Below, piece by piece: positions 1 to 50,547 of a stretch of 50,547 nt of DNA. The first letter of the stretch is position 1. Each line of letters opens with the position of its first letter. This DNA is from Lachnospiraceae bacterium. Lineage in GTDB: Bacteria; Bacillota; Clostridia; Lachnospirales; Lachnospiraceae. The position numbers and the translations under genes were made by a program. The stretch covers positions 1-50,547 of the forward strand of contig JAEEUR010000005.1 in the NCBI GenBank assembly GCA_016290595.1, read 5' to 3'. The notes under the pieces were generated by a model. The model made no database searches, was not told the origin of the DNA, and saw only the letters and a list, made by a program, of their open reading frames with translations.

Positions 1-113
1 GTGGCAAGTAACAACCTCGCGCCGCTGGCAGGCCACTTTATACGCACTTGTGCGTGGCTAGTAGTATTAGGGCTATGCCCGAAAATGAAAAACCACCCGC
101 TAGGCGGGTGGAT
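1..113 (+). mobile_element. Partial IS200/IS605-like transposon end
   Basis: No credible protein is visible here. The stretch contains CTGGCAGGCCAC followed about 57 bases later by a perfect 8-bp hairpin, CCACCCGC-TAG-GCGGGTGG (93-111). The other end of the window carries the same pair of elements in reverse orientation (CTGGCAGGTCAC, then CCACGCGA/TCGCGTGG with the same 3-base loop). Subterminal hairpins of this kind mark the ends of IS200/IS605-family elements. The body of the element would lie to the left, outside the window. The family assignment is inference. Confidence 0.45.
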
Positions 114-166
114 CATTATTTGTCTGAAAAGCCCGGCAGCAGAGGATCTGCTGATTTCCGCTTGTT

Positions 167-1102
167 TTACAGGCTTTCCTGCTGTGTCAGAGGCGTTGTA
201 AAAACGGTCTGAATGGTTCTTCCGTCGTTTGCCAGGCTCAGTTGGTTCTTTTTGTATTCATCTTTAATCAGAGCGATAAGACTGATGACGTAGGGAGAGA
301 GCGTCTCTTTTTTGCTGTACATGAAAGCATCCTGATAGTATTCTCCGACGTCAAATGAATCCAGATACTCTGCCATGTGGACAGCCCAGACTGTCGGACG
401 CGGCACAAAGGCTATACCCCGTCTTTCTTCAATACAGCGGGGAATGAAGTAGATGGAGTGTTTTTCCTGCGTTAAGAAACGCGGCTTGATGCCCAGACTT
501 TGACAGAGCAGCTGGGTATTGCGATACATATAGCTTCCGGGCGGATGAGAGATAAAGACCTGCTGCTGCAGAACTTCCGGTGTGATGGAATCCGCTTTTA
601 GCAATCCCTTCGGAGCAAAAAGAAGGATCTTGTTGTGTGCCAGAAGGGTTCTTTCATACTCGGGATTTTCAACAGCCTGGCCTGCCATCACAAGGTCATA
701 TCCGTCAAAAGAAAAGCCGTTGGCCGGATCCTGTGGCCTTTCATAGAGGACCTGCACGCCGGGATATTTTGATTTATACTGCTCTATGATCCGCATGACG
801 GTCTGACGGTGAAGGCAGAGCCCGATCCGGACGCATTCCTCTCTGACACTGGTTATAACGGCTTCGGTGGTCGAATCCAAAAGCTCCAGGGATTTTTGTA
901 CGCCCTGATAAAACATCTCACCTTGAGGGGAAAGCTGAATGCGGTTGGCAGAACGGATGAAAAGGGGAACATTCAGCTCGGACTCCAACCTTTTGATGCA
1001 CTGAGATATATTGGAAGGCGGTACAAAAAAAGTCTGTGCCGTTTTTGAAAAATTCAGGGTGGAAGCCGCATGACAAAAATATTTTAACTGAAGAAGATCC
1101 AT
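167..1102 (-). CDS. LysR-family transcriptional regulator
   Basis: This is a DNA-binding activator or repressor that senses a small ligand. Read from 1102 the protein is 311 aa, the usual LysR length. It starts MDLLQLKYFCHAA and has a winged helix-turn-helix over residues 1-60 (NFSKTAQTFFVPPSNISQ is the recognition region). A LysR substrate-binding domain follows from about residue 90. The ORF track starts 13 codons earlier, but the ATG at 1102 is preceded by GGGAG at good spacing and gives the normal family N-terminus. It is divergent from the peptide-type ABC importer, the classic arrangement for a regulator of its neighbour. The ligand is unknown. Confidence 0.9.
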   Translation of the reverse strand: MDLLQLKYFCHAASTLNFSKTAQTFFVPPSNISQCIKRLESELNVPLFIRSANRIQLSPQGEMFYQGVQKSLELLDSTTEAVITSVREECVRIGLCLHRQTVMRIIEQYKSKYPGVQVLYERPQDPANGFSFDGYDLVMAGQAVENPEYERTLLAHNKILLFAPKGLLKADSITPEVLQQQVFISHPPGSYMYRNTQLLCQSLGIKPRFLTQEKHSIYFIPRCIEERRGIAFVPRPTVWAVHMAEYLDSFDVGEYYQDAFMYSKKETLSPYVISLIALIKDEYKKNQLSLANDGRTIQTVFTTPLTQQESL

Positions 1103-1180
1103 TTTCCCAAGCTCCCGCGATAAGCCGATAACCGATGTCACTATATGTGAGTTTAACTATAACTGTAAAGTGATAGACAG

Positions 1181-1209
1181 AGTATATCATTTCATTCTTT
1201 AAAAAGCAA
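1181..1209 (-). promoter_or_regulatory. Promoter for the LysR gene
   Basis: On the minus strand TTGCTT (1204-1209) and TATACT (1181-1186) are separated by 17 bases, a good sigma-A match upstream of the LysR start at 1102. Confidence 0.5.
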
Positions 1210-1214
1210 GCCGC

Positions 1215-1262
1215 TTTTATTATTATAAAAATAACTGTACAGGCTGTGTTAAGAAATATAAT
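1215..1262 (+). promoter_or_regulatory. Divergent control region and importer promoter
   Basis: A TATAAT box lies at 1257-1262, about 65 bases before the binding-protein start. The -35 region is poor (ACTGTA at 17-base spacing), as expected for an activator-dependent promoter. Just upstream is an AT-rich inverted repeat TTTTAT-TATT-ATAAAA (1215-1230), which could be the LysR site. The operator role is inferred from position only. Confidence 0.35.
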
Positions 1263-1328
1263 AAAGGTGTTAGCGGCTCATATGAGAGTTGCTCGTGATA
1301 ACAAATATTTAAGGAGGAAAGACCAAAC

Positions 1329-2918
1329 ATGAAGAAATTGCTTCCCTTGTTCCTGGCTATGTTCATGATCATAGCGCTTGCTGCCTGCGGTGAAAACAAA
1401 CCGGACGATACTACCGCCGAACAGCGTACGGCCGCAGATCTGACTAACTTTTACAGTCAGCCGGCAGAAACAGCAAGTCCCACAGCCACCTTCAAGAAGG
1501 AGATCACCGTAGCGCACTGGCAGGCGATCGATTCTATCGATCCGTGCCTGAAGAACGGCAACGCCGCCGAATGCGTTTATAAGATGATCCACGGTCAGCT
1601 GGTAAACTATGACTGGATATCAGGAATACAGACCCCTGATCTGGCACTGTCCTGGGAAATTGAAAATGCGGCCAGCTACGTATTCCATCTGCGCCAGGGC
1701 GTGAAGTTCCACAACGGCGAAGAAATGAAGGCGGATGACGTCGTTTATTCCTTCGTGGAGCGGCCTGCCGCCGTTCAGGGCACTACCGGCACGGCTGTCT
1801 GGAACGAGATCGAGAAAGTCGAAGTGATCGACGACTATACGGTCCGCTTCATCCTCAAGGACAATGATGCCGACTTCATGAACCGCATCTATCTGGGCTA
1901 CTATCCCGTCTTGAACCGTAAAGCCTGCGAAGCCGATGCCGAAAAGGGCTACTACATTGGTACCGGCGGCTGGAAGATCGAAGAATTCAAGCCCAATGAC
2001 AGAGTGGTTTTCACCCGTTTTGACGATTCCTGGGTATGGAAAGAAAACGGCATGACCCCTACTGAAAAGGTGACGATGCGTTTCATCGAAGAGAGCACGA
2101 CCTATGCGATCGCTCTGCAGAACAAGGAGATCGCGGCGGCTTCCCAGATCGCATCCGTTGATCTGGCAGCCATTGAAGCATCCGGCGCCCACACGGTAAC
2201 GTATGAGGCAGAAAGCCTGTATTACATGATCTTCAACATGGCGAACGGAAAATTTGCCAACAGCGAAGATCTGCGCAAGGCCGTTGCCTATGCGATCAAC
2301 TATGAAGAACTCATCGATTACGCGACTGAAGGCCTCGGCTCCCGTGCTTATTCCATGTGGGGCAAGTCCCAGTATGGCCTGTTTGAAGACTTTGATGAAA
2401 AGTATGAATTCAATCTTGACAAAGCCAAGGAATACCTGACAAAAGCCGGTTATCCGAACGGTATCGAAGTCAAGCTACTGATCAAGGATAAGAACGTCGC
2501 GCCGCTGCTGCAGGCTCAGCTGAAAGCGGCCGGCTTCGAAGTCATCGTCGACGTGAAGGACACCGCCGGTGCGAATGCTGCCGTCAAGGAAAAAGACTTT
2601 GACCTGTATTACAACGGCATCACGCTTCAGCCCATCGGCGGACGCTTCGCCTTCATTCCGGATATCAAGCACTCCACCAACCGCGCCTTCTATGACAATC
2701 CCGACATGGTAGCGCAGTTTACCGCAGCGCAGAACGAAACTGACGATGCCAAGCGCAAAGAGATCTACAAGGAGATCCAGATCGAGATCAACAACGAGAT
2801 CCCTTATCTGGCTCTGTTCTATCCGGCTGCGTCCATCGCTTACTGCGACGGCGTTTCGGGCGTCCTTTGGGAACCGGACAGCAAACCGGACTACTCCGGG
2901 ATCCGCTGGGCGGAATGA
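1329..2918 (+). CDS. ABC importer substrate-binding lipoprotein (family 5)
   Basis: This is the extracellular solute receptor of a peptide/nickel-type ABC importer. The 529-aa protein begins with a lipoprotein signal peptide, and the lipobox LAAC places the lipidated Cys at residue 20. The mature part carries typical SBP_bac_5 features: WEIENAASYVFHLRQGVKFHNG near residue 110, DDVVYSF, and the late LRKAVAYAINYEEL block. A strong AAGGAGG lies upstream of the ATG. It is first in the operon with the fused permease and two ATPases. Family 5 covers di- and oligopeptides, nickel, opines and other substrates, so the exact ligand cannot be read from sequence. Confidence 0.93.
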   Translation: MKKLLPLFLAMFMIIALAACGENKPDDTTAEQRTAADLTNFYSQPAETASPTATFKKEITVAHWQAIDSIDPCLKNGNAAECVYKMIHGQLVNYDWISGIQTPDLALSWEIENAASYVFHLRQGVKFHNGEEMKADDVVYSFVERPAAVQGTTGTAVWNEIEKVEVIDDYTVRFILKDNDADFMNRIYLGYYPVLNRKACEADAEKGYYIGTGGWKIEEFKPNDRVVFTRFDDSWVWKENGMTPTEKVTMRFIEESTTYAIALQNKEIAAASQIASVDLAAIEASGAHTVTYEAESLYYMIFNMANGKFANSEDLRKAVAYAINYEELIDYATEGLGSRAYSMWGKSQYGLFEDFDEKYEFNLDKAKEYLTKAGYPNGIEVKLLIKDKNVAPLLQAQLKAAGFEVIVDVKDTAGANAAVKEKDFDLYYNGITLQPIGGRFAFIPDIKHSTNRAFYDNPDMVAQFTAAQNETDDAKRKEIYKEIQIEINNEIPYLALFYPAASIAYCDGVSGVLWEPDSKPDYSGIRWAE

Positions 2919-2949
2919 TCAGCTGACATTTCTTCTTTTCGCTCTGAAA

Positions 2950-2988
2950 AGACAGGCGGGGGGCGATGGGTTTCATCGTCCCCTGTCT
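2950..2988 (+). promoter_or_regulatory. Intercistronic hairpin after the binding-protein gene
   Basis: AGACAG and a GC-rich arm ending CGATG pair with CATCG and a C-rich arm ending CTGTCT, with a short GGTTT loop. No T-run follows, so it looks like an mRNA-stabilising or attenuating hairpin rather than a full terminator. Such a structure would keep the receptor more abundant than the permease. Confidence 0.45.
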
Positions 2989-3056
2989 GCTAAAAGGATT
3001 ATTACGGAAATTCAAGTATGAACCATCATTCGCTGAAAGGAGTCTGACATAACGGT

Positions 3057-5063
3057 ATGGGAAAATATATCCTAAAGCGTATCCTTTTAATGATTCCCGT
3101 TATCATCGGCGTATCCTTCATCATCTTTTTTGCCATGAACATGGCGCAGGGGGATTATCTGGATACCCAGGACCTGGGGGAACTCACGGCAGAGCAGATC
3201 GCAGCGCTCCGTGAATCCATGGATCTGGATAAACCCTTGCTGGAGCAGTATGCCAGATACATGTGGAGATTGTTCCACGGAGATCTGGGCAAATCCTATT
3301 CCGGCAACCGGGACGTTTTCCAGGCCTTTATGGAAAAGCTTCCCAGCACTATGTATCTGGGACTTGTCGCTTCGCTGATAGGAACTGTGGTTTCTATCCC
3401 GCTGGGCATTTTTGCAGCCCGGAAAAGAGGGACGCTCTTAGATAACATGGCCAGTGTGGTGGCAGTTTTCGGCCTGTCCGTGCCGAATTTCTGGTTCGGA
3501 CTGATGATCATGATTCTGTTCTCGCTGAAGCTGCACTGGCTGCCGTCCAGCGGCAACGATACCTGGATCTGCGTGCTGATGCCGGCTCTCACGGTCGGCA
3601 CCGCCAAAATGGCTGATTTGACCCGGACTACCCGTTCCACCATGCTTGATACGTTAACGCAGGACTATCTGCGCACCGCGCGGGCAAAGGGCGTGCCGGA
3701 GAAGACCGTCGTCAATAAACACGCTTTAAAGCCGGCCATGATCCCGATCCTGAACGTGACCATGAGCCAGCTGTCCAATGCGGTGGCCGGTGCGGCGCTG
3801 ACTGAGACCGTATTCGCCTGGCCCGGCGTCGGCAAGCTGGTGGTGGAAGCCGTCCAGCAGCGGGACATTCCCATGGCCTGCGGCTGCCTGATCCTGAAAT
3901 GTACGCTGATCGGCGTCATCGAACTGATCACGGACCTTCTGTTCGTGCTGGTCGACCCGCGGCTTCGGACGCACTACGCCGCAGCGGCGAAAAAGAAAAC
4001 TTCTTTCTTCAAGGCTATTAAAGGTGATTTCCAGGGAGCTGCCACGGCTATCGTCACCCTGCCGGACCGCATCAAGCGGGCAGTGGAAAACCATCGCAAA
4101 GACAGGGCGTTGGTGAAGAAGGAAAGAGAAGAGTGGAGAGCGGCAAAACAGAAAGCCAAAGAAAGGGCTGCCTCCGGACAGGAAAAACGTATCCTGGTCT
4201 CGAAGCAATATGCCAAGCGCAGTCTGGCGGGAGATATCTGGTATCGTTTCCGCCAGAACAAAGGCGCCATGATCGGTCTGTTTATCCTGCTTTTGCTTGC
4301 TTTAAACTGCATTTTTGCGGACGTACTCTATGACTATGACACGCAGGTCATCGGCTATGTCATGAAAGAGCGCCTGCAGCGTCCCAGTGCCGCACACTGG
4401 TTCGGAACCGATGATATCGGCCGTGATCTTTTTGCCCGTGTTATGTACGGGGCCCGCTACTCGCTGGCGATCGGCTTTGCAACGGTTGCTCTGTCGCTCG
4501 TTGTCGGTATGCCGATCGGTGCCGTCTGCGGCTTCTTCGGCGGGAAAGTTGACCTGCTGATCATGCGTGTTCTGGATATATTCCGGTCTATCCCCGGTCT
4601 GCTGATGGGCATCGTCGTCATATCCGCTCTGGGACAGAGCACACGCTCTCTGATCATCGCCATGGCAGTGTCACGATTCGTTGTGGTGGCCAATACCACG
4701 CGAACAGCCGTCATGACGGTCAAAAACAATGAATACGTGGAGGCGGCCCGTGCCATAGGCATGCCGACACGAAGTATTATCTTCCGGCACGTGGTGCCGA
4801 ACTGTCTGAGCCCCATCATCGTCCGGACGACCCTGCAGGTCGCAGGCGCGATCGTGGCGGCCTCTTCCTTAAGCTTCCTGGGACTTGGTGTTCCCGTTCC
4901 TTCACCGGAGTGGGGCGCTCTGCTCTCGGCCGGTCGCAGATTCGTTCAGAGCCACAGCTACATGACGGTCTTCCCGGGCCTTGCCATCATGATCACCGTT
5001 CTGGCCTTCAATATGGTGGGTGACGGCCTCCGCGACGCCCTGGATCCCAAGCTGAAGAAGTAA
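3057..5063 (+). CDS. Fused DppB-DppC-type ABC importer permease
   Basis: This membrane channel of the peptide-type importer is two permeases in one 668-aa chain. Residues 1 to about 310 are a DppB/OppB-type domain (MGKYILKRILLMIPVIIGVSFIIF start, EAA loop DYLRTARAKGVPEKTV, end FVLVDPRLR). Residues about 310-390 are a charged linker rich in Lys, Arg and Glu. From about 390 a DppC/OppC domain runs to the end (FRQNKGAMIGLFIL, HWFGTDDIGRDLFARVMYG, EAA loop EYVEAARAIGMPTRSI, end DGLRDALDPKLKK). The two halves are usually separate genes. The reading frame is unbroken and both EAA loops are intact, so the fusion looks functional. AAAGGAG precedes the start at a long spacing. Confidence 0.92.
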   Translation: MGKYILKRILLMIPVIIGVSFIIFFAMNMAQGDYLDTQDLGELTAEQIAALRESMDLDKPLLEQYARYMWRLFHGDLGKSYSGNRDVFQAFMEKLPSTMYLGLVASLIGTVVSIPLGIFAARKRGTLLDNMASVVAVFGLSVPNFWFGLMIMILFSLKLHWLPSSGNDTWICVLMPALTVGTAKMADLTRTTRSTMLDTLTQDYLRTARAKGVPEKTVVNKHALKPAMIPILNVTMSQLSNAVAGAALTETVFAWPGVGKLVVEAVQQRDIPMACGCLILKCTLIGVIELITDLLFVLVDPRLRTHYAAAAKKKTSFFKAIKGDFQGAATAIVTLPDRIKRAVENHRKDRALVKKEREEWRAAKQKAKERAASGQEKRILVSKQYAKRSLAGDIWYRFRQNKGAMIGLFILLLLALNCIFADVLYDYDTQVIGYVMKERLQRPSAAHWFGTDDIGRDLFARVMYGARYSLAIGFATVALSLVVGMPIGAVCGFFGGKVDLLIMRVLDIFRSIPGLLMGIVVISALGQSTRSLIIAMAVSRFVVVANTTRTAVMTVKNNEYVEAARAIGMPTRSIIFRHVVPNCLSPIIVRTTLQVAGAIVAASSLSFLGLGVPVPSPEWGALLSAGRRFVQSHSYMTVFPGLAIMITVLAFNMVGDGLRDALDPKLKK

Positions 5064-5076
5064 GGAGGAACGGAAG

Positions 5077-6084
5077 ATGGAGAAGAATATTGTTCTGGAT
5101 ATCAAACACCTGACTGTTACCTTCGAAGTGGAGGGCGACGTCATAGAAGCGGTCAACGACGTCAGCCTGACCGTCCGGGAGGGCGAGACCCTCGGCCTGG
5201 TCGGCGAGACCGGCGCCGGGAAGACGACCACCGCCCTGGCGGCGCTGCGTCTGGTCCCCGATCCGCCGGGCATCATCAAAAGCGGCGAGATCTTCGTCTG
5301 CGGGCACGACATTATGAAGGCGAAGACCAAAGAACTGGAAAAGATCCGGGGAGAGGAGATCTCCATGATCTTCCAGGATCCCATGACCTCCCTGAACCCC
5401 GTCTATACCGTTGGACAGCAGATCGCGGAATCCATTATCCTGCACCAGGGTCTTTCCAAGTCGGAAGCCATGAAAAAGGCCGGCGACATGCTGGAGATCG
5501 TGGGGATCCCGCGCAGCCGCGTGAACGAATATCCGCACCAGTTCTCCGGCGGCATGAAGCAGCGCGTGGTGATCGCGATCGCGCTGGCCTGCAATCCCAA
5601 GATGCTGATCGCCGATGAACCCACCACGGCGCTGGACGTGACCATCCAGGCGCAGGTGCTGGACCTGATGAAGAACCTGAAGGAAAAATACGGCACCGGC
5701 ACCATCATGATCACGCATGACCTTGGGATCGTGGCGGAAAGCTGCGACAGAGTCGCGGTCATGTACGCGGGCAGCATCGTGGAAGAGGGGACGCTGGAAG
5801 AGGTCTTCAACGACACCAAGCATCCTTACACGGAAGGTCTGTTCAATTCCCTGCCGAATATCGGCGACTATGATACCAAGCTGAAGCCGATCCCCGGCCT
5901 GATGCCCGATCCTTCCAAACTGCCGAAGGGCTGCGCGTTTGCGGAGCGCTGCCAGTACGCGACGGAGGCCTGCAGGGAGAAAAAACCGGAAACGCGGTCG
6001 TTCAGCGATACGCATTTCGTGAAATGCACGGCCTATGATGATCCGGGCTTCCATATCGAAAGGAAGGTAGTGTTCGATGAGTGA
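5077..6084 (+). CDS. Peptide-type ABC importer ATPase (DppD/OppD-like)
   Basis: This is one of two cytoplasmic ATPases that power the importer. In 335 aa it shows Walker A GETGAGKTT, the signature region FSGGMKQR, Walker B MLIADEPTTALD and the H-loop MITHDLG. A C-terminal oligopeptide/dipeptide extension has the Cys-containing pattern GCAFAERCQYATEAC seen in the OppD/F family, where it can bind an Fe-S cluster. The start has TAAGGAGG 13 bases downstream of the permease stop. It overlaps the next ATPase gene by 8 bases, indicating translational coupling. Confidence 0.93.
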   Translation: MEKNIVLDIKHLTVTFEVEGDVIEAVNDVSLTVREGETLGLVGETGAGKTTTALAALRLVPDPPGIIKSGEIFVCGHDIMKAKTKELEKIRGEEISMIFQDPMTSLNPVYTVGQQIAESIILHQGLSKSEAMKKAGDMLEIVGIPRSRVNEYPHQFSGGMKQRVVIAIALACNPKMLIADEPTTALDVTIQAQVLDLMKNLKEKYGTGTIMITHDLGIVAESCDRVAVMYAGSIVEEGTLEEVFNDTKHPYTEGLFNSLPNIGDYDTKLKPIPGLMPDPSKLPKGCAFAERCQYATEACREKKPETRSFSDTHFVKCTAYDDPGFHIERKVVFDE

Positions 6085-7033
6085 CGTGATCCTTGACGTA
6101 AGACATTTAAAAAAGTATTTCAGCACGCCCAAGGGGATGCTGCATGCGGTGGATGACGTCAGCTTTACCATCGAACGCGGCAAGACGCTGGGCGTCGTGG
6201 GCGAATCCGGCTGCGGCAAATCCACGACAGGGCGCTCCATTCTGCGTCTGATCAATCCGACCGCCGGAGAAGTCTTTTTCGAAGGCCAGGACATTACGAA
6301 GCTGACGGAGCGGGAGATGCGTTCCAAACGGAAGGAGATGCAGATCATTTTCCAGGATCCGTTCTCCTCGCTGGACCCGAGGCAGACCGTATTGCAGGCG
6401 ATCTCCGAACCCTTAAAGTTCAACAAAATCATGACAAACCGCTATGATCTGGAAGACCGCACGCTTCAGCTGATGCGGACGGTCGGCCTGGCAGAGCGCC
6501 TGATCAACACCTATCCCCACGAGCTGGACGGCGGCAGGCGCCAGCGTATCGGCATCGCCCGGGCGTTGTCCTTAAATCCCAAGTTTATCGTCTGCGACGA
6601 GCCGGTATCCGCTCTGGACGTCTCGATCCAGGCGCAGATCCTGAACCTTCTGGAGAAGCTGCAGGACGAGATGGGCCTGACCTATATGTTCATCACCCAT
6701 GACCTCGCGGTCGTCAACCATTTTGCGGATGACATCGCCGTGATGTATCTGGGGCAGCTGGTGGAAAAAGCTTCCGCCCGCGAGATCTTCAGCCATACGC
6801 TGCATCCGTACTCCAAGGCCCTCCTTTCCGCCATTCCCATGCCGGATACGCGGAAGAAGCAGGAGCGCATCATCCTGAAGGGTGAGATCAGCTCGCCGGT
6901 GGAGCCGAAGGACGAGTGCCGTTTTGCCAAGCGCTGTCCCTTCGCGACGGAAGCCTGCTGGGCTAAGAGTCCCGAACTGAAGCAAGTGGAGCCGAATCAT
7001 TTCGTAGCCTGCCATAATTACGACAAAATCTGA
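6077..7033 (+). CDS. Peptide-type ABC importer ATPase (DppF/OppF-like)
   Basis: This is the second ATPase of the importer, 318 aa. Walker A is GESGCGKST, Walker B FIVCDEPVSALD, and the H-loop is FITHDLAVV. The signature motif reads LDGGRRQR instead of LSGGQ, so the Ser that normally contacts ATP is Asp. The partner ATPase keeps SGG, which makes the paired nucleotide sites unequal. The C-terminal Cys pattern CRFAKRCPFATEAC is present. GGAAGG upstream supports the ATG at 6077. Confidence 0.92.
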   Translation: MSDVILDVRHLKKYFSTPKGMLHAVDDVSFTIERGKTLGVVGESGCGKSTTGRSILRLINPTAGEVFFEGQDITKLTEREMRSKRKEMQIIFQDPFSSLDPRQTVLQAISEPLKFNKIMTNRYDLEDRTLQLMRTVGLAERLINTYPHELDGGRRQRIGIARALSLNPKFIVCDEPVSALDVSIQAQILNLLEKLQDEMGLTYMFITHDLAVVNHFADDIAVMYLGQLVEKASAREIFSHTLHPYSKALLSAIPMPDTRKKQERIILKGEISSPVEPKDECRFAKRCPFATEACWAKSPELKQVEPNHFVACHNYDKI

Positions 7034-7083
7034 ACAAAGTCATGAAAGCGAATGCCGATCAGGGGAGAGGAGAAGGAAATACT

Positions 7084-7959
7084 ATGGAATGGTATGAAGA
7101 TTGGATGCGGAACCGCTCCGAGACCTATAATAAAAAGCATGAGGAATTCTATGCGCAGCCTTCGACGGAGTTCATCGAACCTTTCCGTATCGCGGATGAT
7201 CTGTACTACGTGGGAGACCGGCTGGTCTGCATCCATCTGATCCGGACGGGGGAAGGCCTGATCCTGCTGGATGCGGGTTATCCCTGCGCCAAGCATCTCC
7301 TGATGGAGAGCATCCTGCGGCTGGGCTTTTATCCGAAGGACGTCAAGTGGATCATTCTGACGCACGCGCACAGCGATCATTTCGGCGCCTCGAACGAGTT
7401 CCGCAATCTGTACGGAACCAAGGTGGCACTCAGCGCGGCGGACGCGCAGTCCATCAGAGAGTATCCGTTCCGCGCTTCCAGCAGCCCGACCCTTAAGCTC
7501 CCGGTGATCGATAAGGAGATCGCGGACGGAGAGATCTTTTCTTTCGGCGGAAAGGAGATCCGCTGTGTCCTGACGCCCGGCCATACGCTCGGCGTCATGA
7601 GCTTCTTCTTCAACGTCACAGATCAGGGGAAAACGTATCTGGCGGGCCTTTACGGCGGCGCCGGCGTAGCGGCGCTGAGACTTCCGTACGCTCTCCACTT
7701 TAAGCTGCCGCACGATATGGCGCAGCGGATGATCGCGTCGCTGGACCGCGTGGAAGCCGAACCGGTCACGGTCCATCTCGGGAACCATCCTTACAACAAC
7801 CATACGCTGGAAAAACGGGAGAAGCAGCTGAAAGAAGGCGGCAATCCTTTTATAGACCCGACGAGCTGGCCGTCCTTTGTGGAAGACATCCGGCAGAAGA
7901 GCCTGAAGATCGCGGAAGAAAATGCCGCGCTGGAGAAACAGTATTGTATCGGTGAATAA
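7084..7959 (+). CDS. MBL-fold metallohydrolase, subclass B3-like (copy 1)
   Basis: This is a predicted cytoplasmic zinc hydrolase of 291 aa. The metal motif THAHSDHFGA (HxHxDH) is followed by GHTLG, which supplies the third His, and by a late HLGNH, as in subclass B3 enzymes. The bridging Asp common in other MBL branches is not visible. The C-terminus NPFIDPTSWPSFVEDI is shared with its two paralogues. The start at 7084 (MEWYEDWM) is preferred to the ORF-track start because GGGGAGAGGAGAAGG precedes it and copy 2 starts the same way. No signal peptide is visible, so a secreted beta-lactamase is unlikely. The substrate may be an amide, lactone or ester from the compound brought in by the importer. 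Confidence 0.85.
   Translation: MEWYEDWMRNRSETYNKKHEEFYAQPSTEFIEPFRIADDLYYVGDRLVCIHLIRTGEGLILLDAGYPCAKHLLMESILRLGFYPKDVKWIILTHAHSDHFGASNEFRNLYGTKVALSAADAQSIREYPFRASSSPTLKLPVIDKEIADGEIFSFGGKEIRCVLTPGHTLGVMSFFFNVTDQGKTYLAGLYGGAGVAALRLPYALHFKLPHDMAQRMIASLDRVEAEPVTVHLGNHPYNNHTLEKREKQLKEGGNPFIDPTSWPSFVEDIRQKSLKIAEENAALEKQYCIGE
7516..7665 (+). repeat. Near-identical segment, first member
   Basis: This 150-base stretch of copy 1 matches 8466-8615 of copy 2 with only six mismatches by eye, all synonymous. It encodes the C-terminal metal site. Surrounding parts of the two genes are less alike, which suggests recent gene conversion or strong constraint. Confidence 0.8.
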
Positions 7960-8027
7960 CGCTTTTCACCGGAGAAAAACACTGAAGTCCTGCAGAATCG
8001 CAAAAGAAAGTCGAGGAAGGCAAATCA

Positions 8028-8900
8028 ATGGAATGGTATGAGAAGTGGATGCGTCAGCATAACATGGCTTACGACAAGAAACACCGGGACTTTTACGCGG
8101 AGCCGTCCATAGAGTTCATAGAACCGTTCAAAATAGCGGACGATCTGTATTACGTGGGGGACCGTCTGGTCTGCATCCATCTGATCAGGACGGATGAAGG
8201 CCTGATCCTGCTGGACGCTGGGTATCCGTGTACGAGGCATCTCCTGATGACAAGCATCCTCCGTCTGGGCTTCCAGCCGAAAGACGTTAAATGGATCATC
8301 CTGACGCACGCGCATTTTGATCACTACGGCGCGGCCAACGAATTCCGCCGCCTCTTCGGCACGAAGGTCGCGATGAGCATTGCGGATACGCAGTCCATGC
8401 GGGAGCTGCCTTCGCGTGCGACGCGCGGCCCGGATTATAATTTCCGTATGCCGGTCATCGACCGGGAGATCGCGGACGGAGAGATCTTTTCCTTCGGCGG
8501 AAAGGAGATCCGCTGCGTCCTGACGCCCGGCCATACGCTCGGCGTCATGAGCTTTTTCTTCAACGTCACGGATCAGGGAAAAACGTATCTGGCGGGCCTC
8601 TACGGCGGCGCCGGCATCAATGCGCTGAAGCTGCCGTATCTTCTTTATCATAAGCTGCCGCTGGATATGGCGCAGCGGATGGTGGCGTCGCTGGACTGCG
8701 TGAAAGCCGAACCGGTCGTCGTCCATCTGGGCAACCATCCGTACAACAATCATACGCTGGAAAAGCGCGAGAAGCAGCTGAAAGAAGGCGGTAATCCCTT
8801 CATTGATCCGGAAAGCTGGCCTTCCTTTGTGGAGGATATCCGGCAGAAGAGCCTGAAGGTCGCGGAAGAAAACGCCGAACTGGAGAAACAGTATCTCTAA
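8028..8900 (+). CDS. MBL-fold metallohydrolase, subclass B3-like (copy 2)
   Basis: This tandem paralogue of the preceding gene has 290 aa. It shares MEWYE at the start, THAHFDHYGA for the HxHxDH site, GHTLG, and HLGNHPYNNHTLEKR near residue 235. The region between the first metal site and GHTLG diverges most (PSRATRGPDYNFRMP against PFRASSSPTLKLP), so the paralogues may differ in substrate pocket. The start has GAGGAAGG upstream. It lies 68 bases after copy 1 and 56 bases before the MFS gene. There is no signal peptide. The substrate is unknown. Confidence 0.85.
   Translation: MEWYEKWMRQHNMAYDKKHRDFYAEPSIEFIEPFKIADDLYYVGDRLVCIHLIRTDEGLILLDAGYPCTRHLLMTSILRLGFQPKDVKWIILTHAHFDHYGAANEFRRLFGTKVAMSIADTQSMRELPSRATRGPDYNFRMPVIDREIADGEIFSFGGKEIRCVLTPGHTLGVMSFFFNVTDQGKTYLAGLYGGAGINALKLPYLLYHKLPLDMAQRMVASLDCVKAEPVVVHLGNHPYNNHTLEKREKQLKEGGNPFIDPESWPSFVEDIRQKSLKVAEENAELEKQYL
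8466..8615 (+). repeat. Near-identical segment, second member
   Basis: Partner of 7516-7665. The encoded peptide, including the GHTLG metal ligand and LAGLYGGAG, is identical in both copies. Confidence 0.8.
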
Positions 8901-8956
8901 GCCGGACGCGCACAAAAAAACGGGAAGGGCCGGCGGCTCTGTAGAGAGCGCGGAAT

Positions 8957-10201
8957 ATGAAAAAAACCATTAAAAAACATTATCACTGGATCATCGCGGC
9001 GCTGGTGTTTCTGGAGATGATCGTTTTTGGCGGCCTGCTGAACAGTTCGGGCGTTTACGTTCAGCCGGTCAGCAGCGATTTTGGCATCAGTACGACGACC
9101 CTGGCGGTCGCCGGGATGCCTTATACCGTGCTGGCTTTCATCAGCACCTGCGTTTCCGGCTTTTTGTTCAGCCGTTACGGCTACAAAAAAGCAGCGATAG
9201 TCTCTTTGCTGCTGGTATCTTCGGCGCTGGCGCTGTCATCTGCCGCCGGGAATATTTTCGTTTACGGAGTCGGCCGGGCCCTGTACGGGATCGGCCGAGG
9301 CGCTATCTTTACGGCAGGCGCCGTCTGGCTTGTCAAAAACTGGTTCCGGAAGCATCAGGGGGCGGTCCTTGGAGCCGTGACCATGGCCTCCGGCCTGGGC
9401 GGCAGCCTGATGACCGTCCTTCAGACGCATATTATTGAGACGGCAAACTGGCGGAGCGCGCAGCTGACGATGGCCGCCATTCTGGCGGGGATCGCTCTTT
9501 TGTACTTTCTTCTGAAGGATCGGCCGGAGCAGATGGATCTGCTGCCTTACGGATATGGCGCTGCGGAAGAAGCGAATAAGAAGATCCGGCCGGAAAACTG
9601 CTTCCGCGGCTATCCCTTAAAGGAGCAGCTGAAGCGCCCGCTGTTTTATCTGATGTGTCTGTGTACGTTTTTCGGCTCGGCCTGTCTGCTCACCACCAGC
9701 ATTTACGTGGTCCCCCACTTCAGAAGCCAGGGCTTTACTGCCTATGAGGCGGCTGCCTATCAAAGCGTATTTATGCTGACGCTGGCTGCGGCCAAGCTGC
9801 TGATCGGGATCGCGCACGACCGTTACGGGGCGAAGTTCGTGATGATCGTGTGCATGCTCTGCGGGGCGGCCGGACAGGCAATCCTGGCCTATACGACGAA
9901 TCCGCTGCTGTGCTATGCGGCGATGATGATCTTCGCCGTCGGCCTGTGCATGACGTCTTTGTCGATCCCGCTGATCTCGGCTTCGCTGTTCGGCTATGAA
10001 GGCTGCCAGAGCGTCAACGGCATATTTCTGGGACTGGCGTCCCTGTCGAACCTGCTTGCCAGCCCGATCAGCGGACTGAGCTATGACGCCTACGGAAGCT
10101 ACGTTCCGATCTACAGAATAACTTCCGTCATCCTGCTGGGCATGCTCGGGGTCTATCTTCTGATGTTCTCCCTGGCACGGAAAGAGCAGGAAAAGCAATA
10201 G
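8957..10201 (+). CDS. MFS transporter (organic-anion type)
   Basis: This is a 414-aa major facilitator protein with about 12 hydrophobic segments, the first starting near residue 10 (HWIIAALVFLEMIVFGGLL). The inter-helix signatures SRYGYKKA and HDRYGAKF are the conserved MFS loops in the two halves. SSGVYVQPVSSDFGIS after the first helix resembles the oxalate/formate and monocarboxylate-type subfamily. It sits between MBL copies 2 and 3, so it probably carries the substrate or product of those hydrolases. Direction and ligand are not readable. The ATG at 8957 gives a normal Lys-rich MFS N-terminus, though its RBS is weak. Confidence 0.85.
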   Translation: MKKTIKKHYHWIIAALVFLEMIVFGGLLNSSGVYVQPVSSDFGISTTTLAVAGMPYTVLAFISTCVSGFLFSRYGYKKAAIVSLLLVSSALALSSAAGNIFVYGVGRALYGIGRGAIFTAGAVWLVKNWFRKHQGAVLGAVTMASGLGGSLMTVLQTHIIETANWRSAQLTMAAILAGIALLYFLLKDRPEQMDLLPYGYGAAEEANKKIRPENCFRGYPLKEQLKRPLFYLMCLCTFFGSACLLTTSIYVVPHFRSQGFTAYEAAAYQSVFMLTLAAAKLLIGIAHDRYGAKFVMIVCMLCGAAGQAILAYTTNPLLCYAAMMIFAVGLCMTSLSIPLISASLFGYEGCQSVNGIFLGLASLSNLLASPISGLSYDAYGSYVPIYRITSVILLGMLGVYLLMFSLARKEQEKQ

Positions 10202-10242
10202 AATAAGCCAAAGGCTTTGTTTTCAAAGAAAGGAGGCTTTTT

Positions 10243-11112
10243 ATGACATTTGAGGAAAAATACGCGGCCAGGGTGGCGGGAAAGGTGGAATTCTACCGGG
10301 ACCCTTCTCTGTATGCCTGCGAGCCGTTCCGGATCTTCGGCCCGCTCTATTACGTGGGAGATAAGAAGGTCTGCGTTCACCTGATCGATACCGGAGAGGG
10401 ACTGGTCCTGATCGATTCCGGCTACACGCATACGATCCACATGCTGGTGGATTCGATCTGGCGGCTCGGCTTTGATCCGAAGCAGATCCGCTATATCGTT
10501 CACACGCACGGACACCACGACCATTTCGGCGCTTCGAATGAATTCCGCCGTCTGTACGGCTGTGATCTCGTGATGAGCGAAACGGACGCGGAATATCTGA
10601 AAGTGAATCCGGATTTCTCCTTCCTGCAGTTCTGCAGCTACACGCCGCTGGCCTATATTCCGCCCGAATTCCAGAAGACCTTAAAGGACGGAGAAGACTT
10701 CATCTGCGGCAATCTAAAGATGCACTGCGTATCGATCCCGGGGCATACCCCCGGCGCCATGGCCTTCTTCTTTGACGTGACGGAGGACGGCCGGACCTTC
10801 CGGGCAGGCCTTTTCGGCGGCGCGGGCCTTTTTTCCGCCTCGAAGGAAGCGCTGGAGCATTACGGCGAGCCGATGTCGCTGCAGCAGGATATGCTGGCTT
10901 CAATCGAAAAAGTCCGCGGAGAACGGGTGGAGATCCATCTGGGCAACCATCCGAGCCACAACGCGACCTTTGCCAAGCGTACCCGGATGCTGCAGGGAGA
11001 GAAAGACGCTTTTATCGATCCGCCGTCGTGGAACCGTTTTCTGGACGAGACCCGGGATAAGTTCCTCCGAATGTTCGCGAAGGAAGCCGCGGAAGGAAAG
11101 GAGACCCCTTGA
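10243..11112 (+). CDS. MBL-fold metallohydrolase, subclass B3-like (copy 3)
   Basis: This is the third paralogue, 289 aa and more diverged than the first two. It keeps THGHHDHFGA for HxHxDH, GHTPG for the third His, HLGNH near residue 233 and the C-terminal FIDPPSWNRFLDE block. The strong RBS AAAGGAGG precedes the ATG. Its stop overlaps the TTG start of the dehydratase alpha gene, so it is coupled to that enzyme. The coupling suggests it makes the acid that the dehydratase uses, or acts just after it. This is inference from layout. Confidence 0.85.
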   Translation: MTFEEKYAARVAGKVEFYRDPSLYACEPFRIFGPLYYVGDKKVCVHLIDTGEGLVLIDSGYTHTIHMLVDSIWRLGFDPKQIRYIVHTHGHHDHFGASNEFRRLYGCDLVMSETDAEYLKVNPDFSFLQFCSYTPLAYIPPEFQKTLKDGEDFICGNLKMHCVSIPGHTPGAMAFFFDVTEDGRTFRAGLFGGAGLFSASKEALEHYGEPMSLQQDMLASIEKVRGERVEIHLGNHPSHNATFAKRTRMLQGEKDAFIDPPSWNRFLDETRDKFLRMFAKEAAEGKETP

Positions 11113-12026
11113 TCAGCAGAGAGATCTATGAAGAAGCCATCTTCCGGGCGATCTGCCGCGGATCTGCGGTGATCGCGCCGGACGTGTGCCGCGCTTTTGA
11201 GAAGGCGATCGAAAAGGAAGGCCGTCCGGCCGCCCGGGAAGGTCTGGAAAAGACCTATGAAAGCATCAAGCTTTCCGCTGAAAGGCGGAATCCGGCGTGT
11301 CCGGATACCGGCTGGCCGATTTTCTATTTCAAAGTGGGCAACGAGTGCGAGCTGGAAGGAGGTTTTATGGCGCTGGAGGAGGCGGTCCGGAACGCGGTAC
11401 GCCGCGCGACGAGGGAAGGCTTTCTGCGCGCCACCATGAAGCATCCGCTGACCGGCTACGATCCGGGCGACAACATCGGAAACAATATCCCGGACTTCAC
11501 CTATCAGTTCGTTCCGGGAAAAGACATCGAGATCACCTACGTGGCCAAGGGCGGCGGCAGCGAATGCTTCGGCGGGACCCGCCACCGGGTGGTCGCGTTT
11601 GCCGACGGCATCAGGGGGATCGAGAAATTCGTCATTGATTCCTTTGTGGAAGCGACCCGCTCGGGCGGCATCTGCCCGCCGAATATCCTGGGCATCGGGA
11701 TCGGCGGAACGGCGAATATCGCCGCCAATCTGGCCAAGGAGGCCGCCTGCCTCAGGACGGTCGGCTCCCATAACCCGGACGAGCTTTTCCGCCGGATAGA
11801 AGAGGATCTGTATACGAGCCTGAATAAACTGGGCGTGGGCGTGATGGGCGTCGGCGGCGACACCAGCGTGTTTGCGGTCAACGTGGAGTATGCCTATACC
11901 CACATCGCCGGGATCTGCGTGGCGATCAGCAGCAACTGCATGGTGGCCCGCAGAGGAAGCGTCCACGTGGGCGCGGACGGCTCCGTTCGGGATATGGAAA
12001 GCCCGAACTGGTTTGAAGGACGGTGA
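11109..12026 (+). CDS. Class I fumarase/tartrate dehydratase-type alpha subunit
   Basis: This is the iron-sulphur subunit of a hydro-lyase that removes water from a hydroxy-dicarboxylic acid such as malate or tartrate. The 305 aa align by eye with TtdA and the FumA N-terminal domain. All three expected cluster-ligand Cys contexts are present: NPACPDTG (about 60), GGGSECFGG (about 155) and GGICPPN (about 195). HPLTGYDPGDNIGNN is also typical. The start is TTG, with AAAGGAG eight bases upstream and overlapping the previous stop. The beta subunit follows with a GTGA overlap. Whether the substrate is fumarate/malate, tartrate or another acid cannot be decided. Confidence 0.9.
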   Translation: MISREIYEEAIFRAICRGSAVIAPDVCRAFEKAIEKEGRPAAREGLEKTYESIKLSAERRNPACPDTGWPIFYFKVGNECELEGGFMALEEAVRNAVRRATREGFLRATMKHPLTGYDPGDNIGNNIPDFTYQFVPGKDIEITYVAKGGGSECFGGTRHRVVAFADGIRGIEKFVIDSFVEATRSGGICPPNILGIGIGGTANIAANLAKEAACLRTVGSHNPDELFRRIEEDLYTSLNKLGVGVMGVGGDTSVFAVNVEYAYTHIAGICVAISSNCMVARRGSVHVGADGSVRDMESPNWFEGR

Positions 12027-12658
12027 CGGATATGGCGACGTTTCATTTAAAATCCCCCCTTTCGCAGCAGGACGTGGAACAGCTGAATATCGGAGACGTG
12101 GTCTATATTTCGGGCGACGCCTTTACCTGCCGCTCCCGTCTGCATCGCTGGGTCCTGGATGAAAACCATCCGCTTCCCGAAGCCGGCCGGGCGCGGGACG
12201 TTCTGATCCACGTCGGGCCGATCGTGCTGCATCAGCCGGACGGCAGCTGGAAGCTGGTATCCTTCATGCCGACCTCCAGCATCCGTTTTGAAAAATGGGG
12301 CGCCCGCGCGGTAGACGAGTGGGGGCTCCGCCTGATCGTGGGCAAGACGACCATGGGAGAGGAGACCATGGCCATGATGCAGAAGAAAAAATGCGTCCAC
12401 GTTTCGCCGCATTCCGTCAGTCCGAACGCCTGGGTGGACCATATCCGGATCACGGGCGTGGAGCTTCTTAAGGAACTGGGAAGCATTGAAGCGACCTGGC
12501 ACATGACGGTGGACGAGCTCGGACCCTTCGTAGTGGATATCGACTGCAGGGGAAACAACCTGTATAAGAACCACGAAGAGGAAGTGGACGAAAACCGCCG
12601 GAAGGTCCTGGAAGAGCTGGGGATCGGCCCCGACTTCTCCTATACAAAACTGTACTAG
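12023..12658 (+). CDS. Class I fumarase/tartrate dehydratase-type beta subunit
   Basis: This is the partner subunit of the preceding gene, 211 aa, matching TtdB and the FumA C-terminal domain. GDVVYISGDAFTCRSRLHR near residue 25 is the family's substrate-binding loop, although the usual SGxIxTxRDxAH pattern is altered (RSRLH). VGKTTMGEETM and a C-terminal DCRGNNLYKN are also visible. The GTG start overlaps the alpha stop by four bases (an in-frame ATG at 12032 is an alternative). The loop variation hints at a non-standard substrate. Confidence 0.87.
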   Translation: MTDMATFHLKSPLSQQDVEQLNIGDVVYISGDAFTCRSRLHRWVLDENHPLPEAGRARDVLIHVGPIVLHQPDGSWKLVSFMPTSSIRFEKWGARAVDEWGLRLIVGKTTMGEETMAMMQKKKCVHVSPHSVSPNAWVDHIRITGVELLKELGSIEATWHMTVDELGPFVVDIDCRGNNLYKNHEEEVDENRRKVLEELGIGPDFSYTKLY

Positions 12659-12670
12659 GCAGGTGTGAAG

Positions 12671-14032
12671 ATGAAAGAATTTCGTATTCTCTCGCCTACG
12701 GGGATCGTAGGCTACGGATTCCCCGAGGAATCCTTTGCGGCAGGCGTGGCGCTGAAGCCGGATCTGATCGCCTGCGACGCCGGTTCCACGGATCCGGGCC
12801 CGTATTATCTGGGAAGCGGCATCCCCTTTACCAACGATACGGCCGTCAAAAGAGATCTGACGCTGATGCTGAAGGCTGCGTGCGAACTGCACGTCCCGCT
12901 GATCGTCGGGTCGGCCGGCGGTTCGGGCGCCACGCCCCATCTGGAGAGGGACGTCAGGATCGTCCGGGAAATCGCGCGGGAGCAGAAGCTGTCCTTTAAG
13001 CTGGCCGTGATCTCGGCGGAATTCGAAAAGGACTATCTGCTGGAGGCGCTCCGCGCCGGCAGGATCGAAAAGCTGGGACCGGCTCCCGAGGTGACGGAGG
13101 AGGATATCCTTGCCAGCACGCATATCGTGGCACAGATGGGGATCGAGCCCATCATGCGGGCTCTTGACGACGGCGCGCAGGTCATTATCTGCGGCCGCTG
13201 CTACGATCCCGCGGCCTTTGCCGCGCTGCCCGTCTGGCTGGGCTATGACAAGGCGCTGGCGCTGCATCTGGGCAAGATCCTGGAATGCGCCGCGATCTGC
13301 GCCACGCCCGGCAGCGGAAGCGACTGCATCATGGGATATCTGGGAGAGGATTACTTCTGCGTGGAGCCGCTGAATCCGGAGCGGAGATGCACGCCGGCAT
13401 CGGTCGCCGCGCACACCCTGTACGAGAAGAGCAATCCGACCATCCTTCCCGGTCCGAGCGGTCATCTGGATCTGAACGAATGCCGCTTCACCGCCGAAAA
13501 CGAACGGCGGGTGCGCGTAACGGGCTCCCGCTTCGTTCCGGAACGGATCCCCTCCGTGAAGCTGGAAGGCTGCAGGCAGGCCGGTTTCCGGACCATCTCC
13601 ATCTGCGGCAACCGGGATCCGATCTTTATTTCCCAGGTGGAAGATATCCTGAACGATCTGAAGAAACGCACGGCGGCGAACCTGTCTGCTGATTTCGAAT
13701 ACCAGCTGGATTTTATCGTCTACGGAAAGAACGGCGTGATGGGAGCGCTCGAAACGGCGGACCGCATCACGTCGCACGAGATCGGCATCGTCGTCGACGC
13801 TCTGGCCGATACGCAGGAGCACGCGTCGGCGGTCTGCTCGGTCGCCCGCTCCACGCTGCTGCATTACGGCTATCCGGGACGCATCGCGACGGCGGGCAAC
13901 CTGGCCTTTCCGTTCTCGCCGTCGGACATCAAGGTCGGGCCGGTGTTCGTTTTCAGCGTCTATGCCCTGCTGCGGGACGAGGATCCGGCTTCGTTATTTA
14001 AACGCAGCTATGAGATGATCGGGGAGGAGTAA
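12671..14032 (+). CDS. AtuA-family (DUF1446-type) protein
   Basis: This 453-aa protein resembles the acyclic-terpene-utilization AtuA N-terminal family: GTDPGP-like AGSTDPGPYYLGSG near residue 38, GSAGGSGATPHLERD near 80 and ICGRCYDPAAFAALP near 175. The family occurs in catabolic clusters, usually beside a DUF4387 protein as here, but its reaction is not established. ATG 12671 has GGCAGGTG just upstream; the GTG at 12665 is the other option. It follows the dehydratase beta gene by about a dozen bases and is three bases from the DUF4387 gene. A role in the same acid-degradation route is likely. Confidence 0.8.
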   Translation: MKEFRILSPTGIVGYGFPEESFAAGVALKPDLIACDAGSTDPGPYYLGSGIPFTNDTAVKRDLTLMLKAACELHVPLIVGSAGGSGATPHLERDVRIVREIAREQKLSFKLAVISAEFEKDYLLEALRAGRIEKLGPAPEVTEEDILASTHIVAQMGIEPIMRALDDGAQVIICGRCYDPAAFAALPVWLGYDKALALHLGKILECAAICATPGSGSDCIMGYLGEDYFCVEPLNPERRCTPASVAAHTLYEKSNPTILPGPSGHLDLNECRFTAENERRVRVTGSRFVPERIPSVKLEGCRQAGFRTISICGNRDPIFISQVEDILNDLKKRTAANLSADFEYQLDFIVYGKNGVMGALETADRITSHEIGIVVDALADTQEHASAVCSVARSTLLHYGYPGRIATAGNLAFPFSPSDIKVGPVFVFSVYALLRDEDPASLFKRSYEMIGEE

Positions 14033-14035
14033 GCC

Positions 14036-14353
14036 ATGAAATACTGTCTGAAAGAGGTGGCCGCCGTTATCCGGTCCAAGAACGCGGGACCTTACGAGCT
14101 GACGCTGGACGTCATGCTGAAGGACCGGGAGACATTCGACAGGCTGAAAGAAGCGGATGTGATCAATAAGAAAACGATCGCCGCTCTTTACCATATCCCG
14201 GAGGAAGACGTGCTTTCCATCATCTACTTCCCGAACGCGCTGGCCATAAAAGCCACCATCGTCCGTCCCCTGCCGTCCGGCGCCATCGGAGAGCGGGACG
14301 TATACGGCGCGCAGCAGCACGCCCCGCTTGTGAATTTCACCTTTGAGATGTAG
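14036..14353 (+). CDS. DUF4387 family protein, AtuA partner
   Basis: This 105-aa protein follows the AtuA-like gene at a three-base gap. GGAGG overlaps the end of that gene and serves as RBS. Landmarks are AAVIRSKNAGPYELTLDVML at residues 9-28 and a C-terminal GERDVYGAQQHAPL. This small family is regularly found as the partner of AtuA proteins and may form a complex with them. The function is not known. Confidence 0.75.
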   Translation: MKYCLKEVAAVIRSKNAGPYELTLDVMLKDRETFDRLKEADVINKKTIAALYHIPEEDVLSIIYFPNALAIKATIVRPLPSGAIGERDVYGAQQHAPLVNFTFEM

Positions 14354-14386
14354 AATAGGAGCAGTTCGGGAACAGGGGAGGAAGCG

Positions 14387-15286
14387 ATGCTGATCGTTCT
14401 GGAGCAGGTTTTGATATTGGTTTTTTCCGCGGCGGCGGGCTATGCGCTGTGCAAAGCGGGAAAGCTGGACAGTGCTCATGCAAGGACCCTGTCCGCCCTG
14501 CAGGTCTACATATTCCTGCCGTGCACCCTGTTCAACACCTATTCCACGCATTTTACGATCCCCTACATCCGGGAGAAATATACGCTGCTGCTGACCTCCT
14601 TCGTCATGCTGCTGTTCATGGTCGTGCTGGGCGTCGTTCTGGCAAGAGTCGTGACGAAGCAGCCGTATCTCCGAAGTGTATACCGCTACAGTCTGACCGT
14701 TTCCAATTACGGGGGCTTCGGCTACCCGCTGATCAGCGCGCTCTACGGCTCTCTGATGCTGCAGAACTGCATGCTTTTTTCGATCCCGATCTCGCTGTAC
14801 ACCTATACGGCCGGTTATGCGGAACTGACAAAAACCGGTTTTTCTTTAAAACGGCTGCTGAATCCGGTGATGACGGCCATCCTTCTGGGCGCCGCCGTCG
14901 GCCTGACGGGACTGAAGCTGCCTGCCTTCGTGACCGGCGTCGTCAGCAAGTTTGCGGCCTGCATGGCGCCGGTCGGGATGCTGACGGTGGGCATGGTGGT
15001 GTCGGAGTTCGACCTTCTCAGACTGCTGAAGAATAAGAAGAACTATCTGATTATCGCGCTCCGGCTGCTCGTCATCCCCTGCGCGGCGGTCGGGATCCTG
15101 AAGCTGTTAAAGCTGGAGGAGTGCGTCATCCCGGCGCTGATGATGTACGCGATGCCCTGCGGGATGAATACCATCATCTTCCCGCGGCTGGTGGGAGAGG
15201 ACTGCGAGACGGGCGCGGCCCTGACGCTGATCTCAAGCGTCCTCGCCTGTCTGACGATCCCCTTCTGCTTCGGTCTTTTTACCTGA
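14387..15286 (+). CDS. AEC-family (auxin efflux carrier-type) transporter
   Basis: This 299-aa membrane protein has about ten hydrophobic helices in two halves. Its opening ILVFSAAAGYALCKAGKLD and the LPCTLFNTY segment fit the AEC family, known in bacteria mostly for malate, malonate and related organic anions. A second-half landmark is MPCGMNTIIFPRLVGED near residue 255. A good RBS (GGGGAGGAAG) precedes the ATG. It lies between the AtuA/DUF4387 pair and the M20 hydrolase, consistent with exporting or importing an acid of this pathway. Confidence 0.85.
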   Translation: MLIVLEQVLILVFSAAAGYALCKAGKLDSAHARTLSALQVYIFLPCTLFNTYSTHFTIPYIREKYTLLLTSFVMLLFMVVLGVVLARVVTKQPYLRSVYRYSLTVSNYGGFGYPLISALYGSLMLQNCMLFSIPISLYTYTAGYAELTKTGFSLKRLLNPVMTAILLGAAVGLTGLKLPAFVTGVVSKFAACMAPVGMLTVGMVVSEFDLLRLLKNKKNYLIIALRLLVIPCAAVGILKLLKLEECVIPALMMYAMPCGMNTIIFPRLVGEDCETGAALTLISSVLACLTIPFCFGLFT

Positions 15287-15315
15287 GCACTGTTCGGCAG
15301 CAGAGAGGAGTGAAA

Positions 15316-16437
15316 ATGCAAGACTGGATCAATAATTATTTCGATACGCACGTGGAACTGCTGAAGACCCTGGCGGCGATCCCTTCCCCTTCCCATCATG
15401 AAGAAAGGCGCGCCGCTTTTATCAAAGACTGGCTGGATCAGGCCGGTGCGCAGGGCGCTTATATCGATGAAGCCAAAAACGTGATCCTGCCTTTCGCCGT
15501 CGAAGGCCGGAATGATATCACGGTCTATATGGCGCACACGGACGTCGTCTTCCCCGACGAGACGCCGCTGCCGGTCCGGGAAGAGGACGGCATCCTGTAC
15601 GCGCCCGGCATCGGTGACGACACCGCGAACGTCGTGGGGATCCTGACGGCCGTCAAGTATATCCTGGAGCACGGCCTTCAGCCGAAGGAGCCGGTCCTGC
15701 TGGTCCTGAACAGCTGCGAGGAAGGCCTGGGCAATCTGGACGGGACGCGCCGGATCATGAAGGATTTTGCCGGCCGCATCAAGGAACTGATCTCCTTCGA
15801 CGGGTCGTATCAGTCCATGATCGTAAGAGCGGTCGGCTCCGAGCGCTGGAAGGTGAGCTGCCGCACGGTCGGCGGCCATTCCTACAGCGCCTTCGGCAAT
15901 CCCAACGCCATCCACCACCTGGCGAAACTCATAAACCGCTTCTATGAACAGCCCATGCCCGACTGGGCGGATCAGAAGACGACCTACAACGTGGGAGTGA
16001 TCTCCGGCGGCACCTCCGTCAACACCATCGCACAGGACGCCGAGATGCTTTACGAATACCGCTCCGACGACCGGAAAGCCCTCCGCTTCATGCATGATCA
16101 GTTCTTCCGCATCCTGGAAGAGTGCGAGAGCGCCGACGCGCATTTCGAAGCGGAACTGCTGGGCGAGCGTCCCTGCAACGGAGAGATCGATCCCGAAGCC
16201 TGGGAACGCCTGCTGTCCCGCTGCGGGAAGGTCATTACGGAAACCGTCGGAAAGCCGGTCGCGCGGCGTTCCGCCTCTACGGACGCCAATATCCCGCTGT
16301 CGGTCGGCGTGCCGGCCACGACCTTCGGCCTGTATCTGGGAGGCAAGGCACATACCCGCGAGGAGTGGCTGAATATTGAATCTTTACGGACGGGGCTGCC
16401 GATCGCCATCCGCCTGATCACCTCGCACTTTGCCTGA
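15316..16437 (+). CDS. M20-family metallo-amidohydrolase/peptidase
   Basis: This 373-aa zinc hydrolase belongs to the family of ArgE, DapE and carboxypeptidase G2. Metal-site motifs are visible in order: MAHTDVVFPDE (His and Asp, near residue 75), GIGDDTANVVG, NSCEEGLGN with the catalytic and bridging Glu pair, and FDGSYQSMI. The dimerisation domain covers GGHSYSAFGNPNAIHHLAK. The ORF track starts 65 codons too early inside the AEC gene; ATG 15316 has AGAGGAG upstream. It would release an amino acid or acid from an N-acyl or peptide bond, fitting import by the upstream ABC system. Confidence 0.87.
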   Translation: MQDWINNYFDTHVELLKTLAAIPSPSHHEERRAAFIKDWLDQAGAQGAYIDEAKNVILPFAVEGRNDITVYMAHTDVVFPDETPLPVREEDGILYAPGIGDDTANVVGILTAVKYILEHGLQPKEPVLLVLNSCEEGLGNLDGTRRIMKDFAGRIKELISFDGSYQSMIVRAVGSERWKVSCRTVGGHSYSAFGNPNAIHHLAKLINRFYEQPMPDWADQKTTYNVGVISGGTSVNTIAQDAEMLYEYRSDDRKALRFMHDQFFRILEECESADAHFEAELLGERPCNGEIDPEAWERLLSRCGKVITETVGKPVARRSASTDANIPLSVGVPATTFGLYLGGKAHTREEWLNIESLRTGLPIAIRLITSHFA

Positions 16438-16487
16438 ACGGCCGGTCCGGCGGAAGAGAAGCCGCCCGGCCGCATGATCTTTTAAAT

Positions 16488-16502
16488 GCTACGATACGTA
16501 GC
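16488..16502. promoter_or_regulatory. Palindromic operator-like site
   Basis: GCTACG-ATA-CGTAGC is a perfect 6-bp inverted repeat lying 21 bases before the -35 of the XRE-gene promoter. It may be an autoregulatory or activator site. Confidence 0.4.
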
Positions 16503-16523
16503 AGAAATGTAAAGCACGTTTTC

Positions 16524-16552
16524 TTGCATGACGGAAGCGCCGCGTGTATGAT
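16524..16552 (+). promoter_or_regulatory. Promoter for the XRE regulator gene
   Basis: TTGCAT (16524-16529) and TATGAT (16547-16552) are 17 bases apart, about 50 bases before the ATG at 16603. Confidence 0.6.
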
Positions 16553-16602
16553 CGGGTCATCAGGCAGAGGTTCTGCCCGGAAAAGACAGGAGGAGCTTTC
16601 CA

Positions 16603-17013
16603 ATGACGATCGGTGAAAGGATCAAGGCTTACCGGAAAGAAAAAGGATTATCACAGGAACAGATGGCGGAGGCTTTAAACGTCTCCCGTCAGGCAATCAC
16701 AAAGTGGGAGAGCGGAAAGGGGCTGCCCGATATCGAGAACCTGATCGTCCTTTCCAGGACCTTCGGCGTCTCTCTGGATGAAATGGTCGGGGAAGAAGCT
16801 TCCTTTCAGGAGAAGATCGGCGATCAGAAGCGGAAAAGGATCAATGCGCTGACCATCGCCATGTTCGTTTTCTGGGCGGCGGCGCTGGTGAAGATCGTGC
16901 TCGGCTGCATCGGGATCGGGCAGGGAGCCGGCTCGCATGAGATCCTGATGGACTTTGTCCAGGCCGGGGTCCTGGTCCTGATCGGATTCTTCTGCCGGTA
17001 TCTGAAGCAGTAA
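16603..17013 (+). CDS. XRE-family regulator with membrane tail
   Basis: This 136-aa protein has a lambda-repressor-type helix-turn-helix at residues 5-58 (LSQEQMAEALNVSRQAITKW). Two hydrophobic segments follow, about residues 82-105 and 113-132, so the regulator is probably membrane anchored. AGGAGGAG lies before the ATG. A palindrome and a clear promoter lie upstream. It precedes the DUF1847 gene by about 48 bases. This HTH-plus-transmembrane layout is common in Firmicutes; the signal and target are unknown. Confidence 0.87.
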   Translation: MTIGERIKAYRKEKGLSQEQMAEALNVSRQAITKWESGKGLPDIENLIVLSRTFGVSLDEMVGEEASFQEKIGDQKRKRINALTIAMFVFWAAALVKIVLGCIGIGQGAGSHEILMDFVQAGVLVLIGFFCRYLKQ

Positions 17014-17061
17014 AAAAGGAAAAAATCCGGAACGGCGCCGGCGGCGTCAGGGAGGCAGATC

Positions 17062-17718
17062 ATGGATAAAAAAACGGGAGACGGAACGAGGGAATACAGC
17101 TGCAGCGACTGCGGGGTATTTAACTGCCGCAATCACAACACGCAGTATCCGCCCTTCTGCGTGACGACGAACAAGGTGTCCGAAGCCGAGATCAAGGAAA
17201 TAGACGCGATCTACGGCGGGGATACGCTGGAGGGCAGGATGGCCATCTCATCTGCGCAGATCGAGGGCCGGTATTACTGCGAGAAGACCCGGGTAGAGGA
17301 GACGATCCTGTTTATCAAGGCGATCGGCGCGCAGAAGGTCGGGATCGCGACCTGTATCGGCCTGATCAGCGAGGCGAAGACCTTCGCGAAAATCCTGCAG
17401 AAGAACGGGATCAATTACGTGACGGTCGTCTGCAAGGTCGGCGGCGAGGACAAGCGCGAGATGGGCCTGGCGGAAGAGGACAAGATCCGGAAGGGCGGCG
17501 TCGATGAGACGATGTGCAATCCGATCCTGCAGGCACGCGTCCTGAACCGGGAAAAAACGGATCTGAACGTAGCCATCGGCCTGTGCGTGGGACACGACGC
17601 CCTGTTCGCGAAGCATTCGGACGCTCCTGTCACCACGCTGATCGTGAAGGACCGCGTGCTGGGACACAATCCCGTCGCAGCCCTCTACAGCAAGTATTAC
17701 AACAGGCTGTATCAGTGA
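17062..17718 (+). CDS. DUF1847 family metal-binding-like protein
   Basis: This 218-aa protein starts with a Cys-rich N-terminus: CSDCGVFNCRNH at residues 14-25, then PPFC. It continues with VGIATCIGLISEAKTF near 95, VVCKVGG near 120 and a late NVAIGLCVGHDALF. These features match the DUF1847 family, which is thought to bind a metal through its Cys residues. The reaction is unknown. GGGAGG lies before the ATG. A strong terminator follows, so with the XRE gene it forms a short unit. Confidence 0.78.
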   Translation: MDKKTGDGTREYSCSDCGVFNCRNHNTQYPPFCVTTNKVSEAEIKEIDAIYGGDTLEGRMAISSAQIEGRYYCEKTRVEETILFIKAIGAQKVGIATCIGLISEAKTFAKILQKNGINYVTVVCKVGGEDKREMGLAEEDKIRKGGVDETMCNPILQARVLNREKTDLNVAIGLCVGHDALFAKHSDAPVTTLIVKDRVLGHNPVAALYSKYYNRLYQ

Positions 17719-17775
17719 GCCGGCGGCAAAGGACGGCCCGCCGCATAAGTTCCGGACGGAAGCGGCCCGAAAGGA

Positions 17776-17804
17776 AAAGCGGTACTTGTACCGCTTTCTT
17801 TTTT
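17776..17804 (+). terminator. Rho-independent terminator
   Basis: AAAGCGGTAC-TT-GTACCGCTTT is a perfect 10-bp stem followed by CTTTTTT. It ends the DUF1847 transcript. Confidence 0.85.
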
Positions 17805-17814
17805 ATGGTATAGT
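17786..17814 (+). promoter_or_regulatory. Promoter overlapping the terminator, for the Na/Pi transporter
   Basis: TTGTAC (17786-17791), inside the terminator loop and right arm, pairs at 17-base spacing with TATAGT (17809-17814). The next start codon is at 17909, leaving a leader of roughly 85-90 bases. Confidence 0.45.
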
Positions 17815-17908
17815 AAACCCCGTTCCGGCTTTTTTTCAGGCGGCGGAAGCCGTTTTGCCCCCGCGGCGCGCGGCCGGAACGTGTTTACCGGATAAGGAAA
17901 AGAGTAAA

Positions 17909-19732
17909 ATGGATATATTCAACGTGATCTCCCTGCTGGGCGGACTGGCCATGTTTTTATACGGAATGCGCCTGATGGGGGATTCCTTAAAAGAGAATTC
18001 CTCCGGCGCGCTGAAGACGGCCATGGAAAAGGTGACCAACAACCCGTTCAAGGCCTTTATTCTGGGCGTCCTGATCACGGCGCTGATCCAGTCTTCCACG
18101 GCCACGATCGTGATCACGGCCGGCCTTGTCGGCGCGGGGATCCTTTCCCTGCATCAGTCGCTGGGCATCATCATCGGAGCGAACGTCGGAACGACCGTTA
18201 CCGGCCAGATCATCCGTCTGCTGGACCTGGACGCCTCCGGCTCGTCCATCCTCCGCTTTTTCCAGCCCTCCACGCTGGCGCCTATCGCCATGATCATCGG
18301 CATGGTGCTGATCATGGGCAACTTCGTCCGGAATTCCCACTCGGTCGGCCGGATCGCCGTGGGCTTCGGGATCCTGTTCTCCGGTCTGCTGAACATGACC
18401 GGTGCGGTGACGTCCCTGGCAGAATCGGGGCTGGTGGAATCGCTTTTCTCCGGGCTGGGAGACCATCCTTTCCTCGGGTATCTGACCGGCGCCGGCGTCG
18501 CCTTCGTGCTGCAGAGCTCTTCGGCGACCATCGGTATCCTGCAGGCGTTCTCCGCCACGGGCCTGCTGAGCTTTAAATCGATCTATTCGGTCATCGTCGG
18601 CATCTATCTGGGCGACTGCGTGACCACGGCCATCGTCTGCTGGATCGGAGCCAAGGCGGAGGCCAAGCGGGTCGGCATCGTCAATATCCTGTTCAATTTA
18701 AGCGAAACTGTGCTGGTCCTCGCAGCGGTCACCCTGATCCACCGTTTCGGCGGGCTGAGCACCCTGTGGGACAAAACGGTCAATTCCGGCATGATTGCGA
18801 ATACCAATACGATATTCAACCTGGGCTGCGCGCTGCTGCTGTTCCCGCTGCTGAACACCTATGAGCGTATGAGCCGCCGGCTGGTCAAGGATGATCCGAT
18901 CCCCGATTCGAAGTACAAGGAAGAGCTGGATGCCCTGAACCCGGTCTTCTTCAACACGCCGGCGCTTGCCCTGAACAGCAGCTACAATGTCCTGCTGACG
19001 TCTTTCCTTTCCGCCCGCAGCAATATCGAGAAGTCCTTCCGGCTGCTGGAACACTACGATGAGCCGCTGCACAGGGAGATCCTCGCGGAAGAAGACGAGA
19101 TCGACCGGATGACGGACCGGATCAGCCGCTATACCGTAGAGCTGCTGCCGCATCTGCAGTTGAACAACCATGTATCGATCCTGAACCAGTATTACAAGGT
19201 GATGGCCGAGTTCGAGCGTCTGGGCGACCATGCGGTCAACATCGCGGACCAGGCGGCGACGCTGAACAAGAACAACACGAAGTTTTCGGTAACGGCCCTG
19301 TCCGAGCTGGCTGTGCTGGAAGCGGCCGTGATGGGGATCCTGGACGAAGCGGAGCAGTCCTTCAAGAAGCGCGACGTGGATGCCGCGCAGCGGATCGAAC
19401 CGATGGTGCAGGTGATCGCGGAGATCATTGCGGAACTGAAGAAGAACCATCTGCGGCGGATGAGCCGCGGGGAGTGCAACATCTATGCGGATTCGAGCTT
19501 TACCAACCTGATGAACGAATTCCGGCGTATCGCGGACATCTGCTCCAATATCGGCATCGCGACCATGGTCCGCGTGTATCCGGAGCTGGCCGACCACGAG
19601 CATCTTTATTTTGACAGCCTGCATCAGGGCGGCGATAAGCTGTTCAACGAGACCTATGAGCGGAACTACGCCCGGTATTTCTCCCTGCTCCGGAATCCGT
19701 CGGACGGCGCGCAGCCGGAGACGGGACGGTAA
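17909..19732 (+). CDS. Na+/phosphate cotransporter with PhoU-like domain
   Basis: This is a 607-aa inner-membrane sodium-dependent phosphate carrier of the NptA/NPT2 type. The repeated family motif appears twice, as ALIQSSTATIVI near residue 65 and FVLQSSSATIGI near 200, one in each inverted half. After about residue 360 the protein becomes soluble and helical, with a PhoU-like domain (YKVMAEFERLGDHAVNIADQA near 430). ATG 17909 gives the typical MDIFNVISLLGGLAMFLYGM start; the track's earlier start would add an unlikely leader. It stands alone, with its own promoter and a tRNA gene downstream. Confidence 0.92.
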   Translation: MDIFNVISLLGGLAMFLYGMRLMGDSLKENSSGALKTAMEKVTNNPFKAFILGVLITALIQSSTATIVITAGLVGAGILSLHQSLGIIIGANVGTTVTGQIIRLLDLDASGSSILRFFQPSTLAPIAMIIGMVLIMGNFVRNSHSVGRIAVGFGILFSGLLNMTGAVTSLAESGLVESLFSGLGDHPFLGYLTGAGVAFVLQSSSATIGILQAFSATGLLSFKSIYSVIVGIYLGDCVTTAIVCWIGAKAEAKRVGIVNILFNLSETVLVLAAVTLIHRFGGLSTLWDKTVNSGMIANTNTIFNLGCALLLFPLLNTYERMSRRLVKDDPIPDSKYKEELDALNPVFFNTPALALNSSYNVLLTSFLSARSNIEKSFRLLEHYDEPLHREILAEEDEIDRMTDRISRYTVELLPHLQLNNHVSILNQYYKVMAEFERLGDHAVNIADQAATLNKNNTKFSVTALSELAVLEAAVMGILDEAEQSFKKRDVDAAQRIEPMVQVIAEIIAELKKNHLRRMSRGECNIYADSSFTNLMNEFRRIADICSNIGIATMVRVYPELADHEHLYFDSLHQGGDKLFNETYERNYARYFSLLRNPSDGAQPETGR

Positions 19733-19750
19733 AAGATGGGGAAAAACAAG

Positions 19751-19779
19751 TTGACGCACAGAACCGATTATGCTATAGT
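19751..19779 (+). promoter_or_regulatory. Promoter for tRNA-Thr and the thioesterase gene
   Basis: TTGACG and TATAGT are 17 bases apart, ending about 37 bases before the tRNA. Confidence 0.7.
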
Positions 19780-19816
19780 AGCCCGTGCCGGGTTTCGTCC
19801 GGTTGGGGTTTCAAAT

Positions 19817-19888
19817 GCCGATGTGGCTCAACGGCAGAGCAGCTGATTTGTAATCAGCAGGTTGCCGGTTCGAATCCGGCCATCGGCT
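19817..19888 (+). tRNA. tRNA-Thr (anticodon TGT)
   Basis: The acceptor arms GCCGATG and CATCGGC pair. The D-arm has GCTC/GAGC. The anticodon stem GCTGA/TCAGC encloses TTTGTAA, giving anticodon TGT (Thr, ACA). The T-arm is GCCGG-TTCGAAT-CCGGC. The 72-base cloverleaf is complete with no encoded CCA. Confidence 0.96.
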
Positions 19889-19940
19889 TTTTTTATTGCT
19901 CAGGCGGCAGAAACGGACGCCGGAAAGGCGAGGGCAGAAC

Positions 19941-20348
19941 ATGACGGAAGAATTCAGACAGGAAATGATGGAGAGAATGGACCGCGACGCGTTCAACCGG
20001 CTGCACGGATTCCGGCTGACGAAGCTGGAGGCCGGCCGCTCCGTGGTGGAGGTGGAGCTGACGCCTGCGCATATGAATATCTGGGGGCATCCGCACGGCG
20101 GGATCCTGTTTTCGCTGGCGGATATCGCCTGCGGAACAGCGACCCGCGCGCTCTGCGGCGGGCATACCGTAACGGCCTCCAGCAGCATCAACTATCTCTA
20201 CGCCAGCATGAACGCGAAAAGCCTCAGGGCGGAAGGGACCGTGATCAAGAAGGGGCACAGCCTGGTGGTCGTGCAGGCGGAGGTCTATGACAACGAGGAC
20301 AACCATCTGCTGACGGGGCAGTTCACGATGTATATTTCGCAGGAGTGA
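19941..20348 (+). CDS. Hotdog-fold thioesterase (PaaI-type)
   Basis: This 135-aa protein is of the size and pattern of PaaI-like acyl-CoA thioesterases. NIWGHPHGGILFSLADIACGTA near residue 45 carries the HGG-x-LFSLAD active-site signature, with an Asp near its end. It would hydrolyse a short or aromatic acyl-CoA. The ATG at 19941 is chosen because the longer track start runs back towards the tRNA; GGCGAGGG is a modest RBS. It probably reads from the tRNA promoter. Confidence 0.85.
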   Translation: MTEEFRQEMMERMDRDAFNRLHGFRLTKLEAGRSVVEVELTPAHMNIWGHPHGGILFSLADIACGTATRALCGGHTVTASSSINYLYASMNAKSLRAEGTVIKKGHSLVVVQAEVYDNEDNHLLTGQFTMYISQE

Positions 20349-20358
20349 TAGCATTCCG

Positions 20359-20387
20359 TTGCCTTTTCGGACAGAAAAAGGTATAAT
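20359..20387 (+). promoter_or_regulatory. Promoter of the gmk-like/holB/ricT/trmN6/rsmI operon
   Basis: TTGCCT (20359-20364) and a perfect TATAAT (20382-20387) are 17 bases apart, 27 bases before the first ATG. Confidence 0.7.
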
Positions 20388-20414
20388 TAATCGGAAAAGG
20401 ACAGGAAAGCTCAG

Positions 20415-21008
20415 ATGTCAGGCAAGATCTTTTATATCATAGGCCCCAGCGCTTCGGGCAAGGACTCTCTGGCCAGGGCGCTGCTGGCGGCGTTCTCCGG
20501 ACAGTTGAAGCCGGTGATCATGAGCACCACGCGGCCGATCCGCAGCGGAGAAGTGGAGGGAGAGGAGTATCATTTCATCTCCCGGGACAGCTTTGAGCAG
20601 CTGGAGAAGGCCGGAAAGGTGATCGAAGCCAGGACCTATCAAACGGTCCACGGGCCCTGGACCTATGCGACGGTGGACGACGGCAGCATCGATCTGGCGC
20701 AGCAGTCGTATCTGGCCGTAGGGACGCTGGAATCGTACCGCAAGACGGCGGCCTATTTCGGCAGAGAGAGGGTCGTTCCGCTGTATATCGAACTGGATAA
20801 GGGCCTTCGGCTTTCCCGCGCCTTAAAGCGCGAGCGCAGCCAGAAGGAGCCGAAATACGCGGAGATGTGCCGGCGCTTTCTAGCGGACGAGCAGGATTTC
20901 TCGGACGAGAAGGTGGCGGCCTGCCATTTCCCGCGCGTTTACGTCAACAATGACTTCTATGCCTGCCTGGAAGCGATGAAGGAAACGGTGGAAAAGGGAC
21001 TTTTATGA
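20415..21008 (+). CDS. Guanylate-kinase-like protein
   Basis: This 197-aa P-loop kinase has GPSASGKDS at residues 9-17 and STTRPIRSGEVEGEEYHFIS near 36-55. Those are the ATP loop and the GMP-binding Arg/Tyr region of guanylate kinases. The next block reads TVHGPWTYAT where the usual YGNYYGTP lies, so the nucleotide pocket may be altered. It heads an operon that in Bacillus-type genomes starts with thymidylate kinase. Its stop overlaps the holB start (ATGA). It may be a second guanylate kinase or act on another nucleotide; a canonical gmk is not in this window. Confidence 0.8.
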   Translation: MSGKIFYIIGPSASGKDSLARALLAAFSGQLKPVIMSTTRPIRSGEVEGEEYHFISRDSFEQLEKAGKVIEARTYQTVHGPWTYATVDDGSIDLAQQSYLAVGTLESYRKTAAYFGRERVVPLYIELDKGLRLSRALKRERSQKEPKYAEMCRRFLADEQDFSDEKVAACHFPRVYVNNDFYACLEAMKETVEKGLL

Positions 21009-21874
21009 ACCGCGCGGAGCAGTTTTTCAGAAACGTGATCGCCCGCGGGGAGCTGGGACACGCCTATCTGATCGAGGCGGAAAGCGACGCGGCGGCTTTT
21101 GAGGCGGCCCGGACGGCGGCCCGTCTGGCTCAGTGCGAGGAGGGAAACGGCTGCGGACGCTGCCGCTCCTGCCGGGCGTTTGAGAGCGGAAACCACCCTG
21201 ATATCATCACGCTGACCCGCGCGAAGGAGCAGTACGGAGTCGGAGAAGTGCGGGAGCAGCTGGTGGAGGACATCATGATCCGCCCCTACAGCTTTCCGCG
21301 CAAGGTCTATCTGCTCCCGGAGGCGCAGAGACTGAATGCGGCGTCGCAGAACGCGATCCTGAAAACGCTGGAAGAACCGCCGGTCTACGGCCTGATCCTC
21401 CTTTCGGCCAGCAACCGAAACGCCCTTCTTCCGACGGTCCTGTCCCGGCTGGTGATCCTGAACGCGGACGAAGAAGTGCCCGAGGGGGAAGAAGATACGG
21501 CCGGCGAGGCGGAAGAAAAACTGCTGACGCTGCTGCGCCGCATCGAATATGCCGGGGCTGTGGAACTGAGCGGACTGACGGAGACCTTCAAAAAGGACGG
21601 CCTTGCGCCGGAGGAGTTTCTGACGGTGACGGAAAAATGCGTCAGGGACCTGTATCTGGCCAGGGGCGGTGTGAAAGAAGGCTTTTTCTATCCGCAGCTG
21701 GAGGAAAAAACGCGGGAACGGGCCGCCGCACTGGACGATGCGAAGCTGGCGGCGCTCTGGCAGGCGCTGGGAGAGGCGAAAAAACGGCTCAAGAGCAACG
21801 TCAATCCTTCCATGGTACTGGAAGTTCTCTGTCTGAAATTCAGGCAGATCATCATAGAAAGCAAGGAGAAATAA
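21005..21874 (+). CDS. holB: DNA polymerase III delta-prime subunit
   Basis: This is a clamp-loader subunit at the replication fork. In 289 aa it shows the AAA+ fold with the zinc module CEEGNGCGRCRSC near residue 40, LLPEAQRLNAASQNAILKTLEEPP near 100 and an SRLV sensor region. As expected for delta-prime, no functional Walker A Lys is visible (ESDAAAFEAARTAA replaces the P-loop). It overlaps the kinase-like gene by four bases and ends one base before ricT, as in the conserved holB-ricT order. Confidence 0.9.
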   Translation: MNRAEQFFRNVIARGELGHAYLIEAESDAAAFEAARTAARLAQCEEGNGCGRCRSCRAFESGNHPDIITLTRAKEQYGVGEVREQLVEDIMIRPYSFPRKVYLLPEAQRLNAASQNAILKTLEEPPVYGLILLSASNRNALLPTVLSRLVILNADEEVPEGEEDTAGEAEEKLLTLLRRIEYAGAVELSGLTETFKKDGLAPEEFLTVTEKCVRDLYLARGGVKEGFFYPQLEEKTRERAAALDDAKLAALWQALGEAKKRLKSNVNPSMVLEVLCLKFRQIIIESKEK

Positions 21875-21875
21875 A

Positions 21876-22799
21876 ATGCAGATCGTAGGAGTGCGCTTCC
21901 GGCGCGCCGGGAAAATACATGAATATCTGGGAAACGGCCAGGAAATGGCCCGCAACAGGCGGGTGATCGCCGAGGCCACCTGGGGCAACGAGATCGGGAC
22001 CGTCGTATACGTTAAGGAGGTCGAAAGCCTGCCGGAGGATAAGGCCGGATTAAAGCCGGTCATCCGCCTGGCTACCGCGGAGGACCTGGAAAAGGAAGGC
22101 AGAAACCGCGAAAAAGAGGCCAATGCCTATAAGATCTGTGAGGAAAAGATCGCCAAGCACGGCCTGGCCATGAAGCTGGTGGCGGTCGAATACACCTTCG
22201 ACAACAACAAGATCCTGTTTTACTTTACCGCGGACAACCGGGTGGATTTCCGTGAGCTGGTCAAGGATCTGGCTTCCGTTTTCCACACGCGGATCGAGCT
22301 GCGGCAGATCGGTGTGCGGGACGAGACGAAGATCCTGGGCGGCGTCGGCGTCTGCGGGCGCATCCTCTGCTGCCACAGCTATTTAAGCGAGTTTCAGCCG
22401 GTCTCGATCCGTATGGCCAAGGAGCAGAACCTGTCCTTAAATCCCTCCAAGATCTCGGGCATCTGCGGGCGTCTCATGTGCTGCCTGAATAACGAACAGG
22501 CGACCTACGAATACCTGAACAGCCGCCTGCCCGGCCTGGGCGACACCGTCACCATCCGGAAGGATGGGACGCGGGGCACGGTCCAGAGCGTCAACGTTCT
22601 GCGCCAGACCGTTAAGGTGCTGGTGAACGCCGGCGACGACGATACGGACGTGCGGGACTGCGCGGTGGAGGACCTGAGTTTCAATCCCCGGCATCGGAAG
22701 GGGAAAATGAAGCTCAGCGCCGAGGAAATGAAGGAAATGAAGGATCTTCAGGTCCTGGAGCAGAAGGAAAAGCATGCCGAAGGCTCAAAACTGGAATGA
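21876..22799 (+). CDS. ricT: RicT/YaaT-type PSP1-domain protein
   Basis: This 307-aa protein belongs to the PSP1 family. In Bacillus, RicT (YaaT) works with RicA and RicF as an Fe-S complex that affects sporulation, competence and mRNA processing. Cys pairs are visible at GVCGRILCCHS near residue 155 and GICGRLMCCLNNE near 193, which fit cluster ligation. EATWGNEIGTVVYVKEVE marks the N-terminal part. The C-terminus is a charged helical tail. The yabA gene that often follows in Bacillus is absent here. Confidence 0.88.
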   Translation: MQIVGVRFRRAGKIHEYLGNGQEMARNRRVIAEATWGNEIGTVVYVKEVESLPEDKAGLKPVIRLATAEDLEKEGRNREKEANAYKICEEKIAKHGLAMKLVAVEYTFDNNKILFYFTADNRVDFRELVKDLASVFHTRIELRQIGVRDETKILGGVGVCGRILCCHSYLSEFQPVSIRMAKEQNLSLNPSKISGICGRLMCCLNNEQATYEYLNSRLPGLGDTVTIRKDGTRGTVQSVNVLRQTVKVLVNAGDDDTDVRDCAVEDLSFNPRHRKGKMKLSAEEMKEMKDLQVLEQKEKHAEGSKLE

Positions 22800-23583
22800 T
22801 GAACAGGTGTTATCGCTGAAAGAAGGCGAGCGTCTGGATGAACTGGGACGGAAGGGCTATCGTATCATACAGAATACGAAGACCTTCTGTTTTGGGATAG
22901 ATGCGGTCCTTCTGGCGGATTTCGCGCGGATCCCGGGACGCGGCCGGGTGGCGGACCTGGGCTGCGGCAGCGGGATCCTGCCGCTTCTTCTGGCTGCCCG
23001 GGACAAGGGAAAAAGCTTTACGGGGATCGAGATCCAGCCGGAGCAGGCGGAACTGGCCCGCCGCAACATGGCGCTGAACGGTCTGTCGGAGCGCTGCCGG
23101 ATCCTGACGGCTGACCTGAAGGATCTGTCGGCGCTGCCGGATCCCGGCAGCTTTGACGCGGTGGTCTCGAATCCCCCGTATATGAAGAAAAACGCCGGCC
23201 TGCTGAACTCGGACAGCGCCAAGGCAGTCGCGAGGCACGAGATCTGCTGCGAGCTGCCGGACGTCCTGAAGGCGGCCGCGCAGCTCCTGAAAGCCGGCGG
23301 CAGTTTCTTTATGGTTTACCGCTGCTGGCGCCTGGCGGAACTGCTGGCCCTCCTGCCGGGGGCCGGACTGGCCGCCAAGCGGATGCGGCTCGTTTACTCG
23401 TCGGCGGATTCGGAGGGCGAGCTGGTGCTGCTGGAAGCCCGGAAGGGCAGCGCGGAAGGGCTGACGGTCCTGCCGCCGTTAATGATCTATGAAAGCCCCG
23501 GCGTATACAGCCGGGAGATCCGGCAGATCTACCGGGAAGACCCGGCCATGTCGAAGGAACAGGACGGAGAGGAGCAGGAATGA
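22774..23583 (+). CDS. trmN6: tRNA1(Val) adenine-N6 methyltransferase-like protein
   Basis: This is an S-adenosylmethionine methyltransferase of the TrmN6/YabB group, 269 aa. The SAM loop is VADLGCGSGILPLLLA near residue 59 and the catalytic N6-adenine motif is NPPY within VVSNPPYMKKNAG near 132. FGIDAVLLADFA is the family hallmark before the SAM loop. It overlaps ricT by 26 bases and rsmI by four; AAGGAAA precedes the ATG. The tRNA target is inferred from the family. Confidence 0.87.
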   Translation: MPKAQNWNDEQVLSLKEGERLDELGRKGYRIIQNTKTFCFGIDAVLLADFARIPGRGRVADLGCGSGILPLLLAARDKGKSFTGIEIQPEQAELARRNMALNGLSERCRILTADLKDLSALPDPGSFDAVVSNPPYMKKNAGLLNSDSAKAVARHEICCELPDVLKAAAQLLKAGGSFFMVYRCWRLAELLALLPGAGLAAKRMRLVYSSADSEGELVLLEARKGSAEGLTVLPPLMIYESPGVYSREIRQIYREDPAMSKEQDGEEQE

Positions 23584-24440
23584 CGGGGGGGACCCTATAC
23601 ATATGCGCAACGCCGATCGGCAATCTGCAGGATATTTCGGCCAGGGTGCTGGATACGCTGCGGGAGGCGGATCTGATCGCGGCGGAGGATACCCGGCACA
23701 GTCTGGGCCTTTTAACGCACTATGATATCCGCAGGCCGATGATCAGCTACCATGAACACAATAAGTACGAGCGGGCGCAGGAGATCGTCGGACGGCTGCT
23801 GGCGGGGGAGAACGTCGCGCTGATTACGGATGCCGGAACGCCGGTCATTTCCGATCCGGGCGAGGTCCTGGTGAAGGCAGCCCGCGAAGCCGGGATCCCG
23901 GTGACCTCTCTGCCCGGTCCCTGTGCGCTGATCACGGCGCTGACGCTGTCCGGCCTGCCGGCTAGACGCTTCGTTTTCGAAGGCTTCCTGCCGATGGATA
24001 AGAAGGAAAGGCGTCAGGTGCTGGAGGATCTGACGCATCAGCGCCGGACGATGATCCTTTACGAGGCGCCGCACCGCCTGCGCAGGACCCTGGAGGAACT
24101 GTCGGAAGCGCTGGGAAGAGACAGAAAAATCTGCCTGTGCCGCGAGCTGACAAAGATCCACGAGGAGGCGCCGCTGATGACGCTGGACGAAGCGGCCGCC
24201 CTGTATAAGGAGACGGAGCCGCGGGGCGAATACGTGCTGGTGCTGGAGGGAAGGTCCGAAGAGGCCGTGGAGGCTGAGCGCAGCGCCCTCTGGGAGAGCA
24301 GGACGCCGGCGGAACATCTGGAGGATTTCATGGCGCAGGGGCTTACAAAAAAAGAGGCCATGAAAGCCATGGCCCTGCGGTTCGGGATCAGCAAGAGCGA
24401 GATATACAGTCTTATCAATAAACAGGCAATCGATAAATAA
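23580..24440 (+). CDS. rsmI: 16S rRNA 2'-O-ribose C1402 methyltransferase
   Basis: This 286-aa tetrapyrrole-methylase-fold enzyme methylates the ribose of C1402 in 16S rRNA. It shows TLYICATPIGNLQDIS at the start, AEDTRHSLGLL near 36, SYHEHNKYER, ITDAGTPVISDPGEVLV near 83 and LPGPCALITAL, all RsmI signatures. The stop lies just before a strong terminator, so it closes the operon. GGAGAGGAGG in the end of the previous gene serves as RBS. Confidence 0.94.
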   Translation: MTGGTLYICATPIGNLQDISARVLDTLREADLIAAEDTRHSLGLLTHYDIRRPMISYHEHNKYERAQEIVGRLLAGENVALITDAGTPVISDPGEVLVKAAREAGIPVTSLPGPCALITALTLSGLPARRFVFEGFLPMDKKERRQVLEDLTHQRRTMILYEAPHRLRRTLEELSEALGRDRKICLCRELTKIHEEAPLMTLDEAAALYKETEPRGEYVLVLEGRSEEAVEAERSALWESRTPAEHLEDFMAQGLTKKEAMKAMALRFGISKSEIYSLINKQAIDK

Positions 24441-24450
24441 GCAGGAAATC

Positions 24451-24479
24451 AAAAGCGGAGCCTTTGGCTCCGCTTTTTT
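24451..24479 (+). terminator. Rho-independent terminator between convergent genes
   Basis: AAAAGCGGAGCC-TTT-GGCTCCGCTTTTTT forms a long stem with a T-run on the plus strand, and A-richness allows weaker use from the minus strand. Confidence 0.9.
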
Positions 24480-24515
24480 ACGTCCTTCCGCCGTATATCC
24501 GGCGGAATCCGGCGT

Positions 24516-24914
24516 TTATTCTCTGGTATGGAGAAGCTTCTGCAGCTCCCGCTCGTGGCGGGAATTGGCGGCGATCAGAGCAGAGAGCTCGTCAGCGCCT
24601 TTCGGAACGTCCTTGAAGGAAAAGCAGGTGGCGAAATCGTAGCCTTCCTTGTGATAATGCGACGAATCGATATTGTAGCTCTGAGACTGCGGCCGGGAAG
24701 CGGTCTGCGTGCTCCGGGAATAGGAGGCGTTCGTGCTCTGGTAGCCCGAGCTGCTCCGGTAATTTGCGCTTGACTGCGGCCGGTTGGAAGAGGCGTAGCG
24801 GGGATCATTCTGGGAACGGTTCTTCTGCTCCTCCTCTTTTTGCTTTGCTTTCTTTCTGGCGCTGAAGAAGATCAGCAGATAAAGAATAATAAATATGACA
24901 AATACGGGCTGCAC
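24516..24914 (-). CDS. Small membrane-anchored protein, function unknown
   Basis: This 132-aa protein has one N-terminal membrane helix (VFVIFIILYLLIFFSA, residues 4-19) and a basic stop-transfer segment. A Ser/Tyr/Gln-rich, probably disordered stretch (residues 35-85) and a short charged C-terminal helix follow. The start is GTG, with AAGGAG upstream. It sits 51 bases downstream of glgB on the same strand and is probably in its transcript. It is not recognised as a named family. Confidence 0.65.
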   Translation of the reverse strand: MQPVFVIFIILYLLIFFSARKKAKQKEEEQKNRSQNDPRYASSNRPQSSANYRSSSGYQSTNASYSRSTQTASRPQSQSYNIDSSHYHKEGYDFATCFSFKDVPKGADELSALIAANSRHERELQKLLHTRE

Positions 24915-24965
24915 GGTTTTGTCTCCTTTCTGTCGGTTCGGTCCGGTCGGTCCCCGGGAAGTGTC

Positions 24966-26840
24966 TTATTTCAGGCGGAGGACGGCGATCCCGTAGCCTT
25001 TTAACGGGTAAGCCAGGCTGTGCGGCTTGCCGTCGCATTCGCTCTCTTCGGAACGGATGACGGTCCGCGTGGCCGGCGTCTTGTAAAAGCCGTGGGTCTC
25101 GTCCAGCAGCACCTCGTACTGACCGGCTGCCGGCAGGCCGACACGGTAATCCGGACGGTCCACGGGGGTAAAGTTGATGACGAAGACCAGCGGATGCCGG
25201 CGTCTGCGGGCATAGCGGCAGAAGCTGAAAATGCTCCGGTCCGCGTCGTCCGCGTTGATCCATTCGAAGCCGTCGAAGCCTTCGTCCATGGAATACATGG
25301 CCGGATAGCGGCGGTACAGGGTCAGAAGACCGTGGAAGAATTCCTGCAGGGCGTGGTTGCGGTCGTCGGCCAGCATGAACCAGTCGATCTCGCGGTCCTC
25401 GCACCATTCGCGGCGCTGGCCGAATTCCTGACCCATGAACAGCAGCTTTTTGCCGGGGTGCCCCATAAAGAAGGCGTAGGCCGCCTTCAGGCAGGCATAT
25501 TTCTGGTTTTCGTCGCCGGGCATCTTTTCCCAGAGCGAACGCTTCAGGTGCACGACCTCGTCGTGGGAGAGCACCAGGATAAAGTGCTCGGCCGAGCTGT
25601 AGGTCATGGCGAAGGTCATCTTGTTGTGGTGGTATTTCCGGAAGATCGGATCCTGCTCCATGTATTCCAGGAAGTCGTGCATCCAGCCCATGTTCCACTT
25701 GTAGTCAAAGCCGAGGCCGCCCTCTGTGGGCGCGTGCGTCACGCTCGGCCAGGCGGTGCTTTCCTCCGCAATCGTGATCACCCCGGGGCAGCGCTCGTGG
25801 ATGATGCTGTTCAGATGCCGGAAGAATTCGATAGACTCCAGATTTTCCCGCCCGCCGTAGATGTTGGGGCAGTATTCCCCTTCCCGGCGCCCGTAATCCA
25901 GATACAGCATGGAGGCCACCGCGTCGGTGCGCAGGCCGTCGATGTGGTATTCCTTCAGCCAGTACAGCGCGTTGGCGATCAGGAAATTCGAGACCTGCGG
26001 ACGTCCGAGGTCGAAGATCTTGGTGCCCCACTGGGCGTGCTCGCCGCGCCGGGGATCCGCGTATTCGTAGAGAGGCGCTCCGTCGAACAGCGCCAGACCG
26101 TGGGCATCCCGCGGGAAGTGCGCCGGCACCCAGTCCAGGATGACGCCGATGCCCCGCTGGTGCATCTGGTCCACAAAATATTTAAAGTCGTCGGGATTCC
26201 CGTGCCGGGAGGTGGGGGCGTAGTACCCGGTGACCTGATAACCCCAGGAGGCATCCAGCGGATATTCGGAGATCCCGATCAGCTCCACGTGGGTATAGCC
26301 CATATACTGCACGTAGCCGCCCAGGCGGTCCGCCAGTTCCCGATAGGAGTAGTAGCTGGGATCCGCGCCGGGATGACGCATCCAGGACGCCAGCTGGCAT
26401 TCGTAAATGGCCAGCGGGGCGTGCGGGCCGGCATGGCTGCGTTTTGCATCCTGCCAGGCCTGATCCTGAAACTCGTAGTCCGACACGAACAGGCGGGAAG
26501 CCGTCCCGGGCCGCAGCTCGGCATGGCAGGCGTACGGATCCGCTTTCAGCAGATGCTTGCGCTCCTGCGTCAGGATGTCGTATTTATACAGCTGTCCCGG
26601 CTTCGCCTCGGGAATAAAACAGGCAAAAATGCCGGAATTTTCGATCAGCATCATGGGATTTCTGGCGTTGTTCCAGCCGTTGAAATCGCCGACGACGGAC
26701 ACGGACAGGGCGTGCGGCGCCCAGACCGCAAAAGAAAAACCGGAAACGCCGCCCACCTCGGTCAGATGAGCCCCGAGTTTTTGATAGATCTCGTAGTGCG
26801 TTCCTCTTCCAAATAAATAAGTATCTAATTCTGAAATCAT
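24966..26840 (-). CDS. glgB: 1,4-alpha-glucan branching enzyme
   Basis: This enzyme forms the alpha-1,6 branches of glycogen. The 624-aa protein has an N-terminal CBM48/early-set domain (VWAPHALSVSVVGDFNGW near residue 40) and a GH13 barrel. The catalytic sites are visible: DGLRTDAVASMLYLDYG (nucleophile Asp), ITIAEESTAWP (acid Glu) and LSHDEVVHLKRS. The C-terminal beta domain holds FVINFTPVDRPDYRVGLP. AAGGAG lies before the ATG. No other glycogen gene is nearby, so it stands alone with a small membrane-protein gene. Confidence 0.95.
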   Translation of the reverse strand: MISELDTYLFGRGTHYEIYQKLGAHLTEVGGVSGFSFAVWAPHALSVSVVGDFNGWNNARNPMMLIENSGIFACFIPEAKPGQLYKYDILTQERKHLLKADPYACHAELRPGTASRLFVSDYEFQDQAWQDAKRSHAGPHAPLAIYECQLASWMRHPGADPSYYSYRELADRLGGYVQYMGYTHVELIGISEYPLDASWGYQVTGYYAPTSRHGNPDDFKYFVDQMHQRGIGVILDWVPAHFPRDAHGLALFDGAPLYEYADPRRGEHAQWGTKIFDLGRPQVSNFLIANALYWLKEYHIDGLRTDAVASMLYLDYGRREGEYCPNIYGGRENLESIEFFRHLNSIIHERCPGVITIAEESTAWPSVTHAPTEGGLGFDYKWNMGWMHDFLEYMEQDPIFRKYHHNKMTFAMTYSSAEHFILVLSHDEVVHLKRSLWEKMPGDENQKYACLKAAYAFFMGHPGKKLLFMGQEFGQRREWCEDREIDWFMLADDRNHALQEFFHGLLTLYRRYPAMYSMDEGFDGFEWINADDADRSIFSFCRYARRRRHPLVFVINFTPVDRPDYRVGLPAAGQYEVLLDETHGFYKTPATRTVIRSEESECDGKPHSLAYPLKGYGIAVLRLK

Positions 26841-26863
26841 AGATCGCTCCTTGTTACACCCAT

Positions 26864-26892
26864 ATGATAGCAGAAAAGCGCCCGAAGGTAAA
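26864..26892 (-). promoter_or_regulatory. Promoter for glgB
   Basis: On the minus strand TTTACC (26887-26892) and TATCAT (26864-26869) are 17 bases apart, 23 bases before the start. Confidence 0.5.
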
Positions 26893-26968
26893 GAGCGGCT
26901 TTAAGAAAAAACGGAAAAGTCGGGATGAAAAAAGAGAAAATGGCTACGAAACGTTTCCCCCGGAAGTC

Positions 26969-26998
26969 TTGACAAAAGCAGGCGGCAGGCCGCATAAT
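26969..26998 (+). promoter_or_regulatory. Promoter for the Tad-like pilus operon
   Basis: A perfect TTGACA (26969-26974) and CATAAT (26993-26998) are 18 bases apart. The leader to the first ATG is about 75 bases. Confidence 0.6.
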
Positions 26999-27080
26999 GA
27001 ACGCGTCTGATCTTTTTTGAATCCCCATTGAATTGAATAATACGCTGCGGCAGAGGATCTCTGCCGGAAAGGAACCTGCC

Positions 27081-28055
27081 ATGCGGGAAAAAATGCTGGT
27101 GCTTTACTATCCGGAAGCGGATTTTGTATTCCGCTTTGCCGCTTATCTGGAAAAACGGTCCGGGCTCGCGCTCCGCTGCCGGGCGTTTTCGGACTCCGTT
27201 TCCTTTTACGAATATCTGAAGACCGGCGCGGCGGATCTGCTGCTCGTGCCGGCCGGAACGGACCTGTCCGTCACGGAGGAAAGAAGCATCCCCTGCCTGT
27301 TTTTCACGGAAAAGAGTGAGAGCCGGGAGGAACGGGAGCTTCCCGTTTACCGGAGCATGGACAAACAGATCCGGCAGATCAGCCGCTTTCTGGACATGAC
27401 CGCGGAGGATACCGGAAGGAAGGCCTTCAAAGCGGAACTGCTGGGCTTTTATTCGCCGGTGCACGGCGCGGGCCAGAGCATCAGCGCCATCCTGATGGGA
27501 ATGGTGCTGGCGGAAAAAGCACCGACGCTCCTTCTGAACCTGGAACGCTTTTCCGGCCTGAAGCGGGTCCTGCCGCAGAGCGAGGGGACCCTTTCGGAAC
27601 TTCTGTATTTTGCCAAAGTGCAGGGGGACCTGACGGCGCATCTGCGGGAGGTGACGGAGTATTTCGGCCCGCTGGCCTATGTGCCGCCCGCCCGCGAGGC
27701 GGAGGATCTGACGGAGAGCCGGCCGGAGGACTGGCGCTACCTGCTGGAAACGTTGCGGGACCTGGGGATCTACCGTTATATCCTGGTGGATATCGGCGAC
27801 GGGATCGCCAGGCAGCTGCCGCTTCTGTCCCTCTGCGAAAGGATCTACGTGCCGGTCCGCGAGGATGAGATCGCGCTGGGAAAACTGACGGAATGGCAGG
27901 AATATCTGACCGCGCAAGGCGCGGATGACCTGCTTCCAAGACTGCGGACCTACCGCCTGCCGCCTCCCGCGCCGGACAGGATGATGGAGTACCGGGAGCT
28001 TCGTTACGGCGTCTGGGGCCGGACGATCAAGGCGCTGGCGGAGGGCGAGGCGTGA
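27081..28055 (+). CDS. TadZ/CpaE-like pilus localisation protein
   Basis: This 324-aa protein opens the pilus operon. Residues 1-110 look like an atypical receiver-type domain (KMLVLYYPEADFVFRFAAYLEK). The rest resembles a MinD/ParA-type ATPase, with TLLLNLERFSGLKRVL and YILVDIGDGIARQLPLL. The P-loop position reads HGAGQSISA and lacks the usual Lys, so ATP hydrolysis may be lost. In Tad systems this protein sets the pole or site of assembly. The ATG at 27081 has AAAGGAA upstream; the track start is 16 codons longer. It overlaps cpaF by four bases. Confidence 0.75.
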   Translation: MREKMLVLYYPEADFVFRFAAYLEKRSGLALRCRAFSDSVSFYEYLKTGAADLLLVPAGTDLSVTEERSIPCLFFTEKSESREERELPVYRSMDKQIRQISRFLDMTAEDTGRKAFKAELLGFYSPVHGAGQSISAILMGMVLAEKAPTLLLNLERFSGLKRVLPQSEGTLSELLYFAKVQGDLTAHLREVTEYFGPLAYVPPAREAEDLTESRPEDWRYLLETLRDLGIYRYILVDIGDGIARQLPLLSLCERIYVPVREDEIALGKLTEWQEYLTAQGADDLLPRLRTYRLPPPAPDRMMEYRELRYGVWGRTIKALAEGEA

Positions 28056-29281
28056 AGCAGGAGGTGAAAAGGCTCCGGAAGGAGATCGCCGGCAGCATCA
28101 CGGGCACGGGCATCTCAGATGCGGAACTGTATGAAAGGATCGACGGCGTCCTGACCGTCTGGGGACGGGAGCGGCGGCTGAGTCTGAAAGAAAAAGCAGA
28201 TTTCCGCAAGCAGCTTTTCGATTCCTTCCGGGGCATGGATCTGCTGCAGCCGCTGCTGGAGGATGATTCCGTCACGGAGATCATGGTCAACGGCACGCAG
28301 GGGATCTATATCGAGCGGGGCAGCGAGATCCTTCGCTGGGACAGAAGATTCACGGAAAGGGAGCCGCTGGACGACGTGATCCAGGTGATGGCGGCCAGCG
28401 TCAACCGTATCGTGAACACCGCCTCCCCGATCGCGGACTTAAGGCTGGCGGACGGCTCGCGCGTCAATATCGTGCTGCCGCCGGTGGCGCCGGAGGGCCC
28501 GGTGATGACGATCCGGAAGTTTTTCCGGGACCCGCTGACGATGGAAAAGCTCCTGTCGCTGGGAGCCGTCAGCGAAGCGGCGGCGTCTTTTCTCCGCTCG
28601 GCCGTGCGCTGCGGCTGCAACATTTTTATCAGCGGCGGAACAGGCTCGGGAAAAACGACCTTCCTGAACGCGCTTTCCGCCTACATTCCGCCGGAAGAGC
28701 GGGTCATCACGATAGAAGATTCTCTGGAACTGCAGCTGCAGGGCCTCCCGAATCTGGTGCGGATGGAAACGCGGACCGCCAATCTGGAAGGAGAGAACCG
28801 GATATCGATCCGGGATCTGATCCGGACGGCGCTGCGGATGCGGCCGAACCGCATTATCGTCGGCGAAGTGCGGGGCGAAGAGGCCCTGGATATGCTGCAG
28901 GCGATGAATACGGGACACAGGGGCTCCCTTTCCACCGGCCATGCCAACAGCGCCGCCAATATGCTCTCGCGGCTGGAAACGATGGCCCTGATGGGGCGGG
29001 AACTGCCTCTGGCGGCCGTCCGCAGCCAGATCGCCTCGGCACTGGATCTGACGGTCCATCTGGGGCGGCTTCCGGACGGCAGACGCTGCGTTCTGTCCGT
29101 TGATGAGATCCTGGGAATGGAAGGAGGCGAAATACGGATTGAAAGCATATTCCGATACGAAAGAGAAACAGGGCTCGTTTTTACGGGCCGGCAGCCGGAA
29201 AACACGCAGAAATGGGAAGAAGTCTTCGGCGCTTTACCCCGCATTGATCGGCAGGAAGGCTTTTATCTTTCCGAAGCGTAG
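28052..29281 (+). CDS. CpaF/TadA-type pilus assembly ATPase
   Basis: This is the hexameric secretion ATPase that drives pilin assembly. The 409-aa protein has an N-terminal helical domain, then LEDDSVTEIMVNG near 70 and the P-loop GGTGSGKTT near 198. VITIEDSLELQL follows, then Walker B IIVGEVRGEEALDML near 270 and GHRGSLSTGHANSA with the catalytic His. The start is GTG, overlapping the previous stop. The C-terminal 48 codons overlap the predicted start of tadB in another frame. Confidence 0.93.
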   Translation: MKQEVKRLRKEIAGSITGTGISDAELYERIDGVLTVWGRERRLSLKEKADFRKQLFDSFRGMDLLQPLLEDDSVTEIMVNGTQGIYIERGSEILRWDRRFTEREPLDDVIQVMAASVNRIVNTASPIADLRLADGSRVNIVLPPVAPEGPVMTIRKFFRDPLTMEKLLSLGAVSEAAASFLRSAVRCGCNIFISGGTGSGKTTFLNALSAYIPPEERVITIEDSLELQLQGLPNLVRMETRTANLEGENRISIRDLIRTALRMRPNRIIVGEVRGEEALDMLQAMNTGHRGSLSTGHANSAANMLSRLETMALMGRELPLAAVRSQIASALDLTVHLGRLPDGRRCVLSVDEILGMEGGEIRIESIFRYERETGLVFTGRQPENTQKWEEVFGALPRIDRQEGFYLSEA

Positions 29282-30086
29282 GAAAAGCGCGGAGCCGAAA
29301 AGGCGGGCTCCGGCCGGAAAAAACGCTTTTCGCCTGCTGCCGCAGGCCGGCTACGAGGGTTTCCGGACCGGCCTTAGGGAGGATCTGCTTTTTCTTGGCG
29401 CCGGCGCGGCCGGCGGCTGTCTGTTCGGCCTGCTGTTTTATAAACGGCCGGAGGGCCTGCTGCTGGCGCTGCCGTTTGCCTGCGGCCTGCTGCTTCTGGG
29501 CAGGCGCCGGAGCGCACGGAAAAAGAAGGAGCGGATGCGCCGCCAGCTCAGGGATTATCTGGTGTCCGTAATATCCTTCCTGCGGGCAGGCTACGCGCTG
29601 GAAAACGCCATGACCGGTGCCGAAAAAGAATTGATGACGATGCACGGGGAGGACTCGCTGATGGGCCGGGAGGCGGCCTGGATGAGCCGGCAGATCCGGC
29701 TGCAGATCCCCCCGGAGCAGCTCCTTCGGGAATTCGGAGACAGGACCGGGCTTGAGGAAGGCGAACAGCTGGCACGTGTCTTCGGCGTCGCCAAGCGGCA
29801 GGGAGGGGACTATCTGCCGGTCCTGAAGGCGATGGTGCGGATGATGGACGAAAGCTTCTCGCTGAGGGCGGAAATATCGGTCCTGCTGGCCGGACAGCGT
29901 TTGGAATACTGCCTGATGTGCCTGATCCCGGCGGGGATGCTGGTCTATCTGGATCTGAGTTCCGGGGACCTGACCGCCCCGCTGTACGAGGGCAGCGGCC
30001 CTCTGTACATGACCGTTTTTCTCGCAGTTTATGCGCTGGGCGTGCTGTGGGGGAACCGGATCCTGGAAAAAAGCTATGAAGCGTAG
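29139..30086 (+). CDS. TadB-like pilus membrane platform protein
   Basis: This 315-aa T2SSF-type membrane protein has paired hydrophobic segments near residues 75-115 (LLFLGAGAAGGCLFGLLF, LLLALPFACGLLLLG). The cytoplasmic T2SSF domain follows (LRDYLVSVISFLRAGYALENAM) and membrane helices close the protein. No ATG lies near the expected start. TTG 29139 is chosen because GGAAGGAGG lies 11 bases upstream; ATG 29103 lacks an RBS. Either choice makes a long out-of-frame overlap with cpaF. It overlaps tadC by 11 bases. Confidence 0.8.
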   Translation: MKAYSDTKEKQGSFLRAGSRKTRRNGKKSSALYPALIGRKAFIFPKRRKSAEPKRRAPAGKNAFRLLPQAGYEGFRTGLREDLLFLGAGAAGGCLFGLLFYKRPEGLLLALPFACGLLLLGRRRSARKKKERMRRQLRDYLVSVISFLRAGYALENAMTGAEKELMTMHGEDSLMGREAAWMSRQIRLQIPPEQLLREFGDRTGLEEGEQLARVFGVAKRQGGDYLPVLKAMVRMMDESFSLRAEISVLLAGQRLEYCLMCLIPAGMLVYLDLSSGDLTAPLYEGSGPLYMTVFLAVYALGVLWGNRILEKSYEA

Positions 30087-30735
30087 CCGGTCTGTTCTGT
30101 ACGCCGCCTTCAGCCTGGCGGGAGGCTGTTTCGCGTTTGCCCTCCTTTTGCAGAGAGACCGCCTTCAGGAGGGCCTGCTGCTGCTTCTGGCCGGCAGCGT
30201 GCTGGCGGCAGCCATGCTTTACTACCCGGTCCAGCTGGCCAGGGAAGCCGAAAAGCAGCGCCAGGAAGAGCTGGCCAGGGACTACAGCCAGATGGTCACG
30301 CTGTTAAGCCTGTATATGACGGCCGGACTGACCTTACGGAGCAGCTGGGAGCAGCTGGTCCGGAATTACGAGGAGGAAAAGCGCCGCAGCGGCAGGACCG
30401 CGCCCGTGTATGAGGAAATGCTCGCGACGTGGCGGGACCTGAAAGGCGGCATGTACGAGGACCGTGCCTACGGCTCCTTCGGCAGACGCTGCGGACGGCC
30501 GGAATACCTGCGGCTGGGAGGCCTGCTGGAGACCTACGTACAGCAGGGAAACAAGGAACTGCTGCTTCTGCTGGAACAGGAGGCCTCGTCAAGCCTGACG
30601 CAGGCGCTGCAGGAAGTAAAGAAAAAGGGCGAACAGACGGGAACGAAGCTGCTGCTGCCGCTGCTTCTGCTTTTTGCTCTGACGCTGCTGATCGTTATGG
30701 TGCCTGCCATGCTCAGCATGCAGGCGAAAATATAG
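30076..30735 (+). CDS. TadC-like pilus membrane platform protein
   Basis: This is the second T2SSF-type platform protein, 219 aa. Two hydrophobic segments open it (VLYAAFSLAGGCFAFALLL and GLLLLLAGSVLAAAML). A T2SSF region follows (RDYSQMVTLLSLYMTAGLTLRSSWEQL near 65), and a final helix ends it (LLLPLLLLFALTLLIVMVPAML). The track start lies inside tadB; ATG 30076 overlaps the tadB stop and implies coupling. The RBS is weak, as expected for reinitiation. Confidence 0.85.
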   Translation: MKRSRSVLYAAFSLAGGCFAFALLLQRDRLQEGLLLLLAGSVLAAAMLYYPVQLAREAEKQRQEELARDYSQMVTLLSLYMTAGLTLRSSWEQLVRNYEEEKRRSGRTAPVYEEMLATWRDLKGGMYEDRAYGSFGRRCGRPEYLRLGGLLETYVQQGNKELLLLLEQEASSSLTQALQEVKKKGEQTGTKLLLPLLLLFALTLLIVMVPAMLSMQAKI

Positions 30736-30750
30736 AAAACGGAGGTCATT

Positions 30751-30966
30751 ATGAAAGAATCACAGGGAACGGTAAACAGCCGGGAGGAAGCCCTTCCGGG
30801 GCTCCGGGCGTTCTGGGAGGACGAATCCGGCGTCGGCGTGGTGGAGATCATCCTGATCATGGTGGTGCTGATCGCCCTGATCGTAATCTTCAGGGATCAG
30901 CTGACGGAGATCGTGGAAAAGATCTTCGGCGGCATCCAGAGCGGCGTCGATTCCATCGTGAAATGA
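30751..30966 (+). CDS. Flp-type pilin
   Basis: This 71-aa protein has the layout of a Flp pilin: a 27-residue leader, a Gly, then VGVVE with Glu at position 5 and a hydrophobic helix IILIMVVLIALIVIF. A short hydrophilic tail ends it. Cleavage would fall after the Gly of ESG, presumably by the A24 peptidase downstream in the operon. A strong GGAGG lies before the ATG. It is the likely major pilus subunit. Confidence 0.85.
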   Translation: MKESQGTVNSREEALPGLRAFWEDESGVGVVEIILIMVVLIALIVIFRDQLTEIVEKIFGGIQSGVDSIVK

Positions 30967-32504
30967 AGGCGCCGCGGGGACAGATCGGCGTGTTTCTGGC
31001 GCTTTCCTCCGTCCTGATCTTCGCGCTGATCTGCACCTGTCTGGAAGGCGCCAGAGCCGCCTGTACGGACTATCTGACGAGGCTGGCGGCGGAATCCTCG
31101 CTGCAGTCGGTCTTTGCGGCTTACCAGGGAGAGGTCCGGCGGGAGTACGGGCTTCTCCTCTGCCGGGGCCGCACGGCCTGGTGGAACTGCTGGAAGGACG
31201 AGGCGCAGCGCTATGCGGAGAAATATCTGGCGCCCGGCGTGGGACGCTCGGAAAGCGGATCCGACCGGGTCCGGGCGATGTCCGTGAACGCGGAGGAAGT
31301 GGAGAGCGTCTACATAACGGAAGGACAGGGCCGGATCTTCGCGGATGAGGTGACGGACTACATGAAATCGGCCGGCCTCAGTATCCTCCTGAAGGAGGTC
31401 CTGGAGCGGCTGGGGCTCTACAGTGAAGAGGAGGGCTTTGCCTTCCTGAACAGCCTCAGGGATATGCTGAGCGATCAGGACAGCAGTCCGGAAGGGATCC
31501 TGGACAATTACCGGGATCTGAAAGAACAGGCGGCAAAGCTGCAGGAACTGGCGGCGGGAGAGGAAGGATCCGGCGGATCGGGCTCTCCGGCGCCGTCCGG
31601 AGAGACGCCGGCGGCGGCCTCCGGGGACGTGAAGGCGGATCTGCTGGAGCAGATCCAGGCGATCCGCGAAAACGGACTGATCGCCGTCATAACGGGAAGC
31701 GAAACGCTTTCGGCCTTCTCCTGGGAGGACGATTCTCTGGCCAGCCGGCTTCCGCAGTCGGAAAAGAACCGCAACAGCGGGTATCCTTCTTCCTCCGTCT
31801 CTCTGCTGCAGCACTTCCTGATGGGAGAGTTCCTGCTGAGCCGGATGGGAAACTATACGGACAAACGCGCGGACGGCGCGCAGTATGAGATCGAATACGT
31901 TCTCAGCGGAAAGAACAGCGATAAAGCGGCCTTTGAAACGGTGGTCGGGGAGATCCTTCTGATCCGGATGGGCTTTAATCTGGTCTATCTGATCGGCGAT
32001 GCAGAAAAGCAGCTGCAGGCGGAGACGCTGGCGGCGGCCATCCTGAGCGTGCTGGCGCTGCCGCAGCTGACCGTCGTGCTGAAATGGCTGCTGCTGGCCG
32101 CCTGGGCGCTGGCGGAAAGCATCGTGGACGTTAAGGTGCTGCTCAAGGGGCGGAAACTGCCGCTTTTCAAAACGGCAGCGAGCTGGCAGCTGAACGCCCT
32201 GTCGCTGGACCTTTCGGCCGGAAACGGAACCGCGTCGGGTCTGACATATGAGGACTATCTGCGGCTGCTGTTCTATCTGGGAAATGCGGAAGAACAGTCC
32301 TACCGCATGATGGACGTGATGGAAAAGCGGATCCGTCTGAAGGTTCCGGCTTTTCAGATGAGGGAATATATGGTATATGCTGCCGTATCCGTTACGGTAA
32401 CGACGGCATATCTGTATATACAGGCCCCCGCGCTCCGTCTCACAGAGACGGGGAAGGGGAGACGGTACGTGCGGCAGGCAAGCCGCTCGTACGGAAGGAG
32501 GTGA
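30963..32504 (+). CDS. DUF5702-type pilus-locus protein
   Basis: This 513-aa protein starts with a membrane helix (GQIGVFLALSSVLIFALICTCLEGARA). A long outward-facing part follows with EVRREYGLLLCRGRT near residue 57, and a disordered Gly/Ser/Pro stretch near 195-225. A second hydrophobic region lies near 355-380. It matches the DUF5702 proteins found in clostridial Tad-like loci. Its role is unknown; TadG-like pilus anchoring is plausible. The track start is 178 codons too early. ATG 30963 overlaps the pilin stop (ATGA). Confidence 0.78.
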   Translation: MKAPRGQIGVFLALSSVLIFALICTCLEGARAACTDYLTRLAAESSLQSVFAAYQGEVRREYGLLLCRGRTAWWNCWKDEAQRYAEKYLAPGVGRSESGSDRVRAMSVNAEEVESVYITEGQGRIFADEVTDYMKSAGLSILLKEVLERLGLYSEEEGFAFLNSLRDMLSDQDSSPEGILDNYRDLKEQAAKLQELAAGEEGSGGSGSPAPSGETPAAASGDVKADLLEQIQAIRENGLIAVITGSETLSAFSWEDDSLASRLPQSEKNRNSGYPSSSVSLLQHFLMGEFLLSRMGNYTDKRADGAQYEIEYVLSGKNSDKAAFETVVGEILLIRMGFNLVYLIGDAEKQLQAETLAAAILSVLALPQLTVVLKWLLLAAWALAESIVDVKVLLKGRKLPLFKTAASWQLNALSLDLSAGNGTASGLTYEDYLRLLFYLGNAEEQSYRMMDVMEKRIRLKVPAFQMREYMVYAAVSVTVTTAYLYIQAPALRLTETGKGRRYVRQASRSYGRR

Positions 32505-32509
32505 AACGA

Positions 32510-33634
32510 ATGGCCGGACGGTTCCGGGAAAAGCGGCAACATCCCATCCAAACAATTCTATGGAACGATTCCATCGTCTATCGGCATTATTGCCCTGCAT
32601 CAAAACTGAATACAATCTCAAAACTTTTTCATTCCAGTCATTGCCCAAAAAGAGAAGAAAATAAAGAGTGTCTTTCCCCTGCCCACTTTTCCGGAACCGC
32701 TCAGGTCCGCGGCAGTCTGACGGTAGAGGCAGCGCTGGCGCTTCCCCTCTTCCTGCTGCTCTGCAGTCTGTTTTTCACTTTCTTCAGCGGACAGATCTGG
32801 CAGCTCCGCCTACAGAACGCGCTGGATGAGGTCTGCGAGGACGTTGCGGTATGGTCGTACCTGGTCGATTTTGCGGAAGACTATACCGGAGCGGACCTCT
32901 TAAGCCTTGCCGACGGAGGCCGGCTGAGCGGTGCGCTGGAAGGCAGGACTGAAGATATCCTGCCGTTCCTGCGGGGCGAGGCGGATCTGCTGGAGGAGAT
33001 CAAGCTCTTTCTGGCGGAAAAAGGATCGGCCCTGCTCTGGCAGCCGCTGCTGACGCAGTGGATCTGCGGAAAAGTCGGAAGGGATGCGCTGCGGGCTTCT
33101 CCGATCGCGGGAAAGGACGGCGGCCTGTCTCTGTCGGGCAGCAGTCTGCACGACCGGGAGCTGGATCTGGTCCTGAGCTATGAGATCGAATCCCCGCTGG
33201 GCTTTCCGCTGGCCCTGCGCTATCCGGTCGTCCAGCGAAGCTGCCGGCGCCTGTGGATCGGCACGAAGGTCGATAAAAAGCAGGCGGAAGAGGAGGACGA
33301 GGAAGAAGAGGAGGGCATCTGCTACGTCACGGCGTACGGCTCGGTGTATCACACGACGAAAAGCTGCCGGGTCCTGGCCCTGAAGATCATGACGGTGGAG
33401 GCCTCGCAGCTGCCTTCCCTGCGGAATACGAGCGGCGGTAAGTATTATCCCTGCGACCGCTGCGCCAGGAACAAAGTCCCTGAGGGAACGACGGTGATCG
33501 TTACCGAACCGGGGACTCGGTACCACTTCCGCCAGGACTGCCCCTCCTTAAAGCGGACCATACAGGAGATCTCGGAGGGAGAGGCGAAAGAGAAGTACCG
33601 GCCCTGTCATTACTGCGGAGGAGATGACTCGTGA
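32510..33634 (+). CDS. TadE-like pseudopilin with Cys-rich C-terminus
   Basis: This 374-aa protein contains the TadE signature RGSLTVEAALALPLFLLL, but only after about 65 residues, whereas TadE leaders are usually short. The leader DNA (about 32530-32672) is visibly AT-richer than its surroundings. A run of acidic residues near 265 is followed by two copies of a YH...C...PCxxC motif (YHTTKSC/PCDRC and YHFRQDC/PCHYC), which look like zinc or disulphide sites. The ATG at 32510 has a near-perfect AAGGAGG at good spacing. It overlaps the A24 peptidase gene by four bases. Confidence 0.78.
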   Translation: MAGRFREKRQHPIQTILWNDSIVYRHYCPASKLNTISKLFHSSHCPKREENKECLSPAHFSGTAQVRGSLTVEAALALPLFLLLCSLFFTFFSGQIWQLRLQNALDEVCEDVAVWSYLVDFAEDYTGADLLSLADGGRLSGALEGRTEDILPFLRGEADLLEEIKLFLAEKGSALLWQPLLTQWICGKVGRDALRASPIAGKDGGLSLSGSSLHDRELDLVLSYEIESPLGFPLALRYPVVQRSCRRLWIGTKVDKKQAEEEDEEEEEGICYVTAYGSVYHTTKSCRVLALKIMTVEASQLPSLRNTSGGKYYPCDRCARNKVPEGTTVIVTEPGTRYHFRQDCPSLKRTIQEISEGEAKEKYRPCHYCGGDDS

Positions 33635-34098
33635 TATGGGTGGAAAGAATCGGTTTTTTGCTCTATACGGGCCTTTTGGCCCGATGCGACCGGCAGACGG
33701 GACGGATCCCTCTGCCGCTGATCCTGGCAGGCTGCTGCGGCGGCCTGATGCTGCGCGCCGCGGAGCTTATGAGCGGGACTCTTTCGTGGCGCGTCCTTCT
33801 TTCCGCGTACGCGGCCGGTGCGGCCTGGGGCGTTCTGCTCCTTCTGGCCGGCGCTTTGGCCCGGCAGGCGGTCGGGAAAGGAGATGGGCTGTGCTTCATC
33901 AGCTTTGCGTTCTGGAAGGACAACGCCTTTGTCTTTACGCTTCTGCTGCTTTCCGTCCTGCTGCTGGCGCTTTTCGGCGTTCTGCTCATGGTTTTCAGGA
34001 AAAAGAAAAGGGACCTGAGCCTGCCTCTGATGCCCTTCGTCTGGATCACCGCCTTCGGCCTGCTGACGGCGGAGGTCCTGCCGGAAGTTTTACGGTAG
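33631..34098 (+). CDS. A24-family prepilin peptidase (TadV-like)
   Basis: This membrane aspartyl protease cuts the leader of the pilin and pseudopilins. The 155-aa protein lacks the methylase half, as is normal for Tad systems. The two catalytic Asp contexts are present: CDRQTGRIP near residue 20 and GKGDG near 84. Hydrophobic helices fill the rest, ending LPLMPFVWITAFGLLTAEV. The GTG start overlaps the previous stop. The competing ORF 33624-34292 is a shadow here, except for its last part. Confidence 0.85.
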   Translation: MIWVERIGFLLYTGLLARCDRQTGRIPLPLILAGCCGGLMLRAAELMSGTLSWRVLLSAYAAGAAWGVLLLLAGALARQAVGKGDGLCFISFAFWKDNAFVFTLLLLSVLLLALFGVLLMVFRKKKRDLSLPLMPFVWITAFGLLTAEVLPEVLR

Positions 34099-34112
34099 AA
34101 GCCGCGCTGCTG

Positions 34113-34292
34113 ATGAGTACGATCCTGCTGCTGCTGGCCTTCCTGATCCGTCTGGCCATGCTCCGGCAGGGAGCGGTCGAGCAGGAAGCGCTGCGGCTTC
34201 TCCGCCTTCCGGACCGTTATGATTCCGGCCTGGGACCGGTGGATCTGATCCGGATCGGCGAGTTTATCCAGGAATGGATCCCCCCGAAATAA
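34113..34292 (+). CDS. Second TadE-like piece, start unclear
   Basis: In the -1 frame relative to the A24 gene the sequence encodes GSFTVEAALLMSTILLLL, a second TadE-type cleavage motif and helix, then about 50 residues to IQEWIPPK. No ATG, GTG or TTG lies close before GSFTVE. The first is the ATG at 34113, which would lose the motif and give 59 aa. A rare start codon, translational frameshifting from the A24 gene or a sequence error are all possible. The protein family is fairly clear, the start is not. Confidence 0.5.
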   Translation: MSTILLLLAFLIRLAMLRQGAVEQEALRLLRLPDRYDSGLGPVDLIRIGEFIQEWIPPK

Positions 34293-34309
34293 CAGAAAGG
34301 TTTAAAAAG

Positions 34310-34936
34310 ATGGAGATTGACAGTATTGAGTTTATCAGGGAACTGGACGGCAGCTACCTGCTGCTGACGGCGGGAGAGACGGAAAGCTTTGCGGAGCGGA
34401 TGCTGCTGGGCGGCCGCCCGCCGCATATCCTGCCGTTCCGGATCTGGCCGGAAAGCCCGCGCCGTTACTGTTTTGAGATCAGCGGACGGGAAAGCCTGGC
34501 GGCCGTCTGCCGTCTGCGGGCGCTGGAGGCCCGGGAGATCCGGGAACTGGTCCGCGCGGTTTTCTTAAGCTGCGGGGAACTGGAAAAATACCTGCTGAAG
34601 CCGGGGAACCTTATCCTGGAGCCGGGACTTATGTACCGCGGCCGGGACGGCTGGGCCTTCTGCTGTTATCCGGATCAGGAAGAGGACGTGATGGAGCAGC
34701 TGCAGCGCCTGTCGCGCTTCTTTCTGCGCAAATGCAATCACGAAGATCCCGCTGCGGCGTCTCTGGCCTATGACCTGTTCCAGCTCTGCCACGAAGAAAA
34801 CGTCAGTTTTGCACAGGTCATGGAACTGGTGGGGCCGGGCGAAGGAGCCGCGGAAGCCGGCGGGGCAAAAGGGAAAAAGCGCGGCCTTTTCGCGCGGACG
34901 CGCCGCAATCCGCCGGATCGGAAAAGTGAACGCTGA
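34310..34936 (+). CDS. DUF6382-type protein lacking an FHA domain
   Basis: This 208-aa protein starts MEIDSIEFIREL, with AGAAAGG upstream. It resembles the N-terminal DUF6382 domain (YLLLTAGE..., LEKYLLKPGNLILEPGLMYRG near 95, HEENVSFAQVMELV near 165). Family members usually continue into a forkhead-associated phosphopeptide-binding domain. Here the chain ends in a basic tail (KGKKRGLFARTRR). It may be a truncated or short form. It is the last gene of the pilus operon, and its function is unknown. Confidence 0.68.
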   Translation: MEIDSIEFIRELDGSYLLLTAGETESFAERMLLGGRPPHILPFRIWPESPRRYCFEISGRESLAAVCRLRALEAREIRELVRAVFLSCGELEKYLLKPGNLILEPGLMYRGRDGWAFCCYPDQEEDVMEQLQRLSRFFLRKCNHEDPAAASLAYDLFQLCHEENVSFAQVMELVGPGEGAAEAGGAKGKKRGLFARTRRNPPDRKSER

Positions 34937-34953
34937 AAAATAGCGCGTCCGCC

Positions 34954-34983
34954 TTGTTTTTCCTTCCGCCCTTATGATATAAT
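34954..34983 (+). promoter_or_regulatory. Promoter for the tsaC-like gene
   Basis: TTGTTT (34954-34959) and a perfect TATAAT (34978-34983) are 18 bases apart, close to the ATG at 34992, so the leader is very short or absent. Confidence 0.55.
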
Positions 34984-34991
34984 GCCTCATT

Positions 34992-36122
34992 ATGGAAACT
35001 ATTGTAAGGCAGCTGAACAGCGGAGAGGATGCTCAGATCTGTGAGCAGGCGGCGCATATCATACAGAGCGGAGGACTCGTGGCTTTTCCCACGGAGACCG
35101 TCTACGGACTGGGCGGGAACGGACTGGATCCCTCTGCCGCCAGAAAGATCTATGAAGCCAAGGGACGTCCGTCGGACAATCCCTTGATTCTGCACGTCGC
35201 GGATCTTTCGCAGATCCCGCCGCTGGTCAGGGAATTTCCCGAAAAGGCCCGCCGGCTGGCCGAGGCTCTGTGGCCCGGCCCGCTGACCGTGATCCTGCCG
35301 AAGAGCGACATGGTCCCGCCGGAGGTGACGGGCGGTCTTGATACGGTCGCCATCCGTTTTCCCTCGCATCCGGTCGCGCAGGCCTTTATCCGCGCGGCCG
35401 GGTGTCCGATCGCGGCCCCCAGCGCCAACCTGTCGGGCCGGCCCAGTCCGACCAACGCGCAGGACGTGCTGGAGGATCTGGACGGCCGGATCCCGCTGAT
35501 CCTGGACGGAGGAGAATCCCGGATAGGCCTGGAATCCACCATCGTCGATCTAAGCGGCGAGGTGCCGACCGTCCTGCGGCCCGGTTATTACGGCCTGCCG
35601 CAGCTGCGGGAGCTTCTGGGCACCGTAGCCGTCGATCCGGCCGTGCTGCGTTCCCTGGAGGAAAACGAACGGCCGAAGGCGCCGGGCATGAAGTACCGGC
35701 ACTACGCGCCGAAGGTGTCGCTCACGCTGGTGGAAGGCGAAGATGAAGTCCGGGCGGCCTACATCCGGAAACAGGCGAAAAAGGGAAAGAAAACGGCCGT
35801 GCTGCTCTGCCGGGAGACGCTGCCCTTATACGGCGGCGGGCGGGACCTGATCCTGCTTCCCCTGGGCAGCCGGAAGGATGACGCGGAAATCGCCCGCCGT
35901 CTGTTTGCGGTGCTGCGCAGCCTGGACCGGCTGGAACTCGACCGGGTCTATTCAGAAACTTTCGGGGAGGGCCCGCTGGGAGAAGCGATCATGAACCGGC
36001 TGCGGAAAGCGGCAGGCTTCCGGATCATCCGCCTTCCGCTGGAGGAAGAAGCGGAAGAAAGCAAAGCGCCGGAAACAGAGACCGGACCGGCCGCCGCTTA
36101 CGCAAAGGCTGCGGATAAATAA
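34992..36122 (+). CDS. L-threonylcarbamoyladenylate synthase (Sua5/TsaC)
   Basis: This enzyme makes threonylcarbamoyl-AMP from Thr, bicarbonate and ATP for the t6A37 modification of tRNA. The 376-aa protein is the longer Sua5 form. The YrdC domain carries GGLVAFPTETVYGLGGNG near residue 27 and KGRPSDNPLILHV near 57; PSANLSGRPSPT and GLESTIVDLSG follow. After a linker with KAPGMKYRHYAPK near 230 comes the C-terminal Sua5 domain. It is followed within eight bases by the dCMP deaminase gene. Confidence 0.94.
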   Translation: METIVRQLNSGEDAQICEQAAHIIQSGGLVAFPTETVYGLGGNGLDPSAARKIYEAKGRPSDNPLILHVADLSQIPPLVREFPEKARRLAEALWPGPLTVILPKSDMVPPEVTGGLDTVAIRFPSHPVAQAFIRAAGCPIAAPSANLSGRPSPTNAQDVLEDLDGRIPLILDGGESRIGLESTIVDLSGEVPTVLRPGYYGLPQLRELLGTVAVDPAVLRSLEENERPKAPGMKYRHYAPKVSLTLVEGEDEVRAAYIRKQAKKGKKTAVLLCRETLPLYGGGRDLILLPLGSRKDDAEIARRLFAVLRSLDRLELDRVYSETFGEGPLGEAIMNRLRKAAGFRIIRLPLEEEAEESKAPETETGPAAAYAKAADK

Positions 36123-36129
36123 GGAGAGT

Positions 36130-36615
36130 ATGATGAACAAGAGAGAAGACTATATCAGCTGGGACGAGTATTTCATGGGTGTCGCCATGCTCAGCGCAGC
36201 CCGTTCCAAGGATCCGAATACGCAGGTCGGAGCCTGCATCGTCAGCCAGGACAACAAGATCCTTTCCATGGGCTATAACGGCTTTCCGATCGGCTGCTCG
36301 GACGACGAATTCCCCTGGAACCGGGACGGCGAGCCTTACGACAACAAGTACTTTTATACGACGCACAGCGAACTGAACGCAATCCTGAACTACCGCGGCG
36401 GCAGTCTGGAGGGCAGCAAACTTTACGTGACGCTGTTCCCCTGCAACGAATGCGCGAAGGCGGTGATCCAGAGCGGCATCCGGACGGTCATCTATGCGGA
36501 CGACAAATATGCGGACACGCCCGGCGTCAGGGCTTCCAAGCGGATGCTGAACGCGGCGGGCGTTGAAATGATCCCCTATACCCACAGCGGCCGGGTCGTA
36601 GAGCTGCATCTGTAA
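36130..36615 (+). CDS. Deoxycytidylate (dCMP) deaminase
   Basis: This 161-aa zinc deaminase converts dCMP to dUMP for dTTP synthesis. The zinc and catalytic motifs are THSELNA near residue 78 (His and Glu) and PCNECAK near 101. SKDPNTQVGACIV near 26 and GYNGFPIG are typical of the ComEB/dCMP deaminase group. The start has AAGGAG upstream, with a second in-frame ATG immediately after. The next gene begins five bases after its stop. Confidence 0.93.
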   Translation: MMNKREDYISWDEYFMGVAMLSAARSKDPNTQVGACIVSQDNKILSMGYNGFPIGCSDDEFPWNRDGEPYDNKYFYTTHSELNAILNYRGGSLEGSKLYVTLFPCNECAKAVIQSGIRTVIYADDKYADTPGVRASKRMLNAAGVEMIPYTHSGRVVELHL

Positions 36616-36619
36616 AACG

Positions 36620-39034
36620 GTGAAGAAGATTCGTTGGAAAGCACTGATCCTGTCCCTGATCTTCGTCCTGACCTGCGCTGCAGGCATGCTGGGCGGAGCG
36701 GAAGCCGGACAGACGGAAAAAACGGGAGGCCTCGTATCGGCGGCCTCTCTTCCCGTGATGTGTTTTTCCTGCGGAGATGTCCTGATCGACCCGCTCTACG
36801 GTTATACGGGCGGGGAGAGCGTCGGGGCGGACCATCAGACGGTTTTTCCCTTCCCGGACGGCAGCCTGGAAATGACGGCCTATCTGCTGGACGGCAGGGA
36901 ACGGATCCGGTCCCTCAGCTATGAGCTCAGAAGCGAAGACGGCAGCCGTCTCGTGGCCCGCGGCGAGGTCACGTCCTTTAACGGGGAGACGGGCCGTCAG
37001 AGCTTTACCCTGCGCTTCGAGGATATTCTGGATCCGGACGTTTACTACCATCTGCGCTTTGCCGTTTCCGTCGGGCAGGAGACCGCCAATTACTACGTCC
37101 GCGTGATCAAGCTCTCGGATCCGGCGCCTTTCGAAGCGCTGCTGAGCTACGGACAGGCGATGCATGCGGACCTGTTCGCCCGGGATACGGCCCGGAAATA
37201 TGCGCCACAGCTGGAGACCGACACGCAGACCGACAAGGAGACGCTGGCCGAGGTGACGATCCACGGCAATTTCGACCAGCTTTCCTGGGGCAGTTCGGGG
37301 GCTGAGCAGATCTCGGAAACCTGGCTGACGATCGAAGGGATCCAGGCCAATTATGCCTATCTTTCTTTCGCATATCTGGTGAAGGCGCCTTTTTCCGAGA
37401 CCCAGGACGTTAGGCTCAGGGTCACGGAGGATCTGACGCTCCAGTACAGCGAAACAACGATCTACGTGCTGAATTACGACCGGCATACGGAGCAGCTCTG
37501 GGACTTCTCCGGGGCGATAGCCACCTCGCAGGGCTTTCTTCTCGGCATGCAGGGGGACGGCCTCCAGCGGCTGAGCAGCAAAAACGAAAAATACACCGCT
37601 TTCACGGTCGCCGGCGAGCTGTACTGCTATGACGCGGACCAGCAGAAGCTTTCCCAGGTCTTTTCCTTCCGCAGCGTAGGGGAGCACGAGCTGCGCACCC
37701 TGCAGCGGGACTATGAGCTGAAGATCCTGGAAGTGGACGATAAAGGCCGCGTGGAATTCGTCGTCAGCGGCTATATGAACGGCGGTTCCCGGGAAGGCAA
37801 CTGCGGCATGTCCTACTGCAGCTACGACGCCGCCGAAAACAGCGTGCAGGAGCATATCTCCATTTCTTCGCGGCAGAGCGCGGAAGCCCTGAACCGCGAA
37901 CTGGACAGGCTGATGGCCAAGGGAAACGATCACTTCCTGTATTTTGCCTTCGACGGGGAAGTGCTGGTCATGGATATCAGTACCGGCGAAACGGCTGTGC
38001 TGGTTTCCTCCGCGGAATATCCGGGGCTGGTCATCAACGACGCGGGGACCGTGTTTGCCTGGGGCAGCGGCAGCGATCCCGACCTGCCGTCGGCTCTCCG
38101 GGTCGTCGATCTGAACACGGGGCGGAACGAAACGGTCAGCGCCAGGGCGGAGGAGTTCATCCGGCCGCTGGGCTATATCCGCGAGGATCTGATCCTGGGC
38201 TACGGTCTGCGGGGCAAAAACGCACTGTCCGACGGCCTGAACACCCTGTATCCCTACGTCAGCTTCACGATCCTGGATGCGGATCTGAATCCGCTCCACG
38301 GCTACGCTTTTGAAAACGTCTTTATCGACCACATCGAGATCAGCACCGAAAAGGTGACGATCCACCGCTTCGGCCTGGATCCCGGGACCGGAGAGTATAT
38401 CTATCTGGATCCGGACGTGATGCTGCGCAACGACGGAGAACCGGCGGAGGCCCTGGATTTCACGGATTATTATCATGACGATCTGAAGAAGCTGGCGATC
38501 CTTTCCTACGCGCATCTGCCGAATTCCCTGAGGATCGAGCGGAACGTCGTGAAGACCTTTATTCCCGGCCGCTCCGTCACCCTGCCCAGCGCCGAAGAAA
38601 AGACCTACGGCAAGCAGTATTTTGCCTACGGACGCGGGAAACTGAAAGGCGTCTGCCGCCAGGTCGGGGAGGCCATCGTACTGGCCGGGCCGGATTACGG
38701 CTTCGTGCTGGATGAGACGGGCCGCCTGGTCTGGTGCTGGAGCTCTCGCGGGGAGGTGATCGGCCTGACGCCCAGCCCGTATCCCTTAAAAGATGCAGAG
38801 AAGGGCGGACAGATCAGCGGCGCCAGCTTCCGGCAGCTTCTGTACTATCTGAACGAGGGGATCCCCGTTTACTGGGTCTGCCCGGATCAGGAACCGCGGT
38901 GGCTGATCGGCTATAACTGGAACGACGTAACGCTGTTCAATCCGCAGGACGGAAGCTCCTACGAGCTTCCGATCGACGACCTGAACGCGCTGATCCGCCG
39001 CGAGAACAATTATCTCTGGTATTATAAAGATTAG
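36620..39034 (+). CDS. Large secreted protein, function unknown
   Basis: This 804-aa protein starts with a GTG and a basic, hydrophobic signal peptide (KALILSLIFVLTCAAGMLGG). No clean lipobox is visible. The long middle contains many beta-strand-like stretches (YVLNYDRHTEQLWDFSG, VAGELYCYDADQQKLSQVF), suggesting a beta-propeller-type fold. The last 70 residues (EGIPVYWVCPDQEPRWLIGYN...) resemble the end of a C39-like papain-fold domain but lack the catalytic His and Cys. The RBS is weak. It follows the dCMP deaminase gene and may be read through from it. Not recognised as a named family. Confidence 0.7.
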   Translation: MKKIRWKALILSLIFVLTCAAGMLGGAEAGQTEKTGGLVSAASLPVMCFSCGDVLIDPLYGYTGGESVGADHQTVFPFPDGSLEMTAYLLDGRERIRSLSYELRSEDGSRLVARGEVTSFNGETGRQSFTLRFEDILDPDVYYHLRFAVSVGQETANYYVRVIKLSDPAPFEALLSYGQAMHADLFARDTARKYAPQLETDTQTDKETLAEVTIHGNFDQLSWGSSGAEQISETWLTIEGIQANYAYLSFAYLVKAPFSETQDVRLRVTEDLTLQYSETTIYVLNYDRHTEQLWDFSGAIATSQGFLLGMQGDGLQRLSSKNEKYTAFTVAGELYCYDADQQKLSQVFSFRSVGEHELRTLQRDYELKILEVDDKGRVEFVVSGYMNGGSREGNCGMSYCSYDAAENSVQEHISISSRQSAEALNRELDRLMAKGNDHFLYFAFDGEVLVMDISTGETAVLVSSAEYPGLVINDAGTVFAWGSGSDPDLPSALRVVDLNTGRNETVSARAEEFIRPLGYIREDLILGYGLRGKNALSDGLNTLYPYVSFTILDADLNPLHGYAFENVFIDHIEISTEKVTIHRFGLDPGTGEYIYLDPDVMLRNDGEPAEALDFTDYYHDDLKKLAILSYAHLPNSLRIERNVVKTFIPGRSVTLPSAEEKTYGKQYFAYGRGKLKGVCRQVGEAIVLAGPDYGFVLDETGRLVWCWSSRGEVIGLTPSPYPLKDAEKGGQISGASFRQLLYYLNEGIPVYWVCPDQEPRWLIGYNWNDVTLFNPQDGSSYELPIDDLNALIRRENNYLWYYKD

Positions 39035-39037
39035 TCC

Positions 39038-39067
39038 TTGACGAATTGACAGAAATCTGTTTATAAT
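39038..39067 (+). promoter_or_regulatory. Promoter of the SRP RNA gene
   Basis: TTGACG (39038-39043) and a perfect TATAAT (39062-39067) are 18 bases apart, just before the RNA. Confidence 0.75.
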
Positions 39068-39075
39068 AGGAGCCT

Positions 39076-39322
39076 AAACCGATTTTTCTTTCCGCGCAGC
39101 CGGGGCAGTAGCGCGCCTTGTACCTGCAGCTGGCAGGGGTGATATGCTCTGTGAGGGCCGGGTGGAGACGAACCGGTATAAGGTCTTCGGTCTTACGCAA
39201 CAGGAATTGTGAACCGTGTCAGGTCGGGAACGAAGCAGCACTAAGCAACCCTCCTGTGTGCCGTAAGCGAGCCGGGGATCTCGGTCGTTTTCATCTGTGT
39301 TCGATGGGGCATGCGCGGATTT
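39076..39322 (+). ncRNA. ffs: Signal recognition particle RNA, large bacterial type
   Basis: This is the RNA of the signal recognition particle, which targets membrane and secreted proteins with Ffh. The conserved domain IV is visible at about 39217-39244 (GTCAGGTCGGGAACGAAGCA). The Alu-type 5' domain, with GGGGCAGTAGCGCGCCTTG then TACCTGCA, indicates the long Bacillus/Clostridium form. The ends TCCGCGCA (39091) and TGCGCGGA (39312) pair, and a T-run follows as terminator. The exact 5' end is an estimate. Position before dnaX-ybaB-recR is the classic order. Confidence 0.92.
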
Positions 39323-39397
39323 TTTATTGCCTTTTTCCGGCAGCTATGTTATTATTACCCCAAAGGTTTTTTATTGACCTTTTCAGAAGGGAAGCAG

Positions 39398-40993
39398 ATG
39401 GCTTACGTAGCATTGTACCGCAAATGGCGTCCCTCGTCTTTTGATGAAGTCAAAGGACAGGAGGCGGTCGTCACCACTCTAAAAAACCAGATCAGAAGCG
39501 GCCGGATCGGGCACGCTTATCTGTTCTGCGGCTCGCGCGGTACCGGCAAGACCTCTGTCGCCAAGATCCTGGCCAAAACGGTCAACTGCGAAAATCCCGC
39601 GGACGGCTGCGCCTGCGGAAAATGCGCCAGCTGCCGCAGCATCGAGGACGGCTCGTCCACCAACGTGATCGAGATCGACGCGGCTTCCAACAACGGCGTG
39701 GACAACGTCCGGGAGATCCGGGAGGAAGTCGCCTACCGTCCGGCGGAGGGAAAATACCGGGTCTATATCATCGACGAAGTCCATATGCTTTCCGCCGGCG
39801 CCTTCAACGCGCTCTTAAAAACGCTGGAGGAACCGCCGGAATACGTGATCTTTATCCTGGCGACGACCGAGCCGCACCGGATCCCGGCCACCATCCTGTC
39901 GCGCTGCCAGCGCTACGATTTCCACCGGATCACGCCGGACGACATGGTAAAGCGTCTCAAGGAGCTGATGGCGGGCGAAGGGATCGAAGCAGAAGACAAG
40001 GCCTTAAAGTATATTGCGCGGAAGGCCGACGGCGCCATGCGCGATGCGATCAGCCTCTTTGACCAGAGCGTTTCCGCCCTGAACGACAGGAAGCTGAGCT
40101 ACGAAGACGCCTTAAAGGCGCTGGGCACCGTGGACAGCGAGATCTTAAGCCGCTATCTGCAGGCCATCCTGCTGGACGATACCACAGGAGCCCTCGCCGT
40201 GATCGAGCAGGTCCGGGCCGAAGGCCGCGAACTGGGACAGTTCGTGCAGGACTTTATCTGGTATCTCCGCAATCTGCTGCTGCTTATGACGGCGGATGCG
40301 CCGGCGGACCTGCTGGAGATGTCCGAAGAGGACTGGATGCGTCTCTCCTCGGAAAGCAAGATGACAAAACCGGAGGAACTGATGGTCTTCATCCGTCTGT
40401 TTTCCTCTTTGTACAACGATATGCGGGGCGCCGCCGACAAGCGCGTGCTGCTGGAGGTGGCGACCATCCGTGCCACAAGGCCGTCGGCGGAAAAGACGGA
40501 CGAAGCCCTGATGGCCCGGCTGACGAGGCTGGAAAGAAAGCTGGAACAGCTGGAGAAGGAAGGCCCCGTCCGGAAAGCGGCCGAAGGGCCGTCGGCGCCG
40601 CCGGCTGCGGCGGGCGGGGAAGAAAAGAAAGCCGCGCCCGCCGCGGTCAGCGTGAGTCCCGCGCAGTGGGAGGATCTGAAGCTGATCCGGGACAACTGGG
40701 ACGGCCTGCGGCGCTCGCTGGACCATCAGGCGGCGCAGCTCCTGAAAAACGCCCGGGCGGAGCCGAAGGACGGCGGCGTGCTGGGACTGGTGTTCCCGGA
40801 TAACTTTACCGCCAATATGGCCAGACGCTTCGGGGTCCTGGAGCAGCTGAGCAGAAAGATAGCGGAACAGTACCGCAGAACGATACGCTTCGACGTACGG
40901 ACGAAGGGATTGAAAGAAAGCGAACCGGTCTTCGCGGTCAGCGAAGAGGATCTGTCGCAGTTTCATATGAAGATCGAAACGGAGGATGAGTAA
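39398..40993 (+). CDS. dnaX: DNA polymerase III gamma/tau subunit
   Basis: This is the clamp-loader ATPase, 531 aa. Walker A is GSRGTGKTS near residue 45, the zinc module CENPADGCACGKCASC is near 64, Walker B is VYIIDEVHML near 117 and KTLEEPPEYVIFILATTEPHRIPATILSRCQRY follows. Domain III and a tau-type tail complete it. The track start is 29 codons early; ATG 39398 gives the standard MAYVALYRKWRP, with GAAGGGA upstream. No A-rich slippery heptamer was seen, so only tau is expected. It shares one base with ybaB. Confidence 0.96.
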   Translation: MAYVALYRKWRPSSFDEVKGQEAVVTTLKNQIRSGRIGHAYLFCGSRGTGKTSVAKILAKTVNCENPADGCACGKCASCRSIEDGSSTNVIEIDAASNNGVDNVREIREEVAYRPAEGKYRVYIIDEVHMLSAGAFNALLKTLEEPPEYVIFILATTEPHRIPATILSRCQRYDFHRITPDDMVKRLKELMAGEGIEAEDKALKYIARKADGAMRDAISLFDQSVSALNDRKLSYEDALKALGTVDSEILSRYLQAILLDDTTGALAVIEQVRAEGRELGQFVQDFIWYLRNLLLLMTADAPADLLEMSEEDWMRLSSESKMTKPEELMVFIRLFSSLYNDMRGAADKRVLLEVATIRATRPSAEKTDEALMARLTRLERKLEQLEKEGPVRKAAEGPSAPPAAAGGEEKKAAPAAVSVSPAQWEDLKLIRDNWDGLRRSLDHQAAQLLKNARAEPKDGGVLGLVFPDNFTANMARRFGVLEQLSRKIAEQYRRTIRFDVRTKGLKESEPVFAVSEEDLSQFHMKIETEDE

Positions 40994-41334
40994 TGGCAAA
41001 ACACGGCGGATACATGGGAGGCATGCCCTCCAATATGGGAAATCTGATGAAGCAGGCCCAGCGCATGCAGCGCCAGATGGAAGAGAAAAGCCAGGAACTG
41101 GAAGCGAAGGAATATACGGTCAGTACCGGCGGCGGGGCCGTCGAACTGGTGATGAACGGAAAGCTGGAGCTGTCTTCCCTGCATATCAAGCCGGAAGTCG
41201 TTGATCCGGATGACGTGGAGATGCTGGAGGACCTGGTGCTGGCCGCGGTGAATGAAGCCATCCGTCAGGTGCAGAGCGACAAGCAGTCCGTGATGGGCGG
41301 GCTGACCGGCGGTCTGGGAGGCTTTGGTCTGTAA
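40993..41334 (+). CDS. YbaB/EbfC nucleoid-associated protein
   Basis: This small DNA-binding protein, 113 aa, forms dimers that coat DNA. It shows MKQAQRMQRQMEEKSQELEAKEYTVSTGGGAVELVMNG, the helical then beta pattern of the family, and the terminal Gly-rich GGLTGGLGGFGL. It is joined to dnaX and recR by one-base overlaps, as in most Firmicutes. Confidence 0.94.
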   Translation: MAKHGGYMGGMPSNMGNLMKQAQRMQRQMEEKSQELEAKEYTVSTGGGAVELVMNGKLELSSLHIKPEVVDPDDVEMLEDLVLAAVNEAIRQVQSDKQSVMGGLTGGLGGFGL

Positions 41335-41933
41335 TGGAGTACTACAGCCGTCAGATGCAGACGCTGATGGAGGAGCTGGGCAAGCTTCCCGGGATCGGTC
41401 AGAAAACGGCGGGCCGTCTGGCGTATCACCTGATGAATCAGCCGGAGGCAGCCGTGGAATCGCTGGCCAGAGCCCTGACGGAAGCCCGGAAGAACGTCCG
41501 CTTCTGCCGTTCCTGCTGTACGCTGACCGATCAGGAGGTCTGCCCGATCTGCGCCAGCCAGAAGCGGGACCACAGCCAGATCATGGTGGTGGAAAATCCC
41601 CGGGATCTGGCCGCCTACGAGAGAACCGGCAAGTACAACGGCGTGTATCACGTCCTGCACGGAGTGATCTCGCCGGCGCTGGGGATCGGACCTTCGGATA
41701 TCCGTCTGAAGGAGCTGATGCAGCGCCTGCAGTCGGACGAGGTGAAAGAGGTCATCATCGCCACCGGCTCCACGCTGGAGGGGGAGACCACCGCCATGTA
41801 TATCTATCAGCTGATCAGACCGACAGGGATCCTGACCAGCCGGATCGCCAGCGGCGTTCCGGTGGGAGGGGATCTGGAATATATAGACGAAATAACGCTG
41901 TATCGTGCGCTGGAAGGGCGCAGAGCATTGTAA
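41334..41933 (+). CDS. recR: Recombination mediator protein RecR
   Basis: This 199-aa protein acts with RecF and RecO in loading RecA at gaps. It has LPGIGQKTAGRLAYHLM (helix-hairpin-helix, near residue 17), the zinc motif CRSCCTLTDQEVCPIC near 57, a Toprim domain from MVVENPRDLAAYERTG, and IATGSTLEGETTAMYI. All family landmarks are intact. Its ATG shares a base with the ybaB stop. Confidence 0.96.
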   Translation: MEYYSRQMQTLMEELGKLPGIGQKTAGRLAYHLMNQPEAAVESLARALTEARKNVRFCRSCCTLTDQEVCPICASQKRDHSQIMVVENPRDLAAYERTGKYNGVYHVLHGVISPALGIGPSDIRLKELMQRLQSDEVKEVIIATGSTLEGETTAMYIYQLIRPTGILTSRIASGVPVGGDLEYIDEITLYRALEGRRAL

Positions 41934-41946
41934 CGCGGGGGGAAAT

Positions 41947-44631
41947 ATGGACAAGTATACGTACAATATCAAAGCGGATAAGATTCAAAAACTGGTCAAA
42001 AAGGGCGATTTTGAAGCGGCCGTCCGCATTGCGGACACGGTGGATTGGGAGGAAGTGCATTCCGTCCGTCTGCTGACGATCACGGCGGCAGCGTATGAGA
42101 ATACGCGCGACTATAAGTCCGCCATCGAGCTGCTGCAGATGGCCTACGAGGAATCTGCGGTCGGCAAGCGGATCCTCTACAAGCTGACCGGCCTGGCGAT
42201 CGCGATGGGCGACGTCGAGCTGGCCCAGCATTACTATGAGATGTACCTGCAGGAGGCCTCGGACGACAACGGCCGCTACCTGCTGCGTTATCTGCTGGCG
42301 GAGCTGAAGAAGGAGCCGCTGGATAAGCGGATCGCGATCCTGGAGACCTACCGCAAGTACGAATTCGAGGAGGAATGGGCCCTGCGGCTGGCGCAGATGT
42401 ACGACGAAGCCGGCATGGGCGACGAGTGCGTCAAGCTCTGCGACGAGATCATCCTCTGGTTCGGTGTCGGCGATTACGTGGACGAAGCCATGGCCTTAAA
42501 GGAAAAGTACGCCCCCTTAAGCGAAGAGCAGAAGGAACACCGGGACAATAAGGAATTCTACGAGCAGCGTTATCAGGAAGTCGTAAACGAGTACAACAGC
42601 CGTGAGGAAGCCCTGATCAAGCGGGACGAAGAGGAAAAGGATCCCGAAGCGGCCGCGCAGAAGGAAGAGGAAGCCTGGTCACGCCAGATCCTGCTGGTGG
42701 AAGCGGAAAATCTGGAGGAAGCGGTGCCGAAGGCGCTCGAACGCGTCTCCATTTACTACCGCGCCAAGGGCCTTCCCATGGGCAAGATCAGCCGGATCTC
42801 CGCCGAGCGCTTCAACGAGGTCGGCTTTGAAGCGGCCCGCGAACATATGAAGGGCAAGGATCTGCTGGTGGACGAGGCTTCCGCTCTGTCGGAGGACCTG
42901 CTCGCGGATATCGTTCACAGCATCAAATACGAAAAGAACCCGCAGCTCTTTATTCTGACGGACAAGCCCACGCAGCTGGCCTATCTGGACGCGAGACTGG
43001 GCGAATTCACGGAAAAGGACGTGGTGGTCCCGCAGATCGCCGTATCCGAGCCGCATGCCGAGGACGTGCTGATGCACGTTTCCGAGACGGTGGAGGACGA
43101 ACTGTCCGAACAGCAGAAAGCCGAAGAACCGGTGAAGGACGAGCAGCTGGAGCTGCAGTTCGATATGCCCGAGAAGGAAGAGCCCAAGGACTGGGCGGCG
43201 GCGGCGGAAGCGGCCAAGATGACGGCCGAGCTGCCGAAGATCGAGCCGCCCGAAGCGGAAGCGGAGGAGAAAGCGGCGGAAGAGGCCGCGGCTCCGGAAG
43301 CGGAAGCGCGCGAAGCGGAAATTGCTGCGCCTGAGGCGGAGATCCCGGCCCCCGCAGAGGAGATCAAACTGCCCGAGGTTAAGATCGAATTGCCGGAAGT
43401 GGAGGAAAAGCTTCCGGAGATCGAGCTTTCCGCTCCTGAAGTAGAGGAAATCATTCCGGATATTGAGATCGATAAAGAGAAAGTGGAGGCTGCCGTCTCC
43501 GAAGCGGAGGAGATCCTGCCTGCCCTTGAGAACGCGAAAGCGGAGGCGGAGGAGATCGTTCCCGCCATTGAAAACGCGGTGACGGAAGCGGAAGAGGCCC
43601 TGCCTGCCATTGAAAAAGCGGCGGCGGAAGCGGAAGAGATCCTGCCTGCCCTTGAGACCGCAAAAGCGGAGGTGGAAGAGATCCTGCCGGAGACCGGCGC
43701 GGAAAAGGCGGATGCCGGAATTATCTCCGCGGTATCGGCCGCCGTGGCCGGAATCATGGCAGCGGCTCCCGGCACGAAGCCGGAAAAGGCGGAAGAAACG
43801 CCTGACGCCGCCGAACAGCTCTCGGAGCTGGAACTGAATGAAGAAGGCGTCCAGTGGACCTTCGATGATTTCCTGCGTGATCAGAAGGCGGCCCGCGAAG
43901 CGACCGAACCGGCTCCCGCCCCCACGGAAGAGGAAAAGAAAGAAGAAAAAGAGGAAGAGATCTGGGCTCCGTTCGTCGGCGTATTCGACGACGTTCTTCC
44001 CGAAGAGGAAAAAGCCCCTCTGAAGAAAGCGGAAGAGAACGTCAAAAAAGCGGATGACGTCCTTTCGGAAAAGACCAAGGTCTTCGCATCCGCCAGGATC
44101 CGTGAGGCGATCAAAGAGCAGGAAGATGCGCAGGCCGCGGTTTCGGAAAAGGCGGAGTCTGCCGCAGAGGCTCCGACGATCCAGCTGAAAGCGACCGAAG
44201 AGATCATCCGGAAGGAAGAAAGCAAAGCCGCGGAAGCCGCAACGACGGTGATCAGCGGTGTAAAAGCGGCGGCTGCCGAAGCGGAAAAGCCGCTTGCCGA
44301 CAGCAAGGCGCTGGAAGGCGAAACGAAAGCCGTCAAGAAGGTCAGCACCGCGACGGGCAAGATCGGCGTGATCGGCATGAGCGAAGAAGCCTTCGTGGAG
44401 TATGCCAAGAATTATCTGACCTCCATCGACTGCGTGCTGGATGACGTGGGTGAGCTGGCGCTGCAGAACGCGGCGGAAAGCCGGCTGGCGAACGGCACGC
44501 TCCTGACGAAGGAGGAAGCGGAGAACATGATCGAGGACGCCGCCGATCTGGCCGAAAAGAAGGGCGGGCTCTTCGTTCGCCGCTATGACAAGGAAGGCTG
44601 CCTGATCCTGCGCAGCAAATATATCAAATAA
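41947..44631 (+). CDS. TPR protein with low-complexity insert and degenerate AAA-like module
   Basis: This 894-aa protein has N-terminal TPR-like helices (residues about 1-210, KIQKLVKKGDFEAAVRIAD). A module near 240-390 contains LLVDEASALSEDLLADIVHSI, which looks like a Walker B region without a preceding P-loop. A large Ala/Glu/Pro-rich stretch (about 400-800) includes five 14-residue repeats. A folded C-terminus (FVEYAKNYLTSIDCVLDDVGELALQNAAE) resembles an AAA+ lid. GGGGGGAAAT precedes the ATG at 41947. It probably acts as a scaffold; the function is unknown. Confidence 0.72.
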   Translation: MDKYTYNIKADKIQKLVKKGDFEAAVRIADTVDWEEVHSVRLLTITAAAYENTRDYKSAIELLQMAYEESAVGKRILYKLTGLAIAMGDVELAQHYYEMYLQEASDDNGRYLLRYLLAELKKEPLDKRIAILETYRKYEFEEEWALRLAQMYDEAGMGDECVKLCDEIILWFGVGDYVDEAMALKEKYAPLSEEQKEHRDNKEFYEQRYQEVVNEYNSREEALIKRDEEEKDPEAAAQKEEEAWSRQILLVEAENLEEAVPKALERVSIYYRAKGLPMGKISRISAERFNEVGFEAAREHMKGKDLLVDEASALSEDLLADIVHSIKYEKNPQLFILTDKPTQLAYLDARLGEFTEKDVVVPQIAVSEPHAEDVLMHVSETVEDELSEQQKAEEPVKDEQLELQFDMPEKEEPKDWAAAAEAAKMTAELPKIEPPEAEAEEKAAEEAAAPEAEAREAEIAAPEAEIPAPAEEIKLPEVKIELPEVEEKLPEIELSAPEVEEIIPDIEIDKEKVEAAVSEAEEILPALENAKAEAEEIVPAIENAVTEAEEALPAIEKAAAEAEEILPALETAKAEVEEILPETGAEKADAGIISAVSAAVAGIMAAAPGTKPEKAEETPDAAEQLSELELNEEGVQWTFDDFLRDQKAAREATEPAPAPTEEEKKEEKEEEIWAPFVGVFDDVLPEEEKAPLKKAEENVKKADDVLSEKTKVFASARIREAIKEQEDAQAAVSEKAESAAEAPTIQLKATEEIIRKEESKAAEAATTVISGVKAAAAEAEKPLADSKALEGETKAVKKVSTATGKIGVIGMSEEAFVEYAKNYLTSIDCVLDDVGELALQNAAESRLANGTLLTKEEAENMIEDAADLAEKKGGLFVRRYDKEGCLILRSKYIK
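43501..43710 (+). repeat. Five 42-base tandem coding repeats
   Basis: The units encode variants of EAEEILPALENAKA, in frame. The fifth is more diverged. The preceding sequence has a related PEV/LPE pattern with shorter spacing. Confidence 0.85.
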
Positions 44632-44657
44632 GCCTGTTTTATCCGAAAGGCGACCGT

Positions 44658-45695
44658 ATGGAACAAAAACCGCTGCGTTTTCTATTTACTTCTGCCGGCC
44701 GCCGCGCCTACCTGATCCGCTACTTTCAGGAAGCTCTGAAGGGAAACGGCAGGGTTTATGCGGCGAACAGCAGTCCCGTTTCCACTGCGCTTGAGGCAGC
44801 CGACGAGGGGGTCGTTACACCGCTGATCTATGACGACGGCTACATCCCCTTCCTGCTGGATTACTGCCGGAAGCACCAGATCGACGCCCTGATGTCGCTC
44901 TTCGACATCGACCTGCCCGTCCTGGCCCGCCATAAAGCGGATTTTGCGGCGGTCGGGACGCGGGTCCTGGTATCGGATCCGGAACTGGTCGACGTCTGCA
45001 ACGATAAGTGGAAGACCTGTCAGTTCCTGCGCGATAACGGCTTTCCGCTGATCCCGACCTGGCTGGATCCGGAGGAGGCGCTGGCCGCCGTGCGGAGGGG
45101 AGAGGTCAGTTTCCCGCTGATCGTCAAGCCCCGCTGGGGAATGGGCTCGCTGTCCATCTTTACCGCGGACAGCGAGGAAGAACTTCGGGTCTTTTATGAA
45201 AAGGTCCGGCGGGAGATCTTCCGTTCCTATCTGAAATATGAATCCGCCTTTGAACCGGAGCGCTGCGTCCTGATCCAGAAAAGGATGGAGGGTCAGGAGT
45301 ACGGTCTGGACAATATCGATGACCTGGAAGGCCGCTACGTAACGACGGTGCTTCGGAAAAAGCTGGCGATGCGTTCGGGCGAGACCGACTGCGCCGAGAT
45401 CGTGGAGGATCCGCAGCTGCTGGCGCTGGCCCGGCGGCTGGCGGGGCTGACCCGTCACGTGGGCGTGATGGATCTGGACCTGATCGTTTCGGACGGGATC
45501 CCGTATATTCTGGAAATGAACGCCCGCTTCGGCGGAGGCTACCCCTTCAGCCATCTGGCCGGCGTCAATATGCCGGCCGCCATCACGGCCTGGCTGAGAG
45601 GCGAAGAGGCGGATCCCGCCTTCTTCCGGCCGAGGATCGGCGTCGTGGGGCAGAAGGATATCGTACTCCTGGAGTTAAGCAGAAAAAATGAATGA
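44658..45695 (+). CDS. ATP-grasp ligase-like protein
   Basis: This 345-aa protein looks like the carbamoyl-phosphate-synthase-type ATP-grasp family. It opens with a Rossmann-like segment (LRFLFTSAGRRAYLIRYFQEAL). ATP-grasp regions follow: PLIVKPRWGMGSLSIF near 156, QEYGLDNIDD near 215 and the metal-binding YILEMNARFGGGYPFSH near 289. Such enzymes join a carboxylate to an amine using ATP. GAAAGGCGA precedes the ATG. It overlaps the PLP-enzyme gene by eight bases, so the two act together. Substrates are unknown. Confidence 0.82.
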   Translation: MEQKPLRFLFTSAGRRAYLIRYFQEALKGNGRVYAANSSPVSTALEAADEGVVTPLIYDDGYIPFLLDYCRKHQIDALMSLFDIDLPVLARHKADFAAVGTRVLVSDPELVDVCNDKWKTCQFLRDNGFPLIPTWLDPEEALAAVRRGEVSFPLIVKPRWGMGSLSIFTADSEEELRVFYEKVRREIFRSYLKYESAFEPERCVLIQKRMEGQEYGLDNIDDLEGRYVTTVLRKKLAMRSGETDCAEIVEDPQLLALARRLAGLTRHVGVMDLDLIVSDGIPYILEMNARFGGGYPFSHLAGVNMPAAITAWLRGEEADPAFFRPRIGVVGQKDIVLLELSRKNE

Positions 45696-46632
45696 GATGA
45701 CACCGATCCAGGCGCTGCCGGACATAAACGGCTGCCACGTATTTATGAAACGGGAAGATCTTCTCCCGTTTTCTTTTGGCGGGAACAAGGTCCGGATCGC
45801 CGAAGCCTTTTTTGAGGACATGGAGCGGAAAGGGGCCGACTGTATGGTCGGCTATGGCAACGCCCGTTCCAACCTGAGCCGGGCGCTCTCCGCCATGGCG
45901 AGGGAACGCGGCGTGCCCTGCCTTATCATCTCGCCTGACGACGAGGACGGCAGCAGGACGGAGACCTTCAACAGCCGCCTGGTGCGCGCGGCGGGGGCGA
46001 AGATCGTTCCCTGCGCCAAAACGCGGGTCAGGGAAACGGTGGAACGCGTTCTGGAGGAATGCCGTGCGGACGGCCGGACGCCGTATTATATCTACGGCGG
46101 CTCCGACGGACGCGGCAACGAAGCCGTGCCGGCGGAGGCCTACGTGAAGGTTGCGGCCGAGATTGCCGCGCAGGAAAAAAGCCTGGGACTTCAGTTCGAC
46201 CGGATCTATCTGGCGCTGGGGACCGGAATGACGCAGGCCGGCCTGATGCTCGGCGCCGCCCTTCTGGAGAGGCCGTGGGAGATCATCGGGATCAGTATCG
46301 CCCGGCCGGCGGAGCGCTGCCGGGCCGTGATCCGGGAGCGTCTGGAGGCTTACCGAAAGGAAAAGGACCTGCCGGAGCCGGATCTGCCGGAAGCGTCGGT
46401 CCGGGACGAATACCTGCTGGGCGGCTACGGCGCGTGGGACGAAGGCGTCGCGGAAACGATCCGCGATATGTACGGCCGCTTCGGGATCCCGCTGGATCCC
46501 ACCTACAGCGGCAAGGCTTTCCGGGGCATGCGGTCGGAACTGGAAAAGGATCCTCTTCCGGGAGGAAACGTCCTCTTCCTGCATACCGGCGGAGGTCCGC
46601 TCTTCTTTGATTTTATACAGACCGTACTGTAG
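45688..46632 (+). CDS. PLP-dependent deaminase/desulfhydrase-like enzyme
   Basis: This 314-aa protein resembles D-cysteine desulfhydrase and ACC deaminase. MKREDLLPFSFGGNKVRIAEA near residue 20 holds the PLP Lys in GGNKVR. Later landmarks are GGSDGRGNEA near 137 and ALGTGMTQAGLMLGA near 178, the phosphate-binding loop. FLHTGGGPLFF ends the fold. It may act on a D-amino or beta-substituted amino acid. It overlaps the ATP-grasp gene and probably feeds or trims its product. Confidence 0.83.
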   Translation: MNEMTPIQALPDINGCHVFMKREDLLPFSFGGNKVRIAEAFFEDMERKGADCMVGYGNARSNLSRALSAMARERGVPCLIISPDDEDGSRTETFNSRLVRAAGAKIVPCAKTRVRETVERVLEECRADGRTPYYIYGGSDGRGNEAVPAEAYVKVAAEIAAQEKSLGLQFDRIYLALGTGMTQAGLMLGAALLERPWEIIGISIARPAERCRAVIRERLEAYRKEKDLPEPDLPEASVRDEYLLGGYGAWDEGVAETIRDMYGRFGIPLDPTYSGKAFRGMRSELEKDPLPGGNVLFLHTGGGPLFFDFIQTVL

Positions 46633-46673
46633 TAAGGCGGGGGGCCGCAGAGCACAAAACGATAGCGCCTGCC

Positions 46674-46702
46674 TTGCAATTTGCATTTTGCCGTGCTATT
46701 CT
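46674..46702 (+). promoter_or_regulatory. Promoter of the yhbY/nadD/rsfS group
   Basis: TTGCAA (46674-46679) and TATTCT (46697-46702) are 17 bases apart, 45 bases before the yhbY ATG. Confidence 0.55.
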
Positions 46703-46747
46703 TTAACAGGAGAATGAAGGTCCGCAAGGGCCGCGGAAAGGGCAGTT

Positions 46748-47044
46748 ATGACTGAACTGACGAGTAAACAACGAAGCTATTTAATGAAGCTGGCAGCGGC
46801 GGAAAATCCGCTGTTCCAAATAGGCAAAGCGGGACTGACGCCGGAAATCTGTACGGCGGTCAGCGAAGCGCTGGAAGCCAGGGAGCTGGTCAAAATAAGC
46901 CTGCTGAAGAACTGTTTTGATGATCTTCGCAACGTGGCGGAAGCGCTGGCCGGGAGAACACGCTCCCAGGTGGTGACGGTCATAGGCCGGAAGATCGTTC
47001 TGTACCGTCCCTCCAGGACAAAAAAGGTGATCGAATTACCGTGA
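46748..47044 (+). CDS. yhbY: CRM-domain RNA-binding protein YhbY
   Basis: This 98-aa protein is a stand-alone CRM domain, thought to aid ribosome assembly. LTSKQRSYLMKLAAAENPLFQIGKAGLTPE opens the fold, and GRKIVLYRPSRTKKVIELP closes it. The family is usually this size. It overlaps the nadD-yqeK gene by four bases (GTGA), a conserved neighbour in Firmicutes. Confidence 0.93.
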   Translation: MTELTSKQRSYLMKLAAAENPLFQIGKAGLTPEICTAVSEALEARELVKISLLKNCFDDLRNVAEALAGRTRSQVVTVIGRKIVLYRPSRTKKVIELP

Positions 47045-48228
47045 ACAGACAGGAAAAACACATAGCCGTGGTGGGAGGGACCTTCGACCCGATACACAAC
47101 GGACATTTTCAGCTGGGACGCGCCGCCCTCGCCGCCATGCATCTGGACGAGGTCTGGTTCATGCCTTCCGGCTCGAACAACTATCGCTCGGTGCTGGGGC
47201 TGCGGGCGGAAAAATTCCACCGGGAAGCCATGGTCCGGCTGGCGATCGAAGGAGAAGAGAAGTTCGTCTTTTCCGACTGGGAATGCGCTCAGCCGGGTTC
47301 CACCTATACCTCAAAAACCTTCGCCCAGCTGAATGCCACCTATCCGGAAGTGGTCTGGTACTACGTGGTCGGCGCGGATACGCTGAACAGCCTGAAGTAC
47401 TGGGAAGAGCCGGAGCTGATCTGCAACGCGGTGGTCCTGCTGGTAGCCGGCCGCCGGGAGCAGGTCTCGGACAGTTCCCTGCAGCAGACGGCGGTCCAGC
47501 TTCGGGAACGTTACGGCGCGGACGTCCGCTTTATCCCCTGGGACAACATCCCCGTCTCCTCCACGCAGATCCGCCGGGAATATCTGGAAGGAAAGATCAC
47601 CCGGGACGATCTGCCGAAGGGCGTTTTCGACTACATGGAGGCGCATCATCTGTACCATCCGCTGACGGAGCTCTCAAACGAGGAGATCCTGGACCGCTGC
47701 GGCGTCACCGCGGATGAGCGCCGGTACTATGACAAGCTTCTGTCCATGCTGAATCCCCGCCGGGTGCGTCACAGCCTGGGCGTCATGCATATGGCGATGA
47801 TGCTGGCGGACGCGTACCGCAACGTTCCGCTGGAGAAGGCGAGGCTGGCCGGCCTGCTGCACGACTGCGGGCGGACGGAGCACAATTCCACCAATGCGCT
47901 GGCGCACGCACCGGCCGGCGCCCAGATCGCAAAGCGCCTGTTCGGTGTGACGGACGAGGACGTCCTGAGCGCCATCCGCTGGCACACGACGGGCCGGCCG
48001 GGCATGACGGAGCTGGAGAAGATCATCTACGTGGCCGATTATATCGAACCCTTCCGGGGACAGATGGTGAATCTGGACAAGGCGAGAAGGATCGCCTATA
48101 CGGACCTGGATCAGGCCGTGAGCTTCATGGCGCAGAGCACGGTCCGCTATCTGGAATCCCGCGGTGAGTACATCGATCCCATCACGATGGAAGTAATTGA
48201 TTATTACCTCAAAAAGAGCGTCAGATAA
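47041..48228 (+). CDS. NadD-YqeK fusion: nicotinate-nucleotide adenylyltransferase plus HD hydrolase
   Basis: The 395-aa protein joins two enzymes. Residues 1 to about 200 are NadD, which makes deamido-NAD: VGGTFDPIHNGHFQLG near the start and PVSSTQIRREYL near 178 are the nucleotidyltransferase motifs. Residues about 205-395 are the YqeK-type HD domain (RRVRHSLGVMHMAMMLA, then LAGLLHDCGRTE), known in its family to hydrolyse Ap4A symmetrically. The start is GTG, overlapping yhbY. In many Firmicutes the two are adjacent genes. Confidence 0.93.
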   Translation: MNRQEKHIAVVGGTFDPIHNGHFQLGRAALAAMHLDEVWFMPSGSNNYRSVLGLRAEKFHREAMVRLAIEGEEKFVFSDWECAQPGSTYTSKTFAQLNATYPEVVWYYVVGADTLNSLKYWEEPELICNAVVLLVAGRREQVSDSSLQQTAVQLRERYGADVRFIPWDNIPVSSTQIRREYLEGKITRDDLPKGVFDYMEAHHLYHPLTELSNEEILDRCGVTADERRYYDKLLSMLNPRRVRHSLGVMHMAMMLADAYRNVPLEKARLAGLLHDCGRTEHNSTNALAHAPAGAQIAKRLFGVTDEDVLSAIRWHTTGRPGMTELEKIIYVADYIEPFRGQMVNLDKARRIAYTDLDQAVSFMAQSTVRYLESRGEYIDPITMEVIDYYLKKSVR

Positions 48229-48239
48229 AGGAGTTTTTT

Positions 48240-48605
48240 ATGGAAATCACCCCGAAAGAACAGATGGAGCGCATTTACGCGGCTCTTTCGGAAAAGCAGG
48301 GACAGGATATCTCCGTGATCGATATCCGGCAGGTCAGCGATCTGGCGGACTATTTCCTGATCACGCACGGCAACAACACGCCCCACGTGGACGCGCTGGT
48401 GGACGCCGTGGAAGAAACGATGGGAAAGCTCGGCGTCCCCTGCCGCAGCCGGGAAGGTCTGCGGGGCGGCCGCTGGGTGCTTCTGGACTACGGCGACGTG
48501 GTCGTCAACGTCTTCTCAAAGGAAGACCGCATGTGGTATGACCTGGAAAGGATCTGGCGCGACGGGACCCGGGTGAATCCCGGACAGAAGGACGCCGATC
48601 CGTGA
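48240..48605 (+). CDS. rsfS: Ribosome silencing factor RsfS
   Basis: This 121-aa protein binds ribosomal protein L14 and blocks subunit joining when nutrients run short. GQDISVIDIRQVSDLADYFLITHGNN at residues 21-46 and GRWVLLDYGDVVVNVFSKEDRMWYDLERIW in the C-terminal half are family landmarks. AAAGGAG lies before the ATG. It overlaps the next gene by four bases. Confidence 0.95.
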   Translation: MEITPKEQMERIYAALSEKQGQDISVIDIRQVSDLADYFLITHGNNTPHVDALVDAVEETMGKLGVPCRSREGLRGGRWVLLDYGDVVVNVFSKEDRMWYDLERIWRDGTRVNPGQKDADP

Positions 48606-49387
48606 GCGGGGAGAACAGGAAAAAAAGGTTTCTTCCGGAACTGAGCGACAGACAAAGTCTCTGGTTCTGGATCGTTCTGGCCGCTGCGCTGGTCGTTGTG
48701 ACGGCCTTTTTTGCGGTATCCTGCAGCCGGAACGATTTTACGGCCGAGGATTCCGCCATTCCCCGTTCGCTGGTCCGGCGGACGCGTCTTCCCGAAAACG
48801 CCGTGACGGAGACGGGCTTTTATACCGATCATCTGGACTGGCTGGGCAAGAACAACGAGACGGCACTGAAGGGCCTGCGGTATTTTTATAAGCAGACGGG
48901 CGTCCAGCCCTACGTTTTCCTGACGAACAACCTGGGGCTGGAGGCGGATCAGCCGGACCGGGAGACGCTGCAGCAGTATGCCGAAGAGCTTTATGACGGC
49001 CTGTTTCAGGACGGGGGACATTTGCTGCTGGTCATATACGAGAACCGGCGCAGCGGGGAGACCCTGTACGGCAGCGTGGTCGGAAAAGCCGCCGCAGCCG
49101 TCGTGGACGAGGAGGCCGTAACGATCCTGGAGGCGTATCTGGATACCGCTCTCAGGGACGGACAGCATTATCCGCAGGGATCCCGGGACGAGATGCTTTC
49201 CGACGTTTTCGAAAAAACGGCCCGCAACATCATGTCCATCAAGGACCGGACCGGCTGGATCGTCGTGCTGGTGCTGCTGGTGACGCTGATGCTCGCGGTG
49301 ACGGCCGTTGACTTCGGGAAGGCGTGGAAGGCGGGAAAAGAGCGGGAAGCGAAGGAAAAACAGGAGAAAAGCGCCGCCGGACGGTGA
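48602..49387 (+). CDS. TPM-like membrane protein
   Basis: This 261-aa protein has an N-terminal membrane helix (LWFWIVLAAALVVVTAFFAVSC, residues 20-41) and a C-terminal one (TGWIVVLVLLVTLMLAVTA). Between them is an outward domain with QTGVQPYVFLTNNLG and DGGHLLLVIYENRRSGETLYGSVVG, which resembles the TPM fold. A basic tail ends it. The start is GTG, coupled to rsfS. The role is unknown. Confidence 0.7.
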   Translation: MSGENRKKRFLPELSDRQSLWFWIVLAAALVVVTAFFAVSCSRNDFTAEDSAIPRSLVRRTRLPENAVTETGFYTDHLDWLGKNNETALKGLRYFYKQTGVQPYVFLTNNLGLEADQPDRETLQQYAEELYDGLFQDGGHLLLVIYENRRSGETLYGSVVGKAAAAVVDEEAVTILEAYLDTALRDGQHYPQGSRDEMLSDVFEKTARNIMSIKDRTGWIVVLVLLVTLMLAVTAVDFGKAWKAGKEREAKEKQEKSAAGR

Positions 49388-49414
49388 ATCTTTTGTGAAC
49401 CTTGAGAAGAAATC

Positions 49415-49443
49415 TTGACGAATCCGTTTCAATTCCGTACAAT
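49415..49443 (+). promoter_or_regulatory. Promoter for the pspA-like gene
   Basis: TTGACG (49415-49420) and TACAAT (49438-49443) are 17 bases apart, giving a leader of about 55 bases before the ATG. Confidence 0.65.
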
Positions 49444-49504
49444 ACGGACAGGCAGAAAAAGCCGCGATCCGTGAAAATAGGAACCAAAAGCAAAGGAGCA
49501 GACC

Positions 49505-50194
49505 ATGGGAATTTTATCACGTTTTAAAGACATTATTTCTTCCAACATCAACGCCGCTCTCGACAGAGCGGAGGATCCGCAGAAGATGATCGAGCAGTAT
49601 CTTCGCGAGCTGACCGGCGACCTGGCTGAAGTCAAGCGCGAGACCGCCTCCGTGATGGCGGATGAAGCCAAGGCCAAGAGAAACCTGATCGCCAACCAGG
49701 AAGAGATCGAGAAATACACCAACCTGGCCAAGAAGGCGCTGGCGGCCGGAAACGAAGCCGATGCCAAGATCTTCATCAAGAAGAAGCAGTCCCTGGAGGA
49801 GATCGGCGAATCCCTGCAGCAGATGTACGACGTAGCGGCCTCCAACTCCGCGAAGATGCGTCAGATGCACGACAAGCTGGTCCGCGACCTGCAGGATTTG
49901 CAGCAGCGCAAGACCATCATCGAAGCGAAGCTGAAGATCGCGAAGGCGCAGGAAAAGGTCAACGAAGCGGCCAAGAATTCCGCCGCCAACAAGGCCGAAG
50001 CTTCCCTCGGCGCTTTCGCCCGCATCGAAGAGAAGGTGGACCACATGCTGGATCAGGCCAATGCCATGGCCGAGCTGCAGCTGGAGCCGGTGGACGAGAC
50101 CTGGGCGGCCGAAGAGCGCTATCACGAAGCGATCGTCAACAGCAAGGTGGATTCCGAGCTCGAAGCCATGAAAGCGGAGCTGGGCCTGCTGTAA
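49505..50194 (+). CDS. PspA/IM30 family membrane-stress protein
   Basis: This 229-aa protein is almost all coiled-coil, as for PspA, LiaH and Vipp1. MGILSRFKDIISSNINAALDRAEDPQKMIEQYL is the family N-terminus, an amphipathic helix that binds stressed membranes. The coiled coil runs to about residue 170 (KLKIAKAQEKVNEAAKN). It has its own promoter, AAAGGAG before the ATG, and a strong hairpin after the stop, so it is a single-gene unit. Confidence 0.93.
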   Translation: MGILSRFKDIISSNINAALDRAEDPQKMIEQYLRELTGDLAEVKRETASVMADEAKAKRNLIANQEEIEKYTNLAKKALAAGNEADAKIFIKKKQSLEEIGESLQQMYDVAASNSAKMRQMHDKLVRDLQDLQQRKTIIEAKLKIAKAQEKVNEAAKNSAANKAEASLGAFARIEEKVDHMLDQANAMAELQLEPVDETWAAEERYHEAIVNSKVDSELEAMKAELGLL

Positions 50195-50208
50195 GAGGAT
50201 TGTACGAT

Positions 50209-50245
50209 CCGCCGGCCTCCCCGCATGGAGCGGGGAGGCCGGCGG
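50209..50245 (+). terminator. Long GC hairpin after pspA
   Basis: CCGCCGGCCTCCCCGC pairs perfectly with GCGGGGAGGCCGGCGG (16 bp, loop ATGGA). No T-run follows directly; AAAAATTTTT lies six bases later. It may end transcription poorly, or stabilise the mRNA. Confidence 0.5.
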
Positions 50246-50271
50246 GACCGAAAAATTTTTCAAAAAAGTTC

Positions 50272-50300
50272 TTGCAATTTGCGGAGACTGGTTGTATAAT
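50272..50300 (+). promoter_or_regulatory. Promoter of tRNA-Gln
   Basis: TTGCAA (50272-50277) and a perfect TATAAT (50295-50300) are 17 bases apart, about 28 bases before the tRNA. Confidence 0.75.
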
Positions 50301-50327
50301 CCTCATCGTCGTCTGAAGAAGGCGCCT

Positions 50328-50399
50328 AGGGCTATCGCCAAACGGTAAGGCAACGGACTCTGACTCCGTCATTTCAAGGTTCGAATCCTTGTAGCCCTG
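50328..50399 (+). tRNA. tRNA-Gln (anticodon CTG)
   Basis: Acceptor arms AGGGCTA and TAGCCCT pair. The anticodon stem ACGGA/TCCGT encloses CTCTGAC, giving anticodon CTG (Gln, CAG). The T-arm is CAAGG-TTCGAAT-CCTTG. The length is 72 and no CCA is encoded. Confidence 0.95.
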
Positions 50400-50405
50400 C
50401 GAAAG

Positions 50406-50436
50406 AAAAAACCTCAGCTGAACGCTGAGGTTTTTT
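50406..50436 (+). terminator. Rho-independent terminator after tRNA-Gln
   Basis: AAAAAACCTCAGC pairs with GCTGAGGTTTTTT around the loop TGAAC. The T-run is part of the right arm. Confidence 0.88.
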
Positions 50437-50447
50437 GTTGTCTGATG

Positions 50448-50547
50448 AAAACCACGCGATAGTCGCGTGGTTCCAAAAAGCTTAAGCAATGAGTCAGATA
50501 GAAAAACTCCTAATGTGTATAATAAAAGCGTGACCTGCCAGTTACGC
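50448..50547 (-). mobile_element. Partial IS200/IS605-like transposon end, inverted
   Basis: Read on the minus strand this has CTGGCAGGTCAC followed about 65 bases later by the hairpin AACCACGCGA-CTA-TCGCGTGGTT (50450-50472). Window start shows the same arrangement on the plus strand. No coding region is visible inside the window. The element body would lie to the right. Confidence 0.45.

Follow-up and report, generated by a model that had tools for sequence, protein, structure and literature searches.

Organization of the locus

The window analysed here is the whole 50,547-nucleotide stretch of contig JAEEUR010000005.1 (assembly GCA_016290595.1) from a Lachnospiraceae bacterium. A preliminary description of this DNA reported a co-directional run holding three MBL hydrolases, an MFS carrier, a hydratase pair, AtuA, DUF4387, an AEC carrier and an M20 amidohydrolase, preceded by a peptide-type importer and a LysR gene. 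ORF calls and Pfam searches agree with that account, and all of the genes named in the run (7084–16437) are intact and co-directional. The LysR regulator (167–1141, reverse strand) is divergent and lies upstream of the run. The auxiliary peptide-type ABC importer (SBP5, fused DppB-DppC, DppD and DppF) occupies 1329–7033 on the forward strand, as do all genes that follow. Its 668-aa ORF at 3057–5063 is a fusion of DppB and DppC, which are separate adjacent genes in paralogous and same-genus loci.

Downstream of the importer lie two B3-like MBL hydrolases with the Pfam MBL fold, MBL1 (7084–7959) and MBL2 (8028–8900), an MFS carrier (8957–10201; PF07690) and a third B3-like hydrolase, MBL3 (10243–11112; PF00753). 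These are followed by a class-I-fumarase-type [4Fe-4S] hydratase of what we call the Fum305 subfamily, with alpha (11109–12026; PF05681, 235 bits; TIGR00722 above cut-off) and beta (12023–12658; PF05683) subunits. The next two genes encode an AtuA-family protein (12671–14032, with GTG 12665 as a possible start), resembling CmlA, the large chain of a citramalate-lyase-type lyase, and a DUF4387 protein (14036–14353; PF14330, 137 bits) resembling the small chain, CmlB. Two genes auxiliary to these, for an AEC-family carrier (14387–15286; PF03547, Mem_trans) and a DapE-like M20 amidohydrolase/peptidase (15316–16437; PF01546 and PF07687), complete the run.

Gaps among the 14 forward-strand genes range from -8 to 138 bp, and the following gene is 165 bp away. 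Two overlaps had been proposed within the run. The first stands: MBL3 and hydratase alpha share 4 bp (TTGA), and the TTG start of alpha fits the conserved N-terminus of its relatives. The second, in which alpha and beta would overlap by GTGA, is less certain since relatives align to an alternative beta start at ATG 12032. Promoter and terminator scans returned counts near chance level. A weak terminator-like hairpin is located at 10205–10217, between the MFS and MBL3 genes; such sites occur here at chance frequency.

A four-gene core recurs in gut Clostridia

Gene neighbourhoods were assessed by scanning genome contigs with an AtuA alignment and comparing ORF families and gene orders across the 80 loci recovered. 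Methylaspartate ammonia-lyase (MAL) is found in 58 of these loci, GlmE in 55, MutL in 49 and GlmS in 43, and the associated DUF4387 family has 75 members, that of the window included. MAL-linked loci usually follow the order GlmS-MutL-GlmE-MAL-AtuA-DUF4387, and 26 of the 58 also carry a class I fumarase. The near relatives of the window (L017–L031) have hydratase alpha and beta adjacent to AtuA and DUF4387 in 15 of 15 cases, and glutamate-mutase genes are absent. Most of these loci belong to MAGs of Oscillospiraceae and Lachnospiraceae, and ruminant guts are a frequent source.

A separate search with hydratase alpha, covering 391 genomes of the class, recovered 11 members with at least 62% identity besides that of the window, one of them cut by a contig end; an additional short fragment was left out. 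AtuA and DUF4387 lie beside the hydratase in 10 of these 11 genomes, and the AtuA proteins found in this way form a second clade that is not sister to that of the window and falls outside the group of MAL-linked proteins and the solved structure 9ERQ (see below). That this hydratase is paired with AtuA proteins of two non-sister lineages speaks for a functional link. The conserved core consists of four genes, hydratase alpha, hydratase beta, AtuA and DUF4387, and it recurs in many gut Clostridia. Co-occurrence of the hydratase and the AtuA/DUF4387 pair was anticipated in the preliminary description, which had included the MBL hydrolases as well; the latter do not share in it, as an MBL gene is found near the core in only 1 of 92 related loci (L018). 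The MFS, AEC and importer genes are likewise missing from the surroundings of the core in relatives.

Other genes do adjoin the core in relatives. An M20-type amidohydrolase of another subfamily than that of the window is present at 14 of 28 loci (at least 44% identity), and other neighbours include CapA-like, M81, AXE1, PTE-like and amidohydrolase proteins, where the CapA-like label reflects one Pfam match and the PTE-like label the appearance of the N-terminus. These varied hydrolases make a hydrolysis step before the core plausible but unproven. In one relative (L031) the core continues into genes for 2-oxo-acid dehydrogenase E2, E3 and E1, and in another (L185) a TRAP-type transporter is located nearby.

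The AtuA/DUF4387 pair resembles a citramalate lyase

The AtuA/DUF4387 pair had been described as having no established reaction. This is not borne out by the PDB structures 9ERQ and 9EVF, a complex whose two chains were deposited under the name citramalate lyase, CmlA being of the AtuA family and CmlB of the DUF4387 family. The window AtuA matches 9ERQ_A over its full length with 56% identity (243/436; E=1.5e-155), and the window DUF4387 matches 9ERQ_B over its full length (E=1e-26). Across 83 homologues, AtuA has 53 near-invariant polar positions, and the window protein keeps the conserved polar residues common to 9ERQ and the MAL-linked homologues. The citramalate lyase assignment of 9ERQ/9EVF rests on the depositors' molecule names and on gene context: 9ERQ_A shares 92% identity (401/437) with ECs_0760 of E. 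coli O157, a protein that is annotated there as 3-methylaspartate ammonia-lyase and is encoded in a locus with glutamate mutase, methylaspartate ammonia-lyase and fumarase genes. This locus was described by Kronen and Berg, who left open what becomes of citramalate (PMC4682846). Literature searches turned up no publication on 9ERQ/9EVF or the gene combination seen here. The pair does have an assigned reaction, of the citramalate lyase type, with citramalate cleavage by the window proteins being predicted here from homology.

The AtuA tree places the window and its nearest loci (L017–L031) in one clade (SH-aLRT 100) with no MAL neighbours. With midpoint rooting, one hydratase-linked AtuA clade lies on either side of 9ERQ, and the clades closest to that of the window are the MAL-linked ones. 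Citramalate is favoured as the substrate because the window AtuA is thus bracketed by 9ERQ and the MAL-linked clade.

One residue nevertheless hints that the natural substrate may not be citramalate. At position 13, the 60 citramalate lyases that are MAL-linked or solved all have Ala, and Gly stands in the window clade, in the second hydratase-linked clade and in the other AtuA groups sampled, which makes this residue a marker for pathway-linked members, although not a proven defining feature. Positions 223, 321 and 378 of the window clade also differ from the MAL-linked majority. The core might accordingly act on a 2-substituted malate other than citramalate, yielding acetate and another 2-oxo acid; with the pockets of both hydratase and lyase diverged, the side group would be larger or differently charged, as in a plant organic acid, for example. 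The varied hydrolases beside the core in relatives would also fit such a substrate. Set against this, the window clade has only nine clade-specific substitutions, none adding charge; the solved citramalate lyase has the same residue as the window at positions 223 and 378; and the four positions changed in both hydratase-linked clades are no more than chance could produce (P about 0.14). We regard another malate as a serious but less probable substrate than citramalate.

Some pairs have other surroundings. AtuA/DUF4387 genes lie beside ABC importer and ADP-ribosylglycohydrolase-like ORFs (by eye) at two loci (L012, 9787–11517; L013, 8298–10088), and distant pairs lie beside a membrane transporter of ~430 aa, CitMHS-like by eye, at three more (L014, L015 and L016).

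The hydratase belongs to a distinct subfamily

Cys 64, 189 and 277 of hydratase alpha occupy the positions of the Fe-S cysteines of TtdA, and the best named model matches of the pair are fumarate hydratase and TtdB. An L-tartrate dehydratase or an ordinary fumarase sharing no pathway with the adjacent AtuA/DUF4387 would be in line with these names. However, all equivalog scores are below their cut-offs, with alpha at 153.6 against 365 (TtdA) and beta at 141.7 against 264 (TtdB), and the L-tartrate dehydratase label is ruled out on this basis. In many genera the hydratase lies next to an AtuA gene, drawn from two separate clades, and the genome has a second Fumerase gene elsewhere; both points also argue against such an independent enzyme, which we consider very improbable. 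An ORF neighbouring this second gene (L118, contig C93) is MmgE/PrpD-like by eye.

Compared with the MAL-linked mesaconases, the hydratase has 31–37% identity in alpha and 20–30% in beta. In the alpha tree the window subfamily forms its own clade on a long stem, apart from the MAL-linked mesaconases; branches are long, so the exact placement of the subfamily is unsure, and the row for the second fumarase of the genome was disregarded as a probable wrong pick. The beta subunit carries FMPTSSIRF and GKTTMG in all 26 clade members examined, whereas MAL-linked mesaconases have GPTT..R (23 of 25) and GK[GC] (25 of 25) at the positions of the MPTSS and GKTT motifs. The position of the hydratase outside the MAL-linked mesaconase clade, its low identity and its altered beta motifs count against the reading favoured below, and the motifs would suit the other-malate reading. 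In a different genome (L196), hydratase alpha/beta genes (37%) are found upstream of GlmS-MutL-GlmE; no MAL or AtuA was found there.

Uptake and hydrolysis genes recur apart from the core

MBL1 and MBL2 are 83% identical, and MBL3 is about 46% identical to both. All three contain the TH.H.DH, PGHT and LGNHP motifs and keep the six B3 metal-ligand positions (H116/H118/D120/H121/H196/H263). Scores against the curated subclass B3 model are 151, 158 and 168 bits, under its cut-off of 240 bits, so the proteins are termed B3-like, as they had been before, and not called B3; the label of canonical B3 beta-lactamase is ruled out by the same cut-off. The MFS carrier has a distant likeness to the lactate and oxalate/formate groups, with all NCBIfam scores below cut-off, and those of the M20 protein are below cut-off as well.

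Relatives of these genes occur in other combinations. The genome of the window has a fourth MBL gene (contig C84, 6766–7626), 68% identical to MBL3 and placed between two Dpp importer sets, along with SBP and M20 genes, where lyase genes are absent. In same-genus genomes, an 89% identical copy of MBL1 adjoins an MFS gene, and a 73% identical copy of the AEC gene heads a Dpp-MBL-M20 island (L158) whose MBL is 69% identical to MBL3. MFS-MBL pairs also recur alone (L157 and L160). The importer, MBL, M20, AEC and MFS genes thus recur without the core, which indicates that the window joins separately recurring sets. The cluster is a composite of the core and a separate uptake and hydrolysis set, which is not conserved together with the core, contrary to the single conserved route in which the MBLs, MFS, AEC and importer had previously been placed. 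The neighbours of more distant MBL relatives are TRAP-like transporters or genes for sugar-acid aldolases and dehydrogenases; at two loci (L163 and L164) B3-like relatives lie beside HpcH/HpaI aldolase and Ldh_2 genes, where a lactonase-type role is suggested.

For the whole run, a single dedicated pathway had been proposed: the MBL and M20 hydrolases would cut an imported conjugate, and the freed hydroxy acid would then be dehydrated. The co-directional genes with short gaps, the overlap of MBL3 with the hydratase and the M20 amidohydrolases that adjoin the core in many relatives are consistent with it. The recurrence of MBL, M20 and importer genes and of the MFS-MBL pair without the core, together with the scarcity of MBL genes near it, point the other way, and the downstream lyase favours hydration. 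This pathway is therefore improbable as a whole: the hydratase-AtuA/DUF4387 unit on which it drew is conserved and M20 enzymes do recur, but the proposal left out the C-C cleaving lyase step and probably had the direction reversed.

Proposed reaction and substrate

The methylaspartate pathway of glutamate fermentation has been described (PMC8473912), and its mesaconase is a class I fumarase (PMC4682846). GlmE was not found in the genome of the window (assembly 96.6% complete), nor was a convincing match to MAL, since the weak partial PF07476 match of 28 bits is of a kind also seen in many control genomes. On these grounds the pathway is ruled out for this genome, and the core would have to obtain its substrate externally or by a different pathway. 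The attached peptide importer, three MBLs, MFS, AEC and M20 may supply this substrate.

We infer that the genes at 11109–14353 form a free-standing hydratase and CmlAB-type lyase that convert mesaconate or a close 2-substituted fumarate to acetate and a 2-oxo acid, and place the probability of this reading at roughly 60%. The heteromeric [4Fe-4S] hydratase would add water across a double bond, turning mesaconate into citramalate or a related 2-substituted fumarate into a 2-substituted malate; hydration is more likely than dehydration because a citramalate-type lyase lies downstream. The AtuA/DUF4387 complex would then cleave a C-C bond as in citramalate lyase, releasing acetate and a 2-oxo acid, which would be pyruvate if the substrate is citramalate. 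The reaction class is assigned with more confidence than the substrate.

A citrate-type substrate was considered since many relatives come from ruminant guts. The conversion of trans-aconitate via citrate to oxaloacetate and acetate has no charged lyase substitution in its support, and is kept only within the other-malate alternative. More tentatively, the MPTSS-type hydratase and AtuA/DUF4387 may constitute an undescribed catabolic route of gut Clostridia for a 2-substituted malate or fumarate, not citramalate, that neighbouring amidohydrolases free from a plant or microbial conjugate.

The proposed reactions provide a testable reaction class for gut-bacterial genes that carry the annotations 'acyclic terpene utilization' and DUF4387, and distinguish a recurrent hydratase-lyase module from the glutamate pathway to which its relatives belong. 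Should citramalate not be the substrate, the module would indicate that herbivore guts break down an organic acid that has gone unrecognised.

Comparison with known systems

The window MBLs match the subclass B3 metallo-beta-lactamase BJP-1 (PDB 2GMN/3LVZ) over nearly the whole length, ligand positions included, but they sit in catabolic gene sets, score under the B3 cut-off and have no hydrophobic N-terminal stretch (by eye). L-tartrate dehydratase TtdAB is, like the window hydratase, a two-subunit class I hydro-lyase (29% identity in alpha, 32% in beta), although the window pair is far below the equivalog cut-offs and is without the tartrate carrier TtdT alongside. Mesaconases and class I fumarases such as FumD and clostridial MesAB share with it the two-subunit class I fumarase form and the three Fe-S cysteines, but the window falls outside the MAL-linked MesAB group, with MPTSS and GKTT replacing GPTT and GKG.

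Of the methylaspartate pathway (GlmSE-MutL, MAL, mesaconase and citramalate lyase), the first two enzymes are missing, whereas the last two steps have counterparts in the window, the hydratase being drawn from another subfamily. CmlAB (9ERQ/9EVF) differs from the window pair in that the window has no MAL, GlmS or GlmE nearby and its genome no GlmE, and in that the two large chains, at 56% identity, belong to separate clades, with Gly for Ala at position 13. The two systems are nonetheless alike in both subunits over their full length, in the adjacency of the two genes and in their conserved polar residues.
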